This document shows, one piece after another, positions 1 to 64,000 of a stretch of 64,000 nucleotides of DNA. Location of the stretch: assembly GCF_020447105.2 (NCBI RefSeq), contig NZ_CP096184.1, forward strand, positions 1,116,001 to 1,180,000, written 5' to 3'. The DNA comes from Demequina sp. TMPB413. GTDB lineage: Bacteria; Actinomycetota; Actinomycetes; Actinomycetales; Demequinaceae. The position numbers and the translations under genes are program-made. Positions within the stretch are counted from its first letter, which is position 1; every line of letters starts with the position of its first letter. Under the pieces are notes generated by a model. The model did no database searches. It worked only from the letters and a program-made list of their open reading frames with translations, and had not been told where the DNA came from.

Positions 1-1
1 G

Positions 2-400
2 GCACACGAGCTTCTCCACCGCTTCTCTTTGTATGAGAAGAAGGACGACTTCGCCGGTTCTCTCTCCGGTGGGCAACGAAAGCTTCTCGAAATGGCCCGC
101 GCCCTCATGTCGGAGCCAGAGATGGTCATGCTCGACGAACCGATGGCAGGCGTGAACCCGGCGCTGACCGAGTCGCTTCTCGATCACATCGTCCAGCTCA
201 AGAACGAGGGCGTCTCCGTACTGTTCGTCGAGCATGACATGCACATGGTGCGGCGCATCTCCGACTGGGTGGTGGTGATGGCGGAGGGGCGCATCATTGC
301 CGAGGGCCCCCCAGACACCGTGATGCAGAACGCCGAGGTCCAGGAGGCCTACCTCGGGGTACACCACGACACCGACCTGTCCGAGGAGTCCAGCTCATGA
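2..400 (+). CDS. livG: Branched-chain amino-acid ABC transporter ATP-binding protein LivG (3' part)
   Basis: This is the C-terminal part of a cytoplasmic ATPase of the LivG family, which with LivF drives import of leucine, isoleucine and valine through the LivHM channel. The reading frame is open from base 2, so the start and Walker A lie before the window. Visible are the signature LSGGQRKLLEMARAL (about residues 23-37 of the visible part), Walker B VMLDEPMAGVNP and the switch histidine in FVEHDMHMV, followed by the LivG-typical ending EAYLG. The gene ends in a 4-base ATGA overlap with livF, showing translational coupling. The permease genes are presumably upstream. Confidence 0.93.
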   Translation, partial: AHELLHRFSLYEKKDDFAGSLSGGQRKLLEMARALMSEPEMVMLDEPMAGVNPALTESLLDHIVQLKNEGVSVLFVEHDMHMVRRISDWVVVMAEGRIIAEGPPDTVMQNAEVQEAYLGVHHDTDLSEESSS

Positions 401-1125
401 GTGACGCCCCTACCATCCTCGAGGCCACGGATGTGATCGCCGGCTACCTTCCAGGCGTCGACATCCTCAACGGGTGTTCCATGACCGTCAAGCAAGGCGA
501 ACTGATTGGCATCATCGGGCCCAACGGTGCCGGGAAGTCCACCTTCCTCAAGGCACTCTTTGGCTTGGTTCCCATTCGCGAGGGCTCCGTGACTCTTGCC
601 GGTGAGGACATCACGAACAAGCGTGCAGACGAACTCGTCCACCTCGGCGTCGGCTTCGTGCCACAGAACAACAACGTGTTCCCTTCGCTCACCATCAAGG
701 AGAACCTCGAGATGGGCGCGTACCAGGCACACCACAAGTTCTCCGAGCAGTTCGATCGCATCGTTGACCTCTTCCCCACCCTGGGCGAGCGTCGCAGCCA
801 ACGCGCCGGCTCGCTCTCTGGCGGCGAGCGACAGATGGTGGCGATGGCTCGCGCGCTGATGATGGATCCACAGGTACTGCTCCTGGACGAACCGTCGGCG
901 GGCCTGTCGCCCGTAAGACAGGACGAAACCTTTGTCCGTACGCGCGAGATCAATCGCACCGGGGTCACCGTGATCATGGTGGAGCAGAACGCGAGGCGCT
1001 GTCTGCAGATCTGTGACAGGGGCTACGTGCTCGACCAAGGCACGTCTGCGTACACGGCCACCGGTCAGGAGTTGCTGAAGGATCCCAAGGTGATCGAGCT
1101 GTACCTCGGCACGCTCGGCGCCTAG
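397..1125 (+). CDS. livF: Branched-chain amino-acid ABC transporter ATP-binding protein LivF
   Basis: A complete 242-residue ATPase of the LivF family, partner of LivG in high-affinity branched-chain amino-acid uptake at the inner face of the membrane. Walker A GPNGAGKST is near residues 42-50, the signature LSGGERQMVAMARAL near 146-160, Walker B LLLDEPSAGLSP follows, and the switch histidine is replaced by Gln in MVEQNA, as is usual in LivF. The family-typical VIELYLG ending is present. The start overlaps the livG stop. The gene is followed by the 41-bp repeat array rather than by a substrate-binding protein, whose likely gene faces it from the other strand. Confidence 0.94.
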   Translation: MSDAPTILEATDVIAGYLPGVDILNGCSMTVKQGELIGIIGPNGAGKSTFLKALFGLVPIREGSVTLAGEDITNKRADELVHLGVGFVPQNNNVFPSLTIKENLEMGAYQAHHKFSEQFDRIVDLFPTLGERRSQRAGSLSGGERQMVAMARALMMDPQVLLLDEPSAGLSPVRQDETFVRTREINRTGVTVIMVEQNARRCLQICDRGYVLDQGTSAYTATGQELLKDPKVIELYLGTLGA

Positions 1126-1172
1126 GCCAAGGAACCGGCGCGCACTGGCACCACAACCGCCCCACCCCCGCA

Positions 1173-1547
1173 AATGGCTTGATTCGTACCGCTACGGGGG
1201 CCACACCGTCCTTAGTGGTTCGTTTTGTACCGCCACACGGCTCACACCGTCGGTAGTGGTTCATTTCGTACCGCCATGCCGGCCACACCGTCAGTAGTGG
1301 CTCGATCCGTACCAGTGCGGGTTGAGCGACCAGTTCTCGCCACGCCACGCGGGCGACGGACAGACCGCATTGCGCCTCCCTTGAGGCATTCGTTAGCGAA
1401 CGCCACCGGTACGGATTGAGCCACTGGCGGCGGATCGGCCCGCTAGGCGGTACAAATCGAGCCATGTGGGGCGGTGGACGCTGAAGTTGGTACGGATTGA
1501 GCCACTGGCGGCGGATCGAGCCGCTAGGCGGTACAGATCAAGCCATT
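1173..1547. repeat. Inverted array of 41-bp phased repeats, locus A (8 units)
   Basis: Eight copies of a roughly 20-bp core (consensus near ARTGGCTTGATTCGTACCGC) are seen. Four plus-oriented cores start at 1173, 1214, 1255 and 1296, exactly 41 bp apart. Four minus-oriented cores end at 1425, 1466, 1506 and 1547, spaced 41, 40 and 41 bp. The left-arm spacers share CACACCGTC. The right arm contains a 58-bp direct repeat (1408-1465 and 1489-1546, four differences). The array fills most of the gap between convergent livF and the binding-protein gene. Short frames through it encode recurring WLDSYR-like peptides but show no start signals or codon pattern of a gene. A second array lies at 59026-59227. 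Function is unknown. Confidence 0.85.
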
Positions 1548-1579
1548 TGCGAGGCGCTTGGAGCTCGAGGCCGGGGCTT

Positions 1580-1612
1580 GGAGGCCTTGGCTGGAGGCCT
1601 TGGCTGGAGGCC
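1580..1612. repeat. 13-bp tandem repeat, about 2.5 copies
   Basis: The unit GGAGGCCTTGGCT occurs at 1580-1592 and 1593-1605, followed by GGAGGCC at 1606-1612. It sits between the 41-bp array and the terminator of the binding-protein gene. The repeat is non-coding and may simply reflect slippage. Confidence 0.7.
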
Positions 1613-1637
1613 GGGACTAGAGTGCGCGCGCATGCGA

Positions 1638-1665
1638 AAGGGCCCCGGCCGAAGCCGGGGCCCTT
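1638..1665 (-). terminator. Strong hairpin terminator of the liv binding-protein gene
   Basis: A perfect 12-bp GC-rich stem (AAGGGCCCCGGC / GCCGGGGCCCTT) with a CGAA tetraloop lies about 20 bases past the stop codon of the minus-strand binding-protein gene. There is only a short T-rich end, as is common in high-GC actinobacteria. It could also stop read-through from livF. Confidence 0.75.
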
Positions 1666-1684
1666 CGCTGTCGTGACGGGAGGC

Positions 1685-2959
1685 CTAGACCTCGCCGTAC
1701 ACCGCCTCGGTCCACTGCGGGACGTTGGCGTCATCGAACACATACACACCCACGTAGGCGCTTGCTGGGTCGTTGTCCTCGTTGAACGGGCCAACGCCTG
1801 CCACTGCCTGGTAGATGATGTCCTCGCCAGCAAGGATCAGCTCGGAGCACTCAACCCAGCCGGTGCACTCGGTGCCACCGTTCGCGCCGGAGACCGCCGC
1901 GAGGTTGTCGGCCACTGTCTGGCCGTCAGTGCCTTCTCCCTTGAGAGCCGCCAAAGCAACGAGCATCGTCGCGTCATACGACTCTGCACCGTAGGCGTAG
2001 GAGTCCAGCTTGCCGCCGTTGACGTCGTCAAGAAGAGCCTTGAAGTCATCGGATGGGTTCGCACCAGGGATCGTCCCCTTGGCACCGGTCATGACGCCCG
2101 CCTCAAAGTCGGCGGAGTAGTCGGCCGTGTTGCCGTCGGTGAAGTACAGCTTGTCGGCCGGGTAACCAGCACCCACCAGCGCGGGAATGATGTTCTTGGT
2201 CTGGTCGAAGGCGATCACAAGGATGCCGTCAGGCTGGGTCGCGATGACGTCCTGAACGATCGACTCGAAGTTGGAGGCATCCGTCTGGAACTCGTCGCCA
2301 GCCTTGCCGTAGGTGATCTCGCCGCCGTTTTCCTCGACGACGCCCTGGACGACGTCGCGCAGGGACGTGCCGTAGTCGTCGGCGAAGACGAGCACGCCGA
2401 GCTTCTGGATGCCGTCGTTGACGATGAGGTTTCCGAGCGCGGAGCCCTGAACCGTGTCCGGCGGCGCGGTGCGGAAGTAGAACGGCGAGTAGCCGGACAG
2501 CGCGGTCGACGTGTTCGCGGGAGAGATCTGGACGATCCCGGCATTCGCGATGTCATCGACGACGTTGAGCGACACCGACGACGAGGCGGCGCCAACGATG
2601 GCCGCTACCTCATCCGCGATGAGCGCCGAGACCGACTGCGCAGCGATCTGCGGGTTGTCGGTGTCGGACGAGTCCTGGTGAATGATCTCCACGTTGGAGT
2701 CAAAGATGCCCCCAGCGTCGTTAATCTCCTTGGCTGCGAGCTCGACGCCAGCAACCTCAGGCGGGCCGAGGAAGGCCAGCGAGCCAGTCAAGGGCAGGAG
2801 CGAACCGATCTTGAGTCCGTCAGAGCTGGTGCCGCCGCCGTCGCCGCTTGCAGTGGGGCCGGTCGAGTCATCGTCACCGCTAGACGAGCATGCCGCCAGG
2901 GCAAGGGACGCGACAGCCGCGAATGCGGCGCCACGTGCGATGGTGTTCCATCGAGCCAT
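1685..2959 (-). CDS. livJ: Branched-chain amino-acid ABC transporter substrate-binding lipoprotein
   Basis: A 424-residue type I periplasmic-binding-fold protein of the Leu/Ile/Val receptor family, expected to be lipid-anchored on the outer face of the membrane and to deliver ligand to the LivHMGF transporter. The start at 2959 (ATG) follows GGAGGG and opens a lipoprotein signal with lipobox LAAC at residues 19-22 and a Ser/Gly/Asp linker. The mature part starts KIGSLLPLTGSLAFLGPPE and contains KEINDAGGI, VIHQDSSD-type and VGAASSSVSL segments typical of this family. A frame extending 27 codons upstream lacks a ribosome site. The gene is on the opposite strand from livGF, so it has its own promoter. 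Confidence 0.9.
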   Translation of the reverse strand: MARWNTIARGAAFAAVASLALAACSSSGDDDSTGPTASGDGGGTSSDGLKIGSLLPLTGSLAFLGPPEVAGVELAAKEINDAGGIFDSNVEIIHQDSSDTDNPQIAAQSVSALIADEVAAIVGAASSSVSLNVVDDIANAGIVQISPANTSTALSGYSPFYFRTAPPDTVQGSALGNLIVNDGIQKLGVLVFADDYGTSLRDVVQGVVEENGGEITYGKAGDEFQTDASNFESIVQDVIATQPDGILVIAFDQTKNIIPALVGAGYPADKLYFTDGNTADYSADFEAGVMTGAKGTIPGANPSDDFKALLDDVNGGKLDSYAYGAESYDATMLVALAALKGEGTDGQTVADNLAAVSGANGGTECTGWVECSELILAGEDIIYQAVAGVGPFNEDNDPASAYVGVYVFDDANVPQWTEAVYGEV

Positions 2960-3075
2960 GTTTTTCCCTCCATACAGGTACGGCGGGCACAGCCCGCCGG
3001 GGCCACCACGAGGACGATCCTCGCAGGTAGTTGACTTCACCGTACCTGCGGCAAATTACGGCCATGGGTCGCGAG

Positions 3076-3093
3076 GGTCACGATTTCGTGACC
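3076..3093. promoter_or_regulatory. Perfect inverted repeat, possible operator upstream of the binding-protein gene
   Basis: GGTCACGA-TT-TCGTGACC is a perfect 8-bp palindrome with a 2-base spacer, about 117 bases before the livJ start; a further GTCACG half-site follows near 3097. The position and symmetry suit a dimeric repressor or activator. It is also just past the end of the ANTAR gene and could act as a weak terminator. No regulator can be named. Confidence 0.4.
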
Positions 3094-3150
3094 TTAGTCA
3101 CGGGTCTCCTGTGCTAGAGGAGGACCGCTACCAGGGCCAATGAGGGAGTG

Positions 3151-3762
3151 CTACTTGGCGTCCATCTGCTCAATGACGGCCTCGGCCACCTCACGCATCG
3201 TCAAGCGACGGTCCATGGACGTCTTCTGGATCCACCGGAACGCCTCTGGTTCATTCAGCTGCATCTTCTCCATGAGGAGTCCCTTGGCGCGCTCGACGCG
3301 CTTGCGCGTCTCCATGCGCTCGGTGATGTCCGCGATCTCGTTCTCGAGAGCTCTAATCTCGACAAAGCGCGACGCCGCGATCTCTACCGCAGGAAGCAAG
3401 TCTGCCGGAGTGAAGGGCTTCACGACGTAAGCCATGGCACCTGCATCCCTGGCACGCTCGACCAACTCCGTCTGCGAGAACGCGGTCAGCAGCACCACGG
3501 GAGCGAGTCGCTCTTTGGCGATGATTTCTGCGGCGCTGATGCCGTCCATGATCGGCATCTTCACATCCGTCACGACCACGTCGGGCTTGAGTTCCCTGGC
3601 AAGCTTCACGCACTCCTCGCCGTTCGAGGCCTCGCCGACGACGTCATAGCCGCCTTCGCGGAGCGTCTCGACGATATCCATGCGGATGAGGGCTTCGTCT
3701 TCGGCGACGATGGCGCGGCGTTGAGCGGCACGCGCTCCAGATTGTTCTGTACTCTCGTTCAC
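3151..3762 (-). CDS. pdtaR: ANTAR-domain response regulator (PdtaR type)
   Basis: A 203-residue cytoplasmic response regulator with an N-terminal receiver domain and a C-terminal ANTAR RNA-binding domain, which in this family controls transcription termination by binding paired hairpins in target mRNAs after phosphorylation. The receiver shows the acidic pair ED at 21-22, phospho-acceptor D66 in VVTDVKMP and the conserved Lys in VVKPF. The ANTAR helices start near residue 140, with RKRVERAKGLLMEKM and TMREVAEAVI. The GTG at 3762 is chosen because the longer frame to 3798 would run into the tRNA gene. The cognate kinase (PdtaS) is not in the window. Confidence 0.9.
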   Translation of the reverse strand: MNESTEQSGARAAQRRAIVAEDEALIRMDIVETLREGGYDVVGEASNGEECVKLARELKPDVVVTDVKMPIMDGISAAEIIAKERLAPVVLLTAFSQTELVERARDAGAMAYVVKPFTPADLLPAVEIAASRFVEIRALENEIADITERMETRKRVERAKGLLMEKMQLNEPEAFRWIQKTSMDRRLTMREVAEAVIEQMDAK

Positions 3763-3783
3763 ACGCGCTAGCCTAGTGGCCGC

Positions 3784-3857
3784 GCCCCGATAGCCCAACC
3801 GGCAGAGGCATACGGCTCAAACCCGTACCAGTGTGGGTTCGAATCCCACTCGGGGCA
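3784..3857 (+). tRNA. tRNA-Leu (anticodon CAA) with short variable region
   Basis: A 74-base cloverleaf: acceptor GCCCCGA/TCGGGGC with discriminator A, D arm GCC...GGC, anticodon stem TACGG/CCGTA with loop CTCAAAC (anticodon CAA, codon UUG), a 5-base variable region, and T arm GTGGG/CCCAC with loop TTCGAAT. CCA is not encoded. Leucine tRNAs normally have a long variable arm, as the second tRNA-Leu here does, so the type I shape is unusual. It is transcribed divergently from the ANTAR gene 21 bases away. Confidence 0.88.
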
Positions 3858-3896
3858 CTCGTCAAGTGACAAGCACCCGTCAGGCGTGCACCGCCG

Positions 3897-4250
3897 CTAG
3901 TCCTCCGTGGGGTGCGCGGAGTAGTGGATCGTCTGGGCAACGATGACGCCGTGCTGAACGACGTATGAGTCGGCCCCGTCGTGAACCTGCATGCTCCGAC
4001 TTCTCCCGGTCCACTGCAGCATTCCATAGACGTCCTCCACTAGGACCTGGTGGTACTGATAGTTGCCCTCTGGGAGGTAGGAGTTGAGGACGGCCGCAGT
4101 GCGTCGAACGGCATCCTTGCCTCGTTGCACGCCTTCTCCCCAGGTCAGGAGGACGACGTCGTCCGCATAGTTGCGGTCGAGGTCGCCTTCGAGATCACCG
4201 ACCTTCCGGCAGTGCAGGTGATCCTCGATGACGTCTCGTGACGAACGCAT
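3897..4250 (-). CDS. NTF2-like / SnoaL-like domain protein
   Basis: A 117-residue single-domain protein resembling the nuclear-transport-factor-2 (SnoaL-like) cone fold, used by many small ligand-binding or isomerase-like proteins. The pattern DVIEDHLHCRKVGDLEGDLD, then ADDVVLLT, GKDAVRR and the late strands ending in GVIVAQTIHYSA, is typical of stress- or polyketide-related family members. No catalytic residues can be assigned, so a specific reaction should not be inferred. It is a single gene between the tRNA and the divergent channel gene. The family call is fairly secure; the role is unknown. Confidence 0.7.
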   Translation of the reverse strand: MRSSRDVIEDHLHCRKVGDLEGDLDRNYADDVVLLTWGEGVQRGKDAVRRTAAVLNSYLPEGNYQYHQVLVEDVYGMLQWTGRSRSMQVHDGADSYVVQHGVIVAQTIHYSAHPTED

Positions 4251-4422
4251 CTTGCCTGTCTAGCATTCGCTCGCTCCACGGGCAACGCAAGGACTACAGC
4301 AGCGTCGCCGACGGTTGTCTCCAGCGGCGGTGTATGCGGCACTTATACCTCGCCCGGAAGCGTGCAAGCACATAGCCGACGCTGACGGCGCATCTGCCAG
4401 AACGCCGTGCTAAACAGGTGTG

Positions 4423-5418
4423 ATGGACCTCATGCTTCTTGGCGGTGTCGTCCTCATCGTCGTCGCCATCGTGGACGCCTTGTGGACGACACTCTGGGTT
4501 GATAGGGCGGCGGGCCCCGTCACCTCAAGGACAAGCAGCTTCGCGTGGCATGCCGCGTTACGTCTCCTGAGGCGACGCCACGGAGCGCTCAGCGCTTGTG
4601 GCCCTGTGATACTCATCGGCACCGTCGTCGGTTGGCTGACGGCCCTGTGGGCCGGATGGGTTCTGGTTTACGCCTCTGACCCGAACTCCCTCGTTGGTGC
4701 CGGCGACGTCGACGCTCCCGGCTGGACCGGTCGGATGTGGTACGCAGGCTATGCGATCTTCACGATGGGCAACGGTGACTTCCTCCCACGCGAAGGGGCG
4801 TGGCAGGTCATCTCCATCCTCCCGACGGCGACAGGCATGTTCCTCGTGACGATGGCCGTGACCTACTTGCTTTCTGTGGTCTCTGCTGCCACTCAGAAGC
4901 GAGCCTTCGCCAGTGCTGTGCACGGAGTGGGCCATGAGGGCGCCGAGGTGGCATTGAGCGGATGGGACGGCAACGACTTGCGCTCGCTTGACCTGAACTT
5001 GTCGAGCTTGAGCACGCAACTCACGGCTCTGACAGAAAAGTACTTGTCCTACCCCGTGCTGCAGTACTACCACGCGGCCCGGCCAGACAAGTCTCCCGCC
5101 GTAGCGATCGCGGTGCTAGATGACGCCTTGATGCTGATGAGCCTTGGTGTGGATCCAAGCGCCAGGCCGTCGGAGCCAAGCTTGAGAGCCGCCCGGTCCA
5201 GCGTGTCGACCTTTCTCCAGACCCTCGATGTCTCCTTCATCCCCAAGGCTGCGGCCACTCCCCCTGCGCCGTCACTTGATCGGCTTAGGACCGCGGGGAT
5301 TCCCACCGTCACCGACGAAGAGTTCGCCGACGCTCTAGCGGGTTTCGAAGAACACAGACGGCGCGTGTTGGGCCTCGTGCGCAACGACGGGTGGGTCTGG
5401 CTTCCCGACCGCACCTAA
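4423..5418 (+). CDS. Potassium-channel-like membrane protein
   Basis: A 331-residue integral membrane protein with hydrophobic segments near residues 4-24, 60-80 and 130-152 and, before the last, a pore-loop-like stretch ending in FTMGNGDFLP, which fits the K+ filter pattern TxGxGD with Met/Asn at the variable places. The remaining 180 residues are soluble and lack an RCK nucleotide-binding motif. It is probably a two-pore-helix-type potassium channel family protein. A GTG directly before the ATG at 4423 is an alternative start. It is convergent with the response-regulator gene, sharing a few bases at the stops (CTAA). Confidence 0.7.
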   Translation: MDLMLLGGVVLIVVAIVDALWTTLWVDRAAGPVTSRTSSFAWHAALRLLRRRHGALSACGPVILIGTVVGWLTALWAGWVLVYASDPNSLVGAGDVDAPGWTGRMWYAGYAIFTMGNGDFLPREGAWQVISILPTATGMFLVTMAVTYLLSVVSAATQKRAFASAVHGVGHEGAEVALSGWDGNDLRSLDLNLSSLSTQLTALTEKYLSYPVLQYYHAARPDKSPAVAIAVLDDALMLMSLGVDPSARPSEPSLRAARSSVSTFLQTLDVSFIPKAAATPPAPSLDRLRTAGIPTVTDEEFADALAGFEEHRRRVLGLVRNDGWVWLPDRT

Positions 5419-6089
5419 TGTTCCAAGAGGCCTGACTCGTACGCCACAATGACGGCCTGCACCCGGTCGCGGACCTCAAGCTTGGCCAAGATGTTTCCGA
5501 CGTGCGTCTTGACGGTGGCCTCAGAGAGGAAGAATTCCTCGGCAATCTCCCCATTGGAGAGCCCGCGCGCAACCGCACCCAGCATCTCCAGTTCGCGCGG
5601 CGTGAGGCTTGCCAAGCGCGTGTCACCTGTCACCGCGTCAGCACCGCCATGTGCGGGCAGTAACGGAGCAAACATCTCAAGCATCCGCTTGGTCACCCGC
5701 GGGGCCACGACCGCATCACCAGCGGCGACAGTGCGAATCGCCGCGACGAGCGTTGCCGGTTCCGTGTCCTTGAGAAGGAACCCGCTGGCGCCTCCCCGCA
5801 ATGCTGCGAAGGCGTACTCGTCCAGGTCGAAGGTCGTGAGGACCAGCACCCTCACCTGCGGAAACTCGGCGACGATACGCTTCGTCGCGTCGATCCCGTT
5901 CATGCCAGGCATACGTACGTCCATCAGCACGACGTCCGGCTCGAGCGCCTTGACCTGTGTCAGCGCCGTAGCGCCATCGCTCGCCTCGCCCACCACTTCG
6001 AGATCCTCTTGAGCATCGAGCACCATGGCGAAACCCATCCGCATGAGCGGCTGATCGTCAACCAAGAGCACGCGAATCGAGACCGTCAT
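5415..6089 (-). CDS. NarL/LuxR-family response regulator
   Basis: A 224-residue transcription regulator: receiver domain with DD at 11-12, phospho-acceptor D57 (LMDVRMP) and Lys in LLKDTEP, then a linker and a LuxR-type helix-turn-helix (LTPRELEMLGAVARGLSNGEI, near 165-185) ending in the recognition helix SEATVKTHVGNIL. It is the partner of the sensor kinase whose stop codon overlaps its start by 4 bases. By context the pair probably controls the two ABC transporter genes just upstream in the same operon. Confidence 0.92.
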   Translation of the reverse strand: MTVSIRVLLVDDQPLMRMGFAMVLDAQEDLEVVGEASDGATALTQVKALEPDVVLMDVRMPGMNGIDATKRIVAEFPQVRVLVLTTFDLDEYAFAALRGGASGFLLKDTEPATLVAAIRTVAAGDAVVAPRVTKRMLEMFAPLLPAHGGADAVTGDTRLASLTPRELEMLGAVARGLSNGEIAEEFFLSEATVKTHVGNILAKLEVRDRVQAVIVAYESGLLEH

Positions 6090-7330
6090 GATGGTGCCTC
6101 CCTATGCGGAATCTTCACGTGTACTCGCCATCCGCTGTCCAGCGGTCCCGCCTCAACCGTCCCCCCGAAGAGCTCGACTCGCTCACGCATGCCCACGAGT
6201 CCAAGACCCGCGCCATCGGATTCAGGGCCGGGCATCACTCCGCCCTGGTCGATGACCGTCACTTCCCAACCGTCAGCGAGATGGTTCAGCTGTACGTCAA
6301 CCCATGCAGTGCCTGGAGCATGCCGGAGCACGTTGGTGAGCGACTCTTGAACGACGCGATACAGCGCGAGACGCAGGCCGGTGTCCGCAGGTGGCTCGAG
6401 GCCAATCCCTTCCGCACGCACCGTCAAGCCGGCTGTGCGAAACCGTTCGATGAGGCTGGTGAGATCCTGCCCTTGGCCCGTCGGCTCGAGCGGCGCATCG
6501 TCGTCCGAAAGCGCTCCAAGCACGCGACGCATGTCTCGTAGCGCCGCGCGCCCCGTAGAGGTCAGTTCGGTCAAGGCCGTGCGGCTCCTGTCGGGAGTTC
6601 GTTCGAGTGTCGCGGCGGCGCCGTCGGCGAGAGTAATCATGACGGACAGGCTGTGCGCCACGACGTCGTGCATTTCGCGCGCGATGCGGCTGCGTTCCGC
6701 CGCACGAGCAAGTTGTGCCTGCCGATCCCTGTCGCGAGCAAGAGCATTCGCCCGCTCCATGAGGTCAGCGAGGTGTTCGCGGCGGCTGCGGACGCTATTG
6801 CCAATCGCCATGGCCGCGAGAGCGAAAATGAGAATCTGAGCAGTGGTGCCGACGCGGTCGTCCGTGACCATATAGGTCCCGTCGTCTCCTCGCACCATCA
6901 CGTCGGGGCTCGGGTCCTCCCATACCCACACGGCTGCCACGAGGGCCGCGCAGGCAAGGGAGGCCGCCAGCCACGCGATCACGACGCGCCGTGACGTCAC
7001 CACCGCATAGAGGGCGAAACCCAGTGCGATCTCGAGCCCCCCTAGCGATCCCGTAACGGCCAAGGACGCGATGCCGAGACCAACGACGACGCTCGCTACA
7101 GGGAGTGGTCGGGAACGGCGCCATACAAGCGCGAGGGCCGCCGCAACGGCGAACGCAAGGCCCACGATGACGGGCCGCGAGGACCCAGCGCCCGCGTCCG
7201 TCGTTCCCGCGAGAAGCAACACGACGCCGACCACCACAGCGTCCATCGCTCGCGGCCGGGTCACGAAGAAGCGACGGACCGGGCCCAAGCGCCGAGAGTT
7301 TAGCTCGGTGAAGGGCCCGGTCTCAGTCAC
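6086..7330 (-). CDS. Sensor histidine kinase, HisKA_3 (DesK/NarX-like) type
   Basis: A 414-residue membrane kinase. About five hydrophobic segments fill residues 30-180, then a short coiled coil leads to the HisKA_3 phospho-acceptor helix SRIAREMHDVVAHSLSVMI with H221. The HATPase domain shows RVVQESLTNVLRHA (N box) and GLGLVGMRERVELFGG (G box). The GTG at 7330 is chosen over a longer frame to 7450 because it follows GGGAGAG and avoids overlap with the permease gene. There is no large extracellular sensor domain, so the signal is probably membrane-borne or relayed by the ABC transporter. Confidence 0.92.
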   Translation of the reverse strand: MTETGPFTELNSRRLGPVRRFFVTRPRAMDAVVVGVVLLLAGTTDAGAGSSRPVIVGLAFAVAAALALVWRRSRPLPVASVVVGLGIASLAVTGSLGGLEIALGFALYAVVTSRRVVIAWLAASLACAALVAAVWVWEDPSPDVMVRGDDGTYMVTDDRVGTTAQILIFALAAMAIGNSVRSRREHLADLMERANALARDRDRQAQLARAAERSRIAREMHDVVAHSLSVMITLADGAAATLERTPDRSRTALTELTSTGRAALRDMRRVLGALSDDDAPLEPTGQGQDLTSLIERFRTAGLTVRAEGIGLEPPADTGLRLALYRVVQESLTNVLRHAPGTAWVDVQLNHLADGWEVTVIDQGGVMPGPESDGAGLGLVGMRERVELFGGTVEAGPLDSGWRVHVKIPHREAPS

Positions 7331-7365
7331 AGTGTCACTCTCCCATGTGCGTTGCACGCGCGCCG

Positions 7366-8214
7366 TTAGGCGTCCCGGCGGCGCAGCGTGATCGCCGCAA
7401 GGGCACCGAGCACGAGCACCCAGGTCACGAGCACCGCATAGCCTGCCCACGGTGAGAGATGTGCGCCTTCAGTCATGGCATTGGTCGCTTCGAGGGTCTC
7501 CGAGTCGAAAAGGATCCTGCGACCGGCGCTTGAGGGAAGGAAGGGGCTGATCAGCTCGATGGCCCGCACGGGAATCATCATGAGGACGTTCTCGATGACC
7601 AACAGCAGTGCAATCACAGCAGTGAGCGCCGCAGCACTGTGGCGCACTAGAGCACCGATGACGAAGGCGAATCCCGCGATAGCCATCAGGTACAGCGGTA
7701 GGCCTACCGTCATGCGGAGCGTCTCTGGGTCAGTGAGGTCGAAACGCGCGTCGAGCTGGTCGTGCCACGGCATCGTCGCGACGTAGGACAGCGCCATGGA
7801 GACAAGCGAAATGCCTGCGACGACGGTGCTGAGCACCAGCGCCTTGGCTGCGAGGACAGGCACGCGCTGCGGAACAGCCGCGAGCGTCGACCGGATCATC
7901 CCTGTCGAGTACTCACCGGAGATGGTCAATACGCCCAGGACAGCGACCGCTAGCTGGGCCATCTGGTAGCCAGCACTGAGCAGTTGCGCCGTGTTCATCG
8001 GCCCTGAACCCGCATCGACTGCGTCGATGCTGGAACCCCAGGCGGCGAGCATGCTGATTCCCACCATGACGGCCACAGTGGCGACCAGGGTCCATGCGGT
8101 GGATCGAACGGTCCAGAACTTGATCCACTCGGCGTGTACGCTGCGACCGAGCGACTGCGGCTTCACGGCCACTGTCGGTCGGAAGGTGACGGGTTGGGTG
8201 GCTGTCGTCGTCAT
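7366..8214 (-). CDS. ABC-2 type transporter permease
   Basis: A 282-residue integral membrane protein with about six hydrophobic segments: a cytoplasmic N-terminus with SLGRSVHAEWIKFWTVRSTAWTL-like ABC-2 start, then TVAVMVGISML, MAQLAVAVLGVLTISGEYSTGMIRSTLAA (the conserved SGEYSTGMIRSTL motif of this family), and a C-terminal segment ending in LRRRDA. It overlaps the ATPase gene by 4 bases and is expected to form the exporter with it. Such ABC-2 plus two-component cassettes often handle antimicrobial peptides or lipids, but the substrate cannot be read here. Confidence 0.88.
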   Translation of the reverse strand: MTTTATQPVTFRPTVAVKPQSLGRSVHAEWIKFWTVRSTAWTLVATVAVMVGISMLAAWGSSIDAVDAGSGPMNTAQLLSAGYQMAQLAVAVLGVLTISGEYSTGMIRSTLAAVPQRVPVLAAKALVLSTVVAGISLVSMALSYVATMPWHDQLDARFDLTDPETLRMTVGLPLYLMAIAGFAFVIGALVRHSAAALTAVIALLLVIENVLMMIPVRAIELISPFLPSSAGRRILFDSETLEATNAMTEGAHLSPWAGYAVLVTWVLVLGALAAITLRRRDA

Positions 8215-9170
8215 CGCGATGCTCCTTGCTTCTGCGGCGCCGCGCCGCTGTCGGTTGAGGTGCCAACGGGAGTGGAGTGGTACTCGACCTCGTCAGCGGT
8301 GAGTTGCAGGTAGGCGTCCTCGAGGGAACTGCTGACCGGCGTGAGTTCGTGGAGTGGCAGGCCTGCCGCCGCAGCGGCGTCGCCCACCTCGATGGCGGTG
8401 GCACCAGTGATATCCAACAGCCCTGGCTCGCTGACGGTAACGCCGGCACCCGTCCTGCGGAGCAGCTCCTCGAGCTCGTTGGCACGCGGGCTACGGACGC
8501 GCACCTTGGCACCAGAAGCACTCGCAACAACGTCCGCTACGGGGGCGTCCGCAAGCACGTGGCCGCGTCCTACCACGATGAGGTGATCAGCAGTCAGTGC
8601 CATCTCACTCATGAGGTGGGAGGACAGGAACACGGTGCGTCCCTGGCTTGCGAGGTACTTGGTGAGATTGCGCACCCACAAGACACCCTCTGGGTCGAGG
8701 CCGTTGACCGGCTCGTCGAGAATGAGCGTCTGTGGGTCGCCGAGCAGTGCTGAGGCGATCCCGAGGCGCTGCCCCATGCCGAGCGAGAAGCCGCCGACAC
8801 GCTTGTTGGCGACTGTTCCCAGCCCCGTCATGTCGATGACCTCGTCGACGCGCTTGATCGAGATGCCGTGGGTTGCCGCCATGGCCCGCAAGTGGTTGCG
8901 GGCGGTACGGCCCGTGTGGATCGCCTTGGCGTCGAGAAGCACGCCGACCTCTTGGAGCGGGGCGCGGTGTTGCGCGTAGCGGCTGCCATTGACGGTCACC
9001 GAGCCGTCCGTGGGACGGTCGAGACCCACGATCATGCGCATCGTCGTTGACTTCCCCGCACCGTTTGGTCCCAAGAAGCCAGTGACACGGCCGGGCTCGA
9101 CCGTAAAGGACATGTGGTCCACTGCAGTAGTGGGGCCGTACCGCTTGGTCAGCCCTTGTGCCTCGATCAT
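8211..9170 (-). CDS. ABC transporter ATP-binding protein (DrrA/CcmA-like)
   Basis: A 319-residue ATPase with Walker A GPNGAGKST (about 34-42), signature FSLGMGQRLGIASALL (a SLGMGQR form common in BcrA/DrrA-like exporters), Walker B LILDEPVNGLDP and switch histidine in LSSHLMSEM. The last 100 residues form the extra domain typical of the family. The start at 9170 has a strong AGGAGG site. It is the first gene of a four-gene operon with the permease, kinase and regulator. A self-resistance or stress-export role is inferred from this arrangement only. Confidence 0.9.
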   Translation of the reverse strand: MIEAQGLTKRYGPTTAVDHMSFTVEPGRVTGFLGPNGAGKSTTMRMIVGLDRPTDGSVTVNGSRYAQHRAPLQEVGVLLDAKAIHTGRTARNHLRAMAATHGISIKRVDEVIDMTGLGTVANKRVGGFSLGMGQRLGIASALLGDPQTLILDEPVNGLDPEGVLWVRNLTKYLASQGRTVFLSSHLMSEMALTADHLIVVGRGHVLADAPVADVVASASGAKVRVRSPRANELEELLRRTGAGVTVSEPGLLDITGATAIEVGDAAAAAGLPLHELTPVSSSLEDAYLQLTADEVEYHSTPVGTSTDSGAAPQKQGASR

Positions 9171-9356
9171 GGTTTCCTCCTCGTAGTGCCTCCCTCATGG
9201 GGACAGCTCCACGCTATGAGCCGGCAGACGCTGGCGACACCGCCCGTCGGATGAAGTCGATTGCCGTCTCATCTACGACGTAGGGATGAGCTATCCCCCC
9301 TCAGCAGGACCCGCCGGAGTCCAAGCAGTCATCCATTCTCACGCCATACTGGCCGC

Positions 9357-9830
9357 ATGGCTGATAAGAACGCGAAGCGCACCAACGAAGCGAAGCGACA
9401 CATTGCCCTCGTCGCGCACGACAACAAAAAGGTTGCGCTCTTGGAGTGGGCAGGGTTCAACAAGGAGACGCTGGCCAAGCACCATCTGTACGCGACAGGC
9501 ACCACGGGAACAATGCTGACGTTCGAGTTGGGGCTTCGCGTCAACCGTTTCCTCTCAGGGCCGGTCGGCGGTGACCAGCAGATTGGCGCGAAGATCGCGG
9601 AAGGCACCATCGACACGCTCATCTTCTTCTGGGACCCGCTCGAGGCACAGCCTCACGATCCCGACGTCAAGGCTTTGCTACGCATCGGCGCCGTGTGGAA
9701 CATCCCGATGGCGTCGAATATCGCAACGGCCGACTTCCTGATCTCGTCGCCGCTGTTCGCCGAACCCTACGATCGCGTGGTCCCTGACCTCGGCGACAGA
9801 GACTGGGAAACGCTGCGCGAGTCGCACTGA
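9357..9830 (+). CDS. mgsA: Methylglyoxal synthase
   Basis: A 157-residue cytosolic enzyme converting dihydroxyacetone phosphate to methylglyoxal and phosphate, a bypass that relieves sugar-phosphate build-up. Family marks are LVAHDNKK (the N-terminal His), LYATGTTG (phosphate loop), [16 protein letters not shown] (with the catalytic Asp region) and [21 protein letters not shown]. The ATG at 9357 is chosen because conservation begins there; the frame extends 32 codons upstream without family similarity. It converges with the sucrose phosphorylase gene, 23 bases apart, which would supply sugar phosphates. Confidence 0.93.
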
Positions 9831-9853
9831 TCTCCGAAGGCGACGGTGCTCGA

Positions 9854-11350
9854 CTACGACAAGATCGGCGGGTCGGTGAGGAGGTCGTCAGTGCGCCCCT
9901 CGATCCCGTGGTGAGACCATGCAAGACTGACCGACGCGTCGGCGACGTTGACGGTGAGTTCTGCCCAGTCTCGCCAGTCTTTCCAATGCAAAGTGAGCGT
10001 CTTGGCGTCATCTGACAAGCCAAAGACGTGATCGCCATCGAACACGGGAAAGGTGCTCCGGAACTTGCACAGCGCCATGAGGGCAGCCACCACGGGGCGC
10101 TGGAGGTCGACGGCGATCTCGTCCCATGCGTAGTAGTGACGGTTGATGTCGCGGCCGATCCCCGTGCGTTCGAGCAGTTCCACGTCGTTCCGCCCAGCGA
10201 GCGCGCCCACGTAATACACCTGAGGGATTCCCGGGACAAAGAACTGAATCGCTCGCGCCGCGAGGTAAGCATGGTCATCGGCGCCCAGGGCGTCATAGAA
10301 CGTGCAGTTCACCTGGTAAAGATCTAGATTCGAGGCAGCAGCGCCGGTCGCCGCTGCGCTCGATCCGCCCGACATCGCATGCATGGTGCTCACGAGGGCG
10401 TCAATGGCCTCTGGCGGGAGCAAGCCGGGGCTGTCTGGCTGTGATTGGTCAGCACCCACGTCGATCACCCCGATCCCGTCGTGGGTATCCAGCACGGTCA
10501 CCGCGTTGTCGGGACGCACCTCAAGCCACTCGTGAAGGGCTTTCGCATTGCCGGTGTACAGCGAGTGAAGGACCAGCGGTGGCAACGCAAAGTCGTACAC
10601 CCTGTCGACGGCACGGCCAATCTCGATTTGCCTGCGGTAGTACGAATGCACCTCCACCAGCACCTCAAGTCCCTTGGCGCGCGCCTTCGCGGTGAAGTCG
10701 GCGATGAAGGCGAACGTCTCTTCCGTCATAAACGACGAGGTGCCGCGAGTCTTGACCGCGTAACCCACCGCGTCGAGGCGCACGATGCTCGCTCCAGAGG
10801 CGGCGACCGCGTCAAGGATGGTATCGAGGTAGCGCTCCGTCACCGGGTGAGCGATATCAATGTCGATCTGCTGGGGCGTGAAGGTGGTCCACACGAGTCG
10901 GAGCTCCCCGCCGACGCGATAGGGCGTGAAGGGCAACCCTGGCCGGGGTCGGTAGATTCTGGTGAGTTCCGCCTCCCTCGCTCCGTTTGGGAAGACCGTT
11001 GACATCGTCAGGAACATGCCATCGTGTGGCGAGTCCCCGCCACGCTCGCACCAGTCGGCAAACGCTGCTGAGTTGCTCGACACGTGATTGACGATCAGGT
11101 CGACCATCACGTCGCGATCCTTGCCAAGCGCCGCGAGATCCTCCCAGGTACCCAACCGCGGATCGACCTGGGCGTGGTCGACAGGGTCGAATCCAGCGTC
11201 GGCGCCGTCAAAGGGCGTGAAGAACGGCAACACGTGCACGCCGCCGAACGCGCTAGCCCACGGTTCGCTCGCCAAGATCTTCCCGAGGCCCTGCAGATCA
11301 CCGGCAAGGCGGTCGGCGTAGGTGATCAGTTGGACTGCATTGCGCGTCAT
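9854..11350 (-). CDS. gtfA: Sucrose phosphorylase (GH13_18)
   Basis: A 498-residue glycoside-hydrolase-13 enzyme that splits sucrose with phosphate into alpha-glucose-1-phosphate and fructose. It follows the bifidobacterial sucrose phosphorylase closely throughout, from VQLITYADRL and HVLPFFTPFDGADAGFDP to QVYYVGALAGRNDVELL. Nucleophile D193 (RLDAVGY), acid/base E233 (EVHSYY) and D291 (DTHDG) are all present. There is no signal peptide. The ATG at 11350 follows GGGGAG; a GTG three codons upstream is less likely. No sugar transporter is adjacent. Related phosphorylases act on glucosylglycerate or glucosylglycerol, but the conserved motifs favour sucrose. Confidence 0.9.
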   Translation of the reverse strand: MTRNAVQLITYADRLAGDLQGLGKILASEPWASAFGGVHVLPFFTPFDGADAGFDPVDHAQVDPRLGTWEDLAALGKDRDVMVDLIVNHVSSNSAAFADWCERGGDSPHDGMFLTMSTVFPNGAREAELTRIYRPRPGLPFTPYRVGGELRLVWTTFTPQQIDIDIAHPVTERYLDTILDAVAASGASIVRLDAVGYAVKTRGTSSFMTEETFAFIADFTAKARAKGLEVLVEVHSYYRRQIEIGRAVDRVYDFALPPLVLHSLYTGNAKALHEWLEVRPDNAVTVLDTHDGIGVIDVGADQSQPDSPGLLPPEAIDALVSTMHAMSGGSSAAATGAAASNLDLYQVNCTFYDALGADDHAYLAARAIQFFVPGIPQVYYVGALAGRNDVELLERTGIGRDINRHYYAWDEIAVDLQRPVVAALMALCKFRSTFPVFDGDHVFGLSDDAKTLTLHWKDWRDWAELTVNVADASVSLAWSHHGIEGRTDDLLTDPPILS

Positions 11351-11459
11351 GGCTACCACTCCCCTGGTCCCGCCGGCGCCTCGTTGCGCCGATTGGTTGG
11401 CTTGTCTCGCCCCGTCATCTCCACTCTAGGACGCCTCGCGCTCGCCCGCACCAAGAGAA

Positions 11460-11491
11460 GAGGGCCCGCCGATGTGAATCGACGGGCCCTC
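11460..11491 (-). terminator. Hairpin terminator after pyk
   Basis: GAGGGCCCGTCGA and TCGGCGGGCCCTC (minus strand) form a 13-bp stem with one mismatch around a 6-base loop, beginning 15 bases past the pyk stop and followed by CTTCTCTTGG. It separates pyk from the sucrose phosphorylase gene. Confidence 0.75.
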
Positions 11492-11505
11492 AACGTCTGG
11501 GAGCG

Positions 11506-12924
11506 CTAGCTGCGCACCTGGCCAACCTTGTGCACGAAGATGGAGTTGGTGGTGCCAGGGATGCCGACGGGCGTTCCTGAGACGACGACGATGTAGTCGC
11601 CATCCACCGCGCGGCCGGTTTCCTTCAGCAGCGAATCGACGTTGACGACCATCTCATCCGTGTTGTCGGCCTTCGCCACCAGTTCCGCCCTGACGCCCCA
11701 CGAGAGTGCGAGGCGCTTTTGCGTCTTCGGGTTTGGCGTGAGCGCAATCATGGGCGTCTCGGGACGCAGGCGAGACATGCGCTGCGCGGAGTCTCCTGAC
11801 TGCGTGAACGTCACGATGTACTTCACATCGAGCTTCTCGGCAATCTCCGACGCTGCATGAGTGATCGCGCCACCACGGGTCTTCGGGGTCGCCGTGTACG
11901 GCGCAATGCGGTGGCGACCCTTCTGCTCCGTGTTCTGGATGATGCGGGCCATCGTCTCGACCGTGACGATCGGGAAGTCACCCACTGAGGTCTCGCCGGA
12001 AAGCATCACAGCGTCGGCACCATCGAGGATGGCGTTGGCGCAGTCTGAGGTCTCCGCACGCGTGGGCACTGGTGAGTGCGTCATGGACTCGAGCACCTGA
12101 GTGGCGACAATGACGGGCTTGGCCTGCGAACGGCACATCTCGATCGCGAGCTTCTGCACGAGCGGCACCTCTTCGAGCGGCAGCTCAACACCAAGGTCTC
12201 CGCGCGCCACCATTACGCCATCGAAAGCGTCAACGATCTCTTCGAGGTTCGCGACGGCCTGCGGCTTCTCCACCTTGGCGATGACGGGGAGGGTGATCCC
12301 CTCTTCCGCCATGATGCGCGCGACGTCCTCGTAGTCCTTGGCGGAGCGTACGAACGACAACGCGATGAAGTCTGCGCCCAAGTGAAGGCCCCAGCGAAGG
12401 TCTGACTCGTCCTTCTCCGAGAGCGCCGGCACTGACACTGCCACACCAGGAAGGTTGATTCCCTTGTTGTTCGATACGGCACCAGGCACGACCACCTTGG
12501 TCACGACGTCGGTGTCGCTCACTTCGATGACCTCAAGGCGTACCTTGCCATCGTCGATCAGCAGGGCGTCGCCCACGTTGCAGTCGGCTGGCAGGCCCTT
12601 GAAAGTGGTCCCGCAGATATCCTTGGTTCCCACGACGTCACGAGTCGTGATGGTGAACACGTCACCAACGGCGAGTTCGTGAGGTCCGTCGGCGAACTTC
12701 TCGAGGCGGATCTTCGGCCCCTGCAGGTCGACCAACACCGCGACGTTCCGGCCAGCCTCTTCTGCGGCCTGGCGGACGTTGTTGTAAACGGCCTGGTGCT
12801 CTTCTTCACTACCGTGTGAACGGTTGATGCGGGCGACGTCCATTCCCGCATCCACCAGCTTGCGCATGTTCTCCAGCGACGAGGTCGCTGGGCCGATGGT
12901 GCAGACAATCTTGGCGTTTCGCAT
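11506..12924 (-). CDS. pyk: Pyruvate kinase
   Basis: A 472-residue cytosolic enzyme of glycolysis making ATP and pyruvate from phosphoenolpyruvate and ADP. The start RNAKIVCTIGPA, the ARINRSHG active-site segment, VLVDLQGPKIR, VIAKVEKPQAV (catalytic Lys), MVARGDLGVE and ATQVLESM...PTRAE are all canonical, as is the length. A TTG three codons upstream (12933) is possible, but the family start matches the ATG at 12924. The gene lies just after gltD on the same strand with a 19-base gap, so it may be partly co-transcribed with glutamate synthase. Confidence 0.96.
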   Translation of the reverse strand: MRNAKIVCTIGPATSSLENMRKLVDAGMDVARINRSHGSEEEHQAVYNNVRQAAEEAGRNVAVLVDLQGPKIRLEKFADGPHELAVGDVFTITTRDVVGTKDICGTTFKGLPADCNVGDALLIDDGKVRLEVIEVSDTDVVTKVVVPGAVSNNKGINLPGVAVSVPALSEKDESDLRWGLHLGADFIALSFVRSAKDYEDVARIMAEEGITLPVIAKVEKPQAVANLEEIVDAFDGVMVARGDLGVELPLEEVPLVQKLAIEMCRSQAKPVIVATQVLESMTHSPVPTRAETSDCANAILDGADAVMLSGETSVGDFPIVTVETMARIIQNTEQKGRHRIAPYTATPKTRGGAITHAASEIAEKLDVKYIVTFTQSGDSAQRMSRLRPETPMIALTPNPKTQKRLALSWGVRAELVAKADNTDEMVVNVDSLLKETGRAVDGDYIVVVSGTPVGIPGTTNSIFVHKVGQVRS

Positions 12925-12943
12925 GTTCTCCAACCTAGGGTTT

Positions 12944-14405
12944 TCAGGCCCGCAGCGCGAGAGTTCTCGCGGTCACGGGTGCCGGCAGCTCGGTGCTGCC
13001 GGTGAGGTATGTATCGATGGCAGCCGCTGCTGCTCTGCCTTCAGCAATCGCCCACACCACGAGCGACTGGCCGCGGCCTGCGTCGCCTGCGACGAAGACA
13101 CCGTCGACGGCAGTAGCGAACTGGTCGTTGCGCGCGACGGTGCCGCGCGGAGTGAAGCCAATGTGCTCCAACTGACCGAGCGTGTCCCGCTGCGGTCCTG
13201 TGAAGCCCATCGACAGAAGTACGAGATCCGCAGGGATCTCTTCCTCCGTGCCAGGCGCCGGGCCGCGAGTGCCGTCCGGCATGATCTGGGTGCGTGCCAG
13301 TCGCAACGAGGTGACGTGTTCGTCTTCGTCGGCGAGAAACTCCACACTTGAGGCGAGGAACTTGCGCTCCCCTCCCTCTTCGTGAGAACTCGACACGTCA
13401 AACAGCATGGGGTGCGTTGGCCACGGCTGCGACTTGGGGTCGCGCTGTTCAGACGGCTGCACGCCGATGGCAAGCGTCGTGACCGACTTGGCGCCTTGAC
13501 GCAGCGCGGTGCCGAGGCAGTCCGAGCCGGTGTCGCCACCGCCGATGATGATCACGTGCTTGTCCTTTGCGGTGATCTGACGCTCGACGGTGTCGCCTGC
13601 TGCCACCTTGTTGCTCTGGGTGAGGTACGGCATCGCGAAGTGGATGCCCCTATATCGTCTCCCAGGAATCGGCAGATCGCGCGGGACGGTGGACCCAGTG
13701 CAGATGAGCACCGCGTCATAGCGGGCGCGTAGATCGTCCCACTTGATGTCCTTGCCGATCTCCGTCGACGTGCGGAACCTGGTGCCCTCTGCTTCCATCT
13801 GCGCGACGCGCCTGTCGATGTGGATCTTCTCCATTTTGAAGTCAGGCACGCCGTAACGCATCAGACCGCCGATGCGGTCGTCCTTCTCAAACACGGCGAC
13901 CGTGTGGCCCGCACGAGTGAGTTGCTGAGCAGCCGCGAGCCCAGCGGGGCCCGAACCCACGACAGCGACCGTCCTGCCGGTCTGGCGAGTCGCTTCGAGA
14001 GGCTTCACTGTGCCGCGTTCAAAAGCCTCGTCAATGATCGAGACCTCGATGTTCTTGATCGTCACCGCAGGCTGGTTGATACCAAGGACGCAACTGGTCT
14101 CACACGGAGCAGGGCAAATCCTGCCAGTGAACTCCGGGAAATTGTTCGTCGCGTGAAGGCGATCAAGTGCGTCGTCCCACTGACCGCGCCACACGAGGTC
14201 GTTCCATTCAGGAATGAGGTTCCCGAGTGGGCAACCCTGGTGGCAAAACGGGATTCCGCAATCCATGCATCGACCGGCTTGCCGGTTGAGCGCCTCCGGG
14301 TCTTTGTCGAGTTCGTCCTTGACGTACTTCCAGTCAAGCAACCTCACCGGAACGGGGCGGCTCTTGGGGAGCTCCCTCTCGCGGTGCTTCAAGAATCCAC
14401 GCGGA

Positions 14406-14413
<8 letters not shown>
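12944..14413 (-). CDS. gltD: Glutamate synthase small (beta) subunit
   Basis: A 489-residue FAD- and iron-sulfur-containing subunit that passes electrons from NADPH to the large subunit. The N-terminal cysteine set [19 protein letters not shown] and [10 protein letters not shown] binds the [4Fe-4S] clusters; two dinucleotide folds follow ([14 protein letters not shown] and [15 protein letters not shown]), and the end [18 protein letters not shown] is family-typical. The start overlaps the end of gltB by 8 bases, so the two subunits are translationally coupled. Confidence 0.96.
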
Positions 14414-18938
<4,525 letters not shown>

Positions 18939-19056
18939 CACACCGTCCTTTGCCGTCCCGGCCTGTGGCCGTGAACTTCGTCGTCTCGGGGCGCCATCGA
19001 CCCGGTGTTTGCACGGGTAGTCACCCTACCGCGTTCACCGGAGGCCACCAGAACCG

Positions 19057-19923
19057 TTAGTCCGTCTCCTGAGTGTCTTCACGAGCGGCAGCCAGGCGCT
19101 CTCGCGGCAATTGCGGAGTCCCTGATTGTCGCCGTCCCCACATCACGAACATCGCGATGGCCAGCAGTAGTACACCGATGGACACCCAGACGTTGACGCG
19201 CAGACCCCCCACCTGAACGGCAGTGTCGATCCGCACCAACTCGATCCACAAGCGGCCGGACACGTACACCATGACGTAGAGCCAGAACACCCTGCCACCC
19301 CGCAAGTTCAGCCGTCGATCAAGGTAGATGATCAACGCCGCGCCGGCGAGATTCCACAACATCTCGTAGAGGAACGTCGGGTGGAAGGTGGCGAACTGCT
19401 CAAAACCATCGGGGCGGAATGCGGGATCAATCCGCACGGCCCACGGCAGGTCTGTCGGCCTGCCGAACAACTCTTGGTTGAAGTAGTTGCCCATTCGGCC
19501 GATTGCTTGTGCCACGAGGATACCGGGCGCAGCGGCGTCCATGAACGCGGTGAACGTGACGCCGTGGCGTCGGCAACCGATGTAGGCACCAAGCGCGCCC
19601 AGCGCGACTGCGCCCCAAATACCGAGGCCGCCTTCCCAGATCTTGAAGGCATCGATGGGATCGCCCCCGTCGCCAAAATAGGGTCCAGGGGTGGAGATGA
19701 CGTGGTAGATCCTGCCGCCGATGATGCCGAAGGGAATCGCCCAGAAGCCGACATCGCCGACGACCTCGGCTTTGCCCCCACGCTCGACCCAGCGTCGGGT
19801 GGTGAGCCACAGCGCAAAGAAGATTCCCGCCAGAATCCACAACGAGTAGGCCCGCACGGTGAGTGGTCCAAGGTGATACACGGCCCACTCAGGCGGCGGG
19901 CTGGGAAAGGACAGGTGGATCAC
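19057..19923 (-). CDS. lgt: Prolipoprotein diacylglyceryl transferase
   Basis: A 288-residue polytopic membrane enzyme that transfers diacylglycerol from phosphatidylglycerol to the lipobox cysteine of prolipoproteins, the first step of lipoprotein maturation. About seven hydrophobic segments are seen, together with the Lgt signature AIGRMGNYFNQELFGRPTD and HPTFLYEMLWNL. The start overlaps the trpA stop by 4 bases, so lgt is the last gene of the trp run. Its products include the LivJ-like and FKBP lipoproteins in this window. The basic tail after about residue 265 is variable in the family. Confidence 0.95.
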   Translation of the reverse strand: MIHLSFPSPPPEWAVYHLGPLTVRAYSLWILAGIFFALWLTTRRWVERGGKAEVVGDVGFWAIPFGIIGGRIYHVISTPGPYFGDGGDPIDAFKIWEGGLGIWGAVALGALGAYIGCRRHGVTFTAFMDAAAPGILVAQAIGRMGNYFNQELFGRPTDLPWAVRIDPAFRPDGFEQFATFHPTFLYEMLWNLAGAALIIYLDRRLNLRGGRVFWLYVMVYVSGRLWIELVRIDTAVQVGGLRVNVWVSIGVLLLAIAMFVMWGRRQSGTPQLPRERLAAAREDTQETD

Positions 19924-20720
19924 GCCTCGCCCCTGACTCCGCGAGCAAGCTCGACGGTCTTGGCGCGCAGCGCATCAAGGGCTGCGCGTTCGTCTTCGTG
20001 GTCAAGGAGGCAACGCACCAAAGCGGAGCCAACGATCACGCCGTCGGCGAATCTGGCCACGTCGGCTGCCTGGGCACCTGTGGACACGCCGAGCCCGACG
20101 CACACACGCTCGGCACCTGCGGCGCGCGTCGCCGCGACAAGGCTCTCCGCACCCGACCCCACCGATGCGCGCTCCCCCGTGACGCCCATGAGCGAAGCGG
20201 CGTACACAAAGCCTGTGGTCTCGGCGACGGTCATGTGCAAGCGCTCGTTGGTGGAACTCGGCGCCACCAGGAAGATCGTGTCGAGATTGCGCTCCCGCGC
20301 GGCCCCGAGCCACATGCCCGCGGCGTCAGGAGTGAGGTCGGGCGTGATCGCACCGCTTCCGCCCGCCGCCACGAGGTCGTCAGCAAAGCGCTCCAAGCCG
20401 TATTGCAGCATCGGGTTGTAGTACGACATCACCACGGCAGGAGCGCCCGCTGCCGTAACCGCCCGCACCGCCGTGAAGGCGTCGGCGATGTGCGTGCCAC
20501 CCTGGAGGGCGCGCTCTGCAGCCACCTGGATGGTCGGGCCGTCCATGACGGGGTCTGAATATGGCAGCCCCACTTCGACGATGTCGACACCTGCGTCAAT
20601 CATGGTCTCCATGGCGCGCACCGACCGTTCAACCGTAGGGAACCCGACCGGCAGGTAGCCGATCAGCGCGGAACGGCCCTCTGCGCGGATGTCGTCAAGC
20701 TTCTCCGTCAGGGCGCTCAC
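19920..20720 (-). CDS. trpA: Tryptophan synthase alpha chain
   Basis: A 266-residue TIM barrel that cleaves indole-3-glycerol phosphate to indole and glyceraldehyde-3-phosphate; indole is channelled to TrpB. The catalytic Glu lies in [13 protein letters not shown] and the Asp in [10 protein letters not shown]; the phosphate loop is near [15 protein letters not shown]. Gene starts and stops overlap by 4 bases on both sides (trpB and lgt), indicating tight coupling. Confidence 0.96.
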
Positions 20721-21928
20721 CGCTGAGACTCCTCATCGAGCAAGTTGAAGTAGGTCGCGGCCGTCTCAACGTCCTTGTCGCCGCGACCAGAGAGGTTGAC
20801 GAGCAATGTAGCGTCAGCACCAAGTTCGCGACCCAGCCTGATGGCTCCCGCGAGTGCGTGGGCCGATTCGATCGCAGGCAGTATCCCCTCTGTGCGGGAC
20901 AACAACCGGAACGCCTCCATCGCCTCCGCGTCGGTGACCGGCCAGTACTCCGCCCGCCCCATATCGGCGAGCCACGCGTGCTGGGGGCCAACGCCTGGGT
21001 AGTCGAGTCCTGCAGAAATGGAGTGCGACGGTTGCGTCTGGCCGTCGCCGTCCTGCAGCACGTACGACATTGCGCCGTGCAGGACGCCTGGCCTTCCCCC
21101 AGTAATGGAAGACGCGTGCTTGCCAGTGTCGACACCGTCGCCCGCTGCCTCGCAGCCAATAAGACGCACGCCGTCGTCGTCAAGGAAGGCGTCAAACATG
21201 CCGATGGCGTTCGAGCCGCCGCCGACGCAAGCGAGCACGGCGTCCGGCAAGCCGCCGAGCGCCGCCATCTGCTCGCGCGCCTCACGCCCGATCACGCGTT
21301 GGAAATCGCGCACCATCTCGGGGAACGGATGCGGGCCAGCGGCTGTGCCGAAGATGTAGTTGGTTGTTTCGACGTTGGCCACCCAGTCGCGGTATGCCTC
21401 GTTAATGGCGTCGCGTAGAGTGCGCGAGCCAGTCGTCACGGGCACCACCGTGGCGCCAAGCAGCCGCATGCGTGCCACGTTGAGGGCCTGCCTCTCGGTG
21501 TCCTCCTCGCCCATGTACACAGTGCACTCAAGATCCATCAGCGCCGCGGCCGTGGCGGTAGCGACGCCGTGTTGCCCAGCGCCCGTCTCGGCGATCACGC
21601 GGGTCTTGCCGATGCGCTTGGTGAGGAGCGCCTGTCCAAGCACGTTGTTGATCTTGTGCGAGCCGGTGTGGTTCAGGTCCTCTCGCTTGAGGAACACGCG
21701 TGCCCCGCCGCAATGGGCGGCGAAACGCGGCACCTCGGTGACGATCGAGGGGCGCCCCGTGTAATCCCTTGCAAGCCGCTCTAGTTCTTCACCAAAGGCG
21801 GGATCATGCTTAGCCTTGTCGTAGGCGTCGGTGAGTTCGTCAAGCGCAGCCACGAGCGCCTCGGGGACGAACCTTCCTCCGAACACGCCAAAGAAGGGTC
21901 CGGTCGCCCCGGAAAGCGCAGAAGTCAC
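20717..21928 (-). CDS. trpB: Tryptophan synthase beta chain
   Basis: A 403-residue pyridoxal-phosphate enzyme condensing indole with serine to tryptophan. The cofactor lysine lies in [10 protein letters not shown], the phosphate-binding loop is [10 protein letters not shown], and the beta-chain marks [23 protein letters not shown] and [13 protein letters not shown] are present. It overlaps trpC and trpA by 4 bases each. Confidence 0.97.
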
Positions 21929-22734
21929 GGACGCACCGATCTCAAAGCGGGATGCGCACCTGCGGCAACCATCTCTGCCACGGCAGTGCGCGGGTCCTTG
22001 TCCTTGACGAGCGCCTCGCCCACCAGCACGGCATCTGCGCCCATACGCGCGTACTCCACCACGTCGTGGCTTCCTCTGATCCCCGACTCGGCCACCTTGA
22101 CGATTCCATCAGGAATCGTGGGCGCGACGCGGGAGAAGGTGCCCCTGTCGACTTCGAGGGTCTTGAGGTTGCGGGCGTTCACACCGACGACGCGAGCACC
22201 AGCGTCGACGGCGCGCTTCACTTCTTCTTGGTCGTGCACCTCAACGAGCGCGCACATGCCGAGCGAGTGAACGCGCTCGACAAGGCTCTCAAGTGCGATC
22301 TGCTCGAGTGCGGCCACAATCAGGAGCACCATGTCGGCGCCGTGAGCTCTCGCCTCCCACACCTGGTACGGGGTCACGATGAAGTCTTTGCGCAGAATGG
22401 GCACGTCGACCTTGGAACGCACGTTATCGAGGTCCTCAAGGGATCCGCCGAATCGCCGCCGTTCCGTCAACACGGAGATGACGCTCGCGCCGCCGGCCTC
22501 ATACTCGGTGGCGAGCGCCGCCGGGTCCGTGATCTGCGCGATCTCGCCCTTCGAAGGGCTCGAGCGCTTGACCTCGGCAATCACCGAGACCTCTGCCGTC
22601 TTCAGCTTTTGGAGCGCGTCAACAGCGCTCGGGCGCCTTGCGGCGCGGGCCTTCAACTCGTCCATGGACGTGGCGAGTTCGCGCACTTCCAAATCGCTGC
22701 GGACACCTGCGACGATGCCGTCGAGAACGCTCAT
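21925..22734 (-). CDS. trpC: Indole-3-glycerol-phosphate synthase
   Basis: A 269-residue TIM barrel closing the indole ring in tryptophan synthesis. Motifs: [13 protein letters not shown] with the catalytic lysine, [38 protein letters not shown] and VAESGIRG. The ATG at 22734 is preceded by GGGGAGG and begins [11 protein letters not shown] as in the family; the frame extends 8 codons further without a site. There is no fused TrpF domain; actinobacteria use PriA for that step. Confidence 0.96.
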
Positions 22735-22812
22735 GCGTTGCCACCTCCCCGGGTGCAATGGTACCGCCGTCTACGGTCCGTCAGGACCGTCGGGGCGCTC
22801 AGCGGAGGGGGC

Positions 22813-23268
22813 CTAAGGGGATAGCAGCGACGCGAAAGGGCCCACATTGCGCAAGACGAGGAACGCGAGGATGACGGCCGGAAGGGCGATCCCCGCCCAC
22901 GTGGGGAAGGGCCATTCGCGCAACACGAAGCCTCTCAAACGCATCACCCAACGCACCCAAAGCACGCCAAGTAGCGGAACTGCCAGGGTGAACAGCGGAT
23001 TCATGGCGAGGGCGCCTGCAACGTTCCCATGAGCGAGGTCATACACGGCGCGCGTGCCCCCGCAACCGGGGCAGTACAGCCCAGTCGTGGCGAAGAGGGG
23101 GCACACGAAGGTGCCTCCAGAAACATGGGGATTATGGGTCACGATGTATGCCGTCCCGCCTGCGGCAACAAGCGCGACGAGCGCTGGCCAGGCCAACTGG
23201 CCCTTCGGTGGCGAGGTTCGTGTCGCCCGCTCCACTGGAGCGGGCGACACGTCGGTGGTCACGACCAC
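22813..23268 (-). CDS. DUF2752 family membrane protein
   Basis: A protein of about 151 residues with a short basic N-terminus and hydrophobic segments near residues 28-45, 85-105 and 120-142. The central motif FVCPLFATTGLYCPGCGGTRA contains the CPxxxxxGxxCPGCGxTR pattern that defines DUF2752. The function of the family is unknown; it occurs in many actinobacterial trp regions. The start is uncertain: GTG codons at 23268 or 23262 follow directly after the DUF4190 stop, and a longer frame would overlap that gene. Confidence 0.82.
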   Translation of the reverse strand: MVVTTDVSPAPVERATRTSPPKGQLAWPALVALVAAGGTAYIVTHNPHVSGGTFVCPLFATTGLYCPGCGGTRAVYDLAHGNVAGALAMNPLFTLAVPLLGVLWVRWVMRLRGFVLREWPFPTWAGIALPAVILAFLVLRNVGPFASLLSP

Positions 23269-23270
23269 TG

Positions 23271-23615
23271 TTAGGCCTGCTGTTCGCAATACGGGTTGTC
23301 GGGGTTGTCATCGCAGAAGTCATCGAGGAATCCGCCGCCCGCGAAGGCGAGGATCGCCAAGATGAGGCCGAGCACGGCGCCGATGGCACCCGTGATGATT
23401 CCGGCGAGCGCCATGCCGGCGCCGACTCCGCGCTTGCGGGCCATCACGCCAAGCACGATGGCCACGATGCCAGCGGGGATAGCGATGAACCAGTAGAGGC
23501 ACAACGCCAACGACACGATTCCGAGAACCAGCGCGGCGATTGCCATTCCCTTGCCCTGCGGCTGGGGCGCACCCATTGGCGTTCCCATCGGCGGGGGCGG
23601 AGGAACTTGCGTCAT
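23271..23615 (-). CDS. DUF4190 domain small membrane protein
   Basis: A 114-residue protein with a Pro/Gly/Met-rich cytoplasmic N-terminus (residues 1-22) and two or three hydrophobic segments (24-58 and 66-93), matching the DUF4190 pattern AIAALVLGIVSL...GIVAIVLGVMARKR...GMALAGIITGAIG. The C-terminal tail is acidic and carries two cysteines. The function of the family is unknown. It sits between trpE and trpC with DUF2752 and the HGxxPAAW protein, so it is probably transcribed with tryptophan genes. Confidence 0.82.
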   Translation of the reverse strand: MTQVPPPPPMGTPMGAPQPQGKGMAIAALVLGIVSLALCLYWFIAIPAGIVAIVLGVMARKRGVGAGMALAGIITGAIGAVLGLILAILAFAGGGFLDDFCDDNPDNPYCEQQA

Positions 23616-23659
23616 GTCATATCTCCTTTGGTAAGACGGCGCTGCACATCATGTAGCAC

Positions 23660-23893
23660 CTACTTGAGCGGTTGCCCGTGTCCGAGCGCCCGTAGCACCG
23701 CACCCACTGCCAGTGCGGCGACAACTATGCCCGCGCCAACCCACGCGAGAGCCACCATGGGGATCATGAGCCCGACCGCAGCAACGAGGGCTCCCAACAC
23801 AATGAGACCGTTGGTCGCCCATGCCGCCAGTGTTCTGCCGTGATTATTCGGTGCCGCGGCAGGCAGGTGTTCCGGGTCGATCTGGTGGGACAT
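23660..23893 (-). CDS. HGxxPAAW family small membrane protein
   Basis: A 77-residue protein with two predicted membrane helices (about 28-45 and 48-68) after the motif NHGRTLAAWA, a variant of the HGxTPAAW motif that names this actinobacterial family found next to trpE/trpC. Here Pro of PAAW is replaced by Leu. The ATG at 23893 follows AAGGAG at a good distance; the longer frame to 24037 overlaps trpE and is rejected. Function is unknown; a link with tryptophan synthesis is suggested only by location. Confidence 0.85.
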   Translation of the reverse strand: MSHQIDPEHLPAAAPNNHGRTLAAWATNGLIVLGALVAAVGLMIPMVALAWVGAGIVVAALAVGAVLRALGHGQPLK

Positions 23894-23927
23894 CGTGATC
23901 ACTCCTTCTGGGGACTTGCGCAAGAGT

Positions 23928-25487
23928 CTAGCCAGAACAGGACGCAACGAGCCTGTTAGCGCGCGCCACCGCCCGCAACATCGCTGCCGCCTTGTCTCTT
24001 GTCTCTTGTGCCTCGGTAGCAGGGACGGAATCCGCAACGACGCCAGCGCCCGCCTGCACGTGCGCCACGCCCGACTGAATCACCGCGGTGCGGATGGCGA
24101 TAGCGAGGTCCATATTGCCGGCGAAGTCGAAGTATCCGACTGCACCCCCGTAGAAGCCTCGTCTGACCGGTTCCAGTTCGTCAATCAGCGCGATCGCGCG
24201 CGGCTTTGGCGCCCCTGACAACGTGCCTGCGGGAAATGTGGCGACAAAGGCGTCCAGTGCGCTCGCGTGCTCCTCAAGCACCCCCACCACCGTGGAACAG
24301 ATGTGCATGATGTGGCTGTACCGGTTGACCGCCATGAACTCGACGACCTCAACCGACGTCGGCACGCACACCTTCACGAGGTCATTGCGCGAGAGGTCGA
24401 CGAGCATCACGTGCTCGGCAACCTCCTTGGGATCGGCCAGGAGTTCGGCCTCAAGGGCTTTGTCCGCCTCTGGGGTGGCGCCACGAGGGCGCGATCCGGC
24501 AATCGGGTAGGTCAGTACCGAGCGATCCTTGACCGTCACGAGCGATTCGGGGCTCGCGCCGACGATGGCGAAGGACCTTCCGTCAGCGTCCTCGCACTCC
24601 ACGTAGTACATGTAGGGACTGGGGTTGAGCGTGCGTAGCACGCGATAGACATCCAGCGCCGACGCCCCACACTCGGCGTCGAAGCGCTGCGACGGCACCA
24701 CCTGAAAAACCTCGCCGTCACGGATCGCTTCCTTGGCGTACTTCACCATCTTCTCGTACTCGCCGACCTGTGACCTGGGGCTCACGGCGCCCTCTGGCGT
24801 CTCGGCGTCGATCGCCATGGCAGGCAGCCTTGGCGCTACAGCAAGAGCACGTTCCATCGTGTCTACCCTCGCCACAGCCGCCGCATAGGCGGCGTCGATG
24901 CCGGTGGGCTGAGCGTCGGTGTTGACGGCATTGGCTACGAGCCACACGGAGCCGTCGACGTGATCGAGTACGGCGAGGTCGGTGGCAAGGAGCAGATGCG
25001 CATCTGGCAGGTCGAGCTCGCGGGTCGCGTCGGCGGGAAGGGTTGGCTCCCACTGGCGAACCAAGTCCCAACCCAGTGCGCCGACGAGCCCTCCAGTGAG
25101 TGGCGGAAGGCCGGCGATGTGTTCGGAGGCGAGCACCTCGAGCGCTTGAGCGATCGCCTCCAAGGGCGCTCCATCCTCGAGCCCGTCAGGCACTTCCCCT
25201 GCCCAGCGCGCCGTGTCGCCAACGACGGTCAAAGCCGCTTGTGAGCGCACGCCAACGAACGAGTAACGCGAACGCGTGCCGTCTGGCTGAGCCGACTCGA
25301 GAATGAAGGTGCCCGGCCGCGACTGGGCCAGTGCCGCGTACACCGCCACAGGCGTCCAGCCGTCGCCAAGGAGTTTGCGGGCGACGGGTACGACCCGGTG
25401 CGTTCGGCCGAGTTCCACAAACTCAGCGTTCGTCGGCCATGTGTCGCCCCAATCGAGCGTCAGGGCGGATGCCATGGGCGTCGTCAC
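23928..25487 (-). CDS. trpE: Anthranilate synthase component I
   Basis: A 519-residue enzyme converting chorismate and ammonia to anthranilate, the first step of tryptophan synthesis. Motifs: LLESAQ-like inhibitor region ([19 protein letters not shown]), [41 protein letters not shown] and [14 protein letters not shown]. The GTG start overlaps the hisI stop by 4 bases. trpG and trpD are not in the window. No leader peptide with Trp codons is seen in front of it because the gene is coupled to hisI. Confidence 0.96.
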
Positions 25488-25843
25488 GAGGCAGCCACCG
25501 CTCCGAGCGAGAGGGACCCACCCTCGTCAAAACACGAGTCCTTGCCTGTGTGACACGCTCCCCCTACCTGGGCGACCCTCAGCAGGATGGCATCGCCATC
25601 GCAGTCAAGTTCCGCACTGATGACGTGTTGGACGTTCCCGGATGTCTCGCCTTTGCGCCAGATTTCGTTGCGACTGCGGCTGAAGTACACACCTCGCCTC
25701 GTCCGCAAGGTCTCTTCCAGTGCGTCGTCGTTCATCCACGCCACCATCAGCACCCGACCGGTAGTCGCGTCCTGTACGACGGCGCACACGAGGCCAGCCT
25801 CGTTGCGCTTGAGTCGTTCGGCAATCCCCAGGTCCAAAGGCAT
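25484..25843 (-). CDS. hisI: Phosphoribosyl-AMP cyclohydrolase
   Basis: A 119-residue zinc enzyme of histidine synthesis that opens the adenine ring of phosphoribosyl-AMP. Family marks are [34 protein letters not shown] and the metal-binding [22 protein letters not shown]. It is the mono-functional form without the HisE part. It is coupled to trpE downstream and separated from hisF by two ABC exporter genes. Confidence 0.96.
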
Positions 25844-25879
25844 GTCGCCTATCCTTCCACGCCACGCACGACGCGCGGG

Positions 25880-27691
25880 TCAGTCGCGCGTCTGGGCCAC
25901 CCAGGCACGGTGCAGGCTCGCGTAGGGCCCGCCTGCGACGACGAGGTCGTCGTGGGATCCGTATTCGACGAGTTCGCCCCTGTCCATGACCGCGACGATG
26001 TCGGCTCGCTCGGCCGTCGACAAGCGATGGGCAATCACGACGCTGGTACGGCCCGTCATGAGCCGCTCGAGCGCGCGCGAGATACGAAGCTCTGTGGCTG
26101 GGTCGACGGCGGAGGTTGCCTCGTCGAGGATGAGTACGTCGGGGTCCCGAAGGTACGCCCTGGCAATGCTCACCAGTTGACGCTCTCCCGCACTCAAGAG
26201 CTCCCCACGTGCGCCCACTTGCGTATCGAGCCCGTGCGCCGTTGAGGCGAGCCACAACTCGAGACCAAGGTCAGCAAACGCCGCCTCAGCCGAGCCGCGA
26301 AGCGTCTCCACGTCGGTGTCAGGCCTTGCGTAGAGCAGATTGTCGAGCACCGTGCCCTCAAAGAGGAACCCTTCTTGAGGAACAACCGCCAGGCGCGACC
26401 GCAAGTGAGCGAAGCTGACGTCACGTACGTCGACGCCACCGAGCCTGATATGGCCAGAGGTCGGATCGAAGAACCGTGCCATCAGTCGAGCAAGAGAGGT
26501 CTTTCCCGAGCCGGTCTGGCCCACGACCGCGAGCCGCTTGCCTGCAGGAACTGTCAACGAGATGCCCTTGAGCACTTCCTCGTCATCGTCGTAGGTCAGG
26601 CGCACGGAGTCGACACTCAGATCGACCTCCCCTGGCGGAATGTCCACGGGAGACTCGGGCTCATGGACCGTCGTCGGCGCGTCCACCAGTTCGATGACAC
26701 GCTGCCAGCCGACCATCGCCCTTTGCATCTCGGCCAACATCTCGATGATCCACATCAACGGACCAGAGAACATGTAGACGAGCAGCGCGAAGGCAGCGAC
26801 CGTCCCCACCGATAGATCGCCCCTGACGCCGAGCGCAGTGCCCACCACGAGCGCCGCGCCTGTCGCGAACGACTGGCCGAAGGCCGTCATGGAGAAGCTC
26901 GCCGACGAGATCCACGAGGCACGACGCTCCCGTCGCGCAATGCCGTCGATCTCGGTGCGCAAGTGAGTACGCATCCGTTCTTGAACGCCATAGGACCGAA
27001 TGGTCGCGACGCCCACCAACTGCTCAGACGTGCGACCAAGCAAATCGGCCATGCGCGCCCTGATGTCAGAGAACGCGCGCCGAATGACCGGCTGGATCCG
27101 CATCGTCACGACCAGCAATGGGACGTAGCAGACAAGGACCACCAGGGCGAGTTGCCATGAGTAGAGCAACATGACGACGAAGACGACGGTGGACTCGAGC
27201 GCGGAGACGATCATGCCTGCTCCCGTCCACTGCATCAGGTCTCGCATCGTGTCAACGTCGCCTGTCACTCTCGACACGTAGCGCCCGCGCTGCTCAGAGT
27301 TCTGGGTCAGCACCGAGAGCCTGTGAACGTTGTGGAACGCGCGCTTGCGCAACGTTGCAAGGCCCGCCTCTGCGGCAATCATCATGCGCCGTCGGACGCG
27401 CCACTCCACAAGCATCGAGATGAGGACGACGACAGCGCCGCCTGCCACCAGCCAGTGCACGAGGTTCACGTTGACCCCTGCCTCGGCAAGCAGGCCTTCA
27501 TCGGTGACGCGTTGAGTGAGGTAGGGAATCGTCGCGCGGGCCGATGCCGCGACGAGGGCGAGCAGCAGCGTGACACCCAGGCCCTTGCGGATCTCGGGAG
27601 AGATGGCGAAGCCTCGCGAGAACGTCTGGCGAACGCCCATGCGCGACTCGTCATCGCTGCGACCAGCAGCGTCAGGAATCGTCGTGCTCAC
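25880..27691 (-). CDS. ABC exporter half-transporter, subunit B (heterodimeric)
   Basis: A 603-residue fused membrane-ATPase protein: six membrane helices in residues 30-320, then an ATPase domain with Walker A VGQTGSGKTS, an atypical signature LSAGERQLVSIARAY, a full Walker B with catalytic Glu (LILDEATSAVDP) and switch His in VIAHRLS. It overlaps the 620-residue partner gene by 4 bases. Its non-standard signature (LSAGE) would face the partner's degenerate Walker B, giving one weak and one full ATP site, as in known heterodimeric multidrug exporters. The substrate is unknown. Confidence 0.92.
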   Translation of the reverse strand: MSTTIPDAAGRSDDESRMGVRQTFSRGFAISPEIRKGLGVTLLLALVAASARATIPYLTQRVTDEGLLAEAGVNVNLVHWLVAGGAVVVLISMLVEWRVRRRMMIAAEAGLATLRKRAFHNVHRLSVLTQNSEQRGRYVSRVTGDVDTMRDLMQWTGAGMIVSALESTVVFVVMLLYSWQLALVVLVCYVPLLVVTMRIQPVIRRAFSDIRARMADLLGRTSEQLVGVATIRSYGVQERMRTHLRTEIDGIARRERRASWISSASFSMTAFGQSFATGAALVVGTALGVRGDLSVGTVAAFALLVYMFSGPLMWIIEMLAEMQRAMVGWQRVIELVDAPTTVHEPESPVDIPPGEVDLSVDSVRLTYDDDEEVLKGISLTVPAGKRLAVVGQTGSGKTSLARLMARFFDPTSGHIRLGGVDVRDVSFAHLRSRLAVVPQEGFLFEGTVLDNLLYARPDTDVETLRGSAEAAFADLGLELWLASTAHGLDTQVGARGELLSAGERQLVSIARAYLRDPDVLILDEATSAVDPATELRISRALERLMTGRTSVVIAHRLSTAERADIVAVMDRGELVEYGSHDDLVVAGGPYASLHRAWVAQTRD

Positions 27692-29550
27692 GCGCCATCA
27701 CCTGCCTCGTCTTGCCGTCGCTTCGAATCGACCTCGTATGCAGTCACCAGGTCTCGGTAGCCGGAATCGCGCGAGAGCAATTCGTGGTGAGAGCCCGCGT
27801 CAACAACCGTCCCGTCGTCCACGTGGATCACACGATCTGCCAGCATGATTGATGCGAGCCGGTACGCGATCAAGAGCACTGTGGGGCCCTGTCCGTCGGC
27901 GCGCAGCGCGGCCAGAATCTGCTGCTCTACTCCTGGATCAACAGCGGAGGTGGCGTCGTCAAGCACCATCACTCGAGGCTCGCGCACGAGGGCCCTCGCG
28001 ATCGCGATGCGTTGACGCTGACCACCTGACAGGTTCATGCCGCGCTCCTCGAGGGTCGCGTCGAGTCCCTTGCCGCGGTGGTTGAGGCCCCTGACAAGAT
28101 CGTCGATAGCGGCCCGTCGTAGCGCGGTCCACACTTGCTCGTCGGAATAGTCCTCACCAAGCGTGATGTTCTCGCGCACCGTTCCCGCAAAGACGAAAGC
28201 CGTCTGGGGTACGAGAGCGACGTGGCTGCCAAGTGCCTGAACCACCTGGATGTCAGTGTGGTCGATGAGCACTTCGCCCTCGACGGCGCGAGACAGCCGT
28301 GCGGCCGCAAGCGCCACCGTCGTCTTGCCAGCGCCCGTCGAGCCGACGAGCGCCGTGACCGTCCCTGGATGCAATTCAAGAGAGACATCACGGACGATGA
28401 TCACGGGTTCACCATCACCGTCGTCAGCGGCAACATGGGCTGACTTGAAGGCGATATGCCCTGCACCTTCGCGCGACACCGTCACGTGACCGGGCTCGTC
28501 GACCTCGGTAGCAGCCGCCGAAATGCGCGCGATGCGCTGAAAGGAGACGAGGGCAGAGGGCATCTGGCCCAACACCCAGCCCACTCCGCGGATCGGCACA
28601 GCCATCAATGCCAAGAGGTAGATGGCCGTCACGACATCGCCTACCGAGACGGCGCCTGCGGCCGCCCGATGCGCTCCGACCACCATGATGGCGAGCGAGC
28701 TGAGAGGGACCATCGCGTCCATGAGCGGCTCGAACCAACTCGAGACGGCGCCCACGCGCGTGTCGGCGTCGCGCAAGCCGTCCACCTTGGTGGAGAAACG
28801 GGCCGACTCGCGAGCCTCTGCGCCGAGAGCCTTCACCACCGTTCCGCCCTCAAACGACTCGTGAGCGATGCTCGAGACTTCAGCGCGCAGGCTCTGGCCT
28901 GCGTCCCACAGAGGGCTAATCACCTTCTCGTAGAAGTAGTTGACGATCAAGATTGCGGGGATCACCATCATGGCGGTGACCGCCACCCACTTGTCCATGA
29001 TGATGAGCCGGTATCCGGCGGCGATCATCATGGTGAAAGAACCGACAGTGAACGCCAGCGGGTGCAGGGGATTTGTCGCGGTCTCCGAGTCGGAGGACAT
29101 CGCGGACAGCATCCTGCCGGCAGGGTTCGCGCGATGCCAGCCAAGTGGTAGCGACGCGATCGCATCGGCCACGACCGTGCGGTGCCTCGCACCGACGGTG
29201 GCCACCGCCCCTCCTTGCACTCCGCGCCTGATCACGATGAGCCCCGCATTGAGCAAGCCGATGCCGACGAATACGGCGCCAGCGATGAGCACCGCTGTTC
29301 CCGCATCCTGGGTGCGCTCGCCCCACCAACCCTGAATGGGGGTGCCGTCGATGGCGGGGATCACCACCTGGTCAACGATGAGACCCAGCATCGACCCGAA
29401 GACGACCGTGAGCACGCCAAAGATGCCAGCGGCGCCGATGGACACGCCGAAGCGCCCGGGAGAGGTTCGCAGGGCGTGGCCGAGAAGTTGCAGGGTCTTA
29501 CGACCGTAAGACCCGCTCAGTTCGTACTCGGCCCGCCCGGCTGCCCTCAC
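27688..29550 (-). CDS. ABC exporter half-transporter, subunit A (heterodimeric)
   Basis: A 620-residue fused membrane-ATPase protein: membrane helices in residues 35-320, Walker [11 protein letters not shown], canonical signature [15 protein letters not shown], and Walker [14 protein letters not shown] in which the catalytic Glu is Asp. The switch region reads LIAYRLASI, with Tyr where His is expected. Both changes mark the degenerate ATP site of a heterodimeric exporter formed with the next gene. It starts within the hisF stop (4-base overlap), placing an exporter pair inside the histidine genes. Confidence 0.92.
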
Positions 29551-30317
29551 CTGACCGCGATGCCGGCGGAGCGCATCGCTTGTTTCACGTCGCCAATCGA
29601 CAGCGTCCCAAAGTGGAACACGCTCGCGGCGAGCACGGCGTCGGCGCCCGCATGTGCGGCCGCGACAAAGTCTTCCTCGCGGCCTGCGCCGCCTGAGGCA
29701 ATCAGTGGTACCGAAACCACGTCACGCACTTCCTTCATCATCGCAATGTCGAATCCGCCTGTGGTCCCGTCGGCGTCCATCGAGTTGAGCAGGATTTCTC
29801 CCGCGCCCAACTCGGCGCCTCGTCGTGCCCACTCGATCGCATCGATGCCAGTGCCTCGGCGTCCACCATGTGTAGTGACCTCATACCCTGAGGCCGTCAC
29901 GGTGTCGCCTTGACATCGACGCGCGTCGACGGAGAGAACCAAAACTTGGTTACCAAACCTGCGCGCGATCTCGGAGATCAACTCCGGCCGCGCGATAGCC
30001 GCTGTGTTAATGCCTACCTTGTCCGCGCCCGCACGCAACAGATTATCAACGTCGTCAGTGGTCCTGACACCACCGCCGACGGTGAGGGGCACGAAAACTT
30101 GCTCCGCAGTTCTTTTCACCACGTCGTACATCGTCTCGCGACCCCCTGACGAGGCGGTCACGTCGAGAAACGTCAGCTCATCGGCGCCCTCGCGCCCGTA
30201 GCGGGCGGCGAGTTCGACGGGGTCTCCTGCATCGCGCAGGTCGGCGAAATTCACGCCTTTGACCACGCGCCCGGCGTCTACGTCGAGACACGGGATGACT
30301 CGGACCGCGACCCCCAT
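29547..30317 (-). CDS. hisF: Imidazole glycerol phosphate synthase cyclase subunit
   Basis: A 256-residue TIM barrel that, using ammonia from HisH, makes imidazole glycerol phosphate and AICAR. It shows [20 protein letters not shown] with the first catalytic Asp, the second Asp in [19 protein letters not shown] region, and phosphate-binding GGGVRTTDD and [11 protein letters not shown]. The ATG at 30317 overlaps the preceding stop in TAATG. A frame starting 6 codons earlier is less likely. hisH is not in the window. Confidence 0.96.
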
Positions 30318-31231
30318 TAGGGTTCCTGGTTCCACACGTCAAGGATGTCGATCACGATGACGAGCGGCCCTTCGCCTGGGTACGCCCACTCCTCCGGCGC
30401 GACGAGCAACACTTGCGAGCCGGCAGTCTGATCGATCAGTCCCTCGTCGAGGGCCCTCAAGAGCTTTCCGACGCCCACTTGGCCCTCGAAGGGGGCTTGC
30501 TCCGGGAGCCATGACGTCTGGCGTACGTCGCCTGCCTTCCAGGACTTCGTGTCCTTTTCGCCGTCAGTCCCGTAGACGACCTTGATCTGGGCAACGATGA
30601 ACGAGCCAGGGACGACCTGGGGGCCGTCGCCCTGGACGAGGGTGGCGATCTCAAGATCGGGCGAGTAGACCTGCTCAGGGTCGATCACGACCTCCGGTTC
30701 GCCCGTTGGCAACACACTGACCTTGGGCAGCGTCTCGTCCACCGGCAGCCGCTCGCCCACCGCGTGGTCGGAAAGCACGTCGATCACGATGACAATCGCT
30801 GGCTCGTCCTCGAACTCGCCGACGGGAGGCGCAACCGAGAGGACTCTCGTGCCGACGCTCGCGCCCAGCAAGACCGTGTAGAGGTCGTCACCCAGGAGCT
30901 CGGGTGCAAGCAGGAAGGACCGGGGCAAACCGTCGTAGGTGTTCTCGATGACTTGACCGGTGGCAAGAGACTGGACGTACATGTCGAGAAGGAGCGGCTG
31001 CCCGTCCACCAACATCTCGCCTTCGCCTTGCCACATGACTTTGGATTGGGTCGACGTGAAGTCGACGCCAGCCGGCCAGGCAAGCGAAGGAGCCAAAGTC
31101 TCGGACTGCTCGACGGTGATCATCGAGATGTCGCCAACGGTTGGCGAAGCGGAGGCGTCCGAGTCGCTGCTGCCAGAACAGGCGGTCAGCGCGAGCGCGG
31201 CGGCAGCGGCCACCGCTAGTAGACGACTCAT
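30317..31231 (-). CDS. Tandem FKBP-type peptidyl-prolyl isomerase lipoprotein
   Basis: A 304-residue predicted lipoprotein: signal peptide with lipobox LTAC (residues 17-20), then a Ser/Asp linker and two FKBP-like domains. The C-terminal one has the usual marks ([58 protein letters not shown] split across it), while the N-terminal copy is more diverged. It is expected to help fold exported proteins at the outer face of the membrane. The start follows GGGAGG. It lies directly after pafA, as in other actinobacterial pup loci. Confidence 0.85.
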
Positions 31232-31271
31232 GAATCCTCCCGACACAGAACCCTCAGCATAGTGACGGGTC

Positions 31272-32678
31272 TTATCCGTTCAACGACGCCAAAAGAACGT
31301 CGACGCGTTCGTCGAGGTTCCTGAAAGGGTCCTTCAGCAGCACTGTTCGCGGTTCAGGTCCTGACAACTTGAGGTGGACCCAGTCGACGGTGTAATCGCT
31401 GCCCGCGGCCAGCGCCTCCCGCACAAAGCGCCCGCGCAGCGCTGCCCTGGTGGTGGCGGGCGGCTGCGTCGTGGCGTGCACGATGTCTGCCTCGTCTACG
31501 ATTCGCGACACCAGGCCATCGGCCTGAAGACGATTAAAGAGCCCGCGCGTAGGTGACACGTCGTGAAAAGCCATCTCGAGCCGGGCGAGGCGGGGATCGT
31601 CGAGCGCGCAGCCAAGCCGCTCCCGATACCGCTCGAGCAACCTGAACTTCACCGCCCATTCCAGTTCGGTCTCGACTCCTGACGTGTCCCGCGAGCGCAC
31701 CGCTGCGATTCCCCGCTCCCACAGATCAAGCACCTGCTCGGTCTCTTCCGTGCGTTCAATCACATCGTCGAGCCGCTCCCTCACGGCGACCAGGCACGCC
31801 TCTTGGAGGTCGGCCCCCGTCATGTGGCGACCGTCGGCAAGCTCGACGGTTGCGGCGCCAGTGACATCGTGGGCGATCGTGCGAATCGCCTGCATCTCGT
31901 TCGCCAGCGCGAGTTCCGGCAAGGCGAGCCGCGCCTCGAGGATGCGCAAGAGCAGGTCGGTCGATCCCATCTTGAGGCGCGTCGTCGGCTCAGCCATGGT
32001 GGAGTCGCCCACGATCACATGCATGCGCCGGTACAAGTCGGCGTGGGCATGCGGCTCGTCGCGAGTGTTGATCATGGGGCGGGAGCGCGTCGTCGCAGAA
32101 CTCATGCCCTCCCACATGTGATCCGCCCTGGGAGAGAAGCTGTAGTGGGCTCCTTGCGGCGTCCTGGTGATACAGCCGGAGCCCGTCACGATCTGCCGTG
32201 ACACAAAGAAGGGCAAGAGCACAGAGGCGAAGGCCTTGAAATCCGCGCGCCTTCTGACCAAGTAGTTCTCGTGGCAGCCGTAGCTGTTGCCTGCCGAGTC
32301 GGTGTTGTTCTTGTAGAGATAGATCGAGCCCTCGAGACCTGCCGCAGCGAGCCTGGACTCGCCCTTTGCCACCAGATCGTGGACGATCCGCTCCCCCGCC
32401 TTGTCGTAAGCCACGATGTCGCGCAGCGAGTCGCACTCGGCCGTCGCGTACTCGGGATGGGCTCCCACATCGATGTAGAGCCGCGAACCGTTCGTGAGAA
32501 ACACGTTGGACGACCTGCCCCACTCGACCACCGAGTGAAACAGGTGCCCTGCCACCTCTTCTGGCGTCACCGAACGCGACTGCGGTGCATCAAAATGCAG
32601 GCCAAACTCGGTCTCAAGCCCCATGATTCTGCGTGCCGAGTCGACCTCTTGGGCCGGCGGCACCTCACCCAACATCAT
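31272..32678 (-). CDS. pafA: Pup--protein ligase PafA
   Basis: A 468-residue glutamine-synthetase-fold ligase that joins the C-terminal Glu of Pup to lysines of target proteins using ATP. Family marks: RRIMGLETEFG with the metal-binding Glu, WGRSSNVFLTNGSRLYIDVG, HPEYATAECDSL, IYLYKNNTDSAGNSYGCHEN and MINTRDEPHA. The ATG at 32678 lies 6 bases after the pup stop. It is distinguished from Dop by the absence of the Dop-loop and by the AECDS motif. Cytosolic. Confidence 0.95.
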   Translation of the reverse strand: MMLGEVPPAQEVDSARRIMGLETEFGLHFDAPQSRSVTPEEVAGHLFHSVVEWGRSSNVFLTNGSRLYIDVGAHPEYATAECDSLRDIVAYDKAGERIVHDLVAKGESRLAAAGLEGSIYLYKNNTDSAGNSYGCHENYLVRRRADFKAFASVLLPFFVSRQIVTGSGCITRTPQGAHYSFSPRADHMWEGMSSATTRSRPMINTRDEPHAHADLYRRMHVIVGDSTMAEPTTRLKMGSTDLLLRILEARLALPELALANEMQAIRTIAHDVTGAATVELADGRHMTGADLQEACLVAVRERLDDVIERTEETEQVLDLWERGIAAVRSRDTSGVETELEWAVKFRLLERYRERLGCALDDPRLARLEMAFHDVSPTRGLFNRLQADGLVSRIVDEADIVHATTQPPATTRAALRGRFVREALAAGSDYTVDWVHLKLSGPEPRTVLLKDPFRNLDERVDVLLASLNG

Positions 32679-32684
32679 GTGCTG

Positions 32685-32870
32685 TTACTGCCCACCCTTT
32701 TGCACGAACGACCTCACGAACTGCGAAGCGTTCGTCTGGATCGTGTCGTCGATCTCATCCAACAGGGAGTCGAGGGCGTCAGTGCTCGCCTGGGCAGCAG
32801 GGGCTGCGGGGGCGTCTGGTTCTGGTGCGTCGTCCTCAAAAGGAGACGACGATGAGGTGGTCTGAGGCAT
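32685..32870 (-). CDS. pup: Prokaryotic ubiquitin-like protein Pup
   Basis: A 61-residue, acidic, largely disordered protein modifier. The N-terminal half is rich in Ser, Asp, Pro and Ala; the central helix ALDSLLDEIDDTIQTNASQF is the part that binds the ARC coiled coil; the C-terminus is FVQKGGQ, so Gln must be deamidated by Dop before ligation. It lies 9 bases after dop and 6 before pafA, with no proteasome subunit gene between. Confidence 0.95.
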   Translation of the reverse strand: MPQTTSSSSPFEDDAPEPDAPAAPAAQASTDALDSLLDEIDDTIQTNASQFVRSFVQKGGQ

Positions 32871-32879
32871 GCGTCTAGC

Positions 32880-34430
32880 CTAGCCGCGAGTATCCGTCGC
32901 TGGTGGCGGTTCCTCGGCGAGCAAGGCATCCACCAGTTCGTGTCTGGTCACCAGCGGGTCAGGAAGCGTCAGCACCTCAAGGTGTCCGTGCTCTGCTTCC
33001 CTGTCGAGCACGATCGTCGACCAGCTCGCTGCGTCGACAAGGTCACTTCTGCGGCTCACCATTCTTCCCCTGAGCCAGGCTCTCGTGGTGGAGGGCGGGG
33101 TCGTCATGGCGTGATCGACGTCGGAGTCGCTCACCACGCGCTCGACCGCCCCTGCGGCGCTCAAGCGCGCCGCAAGCCCTGTGCCCAATTCGCTCCATTG
33201 GACGTCGGCGGCACGCAGGCGGTCGTCGTCCCAAGCAGGCATGACGCGGTCGCCAGCCCCGTCAGTCGTGGCATAGCGCTCACGCATGCGCCCGAACAGG
33301 TGCAACTTCGCCACCCACTCGACCTCGCGCTGCGCCGAAAGCGGGTCACGGCCGAGAGCATCGAGCACGTTTTCCCACCGTTCGATCACGCGCGCGTCCT
33401 CGACATCTGTGACGTAATCTCGTGCGACCGTGATGAGCGCCCTTTGGACCTCGAGGGCTGTCGCCTCCTCGCCGGAAGCGAGGCGAAGCTTGTGGCGCAG
33501 CGTGAGATCCCTCGACACCGCGCTGACCTCGGCCACGGGGTCGGCCAGCGTGAGGAGCTCGAGCCTCTCATCGCGCGCCTCGATTGCCGACAGCACGAGC
33601 GACGTCGCTCCCACCTTCAGGTAGGTCGGCAGCTCCATCGAGTTCGCGTCGCCGATGATGATGTGCAGCCGCCGCCACTTGCGGCGGTCGGCGTGTGGCT
33701 CGTCCCTGGTATTCACGATGGGACGGCGCAGCGTCGTCTCCAGACCGGCTTCCGCCTCGATGTAGTCGGCACGCTGAGACATCTGGAAGCCGGGGATCTC
33801 GCCATACACGCCAAGCCCCACCCTGCCTGCTCCGACGACGATCTGCCTGCTCACGAGGTGGGGCATGAGCAGCCTTGCCAAGTCATCGAAGGCAAGGTCC
33901 CTGGTGACAAGATAGTTCTCATGGGTGCCATACGAGGCGCCCTTGCCGTCGACGTTGTTCTTGTACAAAGCGACGTCGTCACCTTCGGAGCGCATCTGGG
34001 CAGCTGCCGCCGCGGCGATGCGGTCTCCTGCGACGTCCCACACCACGGCTTCGCGGGCGTTCGTGACTTCTGGACCCGAGTACTCAGGATGAGCGTGATC
34101 GACGTAGAAGCGCGCGCCATTGGCGAGCACGGCGTTCAGGTGAGCGGGGTCTTCCCATGAGCCCCGCCTTCTGCGCAAGGTCACTCCCCTATTCGCCTCG
34201 GAGTATTCCGGGCTATCCGTGAGCAGATCGGCCGTCGCATAACGCCGGTCCCTGCGCATTCCGCGCAAGTCCATGAGCGGATCCTCGCCGCCGTAGTCCC
34301 AGCGCGTCGAAGAGTTCCCCGACCATACGCGGCAGGCCTGGACCAGTTGCGACGACAGCAGAATGGGATTGGCCGTGGCGTTGCGTGGGTCGGTGATGCC
34401 GTATTCAGTCTCGATCCCGACAACTCGCAT
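32880..34430 (-). CDS. dop: Pup deamidase/depupylase Dop
   Basis: A 516-residue homologue of PafA that deamidates the C-terminal Gln of Pup and removes Pup from conjugates. It begins MRVVGIETEYGITDP with TANPILLSSQLV, both Dop-specific, and carries the extra Dop-loop region (about residues 70-110, from LTDSPEYSEANRGVTL onward) before ARFYVDHAHPEYSGPEV. YKNNVDGKGASYGTHENYL and VNTRDEPHADRRKWRRLH complete the active site. The ATG overlaps the arc stop by one base (TAATG). Confidence 0.95.
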   Translation of the reverse strand: MRVVGIETEYGITDPRNATANPILLSSQLVQACRVWSGNSSTRWDYGGEDPLMDLRGMRRDRRYATADLLTDSPEYSEANRGVTLRRRRGSWEDPAHLNAVLANGARFYVDHAHPEYSGPEVTNAREAVVWDVAGDRIAAAAAAQMRSEGDDVALYKNNVDGKGASYGTHENYLVTRDLAFDDLARLLMPHLVSRQIVVGAGRVGLGVYGEIPGFQMSQRADYIEAEAGLETTLRRPIVNTRDEPHADRRKWRRLHIIIGDANSMELPTYLKVGATSLVLSAIEARDERLELLTLADPVAEVSAVSRDLTLRHKLRLASGEEATALEVQRALITVARDYVTDVEDARVIERWENVLDALGRDPLSAQREVEWVAKLHLFGRMRERYATTDGAGDRVMPAWDDDRLRAADVQWSELGTGLAARLSAAGAVERVVSDSDVDHAMTTPPSTTRAWLRGRMVSRRSDLVDAASWSTIVLDREAEHGHLEVLTLPDPLVTRHELVDALLAEEPPPATDTRG

Positions 34431-35842
34431 TAGTACTCGCCGAAGTCCCGTGCCGCGACCGCGCGGGCCTCGCGCAGCTCCTGATCGGAAGCACCAAGCA
34501 GATGTTCTGTCGCCAAGCCTTTGCCGCCACCCCCGATGTGGTGCTTGATGGCGCGCGTCTTGGCCCTGTCGACCACGTTGCGCAGGAGGGCGCCCGACAT
34601 GTACTTGGCAGCGTCCGGCTCCTGGAACAGCCTGTCGACAGCCGCGGCAATCATCGCCGCTGCGGCCGCGTCACGGTCGCCTCCGTGCGCCGCGACCTCG
34701 GCAGCCTCGAGTGGCAGGGCGGACGTGAGGTATTTGCTGAGGATGTCGATGGAAGCTGCGGCGTCCGGCCGCGAGATCTCGATCTTGACGTCCAGCCTGC
34801 CCGGCCGCAGGATCGCCGGATCGATCATGTCTTCCCTGTTCGAGGCGCCAATCACGATGACGTTGCCCAGATCCTCGACCCCGTCGAGCTCTGTGAGCAA
34901 TTGCGGCACGATCGTGGTCTCCATGTCAGAACTGACTCCTGAACCGCGAGCCCGGAACAGCGCGTCCATCTCGTCAAAGAACACCACGACGGGCGCTCCC
35001 GAGTGTGCCTTGGCACGCGCCCTTTCGAAGATGGTGCGGATGTAGCGCTCCGTCTCGCCCACGTACTTGTTGAGCAACTCGGGGCCCTTGACGGACAGGA
35101 AGTAGCTTCTGTCGGCACCTGTCGCCTCGCCGAGCGAGTGCGCGACGGCCTTCGCGATGAGAGTCTTGCCGCAGCCAGGAGGGCCGTACAGGAGCATTCC
35201 CTTCGGCGGCTGTAGCGAGTGTTCGCGGTAGAGCTCAGGGTGGCGCAGCGGCAACTCGATCGCATCGCGGATGCGTTCGATCTGCCCGCCGAGACCGCCG
35301 ATGACGGAGTAATCGACGTCGGGGACCTCTTCGAGCAGCAGCGCCTCGACGCCCGTCCGCTCGACCTTTTCTGAAGCGAATCCCGTACGAGGATCAATGA
35401 TGACGGTGTCGCCTTCGTGAACGCGCACGGCCGCATCGCCGCCAATGAGCACGACGACGCGCTCGTCTTCGCCACGGGAGACCACGAGCACCCTGTCGTC
35501 GTCGATAACTTCGCGCACGATCGCGGCCTGTCCAGCCCGCTCAGGCTCGGCAGCGCCCACCACTACGCTCATCGCGTTGAGGAGCACCTCGTCGCCAGGC
35601 TTGAGACCGTCGGCGGCGGCGGGAAGCACTGCCACCCGCATCCGCCTACCGTTCGCGACGATGTCGGCGTGCTTGTCCGCCCATTGGACGAAGGTGGCGA
35701 AGGTCTGCGGCGGCGCCGACGCTTCGGCCAGCTTGGTGCGCATCTCGCCCAATTGGTCGCGCGCCACTTCCAGGAGCCGCTGCAATTCGCCATTGCGCTT
35801 CTCCAGCGCGGCGATCGTGTCCTGTGCGTCAACCACCGTCAT
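34430..35842 (-). CDS. arc: ARC/Mpa-type proteasome-associated AAA ATPase, C-terminally short
   Basis: A 470-residue ring ATPase: N-terminal coiled coil (about 5-42) that binds Pup in this family, OB-fold inter-domain (about 45-165), then a AAA+ domain with Walker A GPPGCGKT, pore segment LLNKYVGETERYIR, Walker B VVFFDEMDALF and arginine finger in LRPGRLDVKIE. It is clearly shorter than mycobacterial Mpa (609 residues): it ends FGEY shortly after GGGGKGLATEHLL and so lacks the C-terminal beta-grasp domain and the GQYL tail that docks on the 20S core. The stop lies in a clean TAATG junction with dop, so no recent frameshift is suggested. It overlaps trmI by 4 bases. Confidence 0.93.
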   Translation of the reverse strand: MTVVDAQDTIAALEKRNGELQRLLEVARDQLGEMRTKLAEASAPPQTFATFVQWADKHADIVANGRRMRVAVLPAAADGLKPGDEVLLNAMSVVVGAAEPERAGQAAIVREVIDDDRVLVVSRGEDERVVVLIGGDAAVRVHEGDTVIIDPRTGFASEKVERTGVEALLLEEVPDVDYSVIGGLGGQIERIRDAIELPLRHPELYREHSLQPPKGMLLYGPPGCGKTLIAKAVAHSLGEATGADRSYFLSVKGPELLNKYVGETERYIRTIFERARAKAHSGAPVVVFFDEMDALFRARGSGVSSDMETTIVPQLLTELDGVEDLGNVIVIGASNREDMIDPAILRPGRLDVKIEISRPDAAASIDILSKYLTSALPLEAAEVAAHGGDRDAAAAAMIAAAVDRLFQEPDAAKYMSGALLRNVVDRAKTRAIKHHIGGGGKGLATEHLLGASDQELREARAVAARDFGEY

Positions 35843-36837
35843 CCCTCTCCCTGTCCGTCTGCGCGTTGATCCTCGAGGTGCTTGGTCACGTCGCGCCTCA
35901 CCTTGCGCACCTTCTTGTCCGACACGGGACGTTCGCCCAAGTCTTCCGGCGACCAGTCGTCGGTTGGCGCTGGGGTGCCCTGCGGTCGGCGATGCCTGAT
36001 CGGAGCCTCCACGCCAGGCGCCATGCGTCGCGACGTGAGCAGGAACCCCGTGTGTCCCACCATCCTGTGGTCAGGCCGCACGGCCAGACCCTCCAGATGC
36101 CACGTCCTCGCCATCGTCTCCCAAGCGCGCGGCTCGGTGAAATCGCCCGTGCGCTTCAGATCCTCCGCGAGTCGGGACAGTTGGGTGGTGGTCGCGACGT
36201 ACGCGAGGAACACTCCTCCTGGCGCGAGCGCGTGGGCCGCAGCCTCGAGATTCTCCCAAGGAGCCAGCATGTCCAGTACGACGCGGTCAACGCTGCCTTG
36301 CTCAAGGGCGCGCGCGTGCTCGTCAAAGTCGCCGATGCGCACCTGCCACGCGGGGTGCTCTGATCCAAAAAAGGACTCGACGTTGGCCTTGGCAATTGCC
36401 GCGAAGTCCTCGCGGCGCTCGATCGAAATGAGCGACCCCTGATCGCCAACGGCACGCAACAGCGACATGCTGAGCGCTCCTGAACCGACTCCGGCCTCAA
36501 GAACCCTCGCACCCGGGTACACGTCGGCGTACTGCACGATCTGCGCCGCATCCTTCGGGTACACGACGGCGGCGCCCCTGGGCATGGACATCACAAAGTC
36601 GCTCAGCAGGGGGCGCAACACCACGTAGTCGATTCCTGCGGTGTTGCGGACCACGGTTCCTTCCGCGCAGCCCAGGATGTCGTCGTGCTTGAAATAGCCC
36701 CTGTGTGTGTGAAAGGTTGCCCCTTCTGCCAGCACGATCGTGTGGTGCCTGCCCTTGGGGTCGGTCAGTTGGACGCGGTCGCCGACGCGCAGGGCGCCAC
36801 GGCGCTCGGCAGCGCCCACGGGGGCAGGAGGGGTCAT
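35839..36837 (-). CDS. trmI: tRNA (adenine(58)-N(1))-methyltransferase TrmI
   Basis: A 332-residue SAM-dependent enzyme that methylates A58 in the T-loop of tRNA as a tetramer. The N-terminal beta domain carries GDRVQLTDPKGR and the motif GFTHTHRG-like THRGYFKHDDILG; the Rossmann domain has ARVLEAGVGSGALSMSLL (SAM loop) and VVLDMLAPWENLEAA. The last 60 residues are a basic, low-complexity extension common in actinobacterial copies. It is a standard neighbour of the arc-dop-pup-pafA genes. Confidence 0.93.
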   Translation of the reverse strand: MTPPAPVGAAERRGALRVGDRVQLTDPKGRHHTIVLAEGATFHTHRGYFKHDDILGCAEGTVVRNTAGIDYVVLRPLLSDFVMSMPRGAAVVYPKDAAQIVQYADVYPGARVLEAGVGSGALSMSLLRAVGDQGSLISIERREDFAAIAKANVESFFGSEHPAWQVRIGDFDEHARALEQGSVDRVVLDMLAPWENLEAAAHALAPGGVFLAYVATTTQLSRLAEDLKRTGDFTEPRAWETMARTWHLEGLAVRPDHRMVGHTGFLLTSRRMAPGVEAPIRHRRPQGTPAPTDDWSPEDLGERPVSDKKVRKVRRDVTKHLEDQRADGQGEG

Positions 36838-36855
36838 GCTCGCCAGTCTACGGGC

Positions 36856-37959
36856 CTACTTCAGGGCCGCGAGGACGTCAACTAGCCTCACAATTCCGAC
36901 GACGTCTTGACCGTCGCGCACGACCCACACGTCTGTCTTTCCCCACCATTCCCGCAAGGCCGGAATCATGACCTCGGCCGCCGCGCCGGCAGGAATCTCT
37001 GCCCCACGGGGCACAGGCGTCGTCACGGACTCCAGCGACGCTGTCGCTCGCGCGGGGGCGGGGACCGCTTCAGCCTGCTCGAGAGGGAACCTGGCGGCAG
37101 GGGCGTCATCCGCGCCAAGCACGACGACCTCAACCGCGCCCGCTGCGCTCGCAGCATCGAGCGCCTCTTGGACGGAGACGGTGTAGGGAACAGCGACGGC
37201 GTCCCGCATGAGACTCTTCGCGTTGACGCCGTCCCTGCGAAGCATCGTCGCGGAGAACGCCAGGGCGGCCGACGCCGCCGGCCACAGGATCGAGAAGATC
37301 AGAACGGCGATCACGACGCTCGTGAGCGAGGGCCTCTCTCCGCTGAGCAAAGGGCCTGCGATCGAGTACACCACGACACCAACGGCGACAACACGGCCGC
37401 CCCATGCGGCCACGACCGTGCCGCGGTGGCGATTGCGTGTGATGGCCCAGACGACGGATTCGAGCACTCGCCCGCCATCCATTGGAATCCCCGGAAGCAG
37501 GTTGAATACGGCAAGCAGAAGGTTCGCCCACACGATGTACGACACCAGCGAGCCTGCGACGCCACCCAGCTCCGTGGCTGCCATGGTCGCGCCTGCCACT
37601 CCGGCGATAACCAGGTTCATCGCCGGCCCTGCTGCCGCGGTGACTCCGTTCACCGTTGGTGTCATCTCGCTCGACTCGAAACTGGTGTGTCCGCCCCACA
37701 AGGTGAGCACGATCTCATTCACTGAACGCCCAAAGAGTCGTGCAGCGATGGCGTGGGCAATCTCGTGCAAGAGCACCGAGCCCATGAGCGCTACCGCAAG
37801 CATGGCCCCTACCGACAAGGTGCGCGCCGTGGTCTCGCCTGACGCCGAGGCGAAGACGTACGCGAGGAGGGCAAGCATGAGCAAGGTGCTGGGCTGCACG
37901 ATGACTTGCGCCCCGAGAATGCGACCCACAAGGATCCCTCTTGTGCGGCGCTCTTCCAT
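36856..37959 (-). CDS. Site-2 protease family (M50) membrane metalloprotease
   Basis: A 367-residue intramembrane zinc protease. HEIAHAIAARLFG gives the HExxH zinc site in a membrane helix (about residue 66), and NLLPGIPMDGGRVL supplies the third metal ligand Asp. About six hydrophobic segments cover residues 12-240; the remaining part resembles a pair of CBS-like repeats (MRDAVAVPYTVSVQEALDAA, WVVRDGQDVVGIVRLVDVL). It opens the minus-strand run leading to trmI and the pup genes. Substrates, perhaps anti-sigma factors, cannot be told. Confidence 0.9.
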   Translation of the reverse strand: MEERRTRGILVGRILGAQVIVQPSTLLMLALLAYVFASASGETTARTLSVGAMLAVALMGSVLLHEIAHAIAARLFGRSVNEIVLTLWGGHTSFESSEMTPTVNGVTAAAGPAMNLVIAGVAGATMAATELGGVAGSLVSYIVWANLLLAVFNLLPGIPMDGGRVLESVVWAITRNRHRGTVVAAWGGRVVAVGVVVYSIAGPLLSGERPSLTSVVIAVLIFSILWPAASAALAFSATMLRRDGVNAKSLMRDAVAVPYTVSVQEALDAASAAGAVEVVVLGADDAPAARFPLEQAEAVPAPARATASLESVTTPVPRGAEIPAGAAAEVMIPALREWWGKTDVWVVRDGQDVVGIVRLVDVLAALK

Positions 37960-38013
37960 GTGAACACGCTAGTCGCTCGCAGCCGTGTCGGACTCCCGGC
38001 CTAGGGTGGAGCC

Positions 38014-38859
38014 ATGTCGAGCGCCCCAGGACTTTCCCCGTCGCGAGCCAACGATTACGCGCAGTGCGCCTACCTCTATCGCCTCAGAGTGATCGACAGG
38101 ATCCCCGAAGCGCCGCAGCGCGCCACCACGCTGGGAACACTGGTGCACTTGGTCCTAGAGCGCTTGTTCGACCTTCCCGCTTCAGAGCGAGACGCCGCGG
38201 CCGCGCGCACACTCCTCGCACCCGCCTGGGAGGACCTCGTCGCCGAGCGCCCTGAACTCGAAGAACTCCTCGCTGATTCAGCCGAGCGCGCGCAGTTCTT
38301 TGATGACGCACGTGCGCGCATCGGCACCTACTTCGTCGTCGAGAATCCGACACGTCTCGAGCCGCACGGCCGTGAAGTCCGGCTGGAGTCCTCGCTCGAG
38401 AATGGCCCGTCGATTCGCGGGGTCATCGACCGCATCGACAGGGCCCCGGATGGTGCGCTCCGCATCATCGACTACAAGTCAGGCAAGACACCCCGGCCGG
38501 GCTACGGGGATCAGGCTGACTTCCAGATGAAGTTCTATGCGCTGCTCGTTGAGCGGGTGGAGGGCACCAGACCGGCGCTGATGAGGCTGCTTTATCTGCG
38601 CGACGGCGGTGTCAAGGAGCTGACGCCAAGTGAGGCCGATGTCGCCGCTGCGGAGTCGCGCGTGAGATCGACGTGGAACTCCATCCAGTCGAACGCCGCC
38701 GCCGGTCACTTCCCCACGTCACCGTCGAAGTTGTGCGCCTGGTGCTCGTTCCAGAGCCTGTGCCCGGAATTCGGAGGGACCGTCCCCTCGCTAGACCCCG
38801 AGGCCGTCGCTCGCGCCACGGGAATCACGCCCGACCACAAGCCGGGCACGCCTGTCTAG
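38014..38859 (+). CDS. RecB-family PD-(D/E)XK nuclease with Fe-S cysteines
   Basis: A 281-residue nuclease of the RecB/Cas4-like family. SPSRANDYAQCAYLYRLRVI gives the N-terminal Cys, GVIDRID and IIDYKSGKTP supply the catalytic Asp and D-x-K, and LCAWCSFQSLCPEF the three C-terminal cysteines of a likely [4Fe-4S] cluster that ties the domain shut. It is encoded alone next to the pup locus, as in many actinobacteria, with no Cas genes nearby. A role in DNA repair is likely but unproven. Confidence 0.88.
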   Translation: MSSAPGLSPSRANDYAQCAYLYRLRVIDRIPEAPQRATTLGTLVHLVLERLFDLPASERDAAAARTLLAPAWEDLVAERPELEELLADSAERAQFFDDARARIGTYFVVENPTRLEPHGREVRLESSLENGPSIRGVIDRIDRAPDGALRIIDYKSGKTPRPGYGDQADFQMKFYALLVERVEGTRPALMRLLYLRDGGVKELTPSEADVAAAESRVRSTWNSIQSNAAAGHFPTSPSKLCAWCSFQSLCPEFGGTVPSLDPEAVARATGITPDHKPGTPV

Positions 38860-40430
38860 CGGACTCCCACCGCAGCGCGCAGGCGAGACGACGTCTCGGC
38901 GAGTTCAGCCGCGGCCGCGCGGATGTCGGCTAACTCCTCCGACGTCCTCCTGGTGGACTCCCCTACCTCGTCAAGAGCGGCCGCAATGCTGCGACCGCCG
39001 CCAGCGATCCGCTCGGTATTGGCTGCCATCTCGGCGGTAGTGGCCGTCTGCTCCTCAACGGCGCCAGCGATCGTGCCCTGGTACTCGCTGATGTTCTGAA
39101 TGATGTCGCCGATGTGGGAGATGTCCTGTGCCGCTTGAGCAACGGTCGCCTGAATGAGTTCGACCCTCGCGGAGATGCCGCCGGTAGCCTTCGCGGTCTC
39201 TTGAGCGAGGTCCTTGACCTCTCCCGCCACCACGGCGAAGCCGGAACCTGCCTCCCCTGCGCGCGCAGCCTCGATGGTCGCGTTGAGCGCAAGGAGGTTG
39301 GTCTGGCTCGCGATCTGAGTGATGACCTTGACGACTTCGCTGATCTCGGCAGAAGACTCACCGAGGGCCACGACGGTGCGGTTGGTCGACTCGGCGGCCA
39401 CGACGGCCTCTGCAGCCATGCGAGCGACCTTCTGGGCGTTCTCGGCGATCTCCTTGATCGAGGCGCCCATCTGATGCGTTCCTGCTGCGACCGTGTCGAT
39501 TCCGGTGGAGACCTCTTGCGCAGCCCCCGTGACCTCAAGCGTGCGGTCGGTCGTGTGTTGAGCGTCGCTCGCCATCGTGTCTGATGACCGCACGAGTTGT
39601 GTGGCGGCCGCATCGAGATCGCCGATCGCACTCGTAACCTTCTGTGCCACCTCCGCGGATTGGTCGAGTGTGGCGTTGAGCGCCACCGCGAGCCGCTCGA
39701 GTTCCGTCTTGCCGCGCCCTGCGGGCAACCGCGTCGACAAGTCGCCGCTCGCAAGGGCCGCCGTCGCCGAGTTCACCCTCACCACGATGCTGCGGCCGAT
39801 CACGAACGCCGAGGCGCCGCCGAACGCGAGGACGATCAGGCCATACAAGACCAGCCGCATCGCTTCCTTGATAGCCACAGCCTGGACGTCGTCGACGTAG
39901 ACACCCGAACCGATGACCCAACCCCACGGTTCGAACCCGGAAACATAGGACACCTTGGGTTGCGGTTCTTCGACACCTGGCTTCGGCCATTGATACTCCA
40001 CAAAGCCTTCGCCTTCGGCCGCCACGACGTCGACGAAGTCGACGAAGATGGTGTTGCCGTCTGGGTCGGTGATCCCGCTCACATCGGTGCCGTCGAGCTC
40101 CGGCTTGAACGGGTGCATGATCATCATGGGCGTCATGTCGTTGATCCAGAAATACTCCTCGCCGGAGTAGCGGAGCTGCTTGAGAGTGGCGGCCGCCTGC
40201 TCCTGAGCCTCCGTCGTGGAGATCTCGCCTGCGTCGGCGCGTGCGGCGAAGGCGGCGACCACCCCGACGGCCTCCTCGACCACCTGGCGGGTGGCGGCCT
40301 GGCGTTCCGTCATGATGCGAGCCTGGATCTGGCTCGAAGCGAGCCAGATGAGGACCCCAAGCCCGACCCCGAGCACGCCCACAATGACCAAGACTCGGCC
40401 CTGGATCGACATTGCATTGAGTCGAGTCAT
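38856..40430 (-). CDS. Methyl-accepting chemotaxis protein with single Cache domain
   Basis: A 524-residue chemoreceptor: membrane helix about 10-30, extracellular sCache_2 domain (YSGEEYFWINDMTPMMIMHP, then VSYVSGFEPWGWVIGSGVYVDDV), second helix about 188-212, HAMP, and a cytoplasmic signalling hairpin with tip NLLALNATIEAARAGEAGSG. It signals to CheA/CheW to bias motility; small organic acids are common ligands of such Cache domains. There is no C-terminal CheR-binding pentapeptide. Its stop codon overlaps that of the recB-like gene within a shared CTAG. Confidence 0.95.
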   Translation of the reverse strand: MTRLNAMSIQGRVLVIVGVLGVGLGVLIWLASSQIQARIMTERQAATRQVVEEAVGVVAAFAARADAGEISTTEAQEQAAATLKQLRYSGEEYFWINDMTPMMIMHPFKPELDGTDVSGITDPDGNTIFVDFVDVVAAEGEGFVEYQWPKPGVEEPQPKVSYVSGFEPWGWVIGSGVYVDDVQAVAIKEAMRLVLYGLIVLAFGGASAFVIGRSIVVRVNSATAALASGDLSTRLPAGRGKTELERLAVALNATLDQSAEVAQKVTSAIGDLDAAATQLVRSSDTMASDAQHTTDRTLEVTGAAQEVSTGIDTVAAGTHQMGASIKEIAENAQKVARMAAEAVVAAESTNRTVVALGESSAEISEVVKVITQIASQTNLLALNATIEAARAGEAGSGFAVVAGEVKDLAQETAKATGGISARVELIQATVAQAAQDISHIGDIIQNISEYQGTIAGAVEEQTATTAEMAANTERIAGGGRSIAAALDEVGESTRRTSEELADIRAAAAELAETSSRLRAAVGVR

Positions 40431-40509
40431 CTCACGTGTCCTCAGCTTAGGTCTGCGTCGCCCCTCGCTTGAGAATCGTCACCGGCCCCGTTCATGTGAG
40501 GCAACCGGT

Positions 40510-41193
40510 TCAGTTCGCGTGAAGCTCGTCTCTCACCTGGCCTGCGAAAAACTGTGAGATTCCGTCCAGTCCCACACCGTGCAAGTCCTTCAGCCGCGAC
40601 AGTCCGGGTAGAGCAGGCAAGTCCGCGTGCCTGCGCACTCCGATGGTGACCGCCCCAGATGCGTGGGCACTCGCCACGCCGGCAGGCGAGTCCTCGATCG
40701 CGATGCATTGGCTTGCGGTCACGCCAAGTCGCTCCGCTGCAAGAAGGTAGGCCTCTGGATCTGGCTTGCCCCTGCGCACCTGATCTCCTGTCACCACGAC
40801 GGAGAATGCTCCACCAACGGCGCCGATGAACTCGTCGACGAGGGCGCCAATCGACATCGTGACCAGGGCGCAGGGAACTCCTGCTGCTGCCACCTCCGCG
40901 AGTAGTGCACGCGCGTCCGTCTGCCACGGCATGTGTTCTCGCGCTCTCGCGCTGACGTGCGCGACCATCGTCGAGATGATCTCCTCCTGGCCGAGGGGAA
41001 CCCCTCGGTCGATGAAGACTTGTGCCGAGGTGTCGAGGGCGTTGCCAACAAGGCTCAGCCCGTCTTCCTGCGTCCACTCGACTCCGAAGCGGGCGGCGAG
41101 AGCCGCCTCCGCCTCCATCCAGTAGGGCTCGGTGTCGATCAAGGTTCCGTCCATGTCCCACAGGACGGCGGCGGGGAGTGCGAGAGAGGTCAC
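40510..41193 (-). CDS. HAD-superfamily phosphatase (beta-phosphoglucomutase-like)
   Basis: A 227-residue haloacid-dehalogenase hydrolase: motif I LWDMDGTLIDTE, a helical cap with EDGLSLVGNA, motif II VTMS, motif III Lys in GDQVRRGKPDPEAYL and motif IV IEDSPAGVASA. This subfamily removes phosphate from sugar phosphates or phosphoglycolate; the substrate cannot be told. Starts at GTG. Divergent from the PAC2 gene with only 24 bases between, so promoters overlap. Confidence 0.9.
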   Translation of the reverse strand: MTSLALPAAVLWDMDGTLIDTEPYWMEAEAALAARFGVEWTQEDGLSLVGNALDTSAQVFIDRGVPLGQEEIISTMVAHVSARAREHMPWQTDARALLAEVAAAGVPCALVTMSIGALVDEFIGAVGGAFSVVVTGDQVRRGKPDPEAYLLAAERLGVTASQCIAIEDSPAGVASAHASGAVTIGVRRHADLPALPGLSRLKDLHGVGLDGISQFFAGQVRDELHAN

Positions 41194-41217
41194 GGAGTAG
41201 CAGTTTAGGCTGGGGAG

Positions 41218-42084
41218 ATGAGTGAACAGCCCCCCGTGTCCCCAGGGCCGCCCCGCGAGTCAATCATGGTGGCGGCATTCGAGGGTTGGAACGACGCAGG
41301 CAGCGCCGCATCCCACGCCATCGACCACGTGGCCGAGATGTGGGATGCGCAAGAGTATGGCGCCATGGACCCCGAGGATTACCACGACTTTCAGGTCAGT
41401 AGGCCGACGCTGTCGCGCTTGCCCGATGGCGAGAAGGTCATCTCGTGGCCAGGGACAGTCGTGTCGACGTGCGCAGGCGTCTCGACGCCTGACAGGCGCG
41501 TCTCGCTCGTGAGAGGCATTGAGCCGTCGATGCGCTGGCGGCAATTCTGCGGGGAACTGCTCGATTACGCGGAGGACCTCGAGGTGACCACCCTCATCAC
41601 GTGCGGAGCGTTGCTGGTGGATGTCCCACACACCCGTCCGTTCCCCACGTTTGTGTCGTCTGAAAGCGACCATGCGAGACGGCTGTGGGGTCTTGAGCGC
41701 TCCGACTACGAAGGGCCTACCGGGATCGTCGGCGTGCTGGCCCACGAAGCCCAGGCGCGCGGGATCACGGTGCTGTCCATGTGGGTGGGCGTCCCCCACT
41801 ATGTGGCACATCCGCCGAACCCCAAGGCAACCCTCGCTCTCCTCGGCCAAATCGAGAGGCTCGTTGGGGTGCCCATCAACCTTGGCGAGCTGCCGGACGA
41901 GGCCGACGCGTGGACTCGCGGCGCAGACGAGCTTGCCGAGGACGACGAGGAGATCGGCGAGCACGTACGCCAACTCGAGTCCGTGATGGACGAGGCGAGC
42001 CTTCCCGAGGCTTCAGGCGAGGCGATCGCCGCTGAGTTCGAGCAGTTCTTGCGCAGGCGCGACGGCGGTCTAGGCAAGCAATAG
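41218..42084 (+). CDS. PAC2 family protein
   Basis: A 288-residue protein of the PAC2 (proteasome assembly chaperone 2-like) family. It has MVAAFEGWNDAGSAASHAIDHV at the start, CGALLVDVPHTRP, VGVLAHEAQARGI, SMWVGVPHYVAHPPNPKATLALL and an acidic helical C-terminus. Bacterial members usually occur in actinobacteria near the pup genes; their function is not established. Its presence here without 20S genes argues against a simple proteasome-assembly role. Confidence 0.9.
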   Translation: MSEQPPVSPGPPRESIMVAAFEGWNDAGSAASHAIDHVAEMWDAQEYGAMDPEDYHDFQVSRPTLSRLPDGEKVISWPGTVVSTCAGVSTPDRRVSLVRGIEPSMRWRQFCGELLDYAEDLEVTTLITCGALLVDVPHTRPFPTFVSSESDHARRLWGLERSDYEGPTGIVGVLAHEAQARGITVLSMWVGVPHYVAHPPNPKATLALLGQIERLVGVPINLGELPDEADAWTRGADELAEDDEEIGEHVRQLESVMDEASLPEASGEAIAAEFEQFLRRRDGGLGKQ

Positions 42085-42116
42085 GCAGGAGCCCTCTCAG
42101 CCGGAAACCGCGAAGG

Positions 42117-42977
42117 TTAGATCGCCGCGACGGCGCCAACGCCAAGCAGGACAAAGATCACGGCGGCAAACGCGACCCGATAGACCACGAACGGCATGAA
42201 CGAGCGGGTGGTGATCATGCGCAGGAACCACACGATGACCGCGTAGCCGACGCCGAAGGCCACCATGGTTGCGATGATGGTCGCAGCAATCCCAGGACCA
42301 CCAGGCGCGGTCAGATCCTCAAAACTGGTTGCGAGTTCAAAGAACGCAGACCCCACCACCGCGGGGATCGCGAGCAGAAATGAGTAGCGGGCGGCCGATT
42401 GGCGGGTCAGCCCGAGCCAGCGCGCCATCGTGATGGTGCCGCCTGAACGCGAGACGCCAGGAATGAGCGCCGCCGCTTGCGCCAGCCCGAGCATCACCGC
42501 ATCTTTGGCGCGAAGCGTGTCGAGTTCGCGCTCGGCGGGACGCAGGCGATCGACCGCGCCCAGGATGACTCCGAAGACCGCCAAGACGGTCGCTGTGATG
42601 TACAGGTTGCGCACGCTGGTCTCAATCGCATCCTTGAACAACACGCCTACTATCACGATCGGTACGGAACCGAGGATGACCCACCAACCCATCCTGGCGT
42701 CGGCGTTCTTGGCTCCTAGGCGAGAAGCCCTGTCCGCCCCGTCCTGGCCACGCAATGCCCTGACCCATGCGGCGATGATCCGCGCGATGTCGTGGCGAAA
42801 GTACAAGAGCACGGCGGCCTCGGTACCCAGCTGGATGATGGCGGTGAACGCTGCGCCTGGATCGCCGCCGTGGGGAAGCAACGGGCCAATCACCCTGATG
42901 TGCGCCGATGAGGAAATCGGCAAAAACTCAGTAAGGCCCTGGACCAGGCCAAGGACGACGGCTTCCCACCAACTCAT
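42117..42977 (-). CDS. uppP: Undecaprenyl-diphosphatase
   Basis: A 286-residue polytopic membrane phosphatase that recycles undecaprenyl diphosphate to the monophosphate carrier for cell-wall synthesis; members also give bacitracin tolerance. Signature regions are QGLTEFLPISSSAHIRV near the N-terminus and GVSRSGGTITMARWLGL, holding the catalytic Glu, Ser and Arg. About eight hydrophobic segments. Convergent with the PAC2 gene. Confidence 0.96.
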   Translation of the reverse strand: MSWWEAVVLGLVQGLTEFLPISSSAHIRVIGPLLPHGGDPGAAFTAIIQLGTEAAVLLYFRHDIARIIAAWVRALRGQDGADRASRLGAKNADARMGWWVILGSVPIVIVGVLFKDAIETSVRNLYITATVLAVFGVILGAVDRLRPAERELDTLRAKDAVMLGLAQAAALIPGVSRSGGTITMARWLGLTRQSAARYSFLLAIPAVVGSAFFELATSFEDLTAPGGPGIAATIIATMVAFGVGYAVIVWFLRMITTRSFMPFVVYRVAFAAVIFVLLGVGAVAAI

Positions 42978-43042
42978 GTCGGACAGGCTACTTCCCGCGC
43001 GTCGCGCCTCCGACCACGACGCGCGCGGGTAGGTTCGCTCGC

Positions 43043-44005
43043 ATGCAGCGCAGACGTCTCGGGAACAGAGGGGCTGAGGTCTCTCGCCTCGCGCTCGGAA
43101 CCATGACCTGGTCGCGTGACACGTCGAGGGAAGAGGCCGGCAGGCTGCTCGGCGCGTTTGCGGACGCTGGCGGCTCCCTGATCGACACTGCTGCGACGTA
43201 CGCCGATGGTGGATCAGAGTCAGTGATCGGGTCCCTCTTGGCAGGCGGATTTGCGCGTTCTGAGTTCCAGATTTGCACGAAGGCCGGCGTGAGGCGGACG
43301 CCTGAGGGCGGCGTCATCGACGCTTCACGAGGTGCTCTGCTCGACACCCTTGACGCGTCGCTCAAGCGGCTCGAAACGGATCACGTCGATCTGTGGCTGG
43401 TGCATACCTTTGATCCCGTGACGCCGCTGGAAGAGACGATGCACGCGCTCGAGGTAGCGCTCACCACAGGCAGGGCCCGCCAGGTCGGAGTTTCCAACTT
43501 CCCGGGTTGGGCATTGGCGCGCGCCGCGTCGGTAGCAAGAGACGCCGCAGCCCCTGCGGCGGCTCAAATGGAGTACTCACTGCTCGAGAGAGGAATCGAG
43601 CGCGAGGTGGTCCCCGCGGCTCAATCGCTTGGCATGGGAATCCTGGCCTGGTCGCCGCTCGGGCGAGGGGTGCTGACCGGCAAGTACGCCCACGCTATCC
43701 CCGCGGACTCGCGAGCAGCCTCCGACCATCTCGCCGGGTTCGTCGAGCCCTATCTCACCCCGCGCGCAGCATCGGTTGTCACGGCATTGATGACGGCGGC
43801 CGACGGCCTTGGCAGGTCCGCTCACGAAGTCGCGCTTGCGTGGGTCAGGGACGCTCCGGGGGTCGCGTCGGCGATCGTGGGTGCGCGCACCGCCGAACAA
43901 CTTGCGCCGAGCCTCGCCGCAGAAGACCTCGTGTTGCCAGAGCCCATTCGCACTGCGCTCGACGACGTCACCTCGCCGACCTTCGGATACCCGGAAAGGC
44001 GCTAA
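43043..44005 (+). CDS. Aldo/keto reductase
   Basis: A 320-residue NADPH-dependent TIM-barrel oxidoreductase. It has the aldo/keto-reductase pattern RRLGNRGAEVSRLALGTMTW, LIDTAATYADGGSE (Asp and Tyr of the tetrad), ICTKAGVR (Lys), HVDLWLVHTFDPVTPLEE (His) and the cofactor end VASAIVGARTAEQL. The substrate is not predictable. A single gene, convergent with the acidic-protein gene. Confidence 0.93.
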   Translation: MQRRRLGNRGAEVSRLALGTMTWSRDTSREEAGRLLGAFADAGGSLIDTAATYADGGSESVIGSLLAGGFARSEFQICTKAGVRRTPEGGVIDASRGALLDTLDASLKRLETDHVDLWLVHTFDPVTPLEETMHALEVALTTGRARQVGVSNFPGWALARAASVARDAAAPAAAQMEYSLLERGIEREVVPAAQSLGMGILAWSPLGRGVLTGKYAHAIPADSRAASDHLAGFVEPYLTPRAASVVTALMTAADGLGRSAHEVALAWVRDAPGVASAIVGARTAEQLAPSLAAEDLVLPEPIRTALDDVTSPTFGYPERR

Positions 44006-44037
44006 GCCATGACCGCGCGGCGAGAGGGCTCCGTGAC

Positions 44038-44394
44038 TTACCTGAGGTCGAACTCCTCGATCTCGTCGTCCATGTCGTCCTCGTTCTCGACGGCGTGCCC
44101 GTCTATCGGCTCGAGGTCCTCGTCATCGTCGTCGTCGTCATCGTCGGCTTCGCCGTCATCGCCAGCCTCTGCGTCTTCGTCTTCTCCATCATCGAACTCG
44201 TCGAGGACGACCGGCAACGACTCTCCGAACGCGGAATCAAGAGCGTCCTCGTACCGTTCGAATGCTTCAGCCACCGCGTCGAAGGCATCGTCAACCGCCG
44301 CGTCCTCCGTGCTACGGCGCGCGATGACTGCCTCAAGGTGGGCCTCGAGCGCCCCCGTCAACTGTCGCAATGCCTCGCGGGCGTTGGTGCTCAT
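44038..44394 (-). CDS. Small acidic protein, Asp/Glu-rich tail
   Basis: A 118-residue protein not recognised by function. Residues 1-50 are helical (NAREALRQLTGALEAHLEAV then DAAVDDAFDAVAEAFERYEDAL), and the C-terminal half is extremely acidic, with a run of eight aspartates and many Glu. The ATG at 44394 is preferred; a start 7 codons upstream is possible. It is divergent from the DUF5703 gene with 43 bases between. The helical part looks conserved, so it is likely a real gene; the acidic tail could bind basic partners or cations. Confidence 0.75.
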   Translation of the reverse strand: MSTNAREALRQLTGALEAHLEAVIARRSTEDAAVDDAFDAVAEAFERYEDALDSAFGESLPVVLDEFDDGEDEDAEAGDDGEADDDDDDDDEDLEPIDGHAVENEDDMDDEIEEFDLR

Positions 44395-44437
44395 GGAGAT
44401 GACGTTACCCCCCATACGGGGTTAGATGGGAGACAAG

Positions 44438-44695
44438 ATGACGGACGCGACTCACTTGGCCTCAGGACACGTCATCAATCCGCGCCTCGAGAGGCGTCAG
44501 TCAAACTCGCACACGCAATGGCGGGTGGTAGACATCCCGCGAGACATCAGTCGCGGGGAGACCACTCAGCTGCTGTCTGAGCAAGCGGAGTATGGCCGTT
44601 GGGAGCTCGCGCGCAGCATCGTGTTTGTTGGAGGAGCCAGGCGCGTCTGGCTACGGCGCAGGACGATGCACGTGGAACGCACTGACGCCGCGTAA
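44438..44695 (+). CDS. DUF5703 family protein
   Basis: An 85-residue cytosolic protein. The core WRVVDIPRDISRGETTQLL then SEQAEYGRWELARSIVFVGG, ending in RRVWLRRRTMHV, fits DUF5703, a small actinobacterial family of unknown function. The ATG at 44438 is chosen because GGGAG lies 5 bases ahead; an earlier ATG at 44426 lacks a site. It lies between the acidic protein and the M20 peptidase gene, with which it is often grouped. Confidence 0.78.
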   Translation: MTDATHLASGHVINPRLERRQSNSHTQWRVVDIPRDISRGETTQLLSEQAEYGRWELARSIVFVGGARRVWLRRRTMHVERTDAA

Positions 44696-44713
44696 CGGTT
44701 CACGAGGACGTCG

Positions 44714-46012
44714 CTAGCAGTCGAGCAGGAACTGCTCGACGACGTCGGCGCCCACCTCGAGGCTGTCGATCGGTACCCGCTCGTCAATGCCATGGAAGAG
44801 CGAAGAGAAGTCCAAGTCTGCTGGAAGCTTGAGCGGCGCAAAGCCATACCCAGAGATCCCCAGTTTGGCCAGGTGCTTGTTATCCGTACCGCCCATGAGG
44901 GAGTACGGCAACACCACGGCGCCAGGGTCGGCCGTATGAAGCGCCGCGATCATCTTGTCGACCAGCGGGGAGTCAAAAGGAAACTCCATCGCTCCCTCAT
45001 TGATGTACGGCTCCACCTTGACGTGCGTACCGGCAAGTTCCTCGATGGTGCGCAGCACCTCTTCTTGCTGCCCTGGCAAGAAGCGGGTGTCCACCAGACC
45101 CTTCGCCACGTCGGGGATCACATTGACCTTGTATCCCGCGTCCAGCATCGTCGGATTGGAGGTGTTGCGCACCGAAGCCTCAATCATGCGACTGACTGGC
45201 CCCATCGCCGCAATAATCTGCGCGACTCGCTCCTCCGATGGCTCGTAGTCAATCTCAAGGAGTTCAGCTGCGCCCCTCAACAAGTGTTCCACTGTGGGGG
45301 TGATGTCGAGCGGCCAGCGGTGCTCTCCGATGCGCGACATCGCGCCAGCAAGATGTGCCACCGCATTGTCGTGGTGCACCAGGCTCCCATGACCCTGAAC
45401 GCCTGACGCAGCGAGCTTGAGCCACTGGATGCCCTTTTCGGCCGTCTGGATCAGGTAGGTCCGTCTGCCTGCGATCTGAATCGAGAATCCGCCGACCTCA
45501 CTGATCGCCTCTGTCGCGCCCCTGAAGTCATCAGGATGGTTCTCCACCATCCAGCCTGCGCCCCGTCGTCCGCCGTGCTCCTCATCGGCGAAGAACGCGA
45601 TCACGATGTCGCGAGCAGGCTTGCGACCGGTCGAGACGATCCTGCGCACAGCCTCGAGGTACATCGCGTCGACGCCCTTCATGTCGACGGCTCCCCTGCC
45701 CCAGATCATCCCCTCCTTCACCTCTGCCGCGAAGGGGTCGACCGACCAGTCCTCGGCGAAGGCAGGAACGACATCGAGATGGCCGTGTAGCACGAGCGGC
45801 GGCCGCGTCCTATCAGCGCCTTCCCAGAGTGCAGTCAAGCTCGCGCGCGTCGGCTCGGACTCCCGAATCACTGCATCGAGCCCCAGGTCCGACAGGAAGC
45901 CTGCGACATACTCCGCCGCGACCCTCTCGCCCGGCCCCGGTTCGTCCCCAAAGTTCGACGTGTCGATGCGCATCAGATCTTGGGCGAGGGACGTCACTGA
46001 CACTGGCGGCAT
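44714..46012 (-). CDS. M20/M25/M40 family metallopeptidase
   Basis: A 432-residue zinc hydrolase of the M20 family (carboxypeptidase/dipeptidase/deacylase type). Metal and catalytic motifs: LVLHGHLDVVPA (His, Asp), GRGAVDMKGVDAM (bridging Asp) and AFFADEEHGGRRGAGWMV (general base Glu-Glu), and a final metal His in SLFHGIDERV. There is no signal peptide, so it acts in the cytosol. The substrate is unknown. Confidence 0.93.
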   Translation of the reverse strand: MPPVSVTSLAQDLMRIDTSNFGDEPGPGERVAAEYVAGFLSDLGLDAVIRESEPTRASLTALWEGADRTRPPLVLHGHLDVVPAFAEDWSVDPFAAEVKEGMIWGRGAVDMKGVDAMYLEAVRRIVSTGRKPARDIVIAFFADEEHGGRRGAGWMVENHPDDFRGATEAISEVGGFSIQIAGRRTYLIQTAEKGIQWLKLAASGVQGHGSLVHHDNAVAHLAGAMSRIGEHRWPLDITPTVEHLLRGAAELLEIDYEPSEERVAQIIAAMGPVSRMIEASVRNTSNPTMLDAGYKVNVIPDVAKGLVDTRFLPGQQEEVLRTIEELAGTHVKVEPYINEGAMEFPFDSPLVDKMIAALHTADPGAVVLPYSLMGGTDNKHLAKLGISGYGFAPLKLPADLDFSSLFHGIDERVPIDSLEVGADVVEQFLLDC

Positions 46013-46062
46013 GCGGCCAGGCTACCGCGCATGTGACGGCGGGCGGTGTGAGCGTCGGCAGA

Positions 46063-47472
46063 TTAAGACGGCATGCGTTGAAGGCCGACTGACACGACGA
46101 CGACCACCACCACAAGCCCCGCGACTGCGAGCACGTACGTGGCACGCCGGTAGCCGGCCTTGGTCGCGGCCATCACCAGGCAGGCAATCGCTCCCGGTAT
46201 CAGAGCCAAGCCATACCTTCCCGTCGGGTTCGGGAAGTACTGAGGGATCGCGGTATTGCCATACGCCTGAATCTGGACGGCGAGGGGGTAGAGCACCGCG
46301 CCGATACCGAGGAGCCAGCCAAGTGAGCGACGTTCAGGCTCCTTGGCAAACGCGACGACCGTCGCGAGCATGGCTCCGATGACGAGCATGTTGAGGAGCC
46401 TGGTCCACGTGATGAGCAGCGCGATGTCGAGAGGAGGCTGGATGTAATAGTCAGAGGCCAGATTGAATCCGACGAACAGGGTCTCGATCCACTCGGAGCC
46501 CGGCAAGCCCATGACGTCCCTGGTGTTGATACCCACCAGCGGGTTCGTCCACGAACTATCGCCCCTTCCTGCTTGGATCGTCTCCCACACCACGTACGGA
46601 ACAAGGATCGCGCTGGCCATCGCTCCGGGCATGAAGGCGTCGCGAGACCTCAGGCCGCGGAATCCCTTGTCGCGAATGGCTCGCACCACAACCAGAACCG
46701 CGAGTGCGATAAAGGGAATCGTGGTGATGAACTTGGTCAGTCCCACCAAACCGATGAAGAGGGTAGGAAGCACCCAATCCCTTGACTGCTCCAGGAAGAT
46801 CCGCGCCGCCAACCACAATGCGAGCGCTCCAGCGAGGGGGGCAACGGCGTCGGGGTTCACTGTTGTCGATGCGTGAAGGACGCGCGGAAATGACACGAGC
46901 AGGAGCGGCGCCACGATCGCGACGGCAGGGTCAACTTTCCAACGCCGCAACGCGACAAAGAGCATGAACATGCCCCCGGCGAGCCACAGGATGCCGCTGA
47001 GGCGCGCGGCCTCGACAAAGTTGAGCTCCGTCACATCGTCCACGACGCGGGCGGGAAATCCCACCAACGCGTAGTAGAGCGGCGGGTGCGAGAAGTTGTA
47101 GTTCTCGCCGTCGTAGGGGAAGCGCCACGCAGGAGCAGAAGACCCGCAGTCAGGCAACTCGTAGCGCTCTTGGCCCATGCACGCCCAGATGTCCCGGATC
47201 TCCGGCGCGATCTCCGATCCCTTGGCAGGGATACGGAAGTGCGAGATCTCATACGCAAGATCCGCGTGGGTGGGCTCGTCGATCCTCGACATCGCCTGTC
47301 CGCCACCAAAGATCACGGGAATCACGACAGCGAGCGACACGAAGACGTAGACCAACCCGACGATCACGCGGCTACGGATCGAGTCGTCGAAACGGGCGGC
47401 GCGATGCTCGAGGGAGTCGATCAGGCGGCCAGGCCACTTGTGATCAGGGTGCATGGTGACGTCGGGCGCCAT
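46063..47472 (-). CDS. DUF2142-like polytopic membrane protein (GT-C-like)
   Basis: A 469-residue membrane protein with about ten hydrophobic segments. The first outer loop has MSRIDEPTHADLAYEISH, an acidic D-E-x-x-H motif of the DUF2142 family, and FSHPPLYYALVGFPAR, both reminiscent of GT-C glycosyltransferases that use lipid-linked sugars. The start follows GGGGGAGG. It may modify cell-surface glycans or proteins, but no reaction is known for the family. A single gene between the M20 peptidase and tRNA-Leu(GAG). Confidence 0.82.
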   Translation of the reverse strand: MAPDVTMHPDHKWPGRLIDSLEHRAARFDDSIRSRVIVGLVYVFVSLAVVIPVIFGGGQAMSRIDEPTHADLAYEISHFRIPAKGSEIAPEIRDIWACMGQERYELPDCGSSAPAWRFPYDGENYNFSHPPLYYALVGFPARVVDDVTELNFVEAARLSGILWLAGGMFMLFVALRRWKVDPAVAIVAPLLLVSFPRVLHASTTVNPDAVAPLAGALALWLAARIFLEQSRDWVLPTLFIGLVGLTKFITTIPFIALAVLVVVRAIRDKGFRGLRSRDAFMPGAMASAILVPYVVWETIQAGRGDSSWTNPLVGINTRDVMGLPGSEWIETLFVGFNLASDYYIQPPLDIALLITWTRLLNMLVIGAMLATVVAFAKEPERRSLGWLLGIGAVLYPLAVQIQAYGNTAIPQYFPNPTGRYGLALIPGAIACLVMAATKAGYRRATYVLAVAGLVVVVVVVSVGLQRMPS

Positions 47473-47540
47473 TGTCCTCCCCCGGCGTCATGTTGCTGCG
47501 TGCACGGTATGACCGATCACGCCGGTCCTCTATTTCCAGA

Positions 47541-47627
47541 TGGTGTCCGAGGGGGGACTTGAACCCCCACGCCCGTTAGGGCACTAGCACCTCAAGCTAG
47601 CGCGTCTGCCAATTCCGCCACCCGGAC
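47541..47627 (-). tRNA. tRNA-Leu (anticodon GAG)
   Basis: An 87-base type II tRNA including an encoded CCA (47541-47543). Acceptor GTCCGGG/CTCGGAC, D arm with GGCGGAATTGGCAGACGC, anticodon stem CTAGC/GCTAG with loop TTGAGGT (anticodon GAG, codon CUC), a long variable arm around TGCCCTAACGGGCG, and T arm GGGGG/CCCCC with loop TTCAAGT. A small GCGCCC hairpin lies just upstream at 47640-47655. Confidence 0.96.
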
Positions 47628-47741
47628 GAGTGGACTTGCGCGCCCCTAAGGGCGCTCAAGCGCGACGGCAATGCTAGCACGACGGAGACCGTCATTTGGC
47701 ATGCAGCAGGCGACGCGCGGCGGCAGACGCGCTAGCTCGCA

Positions 47742-47888
47742 TCAGGTGAAGAGGCTCACGCCTCCCGGCCCGATGAGCAGAGCGGCGATGATCAGCACGA
47801 TGCCCCACAGAATCTGACGCTGGAAGAGCCTCACGATGCCGATGATTCCAACGATGACGGCAATGATCCACAGAATCGTGTCCCACAT
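47742..47888 (-). CDS. GPGG-motif small membrane protein, 48 aa
   Basis: A 48-codon gene starting MWDTILWIIAVIVGIIGIV, with two hydrophobic helices (about 2-19 and 26-39) separated by a short polar turn (RLFQRQ), and ending in GPGGVSLFT. The C-terminal GPGG-S-x-F motif marks a family of very small actinobacterial membrane proteins of unknown function. The ATG at 47888 follows AAAGGAC at 7 bases. The gene is too short for usual ORF cut-offs and stands alone upstream of tRNA-Leu. Confidence 0.85.
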   Translation of the reverse strand: MWDTILWIIAVIVGIIGIVRLFQRQILWGIVLIIAALLIGPGGVSLFT

Positions 47889-48075
47889 GGCGTGTCCTTT
47901 CGTTGTATTTGTCCTGCTTTGTCAGCAACCCGCGCGAAGTGGCTTCCATTCCCAGCCAGGTGTTGCCCCTGCTGCTCGTGGGAAATGTCCGATGCGCAGG
48001 GACCAATGGCCCCGCGCGCGACCGCGCACCATCGCTACCGTCAAGTAAGTCGTCACCGTCGACGGGAGCAACGCC

Positions 48076-48855
48076 ATGACCACCTACTTGTACTTGTCGC
48101 TCATTCCTGAGGCACTCATCGCATCGATGTTGCCGCCTGATGACTTCGGGCTCTATTACTCGATCGGATCCGCCAAGCGCTCACACGGCCAGGCCATCTT
48201 CTTCTCCGTCGACCGCGAAAAGCTTGGCGACGCCGGGTTGCCTTGGGAAGACGTGGAAGCCCGCTGCGTCGCTCACGAAGACGGCAGCCCTAAGAGGTCG
48301 CTCTATCTGACGATCTATCGCGCGCTCGAACGGGTACCACGCAACGCGTTGACGGCGCTTCACCTCGCCACAGATGACGGCAGGGTGCTCACGGTCACGC
48401 CTCAGGATTTCGTCCCGGATGGCGAGGACCGCACACATCTGTACCAGGAACTGTGCCCCGTCACGCCCCGCATCGTGTCCCACCTCAACCCCGCGGAGTT
48501 CGCGACCTTCATCACCGGCAGCCGCCGCAACGTGCACGTGCCGCGCATCGTCTTTGCGGAACTCACCCTTGGCAACCTCAAGAACAACCCCGATCACCCC
48601 GACATCGACAATTTGCCTTATCCGAACATCGGCCACTTGCGTGACTGCCTGCGTGAACTCGCCGCGGCGCCAGACAAGGCCACCAAGACCGTGTTGCGGC
48701 AGATGACCCAAGAGGTGCTTTTCCGCACGATCCGAAACGGCGTCTTCGTTGGAGACTCCAGCGGCATCTCGGCGTTCCCCTTGCCCAGTAGGGATGCCCT
48801 CGAGCGCGAACACCGCGCTTGGTGGCGCTCCGCCCAGTCCACCTTCGGCCAGTAG
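48076..48855 (+). CDS. Conserved-looking protein of unknown function upstream of hppA
   Basis: A 259-residue soluble protein that I do not recognise. It starts TTYLYLSLIPEALIASMLPP and has VHVPRIVFAELTLGNL and a C-terminal ISAFPLPSRDALEREHRAW. There is no signal peptide or membrane helix; composition and codon use match neighbours. The first half has several aromatic-rich strands, the second half helices. It ends 28 bases before hppA on the same strand, so the two may be co-transcribed and the product could regulate or accompany the pyrophosphatase. No function is assigned. Confidence 0.75.
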   Translation: MTTYLYLSLIPEALIASMLPPDDFGLYYSIGSAKRSHGQAIFFSVDREKLGDAGLPWEDVEARCVAHEDGSPKRSLYLTIYRALERVPRNALTALHLATDDGRVLTVTPQDFVPDGEDRTHLYQELCPVTPRIVSHLNPAEFATFITGSRRNVHVPRIVFAELTLGNLKNNPDHPDIDNLPYPNIGHLRDCLRELAAAPDKATKTVLRQMTQEVLFRTIRNGVFVGDSSGISAFPLPSRDALEREHRAWWRSAQSTFGQ

Positions 48856-48883
48856 GCCTCCACCACCATAGAAAGGCCTCGAC

Positions 48884-51103
48884 ATGCCCGCCTGGTTCTG
48901 GCTCGTGCCTGCCGCGTCGATCGTCGCCCTCGGCGCCGCCTACGGCTTCTTCAAGCAAATGATGAAGGAGTCGGAAGGCACGGAGACGATGGCCAAGATC
49001 GCTGCACACGTCCGCGCAGGTGCCATCGCGTACCTCAAGCAGCAGTACAAGGTCGTCGGCATCGTGCTGGTGTCGCTGACCTTGGTGTTCTGTCTGCTCG
49101 CGTACGTGTTCCACATGCAGAATCCTTGGGTGCCGTTTGCCTTCCTGACAGGAGGCCTCTTCTCGGGACTCGCCGGATTCATCGGAATGCGCACCGCGAC
49201 GTACGCATCCGCGCGCACTGCAAACGCCGCGCGCGAGTCACTCAACCACGGCCTGCGCGTCGCGTTCCGGTCAGGGGCTGTCATGGGGTTGACCGTCGTC
49301 GGCCTTGGGCTGCTCGACATCGCCGTGTGGTTCCTGGTACTCACGCAGTTCTACGGCACTGACGACGCCCAGCAAGTGATCGTGATCACCACCACGATGC
49401 TGACGTTCGGCATGGGCGCCGCGGTGCAATCGCTCTTCGCACGCGTCGGCGGCGGTATCTTCACCAAGGCGGCCGACGTTGGCGCTGACTTGGTAGGCAA
49501 AATTGAGGCGGGAATCCCTGAGGACGACCCGCGCAACCCCGCCACGATCGCCGACAACGTGGGCGACAACGTCGGCGACGTTGCGGGCATGGGTGCCGAC
49601 CTCTACGAGTCCTATGTGGGCGTCATCCTCGCCTCCGCCGCACTTGGCGCGGCGGCGTACATGACCTCTGGCTCGGAAGTCCAGCTCAAGGCCGTCATCG
49701 CGCCCATGGTGATCGGCGCGCTCGGCACGCTGCTGTCGGTACTCGGAGTGTTCTTGGTCAGTACCAAGGAAGGCGCCACCCCCAAGCAGTTGCTCGCCTC
49801 GCTCGGGCGCGGCGTGAACGGTTCGGCCGTGATGATCGCCGTGAGCTCCCTCGCTGTGCTCGCTGGCATGGGAATGCCGAACCTCTGGGGACTGTGGCTT
49901 GCGCTCATCGTCGGCCTCCTCACCGGCATCACGATCGGCCGTGCCGCAGAGTACTTCACCTCCCAGGGCTACAAGCCGACAATGCGGATTGCGGCGGCCT
50001 CCAAGACGGGCCCTGCGACCGTCATCATCGGCGGCGTCGGCGAGGGCATGATGTCCGTCGCCATCCCTGTGCTCGCGGTGGTGTCGGGAACCGGGCTCGC
50101 CTACTTCTTCGGTTCTGGGTATGCGTTCGGCACTGACACCATGAGCCTCGGGCTCTATGGAATCGGCATGGCGGCCGTCGGAATGCTCTCAACGCTGGGC
50201 ATCACGCTTGCGACCGACGCTTACGGCCCGATCGCCGACAACGCTGGCGGCAACGCCGAGATGAGCGGGCTTCCTCCCGAGGTGCGCGAGCGCACCGACG
50301 CACTCGACTCACTGGGCAACACGACCGCCGCGACGGGCAAGGGATTCGCGATCGGTTCCGCAGCCCTCACCGGTATCGCTTTGCTTGCCTCGTATATCGA
50401 AGAGGTCAAGATCGGCATCTCGCACGTGCTCGAACGCGGCAAGGACTACGCCTTCCCCGACGGCTCGATCCTGCCGTCGACCGCCGTCGAAGAGCTCCAA
50501 TCTCTCGACCTCATGGAGATGATGACGCGCTACGAGGTGGTGCTGGTCAACCCCAAGGTCATCATCGGAATGTTCACCGGCGCCATGCTCGCCTTCGTCT
50601 TCTCCGGCATCACCATGAAGGCCGTCGGCCGGGCCGCTGGCCTCATGGTCGATGAGGTGCGCAGGCAGTTCCGTGACATCCCCGGCATCATGAGCGGCGA
50701 CGCTGAGCCCGACTATGCGCGGTGCGTCTCCATCTCGACCAAGGCTGCTCAACACGAAATGATGATGCCGTCGATCCTCGCGATCTCGGCCCCTGTCGTC
50801 ATCGGCCTCATCTTCGGAGTGCCAGGCGTGCTCGGCCTGTTGGCGGGTGCGGGCGCGGCAGGGTTCTCCCTGTCGATGTTCATGGCGAACGCCGGCGGCG
50901 CGTGGGACAACGCCAAGAAGTACATCGAGGAGGGTCACCACGGCGGCAAGGGCTCGGAGGCTCACAAGGCTGCCGTCATCGGCGATACCGTGGGCGACCC
51001 CTTCAAGGACACCTCGGGACCTGGGCTCAACATCCTGGTCAAGCTGATGTCCATGGAGGCCATCGTGGTCGCTGGCTTCACCGTCGCGGTGAGCCTGGTC
51101 TAG
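48884..51103 (+). CDS. hppA: Membrane-bound ion-translocating pyrophosphatase
   Basis: A 739-residue pump with about 16 membrane helices that couples pyrophosphate hydrolysis to H+ (or Na+) export. The substrate motif DVGADLVGKIEAGIPEDD followed by PRNPATIADNVGDNVGDVAG is intact, as are the second (TDAYGPIADNAGGNAEM) and third (IGDTVGDPFKDTSGP) metal/substrate segments. In GNTTAATGKGFAIG, Ala stands where K+-independent enzymes have Lys, pointing to the K+-dependent subfamily. Which ion is pumped cannot be read with certainty. Confidence 0.95.
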   Translation: MPAWFWLVPAASIVALGAAYGFFKQMMKESEGTETMAKIAAHVRAGAIAYLKQQYKVVGIVLVSLTLVFCLLAYVFHMQNPWVPFAFLTGGLFSGLAGFIGMRTATYASARTANAARESLNHGLRVAFRSGAVMGLTVVGLGLLDIAVWFLVLTQFYGTDDAQQVIVITTTMLTFGMGAAVQSLFARVGGGIFTKAADVGADLVGKIEAGIPEDDPRNPATIADNVGDNVGDVAGMGADLYESYVGVILASAALGAAAYMTSGSEVQLKAVIAPMVIGALGTLLSVLGVFLVSTKEGATPKQLLASLGRGVNGSAVMIAVSSLAVLAGMGMPNLWGLWLALIVGLLTGITIGRAAEYFTSQGYKPTMRIAAASKTGPATVIIGGVGEGMMSVAIPVLAVVSGTGLAYFFGSGYAFGTDTMSLGLYGIGMAAVGMLSTLGITLATDAYGPIADNAGGNAEMSGLPPEVRERTDALDSLGNTTAATGKGFAIGSAALTGIALLASYIEEVKIGISHVLERGKDYAFPDGSILPSTAVEELQSLDLMEMMTRYEVVLVNPKVIIGMFTGAMLAFVFSGITMKAVGRAAGLMVDEVRRQFRDIPGIMSGDAEPDYARCVSISTKAAQHEMMMPSILAISAPVVIGLIFGVPGVLGLLAGAGAAGFSLSMFMANAGGAWDNAKKYIEEGHHGGKGSEAHKAAVIGDTVGDPFKDTSGPGLNILVKLMSMEAIVVAGFTVAVSLV

Positions 51104-51111
51104 TGGCGCGG

Positions 51112-51134
51112 CTGCGGGGACACTGTCCCTGCAG
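51112..51134. terminator. Possible two-way hairpin between hppA and the ligD-like gene
   Basis: CTGCGGGGACA and TGTCCCTGCAG can pair with a single interior mismatch around one or three loop bases, 9 bases after the hppA stop and 10 before the stop of the convergent gene. There is no T-tract, so terminator function is tentative. Confidence 0.4.
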
Positions 51135-51143
51135 CGTCACAGA

Positions 51144-52028
51144 CTACGAGACAAGGACAGAGAGCGGGTCTCCGCGGCGAGCCACGAGTTCGCTGGCCTC
51201 ATGATGCTCGACCTGAGCGAGGTCTGAGGCTTCCAGTTCGTCCCAAGTACGCGGGCACGCCACCCATGGGCGGAGCCGTCCTCGCAAGGAGTACGGAGCG
51301 ACCGTGCTCTTGGAGGCCCGGTTCTGGCTCCAATCGAGAAAGACCTTGCCTGCCCGCTCGCTCTTCGACATGGTCGCCGTGACCATGTCTGAGTGAGTGC
51401 CCTCGATCTCGTAGGCGAGTTCGCGCACCAGTTCCGTTGCGGCGTCCGAGGTGAGCGAGCCGTCAAGACTCCCGTAGACATGGATGCCCTTGGAACCGCT
51501 CGTGACCGGCACACTCTCGATTCCGCGTTGGGCCAAGGCGGCGCGGACCGCCACGGCAACCTCCGCACACGCGGCGAGCTCGACTCCTGGCCCCGGGTCA
51601 AGGTCGAGCACGACGCGGTCTGGATTCAGATGCTTGCCGTGAGCGCCAAAGCGCCACTGCGGCACGTGGAACTCAAGAGTGCCGTGCTGGGCGTACCACG
51701 CAAGAACAGCGGCAGAGTCGAGTAGCGGATAACGATTCGAGTGGTCGGCGTGCTTGAGGGTACGCGCGTGGATCCACGACGGCGCGCCGTCGTCGAGGTT
51801 CTTGTGAAAGAAGCCATCTTCCTGGTGATCCTCAGTGCCAACCCCGTTGACCCAGCGCTTGCGGGTAGCGGCGCGTGCGCTGGCATGCCTCAGCAGGTGG
51901 GGAGCGATCGCTTCAAGGTAAGTGACCACATCTAGCTTGGTCATGCCAGTGGACGGGTACATCACCTTGTCAGGGTGGGTGATGGTAATCCGGTGTCCAT
52001 CGAGTACGCGAACGTTGGCGGCGGTCAT
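51144..52028 (-). CDS. Stand-alone LigD polymerase-domain protein
   Basis: A 294-residue archaeo-eukaryotic-primase-type polymerase as found in bacterial LigD, which fills gaps with ribo- or deoxynucleotides in non-homologous end joining. Motifs: ITHPDKVMYP at the start, LEFHVPQWR, catalytic DLDPGPGV, SGSKGIHVYGSL and KVFLDWSQNRASKSTVAPYS. The ligase and phosphoesterase domains of full LigD are absent, and no ku gene lies in the window. It is convergent with hppA. Confidence 0.92.
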   Translation of the reverse strand: MTAANVRVLDGHRITITHPDKVMYPSTGMTKLDVVTYLEAIAPHLLRHASARAATRKRWVNGVGTEDHQEDGFFHKNLDDGAPSWIHARTLKHADHSNRYPLLDSAAVLAWYAQHGTLEFHVPQWRFGAHGKHLNPDRVVLDLDPGPGVELAACAEVAVAVRAALAQRGIESVPVTSGSKGIHVYGSLDGSLTSDAATELVRELAYEIEGTHSDMVTATMSKSERAGKVFLDWSQNRASKSTVAPYSLRGRLRPWVACPRTWDELEASDLAQVEHHEASELVARRGDPLSVLVS

Positions 52029-52110
52029 CTCTCCATCGTGAGCCGACTCGGGGCACCTCGCAACGCGAACAAGACGAGGGGCAGGGCGACGACGCCGAGC
52101 TCTGCGCCGC

Positions 52111-55100
52111 CTACTGGAAATCGCGGCTCTTGGCAGGCACCTTCAGGCTGAGGGGAGCCATGTGCTCCGCCACCAGATTGGTCGCGCCGTCGGCCCGCTC
52201 GATGCGACCCCTGATCACGAGCGCGGGTGCGCGTCTGGCGACCGCCTGAAAGCGTCTCCAGACACCCTGAGAGCAGATCACGTTGAGGAAGCCAGTCTCA
52301 TCCTCGAGCGAGATGAACGTCACCCCCTTGGCGGTTCCAGGTCGCTGCCGGTGCGTCACCACACCCGCGACACTCACGCGCCGCTCTGGTTCGTGAGTCA
52401 GGACGTTGGCGACGGTCAGCACGCCGTTCTTATCAAGCCCCTCCCGCACAAACACAGTGGGGTACGTATCGACAGACACTCCATGTGCCCAGACGTCGGC
52501 GACCGCCTCTTCTACAGGAGTCATGCCTGGCAAAGCGGGTGCCTGCACTCCTGGCACGACGCCGGGCAGGGTATCGGGACCTTCGAGCGCGAGGACCCCG
52601 GCAGCCCACAATCCTTCTCGACGGGTCACCCCGAGGGTCTCGAGCGCGCCCGAGGTGGCGAGGGCCTCCCACTGAGCCTTGCTGAGCGGCTTGGCACCCA
52701 CGTCGGCGAGGGACGGGCTCGGCGATGCCGTGTCGCGACCACCGTTTCCTTGACCGGCCTGAGCTCCTGACCCACCTGCCATAGCGTCGGCCGCTTGCGT
52801 ATGCGTGCGCAACACCGCGCCTCGAAAGCCCCCTGGACGCACCCGCACCCGCCTGGCCATATCGGACAGCGAGGTGAATGGCCCTTGCGCCCGGGCGTCG
52901 ACGATGGCCTGGGCGGCGTCATCGCCCAACCCACGCACTGCTGCCAGGCCCATGCGCACGGCGAGATGCCTGTCGACGTTGATGAGCGCGGTCATGTCGG
53001 CGCGCGCCTCTGCCGGAGTCTCGAAGGGGTCGTCGAGCCTCTCCACTTGCGCCAGCACCTCCGAGCGCGCCACGCACGGCCTCAGCACCACCTGCCCGTG
53101 ACGCCTCGCGTCGGCGGTGAGCGACTGCGGGCTATAGAACCCCATCGGTTGCGCGGCCAGTAGTCCCGCATAGAAGGCGGCTGGCTTGTGGACCTTGAGC
53201 CAACTCGAGGCGTACACGAGGTACGCGAAGGAAAAGGAGTGAGACTCGGGGAAGCCGAAGTCGGCAAAAGCCTTGAGCTTGTCGAAAATCCGGTGCGCCA
53301 CGTCGGCCGTGATGCCACGCTCGTTCGCTCCCACCATGAAGCGGGCGCGGAGGGCCTCCATGCGCTCGGGGGAACGCTTGGAGCCCATCGCCCTGCGCAA
53401 CTGATCGGCCAAGGCGCCGTCAAAGCCACCGCAGTCCATCGCCATCTGCATGAGTTGCTCTTGGAACAACGGCACGCCGAGCGTCTTGCCAAGCGACTTC
53501 TCCAGCAGCGGGTGCAGGTACGTAATCTCCTCACGCCCCCTCACCCTGTTGATGTAGGGGTGCACCGAGCCGCCCTGGATGGGCCCAGGCCTGATGAGGG
53601 CAACTTCCACCACGATGTCGTAGAACCGGCGTGGTCGCAGGCGCGGCAGCGTGGCCATTTGCGCACGAGACTCGACCTGGAACACCCCCACCGTGTCGGC
53701 CGCGCACAGTAGGTCGTACACAGCAGGGTCCTCTTGAGGCAACGAGTGCAAGCCAAGGTCTTGGCGCTCGGTGTCGCAGACAAAGCGGAACGCGTACTTC
53801 AGCGCCGACAGCATGCCAAGGCCCAGCAGGTCGAACTTCACGAGCCCAGCGTCGGCGCAATCGTCCTTATCCCACTGCAGCACGGTGCGGCCAGGCATGC
53901 GCGCCCACTCGACAGGACAGACGTCAACGACCGGCCGGTCGCACAACACCATGCCGCCGGGGTGGATGCCCAAGTGCCTAGGCAATCGCAAGAGCCGTTC
54001 TGCGAGGTCGAGGACCGGTTCTGGGATGTGATCCAGCGGCTGCACTGGCTGCGGTTCCGGCCACATGGCGTCGCGCTGCCTGGCTGCCCATGCCGCCTCT
54101 GCCTCCTGATCGGTGCGTAGCGTCGACCACCTGTCGATCGACTTTGACCAGGCATCTTGCTGGCCGACGTCGAAGCCGAGGGCCTTGGCGGCGTCCCTCA
54201 CAGCCGACCGCGGCCGGTACTGGATCACGTTGGCCACCATGGCGGCGTTGATACGTCCAAAGCGCTGGAAGACGTACTGGATGACCTCTTCACGCCTGTC
54301 GGACTCGATGTCCACGTCAATGTCTGGCGGTCCATCCCGTTCCGGCGCGAGGAACCGCTCGAACAGCAGTCCGTGGGTCACCGCGTCCACCGCCGTGACG
54401 CCCAGCGCAAAGCACACCGCTGAGTTCGCGGCGGATCCACGGCCCTGGCACAGGATGTCGGCGCGCCTGCAGAAGCTCACAATGTCATGCACGATCAGGA
54501 AGTAGCCGGGGAAGTCGAGCGCCTCGATCACCGCGAGTTCATGCTCGATTTGCTTCCAGGCACCCTTGACTCGCTCCGCATCAGGAGTGCCGTACCGCTC
54601 CCGCGCGCCCCTGTACGTGAGCTCACGCAGCCACGACGCCTCCGTATGGCCGTCAGGCACGGGATACGGCGGGAGCTGTGGCGCCACCAGGTGCAGGTCG
54701 AAGGCGGCCTCTGAGCCCAGCCTGGAGGCGGTCGTGACTGCCTGAGGGTGGCGCCGATGCCTCCACCGCATCTCACCAGCGCTGCGCAGATGAGAGCCAG
54801 GGCTCCCCGGCAGCCAGCCGTCCATGTCATCGAGGGAGGAGCGCGCCCGCACGGCGGCGAGCGCTGCGGCCAAGTCCGCGTCCCGTGGGGTCGCGTAGTG
54901 CGCATTGGTGGTCGCTACGAGCGGCAACCCTGCGTCGAAAGCGAGATCGGCGAGGGCGTCGTTGATCTCTGAATCGTGCGGCTGGCCGGTGTCGGTGATC
55001 TCCACGGCCACGCCCTCGCGACCAAAGAGCGCAGCCAGCCGGTCCAGTTCGGCCTTGGCCGCCGCAAAGCCCTCCCTCGTTACTCCCCTGGCATGAGCGT

Positions 55101-55608
55101 CGGGCCCCACCCCAGGTACCCCGATCCCTGCGAGCGCCCGCCGCACCACACCCTTGCGGCAACCGGTGAGCACCAGAAATTGCCCTGCCCCCGCGTCGGC
55201 GATCCCTTCGAGCGTGTAGTGAGCCATGCCCTTCTCCCCTGCGGCGAGGTGTGCCATGCCGATGGTGCGAGATAGCCGCGCGTAGCCGTCGGTGCCCCGC
55301 GCGAGCACCACCAGGTGGGTGCCGCGCGGGTCGGGAGTGCCGGTGGGCGCGTCCAGGACGGGCGCGCCTGCCTTGCCGTCAGGCGCGGGCAGGTGAAGTT
55401 CCGCGCCGACGATGGTGGGCAGGCCTACCGCTCTGGCGGCATTGGCGAAGCGCACCACGCCATACAGTCCGTCGTGATCGGTGAGCGCCATCGCCGACAA
55501 TCCCAGGCGCCCAGCCTCTGCCGCCATCTCTTCCGGTTGGCTGGCGCCGTCGAGAAAGCTGAAGGCCGAGTGGGCGTGCAACTCCGCGTAGTCGACGCAT
55601 TCGGTCAT
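52111..55608 (-). CDS. dnaE2: Error-prone DNA polymerase DnaE2 (ImuC)
   Basis: A 1165-residue C-family polymerase for damage-induced translesion synthesis. PHP domain at the start (YAELHAHSAFSFLDGAS, TDHDGLYGV), catalytic aspartates in DGPPDIDVDIESDRREEVIQ, then the fingers, helix-hairpin-helix and OB fold near the C-terminus (VAGVVTHRQRPGTAKGVTFIS). The ATG at 55608 follows GGAG; a GTG 8 codons earlier (55632) is the alternative. It is the third gene of the imuA'-imuB-dnaE2 cassette, thought to be controlled by LexA. Confidence 0.94.
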   Translation of the reverse strand: MTECVDYAELHAHSAFSFLDGASQPEEMAAEAGRLGLSAMALTDHDGLYGVVRFANAARAVGLPTIVGAELHLPAPDGKAGAPVLDAPTGTPDPRGTHLVVLARGTDGYARLSRTIGMAHLAAGEKGMAHYTLEGIADAGAGQFLVLTGCRKGVVRRALAGIGVPGVGPDAHARGVTREGFAAAKAELDRLAALFGREGVAVEITDTGQPHDSEINDALADLAFDAGLPLVATTNAHYATPRDADLAAALAAVRARSSLDDMDGWLPGSPGSHLRSAGEMRWRHRRHPQAVTTASRLGSEAAFDLHLVAPQLPPYPVPDGHTEASWLRELTYRGARERYGTPDAERVKGAWKQIEHELAVIEALDFPGYFLIVHDIVSFCRRADILCQGRGSAANSAVCFALGVTAVDAVTHGLLFERFLAPERDGPPDIDVDIESDRREEVIQYVFQRFGRINAAMVANVIQYRPRSAVRDAAKALGFDVGQQDAWSKSIDRWSTLRTDQEAEAAWAARQRDAMWPEPQPVQPLDHIPEPVLDLAERLLRLPRHLGIHPGGMVLCDRPVVDVCPVEWARMPGRTVLQWDKDDCADAGLVKFDLLGLGMLSALKYAFRFVCDTERQDLGLHSLPQEDPAVYDLLCAADTVGVFQVESRAQMATLPRLRPRRFYDIVVEVALIRPGPIQGGSVHPYINRVRGREEITYLHPLLEKSLGKTLGVPLFQEQLMQMAMDCGGFDGALADQLRRAMGSKRSPERMEALRARFMVGANERGITADVAHRIFDKLKAFADFGFPESHSFSFAYLVYASSWLKVHKPAAFYAGLLAAQPMGFYSPQSLTADARRHGQVVLRPCVARSEVLAQVERLDDPFETPAEARADMTALINVDRHLAVRMGLAAVRGLGDDAAQAIVDARAQGPFTSLSDMARRVRVRPGGFRGAVLRTHTQAADAMAGGSGAQAGQGNGGRDTASPSPSLADVGAKPLSKAQWEALATSGALETLGVTRREGLWAAGVLALEGPDTLPGVVPGVQAPALPGMTPVEEAVADVWAHGVSVDTYPTVFVREGLDKNGVLTVANVLTHEPERRVSVAGVVTHRQRPGTAKGVTFISLEDETGFLNVICSQGVWRRFQAVARRAPALVIRGRIERADGATNLVAEHMAPLSLKVPAKSRDFQ

Positions 55609-55634
55609 GGGAGGCACTCCGTCATCGCACACAC

Positions 55635-57338
55635 TCAGTCATAGACGGCCTCGAGCATCCAGCGCCCCTCGTGGAGAGCGATCAGAAGTGCCGCCCCCGT
55701 CTGGGCATCCTCGCCGCGCAGCGCCACCTGCAGGAAAGCGCGCCGTGATGCCTCGCCCGACCACCATCGCTCCGCAATCGGCCACGGACCCGCCCACGCC
55801 TCGATCGGCAGGGGTGGTGCCCACACAGGGCCGTCGTCGCCGCCCACATGACCAGACGACGGATGCCGGTGCGCCGCGCGCGCCACCTTGTCGCGCGGGT
55901 CTGCCTGCAGGCGCACCCAGGTGGGAGGGGCGCTCACCGCGAGGCGCCGGTCGACCCGCACGGGGCTTCCGCCAGCGTCGAGCACGTGAATCTCGAGCGG
56001 CACTGGAAGCACCGTCGCCGGGGCGGGATCGGGGATGCGGCCTGGCCACGGGTGGCTGACCCGCCGGGCAGGCTCCCCCTCTTGTCCCCATGCGAGCGAG
56101 TGCACGCGGTCGCGCGGAGTGCGGCCGCCCTGCTCTGCCACCGCCAACACACCTTCGGCCCCCAACAGCCCCTGGACGCGTTCAAGTGCTCGGTGTGCCC
56201 TGGCATCGGCCCCCGACGTGCCGCCCCACAAGAACGATTGCTCTGATCCGAGCGGCACCACGTCCTCAGCGGTGAGCGTGAGCGCCGTGAGCGGCGCTGG
56301 TTGCGGCCCCGTCGCGGTGCCGGACAGCCACCCCTCGAGTTGCCAGCGCACCCTGTCGGCCATGTGCTTAGAAAAGGCTCCCGAACGGCTTCCCACGTCG
56401 GTGCGCCACACCCTCACCAGCTCGTCCCCCGTCACGGTGCGGGCGCCGATGCGCACGCGGGAGCATCGCGAGGCGGCAGCCAGGAGGGCGGCATCGAGCT
56501 CGTCTGCCACGTGGGCGGCCACCAGCGCGAGTTGCTCAACCCTCTCGGCGGGGTCCTCGAACTCGTACCCGACGGCGATGTCGCCTTCCGCGCGCCTCAC
56601 GACGGGAGGGGCGACATCCTCCCCTTTTGCCATACGCTGCGCCCACGCGCCCACGTGACCAAAGCGGGCGACGACGTCGGCGGCGGGAAGCGCGGCGAAG
56701 TCGCCAAGGGCGGTCAGCCCCAGCCGCGTGAGCACACTGACGAGGTCTTCCACCTCGGTGCGTTGAGTACGTTCCATGGCGGCGTGCACCAAGGCATTCA
56801 CCGGCAGGGGGGCGAGGAATCCCTGGGACTGGCCGCGCTCGATCAAGGCATGTGCCCTGGCTGCCATCACGGCGGCAAGCAGGCCGTCGGCGATGCCCAC
56901 CGCCGACTCGCAGCCTGCATCTTCCGCCACCTGGGTCACGAGCGCCTCCGCGAGCGCCTCTTCCGAGCCGTGAAAGCGAGCGGCCCCCTCCGAGGGGATC
57001 ATGAGCAGGCCCGGGCGCGAGATCTCCACGCCAGCCACGACCTGCTCCGCGGCGGCGGCGACGGCTTCGAACTCGCGGGCGTCCCTGCCCTCGTCATGAT
57101 GGAGGATCTCGAGCTCTGGACAGGCCCTCTGGGCCAGGCGCTTGCGCATCCCCCTGCGCACTCCCGCGGCGCGTGCCGCCGCAGAGACGGCCAGCATTCC
57201 CCTGCCGTGAAGTACTGCCGCCGGGGTATCGGCGCTGAGGCCTGCTTGAGCCATGGCAGCCACTACCGGCCAATCGGGCACCCACAGGACCACGCGGCGC
57301 ACCGTCGCCACGGTGGCGTCACGCAAGGGGGCGCTCAT
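55635..57338 (-). CDS. imuB: ImuB-like Y-family polymerase homologue
   Basis: A 567-residue Y-family-like protein that in mycobacteria bridges DnaE2, ImuA' and the beta clamp and lacks polymerase activity. It starts RRVVLWVPDWPVVAAMAQAG, where the acidic catalytic residues of true Y polymerases are missing (no DxD in VVLWVPDWP), and later has ALGDFAALPAADVVARFG (helix-hairpin-helix) and a long C-terminal tail. It overlaps imuA' by 4 bases and ends 26 bases before dnaE2. Confidence 0.9.
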   Translation of the reverse strand: MSAPLRDATVATVRRVVLWVPDWPVVAAMAQAGLSADTPAAVLHGRGMLAVSAAARAAGVRRGMRKRLAQRACPELEILHHDEGRDAREFEAVAAAAEQVVAGVEISRPGLLMIPSEGAARFHGSEEALAEALVTQVAEDAGCESAVGIADGLLAAVMAARAHALIERGQSQGFLAPLPVNALVHAAMERTQRTEVEDLVSVLTRLGLTALGDFAALPAADVVARFGHVGAWAQRMAKGEDVAPPVVRRAEGDIAVGYEFEDPAERVEQLALVAAHVADELDAALLAAASRCSRVRIGARTVTGDELVRVWRTDVGSRSGAFSKHMADRVRWQLEGWLSGTATGPQPAPLTALTLTAEDVVPLGSEQSFLWGGTSGADARAHRALERVQGLLGAEGVLAVAEQGGRTPRDRVHSLAWGQEGEPARRVSHPWPGRIPDPAPATVLPVPLEIHVLDAGGSPVRVDRRLAVSAPPTWVRLQADPRDKVARAAHRHPSSGHVGGDDGPVWAPPLPIEAWAGPWPIAERWWSGEASRRAFLQVALRGEDAQTGAALLIALHEGRWMLEAVYD

Positions 57339-58066
57339 GCCGCACCCGTGCCAAGGGTTCCGTTATTGACGACGCCGCCCCCAACCATGCTGTCCCCTAC
57401 CGCCTTGCGCCTGCTCGTGCGGTCGGAGGCCACCGGGGCGTCGTCCGCATCGAGGGCGACAATCACCCGTCGTGTAGCACCCACCGAGCGTCCGGAAATC
57501 GCTATCGTCACATCGCGCTCGCGCAGGCGACCCTCCCCTGCGCCGAGCCCCCTCCACCGAGACTTCTCGACCGTCAGCTGGATCTGGGCGCCCGCCCATG
57601 AACCGGCAACGACCATGGCGCAACCGCGCTCCCTGACGCGCCCGGCAAGTCGCCTGCGGTCGGCGTCCGACAGGGCAATTCCCTGCCCGACCATCACGAT
57701 GTCCATGCCGTCGATGCACGCGCCCAAGGCAGCGGGTGCTTGCGCCCCAGGGTGCGGGATCAGAGCCAGTCGGTCCAGGTCGATGCCGCGCCGCGCCGCC
57801 GCGAGCACGCCCACGTTCGGCATGCCCACCATGGCGGCCCAGGCGCCCTCCTTGGAGGCCCGCGCCACAAGCGCGAGCAACAGAGACGTCGAGCCCTCGA
57901 CCGCGACCACCTGCCCCCTGCGCAAGCCATGCGGGAGCACCGAGGTGAGCGCCTCGTCGAGCGCGAAGGCTTGCCCCTCAGCCGCCTTGCGGTCGGCTCC
58001 CATGCGCGATTCGACGGCGCTCAATGCGGCCCTGGCGGCAGCGAGGCGAGTCCCCTGAGTCTCCAT
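57335..58066 (-). CDS. imuA': ImuA'-like RecA-fold protein of the mutasome
   Basis: A 243-residue RecA-like protein that works with ImuB and DnaE2 in SOS mutagenesis. PHGLRRGQVVAVEGSTSLLLALVARAS occupies the Walker A position but lacks the GK(S/T) loop, as in ImuA' proteins, so ATP binding is doubtful. WAAMVGMPNVGVLAAARRGI resembles the RecA core. The ATG at 58066 follows GGGAGG. It is the first gene after the LexA box at 58119-58134. Confidence 0.87.
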   Translation of the reverse strand: METQGTRLAAARAALSAVESRMGADRKAAEGQAFALDEALTSVLPHGLRRGQVVAVEGSTSLLLALVARASKEGAWAAMVGMPNVGVLAAARRGIDLDRLALIPHPGAQAPAALGACIDGMDIVMVGQGIALSDADRRRLAGRVRERGCAMVVAGSWAGAQIQLTVEKSRWRGLGAGEGRLRERDVTIAISGRSVGATRRVIVALDADDAPVASDRTSRRKAVGDSMVGGGVVNNGTLGTGAA

Positions 58067-58118
58067 GGTCACCTCCCGAGCGGTCGCCTACGGAACGGCG
58101 GACCCACCCGCACGCCAT

Positions 58119-58134
58119 TCGAACATGTGTTCGA
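58119..58134 (-). promoter_or_regulatory. LexA (SOS) box upstream of imuA'
   Basis: TCGAACATGTGTTCGA is a perfect 16-base palindrome matching the actinobacterial/Gram-positive LexA consensus CGAAC-N4-GTTCG, 52 bases before the imuA' start. It should place the mutasome cassette under DNA-damage control. A second small stem (TCTGCCA/TGGCAGA, 58136-58153) lies beside it. Confidence 0.92.
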
Positions 58135-58162
58135 TTCTGCCACGAATGGCAGACATGCGCGA

Positions 58163-58190
58163 GCGCGGGTGACGGCGGCCACACCCGCGC
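58163..58190 (-). terminator. Hairpin terminator after the TrmH-type gene
   Basis: GCGCGGGTG and CACCCGCGC form a 9-bp stem with a 10-base loop, 14 bases past the stop of the minus-strand methyltransferase gene and before the imuA' promoter. No T-tract; moderately supported by position. Confidence 0.55.
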
Positions 58191-58203
58191 CTGAGAGGCT
58201 CCC

Positions 58204-59001
58204 TTAGTGACGCAATGCCCACACAGCAACGGCCGACGCCGCGGCCACGTTGAGCGAGTCCACTCCCCCTGCCATCGGGATGGTGACGACGTAGTCGGCG
58301 GCCGCAAGCGCGTCGGGCGCGAGCCCGTCCCCCTCAGCGCCCATGACCAAGGCGACCCGCTCGTGACCGGCGTCGGCGAAGTCTTCCAATGCCACGGCGT
58401 CGTCCGCGAGCGCCAAGGCCGCGACGGTAAACCCCGCCTGGCGCAACTCGTCGAGACCGGCAGGCCACTGCTCGATGCGGGTCCACGGCACCTGAAATAC
58501 CGTTCCCATCGAGACCTTGACCGCACGCCGGTAGAGCGGGTCGGCACACGTGGGCGAGACGAGCACGGCGTCGGCGCCGAGGCCCGCCGCAGACCGGAAC
58601 GCCGCGCCCACGTTGGTGTGGTCAACGATGCCGTCAAGCACCACCACCAGGCGGGCGTCCCTCGCGATGTCGGCCACCGTAGGGAGCGCGGGACGGCGCA
58701 TGGAGGCGAGGGCGCCGCGGTGGACGTCGTAACCGGTGACCGACTCGAGCACGGCGGCGGGCGCGACGTAGATGGGGATCTCCGCTGGCGCGAGGTGCTC
58801 CACGGACGGGAGCCAGCGCTCGCTCACCAGGAGGGACCGCGGAAGATGGCCTGCCGCGAGCGCTCGGGCGATCACCTTGGCGCCTTCCGCCATGTACAGG
58901 CCCCGCTCGGGCTCGATGCGGCGGCGCAGTGCGACATCGGTGAGGTTGCGGTAGTCCGCCAGTCGTTCGTCGGAGGCGTCGGTGATGGGCAGGACTGGCA
59001 T
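58204..59001 (-). CDS. TrmH/SpoU-family RNA 2'-O-methyltransferase
   Basis: A 265-residue SPOUT enzyme that methylates ribose 2'-OH in tRNA or rRNA using SAM. The N-terminal substrate-binding part begins with LADYRNLTDVALRRRIEPERGLYMAEGAKVIARAL (family pattern), then motif 1 NVGAAFRSAAGLGADAVLVSP, motif 2 VALVMGAEGDGL and motif 3 IPMAGGVDSLNVAAASAVAVW, which make the knotted SAM site. The target RNA cannot be told. Confidence 0.93.
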   Translation of the reverse strand: MPVLPITDASDERLADYRNLTDVALRRRIEPERGLYMAEGAKVIARALAAGHLPRSLLVSERWLPSVEHLAPAEIPIYVAPAAVLESVTGYDVHRGALASMRRPALPTVADIARDARLVVVLDGIVDHTNVGAAFRSAAGLGADAVLVSPTCADPLYRRAVKVSMGTVFQVPWTRIEQWPAGLDELRQAGFTVAALALADDAVALEDFADAGHERVALVMGAEGDGLAPDALAAADYVVTIPMAGGVDSLNVAAASAVAVWALRH

Positions 59002-59025
59002 GGCTCCATTGTCCCAGTCCCATGA

Positions 59026-59227
59026 AGTGGCTTGATTCGTACCGGATATGGGGTCATCCAGCCACTAATGGCTTGATTCGTACTGGAGACTGGGCTCGTC
59101 GGCGCCCGTGGTTGGCAAAGCGTTGGGTTGCGATGACATGGGACAGCGGGGCTCGCGGCGGTACGAATTGAGCCATTTGCGGGGTGGCGGGGCTCGCGGC
59201 GGTACGAATCAAGCCACTTGCGGGGTG
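59026..59227. repeat. Inverted array of 41-bp phased repeats, locus B (4 units)
   Basis: Four more copies of the locus A core. Two plus-oriented cores start at 59026 and 59067 (41 bp apart). Two minus-oriented cores end at 59177 and 59218 (41 bp apart) inside two near-identical 41-bp units at 59146-59186 and 59187-59227 (three differences). As at locus A, plus units are on the left and minus units on the right, so the arms can pair. The array lies between the start of the TrmH gene and the terminator of the stomatin gene. There is no gene in it. Confidence 0.85.
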
Positions 59228-59239
59228 GCGGGTGCGACA

Positions 59240-59269
59240 AAGCCCCGGCACCGTGTGGCACCGGGGCTT
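59240..59269 (-). terminator. Hairpin terminator after the stomatin/NfeD operon
   Basis: AAGCCCCGG and CCGGGGCTT form a 9-bp stem around a 12-base loop that can pair further; it starts 14 bases after the stomatin stop and is followed on the minus strand by TTGTCGC. It abuts repeat array B just as the terminator at 1638-1665 lies next to array A. Confidence 0.7.
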
Positions 59270-59283
59270 CTCGCGTGCGAGCC

Positions 59284-60351
59284 TTACTGACCCTTGGCGG
59301 CGTCGGGGTCGAACGGCCTGCCGGACAGAGTGCCCGAGCTGTTGGCGTCCGACGTCGCGTCCTCCACATCACGCTTGGCTGCGGCCAGCGCCTCGCGCGG
59401 GTCCGTCAATGCAGACGTGATGTTGGTGCGCTTCTTGCGGTTCGGGTTGGCCTTGAGCGGCTCGGGGTCCTCTTCCGCACCAAACGCGGCGCTGATCGAC
59501 TTGAGCGCGCCCGTGAACTCGGTGGGCACGAACCACACCTTGTTGGACTCGTTCTTGGCGATCTCTGGCAGCATCTGGAGGTACTGGTACGCCAGCAGCT
59601 TGCTGTCGGCGTCGCCCTCGTGGATGGCTTCGAACACCTGCAAAATGGCCCGCGACTCACCCTCTGCACGGAGAATGCGCGACTGCGCCTCGCCCTCCGC
59701 GGTCAGGATCGCCGACTGCTTCTCGCCCTCCGCCGTGAGGATCTTGGACTGCTTCACGCCCTCTGCCGTGAGGATCGCGGCGCGGCGGTCGCGCTCGGCA
59801 CGCATCTGCTTCTCCATCGAGTCCTTGATGGACATGGGCGGCTCGATCGCCTTCAACTCAACCCTGTTGACGCGAATGCCCCACTTGCCGGTGGCCTCGT
59901 CAAGCACTCCACGCAGTTGACCGTTGATCTGGTCGCGCGAGGTGAGCGTCTGCTCGAGGTCCATGGTGCCGACGATGTTACGCAGCGTGGTGGTGGTCAG
60001 CTGCTCCACACCGGTGATGTAGTTCGCGATCTCGTAGATGGCCGACCTTGGCTCGGTGACCTGGAAGTAGATCACCGAGTCGATGTCAACCACCAGGTTG
60101 TCCGAGGTGATGACCGACTGAGGCGGGAACGAGTAGACGAGCTCCCGCAGGTCGACCTTCGCGCGCACCCTGTCGATGAAGGGCACCAGGAAGTGGAGCC
60201 CCGCGTCGAGAGTGCGGCTGTAGCGGCCAAGGCGCTCGACCAAGTAGGCCTGCGTCTGGCGGACGACGATGATGGCGCGGGCAATCGCCGAGATGACAAA
60301 GATGGCGACGAAGGCGATAAACGCCAGCCCTACAAGTTGTCCTGGTGTCAT
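59284..60351 (-). CDS. SPFH/Band 7 (stomatin-like) membrane protein
   Basis: A 355-residue protein with an N-terminal membrane segment (5-27) and an SPFH domain (QAYLVERLGRYSRTLDAGLHFLVPFIDRV onward), followed by a coiled coil containing four 11-residue repeats of the type ILTAEGEKQSA (about residues 192-236), then LLAYQYLQMLPEIAK and a disordered tail. Such proteins oligomerise into membrane microdomains and often pair with NfeD, which is the overlapping upstream gene here. Exact role unknown. Confidence 0.93.
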   Translation of the reverse strand: MTPGQLVGLAFIAFVAIFVISAIARAIIVVRQTQAYLVERLGRYSRTLDAGLHFLVPFIDRVRAKVDLRELVYSFPPQSVITSDNLVVDIDSVIYFQVTEPRSAIYEIANYITGVEQLTTTTLRNIVGTMDLEQTLTSRDQINGQLRGVLDEATGKWGIRVNRVELKAIEPPMSIKDSMEKQMRAERDRRAAILTAEGVKQSKILTAEGEKQSAILTAEGEAQSRILRAEGESRAILQVFEAIHEGDADSKLLAYQYLQMLPEIAKNESNKVWFVPTEFTGALKSISAAFGAEEDPEPLKANPNRKKRTNITSALTDPREALAAAKRDVEDATSDANSSGTLSGRPFDPDAAKGQ

Positions 60352-60794
60352 GCTGTGTACTCCTCTTCTGGGACGACGATGGCCGTCGCTCCGACGATCT
60401 TGGTGACGATGACTTCTGCGCCCTCGGGGATGACAGCGGCATCATCGACGATGCGAGCAGTCCATACCTCTCCGCGCAGCTTGATGCGGCCGCTGGTCTC
60501 GGTGATGACATCAATCGTGCGCGCCTTGGTGCCGGCGACCGCGTTGATGTTGGTCTCGATCAGGTCGACACCACGCTTGCGCAAAGAGCGCAAGAGCCAC
60601 GGCCTGAGCGCCATCATCAAGAGCGCAGCAACGACGAGCGCGACAACAGCGGCGAGCACTACTGGCCCCCCTGCAAGAATGACGACACCTCCCGCGAGCG
60701 CGCCTCCTGCGAGCATGAGGAAGGTCAAGTCGAGGGTGAAGATTTCGATCGCGCCGAGCACGGCCGCGCCGACGAACCACCACAGTGAATCCAT
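60348..60794 (-). CDS. NfeD-like membrane protein
   Basis: A 148-residue protein with an N-terminal hydrophobic part (WWFVGAAVLGAIEIF, then three to four helices to about residue 65) and a C-terminal OB-fold (GVDLIETNINAVAGTKARTI...GRIKLRGEVWTARIVDD). It is the short NfeD form without the ClpP-like protease domain. It overlaps the stomatin gene by 4 bases; the two are expected to act together in membrane organisation. RBS AAAGGAG precedes the start. Confidence 0.9.
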   Translation of the reverse strand: MDSLWWFVGAAVLGAIEIFTLDLTFLMLAGGALAGGVVILAGGPVVLAAVVALVVAALLMMALRPWLLRSLRKRGVDLIETNINAVAGTKARTIDVITETSGRIKLRGEVWTARIVDDAAVIPEGAEVIVTKIVGATAIVVPEEEYTA

Positions 60795-60935
60795 GGCAAC
60801 TCCTTTCAGATGGGACGCTACCAGGCGCGACGTTTGGCCGAATCGGCCGCGGGATGGACGCCTGAGATCATCCCTGCGAAGGACGCCAACCGGCTATGGA
60901 ATCCCTCTTTGCTCATCCCCCCTGCCCACCATGTG

Positions 60936-61721
60936 TTAGCCCGACCGCCTTGCGGTCCAGCGACCGTCCTGTGCAAAGAGTTGAATGGGAATCCCGTAGG
61001 TCTCAGACAAGTTGGCGCTCGTGAGCGTGTCCGCCAGTCGGCCTTGAGCCACGACCTTGCCGTCTCGCAAGAGCAGCGCGTGCGTGAAGCCCTCCGGCAC
61101 TTCCTCCACGTGATGGGTCACCATGACCATTGCGGGAGAGCGCTTGTCTCCGGCGAGCTCCGTCAGCGCAGACAAGAGCTCCTCGCGACCGCCAAGGTCG
61201 AGTCCTGCAGCCGGCTCGTCGAGCAGCAGCAGTTCGGGGTCCGTCATGAGCGCCCGAGCGATCTGGACTCGCTTGCGCTCGCCCTCACTTAGCGTCTCAA
61301 AGGTGCGGTGAGCGAAAGCATGCATGCCGAAAGCGGCCAGCAGGTCTTCCGCGCGCACCTCGTCGACGTGTTCGTACTCTTCACGCCACCGCCCCGTGAC
61401 CCCGTGTGCGGCCGTCATGACGATGTCGTGCACCGTCTCGTCGGGCGGGATCCGATCGGCGAGCGCGGCCGAAGCAAGGCCGACCCTGATCCGGAGCTCG
61501 TGCGTGTCCGTCTCACCCAGTTGCTGACCGAGAATGTGGGCGGTCCCTGTGGTGGGATGCGCCCGCGCAGAGCACACCGTCATCAGGGACGTCTTGCCCG
61601 CTCCGTTGGGGCCAAGGATCACCCACCGGTCAGCCGGCTCCACTGACCAACTGATGCCGTCAAGCACCTGATTGTCTCCACGACGCAACGTGACGTCATC
61701 AAGCCGCAGGACCTCGCTCAT
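60936..61721 (-). CDS. ABC transporter ATP-binding protein
   Basis: A 261-residue ATPase with Walker A LGPNGAGKTS, signature TLSEGERKRVQIARALM, Walker B LLLDEPAAGLDLGG and switch His in VTHHVEEVPEGF. The motif pattern resembles ModF/YfeB-type stand-alone ATPases. No permease or binding protein gene is next to it, so its partner is elsewhere or it acts alone. The ATG at 61721 is chosen; the longer frame would run into glgA. It lies 11 bases after glgA and may be co-transcribed. Confidence 0.88.
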   Translation of the reverse strand: MSEVLRLDDVTLRRGDNQVLDGISWSVEPADRWVILGPNGAGKTSLMTVCSARAHPTTGTAHILGQQLGETDTHELRIRVGLASAALADRIPPDETVHDIVMTAAHGVTGRWREEYEHVDEVRAEDLLAAFGMHAFAHRTFETLSEGERKRVQIARALMTDPELLLLDEPAAGLDLGGREELLSALTELAGDKRSPAMVMVTHHVEEVPEGFTHALLLRDGKVVAQGRLADTLTSANLSETYGIPIQLFAQDGRWTARRSG

Positions 61722-61732
61722 ATCGGTCGAGC

Positions 61733-62935
61733 CTAGCCCAGAACGTGGCGGTAGACCTCGAGGGTGCGCTCCGCGATCGCGTCCCATGAGAAGTGGTCGG
61801 TGGCGCGCTGGCGGCCAGCCTTGCCCATCGCCTTCGCGGCATCGAGGTCCGACACCATCTCGGTCAACGCTGCGGCCAAGTCGGCCGCGTACTTCTCGGG
61901 ATCAGTCGGCGTTCCAGTGCCGTCTTGAACCTGGTCGATCGGCACGAGCGTTCCCGTCACGCCGTGATCGACCACCTCTGGGATCCCGCCGGTGGCGGTC
62001 GCAACGACTGGCAGGCCGACAGCCATCGCCTCGAGATTGACGATGCCAAGCGGTTCGTACACAGAGGGGCACACGAATGCCGTACAAGCGTCGAGTACAG
62101 CAACCAGTTCGGGCCGAGGCAGCATCTCTTCGATCCAGATGACGCCACCGCGCTCCTTTTGAAGCTTGGTCACCGCTCCCGAGACTTCCTGAGCGATCTG
62201 AGCGGTGTCGGGCGCTCCAGCGCACAACACGACCTGGATTTCGGGTGGCAATTGTTCGACCGCCTTGAGGAAGTAGGGCAAGCCTTTCTGGCGGGTGATC
62301 CGGCCGACGAATACGATTGCCGGTTGCGAAGGATCAATGCCATACCGGGCGACGACGGCGTCGGCCGCCGTGCGCTCGTCTTCAGTCGCTGGCGCCGCCC
62401 ACGCGTCGACGTCGATGCCGTTGTGCACCACGTGGACCCTGGCAGGGTCGACGTCGGGGTAGCACCTCAATACGTCGCGCTTCATTCCCTCCGACACGGC
62501 GATGATGGCGTCGGCCGCCTCGTACGCCGTCTTCTCGATCCAGCTGGACACGCGGTAGCCGCCTCCCAGCTGCTCGGCCTTCCACGGCCGCAAAGGCTCA
62601 AGCGAGTGCGCACTCACCACGTGAGGAATGCCGTGCAGCGTCTTGGCGAGGTGACCAGCCATGTTGGCGTACCACGTGTGCGAGTGCACCAGGTCGGCGC
62701 CTTCGCAGTCGCGCGCCATCGGCAGGTTGTGGGCAATGACGTCGAGCGACGAGTCGCCGACGCCGCCGCCCAGGGCCGTGTACCCGGTGACGCCTTCTTC
62801 TTCGCGAGGGCCATCAAAAGCCCGAACTCTCACCTCGAGGTGTTCTCGAAGGACCTTCGCGAGTTCGTTGACGTGGACGCCAGCGCCTCCATAGACGTGC
62901 GGCGGGTACTCGCGGCTGAGGATGTCGATGCGCAT
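61733..62935 (-). CDS. glgA: Glycogen synthase, GT4 Corynebacterium type
   Basis: A 400-residue GT-B glycosyltransferase. It begins MRIDILSREYPPHVYGGAGV, with the substrate loop, and has VHSHTWYANMAGHLAK, HVVSAHSLEPLRPWK, VFVGRITRQKGLPYFLKA and CPSVYEPLGIVNLEAMA (ExxxxxxxE donor motif), matching the actinobacterial glycogen synthase/maltose-1-phosphate synthase (GlgA/GlgM) group. It would use ADP-glucose made by the divergent glgC. The ATG at 62935 follows GGTGGG; a longer frame to 62992 is not supported. Confidence 0.93.
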   Translation of the reverse strand: MRIDILSREYPPHVYGGAGVHVNELAKVLREHLEVRVRAFDGPREEEGVTGYTALGGGVGDSSLDVIAHNLPMARDCEGADLVHSHTWYANMAGHLAKTLHGIPHVVSAHSLEPLRPWKAEQLGGGYRVSSWIEKTAYEAADAIIAVSEGMKRDVLRCYPDVDPARVHVVHNGIDVDAWAAPATEDERTAADAVVARYGIDPSQPAIVFVGRITRQKGLPYFLKAVEQLPPEIQVVLCAGAPDTAQIAQEVSGAVTKLQKERGGVIWIEEMLPRPELVAVLDACTAFVCPSVYEPLGIVNLEAMAVGLPVVATATGGIPEVVDHGVTGTLVPIDQVQDGTGTPTDPEKYAADLAAALTEMVSDLDAAKAMGKAGRQRATDHFSWDAIAERTLEVYRHVLG

Positions 62936-63005
62936 GGTCCCACCGTAATCGCTCCGCCGAGTGTTGGGCCTGTGCCACGCGGCCCCTGACACCTATGCTG
63001 GGGCT

Positions 63006-64000
63006 ATGCCAGCGCCGAAAGTACTCGCCATTGTCCTCGCGGGAGGTGAGGGCAAGCGCCTGATGCCCCTCACCGCGGCCCGCGCCAAGCCGTCGGTCCC
63101 GTTCGGAGGGACCTACCGACTCGTCGACTTCGCCTTGTCGAACCTGGTGAACTCGCGATACCTGCACATCGTCGTGCTTACGCAGTACAAATCGCACTCG
63201 CTCGACCGCCACATCGCCCGCACGTGGCGGATGTCGCCGTTGTTGGGCAACTACGTTGCACCAGTGCCCGCCCAGCAGCGGCGCGGCAAGCACTGGTACC
63301 TCGGCAGCGCCGACGCCATCTACCAGTGCGTCAACATCATCGAGGACGAGCGTCCGGACATCGTCGTGATCGTGGGTGCCGACCACGTGTACCGCATGGA
63401 CTTCTCGCAAATGGTCGACGCGCACATCGAGTCGGGGGCCGATTTCACCGTTGCGGGTATTCGCCAGCCCATCGAGATGTCCGACCAGTTCGGCGTGATC
63501 GACGTGGACCCGTCGAGCAAGCATTTGGTGCGAGCCTTCCTCGAGAAGCCAGACAACCCCGACGGTCTTCCGGACAGCCCCCACGAGATTCTCGCGTCGA
63601 TGGGCAACTATGTCGCCTCCGTCGGCCCCCTGCTTCAGGCGCTCAAGGACGACGCCGAGAACGAGTCCTCCAAGCACGATATGGGTGGGGACATCGTCCC
63701 CTACTTCGTGGACAAAGGGACGTGCGGCTTCTACGACTTTGTCGACAATGACGTGCCGGGTTCGACGGCGCGCGACAAGGACTACTGGCGCGACGTGGGA
63801 ACGATCGACTCGTACTACGACGCCCACATGGACCTCATCGCGGTCATGCCCATCTTCAACGTCTACAACGACAGCTGGCCACTTCACCAAGGGCTCATCA
63901 CGCAGCCTCCTGCGAAGTTCATCCACTCGGAGGAGGGCCGCATGGGCCACGCCGCCGATTCGGTGGTCTCGCCAGGAGTGATCGTGTCTGGTGCGACGGT
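63006..64000 (+). CDS. glgC: Glucose-1-phosphate adenylyltransferase (5' part)
   Basis: The first 331 codons of ADP-glucose pyrophosphorylase, which makes ADP-glucose from glucose-1-phosphate and ATP, the controlling step of glycogen synthesis. The frame is open to the window end. Motifs: [21 protein letters not shown] (nucleotide loop, split here), [20 protein letters not shown], the Asp in [23 protein letters not shown] (glucose-1-phosphate Lys), and [16 protein letters not shown]. The start is 70 bases from glgA on the other strand, so the two share a divergent promoter region. A long minus-strand frame opposite it is a shadow. Confidence 0.95.

Follow-up and report, generated by a model that had tools for sequence, protein, structure and literature searches.

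Facing DNA repeats in 41-bp steps in Demequina appear to be recognition sites of a predicted nuclease whose gene is bracketed by the same repeats

Evenly spaced, inward-facing arrays of a 16-bp core scattered through the genome of Demequina sp. TMPB413 appear to be recognition sites of a little-studied, predicted DNA-cutting protein whose own gene is bracketed by the same repeats, a pairing in which the repeat words differ between related bacteria while the spacing stays the same. The protein is predicted to join an AbiEi-fold DNA binder to a Vsr/EDxHD-type nuclease (hereafter, the nuclease), and we read the system as a vertically inherited nuclease with a co-evolving population of cognate repeats, REPIN/RAYT-like in architecture but with an unrelated enzyme. 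Binding, cutting and spread of the repeats are inferred.

Results

Two arrays of identical geometry in the window

We analysed a stretch of 64,000 nucleotides (the window; assembly GCF_020447105.2, contig NZ_CP096184.1, positions 1,116,001 to 1,180,000, forward strand) from a genome of one 2.92-Mb contig, here designated G000; other G numbers denote the other genomes compared and L numbers individual fetched loci. A preliminary description, made from sequence alone, had reported at 59,026–59,227 (locus B) a second copy of a 41-bp array lying 57 kb away (locus A), with four cores, two plus and two minus, next to another terminator. That observation is confirmed: window 59028–59216 holds four copies of the core (TGGCTYRATYYGTACC), two on each strand, facing inward in exact 41-bp steps. 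The features are as follows.

59028..59043 (+), core 1 of locus B (TGGCTTGATTCGTACC), an exact match
59069..59084 (+), core 2 of locus B, 41 bp after core 1, last base differing
59160..59175 (−), core 3 of locus B, facing
59201..59216 (−), core 4 of locus B, 41 bp from core 3
59146..59227 (no strand assigned), two 41-nt units, 93% identical, a likely recent in-place duplication (inferred)
58204..59001 (−), SpoU-family rRNA methylase gene (Pfam PF00588, E 6.9e-37); locus B lies just upstream
59284..60351 (−), SPFH/Band_7 gene (PF01145, E 2.2e-42); locus B lies 68 bp beyond its stop
59240..59275 (−, approximate), GC-rich hairpin, possibly the terminator of the Band_7 gene, not part of the array
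1175..1313 (+), locus A, four + cores, steps 41/41/41
1408..1545 (−), locus A, four − cores, steps 41/40/41
397..1125 (+), ABC-transporter ATPase gene (PF00005) ending 50 bp before locus A
1685..3040 (−), periplasmic binding protein gene (PF13458) converging on locus A

At locus B the left pair of units is 85% identical over 26 nt. The putative terminator hairpin is visible by eye, but a scan requiring a T-run found no terminator in 58900–59400. To assess chance occurrence, we searched the window with TGGCTNNATTNGTACC allowing up to 3 mismatches, which gave 15 hits against a shuffle mean of 6.2 (largest of 100 shuffles, 14), and 12 of the 15 are the two arrays.

About thirty arrays with a fixed step and polarity

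The paired core occurs 32 times in the whole G000 genome, 7 times in G012 and in none of the other 42 genus genomes, with 0 occurrences of the reversed controls. It was absent from 296 other genomes of an order sample (some of them Demequina, G012 not among them), and the exact paired core gave 0 hits in a collection of genome contigs, from which the own genome and very near ones may be left out, and 0 in viral contigs. The 17-bp core occurs 83 times in G000, 41 in G012, 4 in G034, 3 in G039 and 0 in 43 other family genomes, with one control hit. In the stretches fetched, cores form 31 clusters in G000 (113 cores at up to 3 mismatches; three clusters are single cores and two lie inside called genes, so that a few may be chance) and 26 in G012 (64 cores). 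Of 102 same-direction steps in these two species, 97 are 41 or 42 bp, and of 18 opposed neighbours 16 face inward, the two others belonging to one odd cluster, L041. Facing start-to-start distances fall at 22 or 32–34 bp, one helical turn apart, in ten of sixteen cases, one of them in L041. Two arrays in G000, L106:2727–2783 and L041:1920–1985 (at 1982.7 and 2392.9 kb), carry a drifted word (TGGCTCCATYYGTACC and TGGCACCATTTGTACC-like), as if a sub-family of the core were splitting off.

By our reading, with a home-made gene caller and single cores left out, the core reads in the sense of the gene it follows at 45 of 64 array edges, often soon after a stop codon. We considered an RNA-level element, in which facing arrays would form long hairpins in 3′ UTRs that end or stabilise transcripts. 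The locus B strand indeed folds far better than shuffles (z −6.7), but inward-facing repeats fold well by construction, many arrays have one polarity only, no Rfam match was found in 58900–59400, and the idea explains neither the nuclease nor the step. We regard this reading as very unlikely and the hairpin as a by-product of facing repeats.

Arrays persist at shared positions and are probably not conventional insertions

All-against-all comparison shows, by our reading, many arrays at the same intergenic position in two or more of G000, G012, G034 and G039, with genes aligned on both sides. The preliminary description had named, as a condition that would count against it, that relatives carry unrelated sequence with no core at the orthologous position, and the outcome at locus B is mixed: G012 has ++ −− of the same core word with other spacers, and several other species have their own nuclease's core there, but the nearest relative, G034 (89% nucleotide identity to G000 over the Band_7 region), has a 104-bp gap with no array. 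No clear target-site duplication was seen at the one presence/absence pair read.

We first tested whether the arrays are MITE-like non-autonomous elements, their facing arrays being terminal repeats of a conventional DDE transposon, IS21-type or the like, acting in trans. Facing multi-site ends resemble transposase binding arrays, and the copies are dispersed and intergenic. However, among the multi-copy IS elements whose ends could be resolved, one IS21-type and three rve-type groups, the ends lack the core; single-copy transposase genes fall outside this comparison. The IS21-type element is present in four copies of 2361 bp (L180:1369–3729 and L181–L183), 99.9–100% identical, with a different repeat pair at each end. 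The transposase loci scanned also lack the core apart from L014, which is the clpX-side array described below. Keeping in mind that many positions are shared between species and that the step goes with a nuclease gene at a mostly fixed place, we consider this explanation very unlikely. Composite transposons between arrays 4–6 kb apart were likewise not favoured, as the genes between them look, by eye, like housekeeping genes.

DUF222-HNH genes were also examined as partners, because three paralogs in G000 (L036, L033, L080) and three in G012 (L083, L098, L101) carry a TGGCTT-type array directly upstream, the similarity between copies beginning within about 12 bp of a core. Loci of DUF222 genes of other species show no comparable arrays, only scattered 42-bp matches in L120, L121, L122 and L125, so this looks like shared descent of the upstream region. 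Another short repeat, GGCCGACGCTGGG-like, recurs at 32–36 bp steps beside DUF222 genes (L107, L108, L109, L111) and also appears in some array spacers.

A predicted nuclease gene is bracketed by the same repeats

In the G000 stretches read, the only facing arrays within 2 kb that enclose a called gene are three + and six − cores (one with 3 mismatches), about 1.2 kb apart, around a single gene of 329 codons at 1516295–1517281 of the contig (minus strand, outside the window). It lies between a valS-like and a clpX-like gene; these names are our reading of Pfam matches to a class I tRNA synthetase and an AAA_2/ClpB_D2-small protein. In G012 another facing pair, 1.8 kb apart, encloses two genes, neither of them this nuclease.

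The nuclease family is in all 44 genus genomes. In the loci fetched it lies beside the valS-like and/or clpX-like gene in 39 of 44 genomes; among the first 30 loci, 25 have both and 28 have at least the clpX-like gene. It was not seen there in G013, G022, G034, G036 and G039, for which only the best hit and, for G034 and G039, one paralog were read. In G023 a 31-bp tandem array lies on one side of the valS/clpX-side nuclease gene (L203:2589–2790).

To determine whether the step is a feature of the family, we examined the flanks of 70 nuclease loci from the 44 genomes. With runs of N ignored, direct repeats at offset 41 occur in 21 and at 42 in 10 of 140 flanks, that is 31 flanks and 24 loci with either, whereas 46 of 70 loci show no 41/42 step at the threshold used. 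In a count where one N-rich locus adds one to every offset, the figures were 22 and 11, with other offsets at 1–6, and controls gave 0 of 56 stretches beside DUF222 genes at both offsets and 0 (41) or 1 (42) of 137 distal flanks. A further 24 loci (Demequina again, and one record titled Actinobacteria bacterium) were not counted. The upstream flank matches the reverse complement of the downstream flank (≥15/18) in 52 of 69 loci, against 17% with random partners and 14% in direct sense (p about 1e-21, although the loci are related and so not independent); 17 of 69 lack such a match.

The core word differs by species and by paralog, for example GGGGAACTSAGCGACG in G015/G020, a close form in G019, ATGGGRCRCTCACCGT in G026, and TGCGGGGCACTCACGCA for a second G000 paralog and a G039 relative. 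This second G000 paralog (L242:1310–2459, at 2493.5 kb) has its unrelated core in 41/42-bp facing arrays, with no match in the window. G026 and G030, like G000, have the nuclease gene beside its own dispersed repeat. In the search for same-genome copies of flank cores, three of the loci with hits (L171, L194, L195) had been fetched by a related pattern; the permutation tests below do not use them.

The core word follows the nuclease lineage

Among 53 loci, 14 of 15 pairs at 70% protein identity or more share the core (≥14/16), against 0 of 469 pairs below 35% and 0 of 19 paralog pairs within a genome (Mantel rho 0.36, p 5e-4), although shared descent of the flanks contributes to this. A stronger test is offered by an unlinked site. 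We compared the Band_7–SpoU gap, or 300 bp beside Band_7 where another gene intervenes, with the recurrent flank words of each genome's valS/clpX-side nuclease. A match of ≥14/16 to the own nuclease was found in 7 of 24 genomes (G000, G001, G002, G026, G030, G031, G041) against 11 of 552 cross pairings, several of these between close relatives; at ≥13/16 the figures are 10 of 24 against 64 of 552 (permutation p 5e-5). Seventeen of 24 genomes thus show no own core there at ≥14/16, and some of the seven positive genomes are close relatives (G026/G030). A form of the test with unfiltered flanks in 27 genomes gives the same p, though in 17 of 27 at least half of the other genomes' flanks score as well as the own flank, and G000 and G002 do not stand out.

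In nine genomes picked for a closer look, own-type cores lie in the gap in eight (those seven and G012), G028 giving only a weak one (14/19). A 41-bp step is present in G000, G002, G026, G030 and G041, with ++ −− and 41/41 in G041, where one of the four cores matches only 11 of 15; the steps in G012 are 42, one core having 3 mismatches. Similarly, beyond the end of the XFP phosphoketolase gene, G000 and G012 have TGGCTT-type cores while G039 has two copies of its own paralog's core 41 bp apart. G000 and G012, with 83 and 41 cores, both have the ortholog; G034 and G039, which keep 4 and 3 cores, have no detected ortholog, their best nuclease hits being 30% and 40% identical, although this absence rests on draft assemblies (93% and 94% complete).

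Predicted fold and family

The AlphaFold2 model of the G000 protein has a mean pLDDT of 94. The best Foldseek hit is AbiEi (E 3e-5), the only one at E ≤ 0.001, followed by the I-Bth0305I catalytic domain at 0.04. VIA-align gives 3hrl Z 12.7, AbiEi (6y8q) 12.1 over 183 residues, I-Bth0305I (3r3p) 11.8 with rmsd 2.6 over 96 residues, Vsr (1cw0) 9.9 and Rv2827c (1zel) 9.1, the AbiEi-type part covering residues about 9–201 and the nuclease part about 203–309. A sequence-profile search of solved structures gave nothing significant (best E 0.027, unrelated; 3hrl at 0.27). G48, G86, G202, E208, D240, E251, D253, H258, R270, G278, R283 and C296 are invariant in 44 sequences; the resemblance to the EDxHD group rests on the predicted fold and these invariant residues, not on a residue-by-residue mapping to the motif.

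A Pfam scan of the 44 aligned members at E 0.01 matched REase_MTES_1575 (PF18741) in 43, DUF559 (PF04480) in 38, AbiEi_4 in 5, DUF2726 in 5 and AbiEi_1 in 2, the G000 protein falling below both curated cut-offs of the first two, and listed no Y1 family. MTES_1575 was described as a Vsr-type REase domain (PMC3710099), and no repeat association is mentioned in the text consulted. NCBIfam named none of five members, one having a weak sub-threshold match to an unrelated family.

Beyond the genus

A profile search of 80 genomes of other genera found matches, mostly weaker ones, in 68. Of 30 loci taken from the best matches, one per genome, 9 have inverted flanks at ≥17/18 (one, L307, low-complexity) against 0 of 240 random pairings; direct flank matches at that level are raised too (6 of 30), as expected where whole facing pairs lie on both sides. 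The geometry differs: we saw facing pairs on both sides of the gene (G074, G104, G112, G089, G050), 44-bp arrays (G058) and 22-bp arrays (G115). The 41-bp step is not general, since outside Demequina the simple scan shows no 41/42 peak (42 in 2 of 60 flanks).

Discussion

Cumulatively, our findings suggest that locus B is one of about 30 solo arrays of recognition repeats belonging to a chromosomal nuclease encoded elsewhere in the same genome, a reading to which we assign a probability of roughly two in three. The analysis itself establishes the geometry, the association with the nuclease family, the core word following nuclease lineage, the co-variation at an unlinked site and the predicted fold; that this protein binds the core, cuts DNA, causes copying by repair or benefits the cell is inference. 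Within this reading we are highly confident of the cognate link, whereas cut-and-copy as the way the repeats spread remains tentative, at slightly less than even odds. In the proposed working, several protein copies would bind the cores on one face of the helix (41/42 bp is about four turns), inward-facing half-arrays would meet at a two-fold centre, and occasional cutting there would make repair copy units from other arrays. This would homogenise the core to what the present enzyme recognises, change unit number in place, and now and then seed new intergenic sites. AbiEi-type proteins bind 23-bp inverted repeats with gaps of 3, 4 or 13 bp (PMC7319586), that is with centres 26–27 or 36 bp apart, and the 22 and 32–34 bp classes here, for a 16-bp core, have the same one-turn difference.

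The interpretation in the preliminary description is partly supported. Its proposal that spacing and inverted polarity are selected is well supported, as the 41/42-bp step and inward polarity recur in about 30 arrays here and, with unrelated core words, in other species. Its alternative, that the unit is mobile and expands in place, is half right: unit number and spacers differ between species at the same site and the right-hand units look recently duplicated, as it had suggested, but many array positions are shared, so arrays persist and turn over in place. The cognate nuclease could not be seen from the data available to that description.

A serious rival, which keeps the cognate link and so overlaps with our reading, is that the AbiEi-type part binds the arrays as an operator or chromosome-organising site, the solo arrays being a regulon under ordinary selection and the nuclease part incidental. 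AbiEi-fold proteins bind inverted 23-bp repeats in their own promoters (PMC7319586). Moreover, many array sites are shared between species, which also suits plain binding sites under selection, and at locus B cores are kept while spacers differ. Against this stand the sense of the cores relative to the genes they follow, the invariance of E208, D240, E251, D253 and H258, and the presence of arrays downstream of the nuclease gene as well; further, a regulon of about 30 sites would have to change its word together. Concerted change of the word at fixed positions is easiest to explain by copying between arrays, which a nuclease could drive, and we consider the regulatory reading the less likely one.

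A sub-form of the nuclease explanation is a homing element, in which two close facing cores are the uncut target, the nuclease cuts the centre and its gene is copied in, solo arrays being empty target sites. The catalytic part resembles the EDxHD homing endonuclease I-Bth0305I, facing solo arrays look like the nuclease locus without the gene, and in several genomes of other families whole facing pairs lie on both sides of the gene. However, in the loci fetched the gene stays mostly beside the valS-like and/or clpX-like genes, and the solo arrays read in G000 and G012 are not filled by it, so we regard homing as unlikely.

Of the systems compared, REPIN/RAYT (REP-associated tyrosine transposase) also has a single-copy enzyme gene with its own repeats beside it, the same repeats as an extragenic population, a different repeat class beside each enzyme and proposed co-evolution (PMC3116915). 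It differs in that its enzyme is an HUH/Y1 transposase and its repeat a short palindrome, whereas the core here is not self-complementary, palindromes arising only where two cores face closely, and in Demequina the repeats run in phased 41/42-bp arrays. I-Bth0305I shares the predicted catalytic-domain fold, as does Vsr, and is reported to dimerise on a target of nearly 60 bp (PMC3943268), but the gene described here is not inside an intron or intein as far as the neighbourhood shows, its DNA-binding part is AbiEi-like, and it is bracketed by repeat arrays. The AbiEi antitoxin and Rv2827c share the predicted fold of residues about 9–201, but no AbiEii nucleotidyltransferase toxin gene was seen beside the gene, a nuclease part is fused, and the repeats lie on both sides and elsewhere in the genome.

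Literature searches on DUF222/HNH, REP13E12, MTES_1575, DUF559 with Vsr, REPIN with RAYT, REP in Actinobacteria, EDxHD, AbiEi autoregulation, Demequina repeats and AbiEi with DUF559 (including PMC10589994) returned no paper whose title or shown abstract describes such a pairing, although absence from print is not thereby shown. On that basis the pairing appears to be of a new kind. More tentatively, the data allow that a widespread actinobacterial enzyme class, an AbiEi-fold DNA binder fused to a Vsr/EDxHD-type nuclease, keeps and renews genome-wide populations of its own recognition repeats by cutting and repair copying, an independent counterpart of REPIN/RAYT in which enzyme and repeats change specificity together, under fixed 41/42-bp geometry in Demequina and other geometries in other families.

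The cognate pairing would give a role and a testable substrate to a large family of nuclease-like genes without an NCBIfam name in the members tried, and would provide a second, enzymatically unrelated case of an enzyme living with its own population of repeats. The co-change of repeat word and enzyme offers a natural series of DNA-binding specificities with predicted targets, and a way to ask how a set of sites changes its word without losing its positions.
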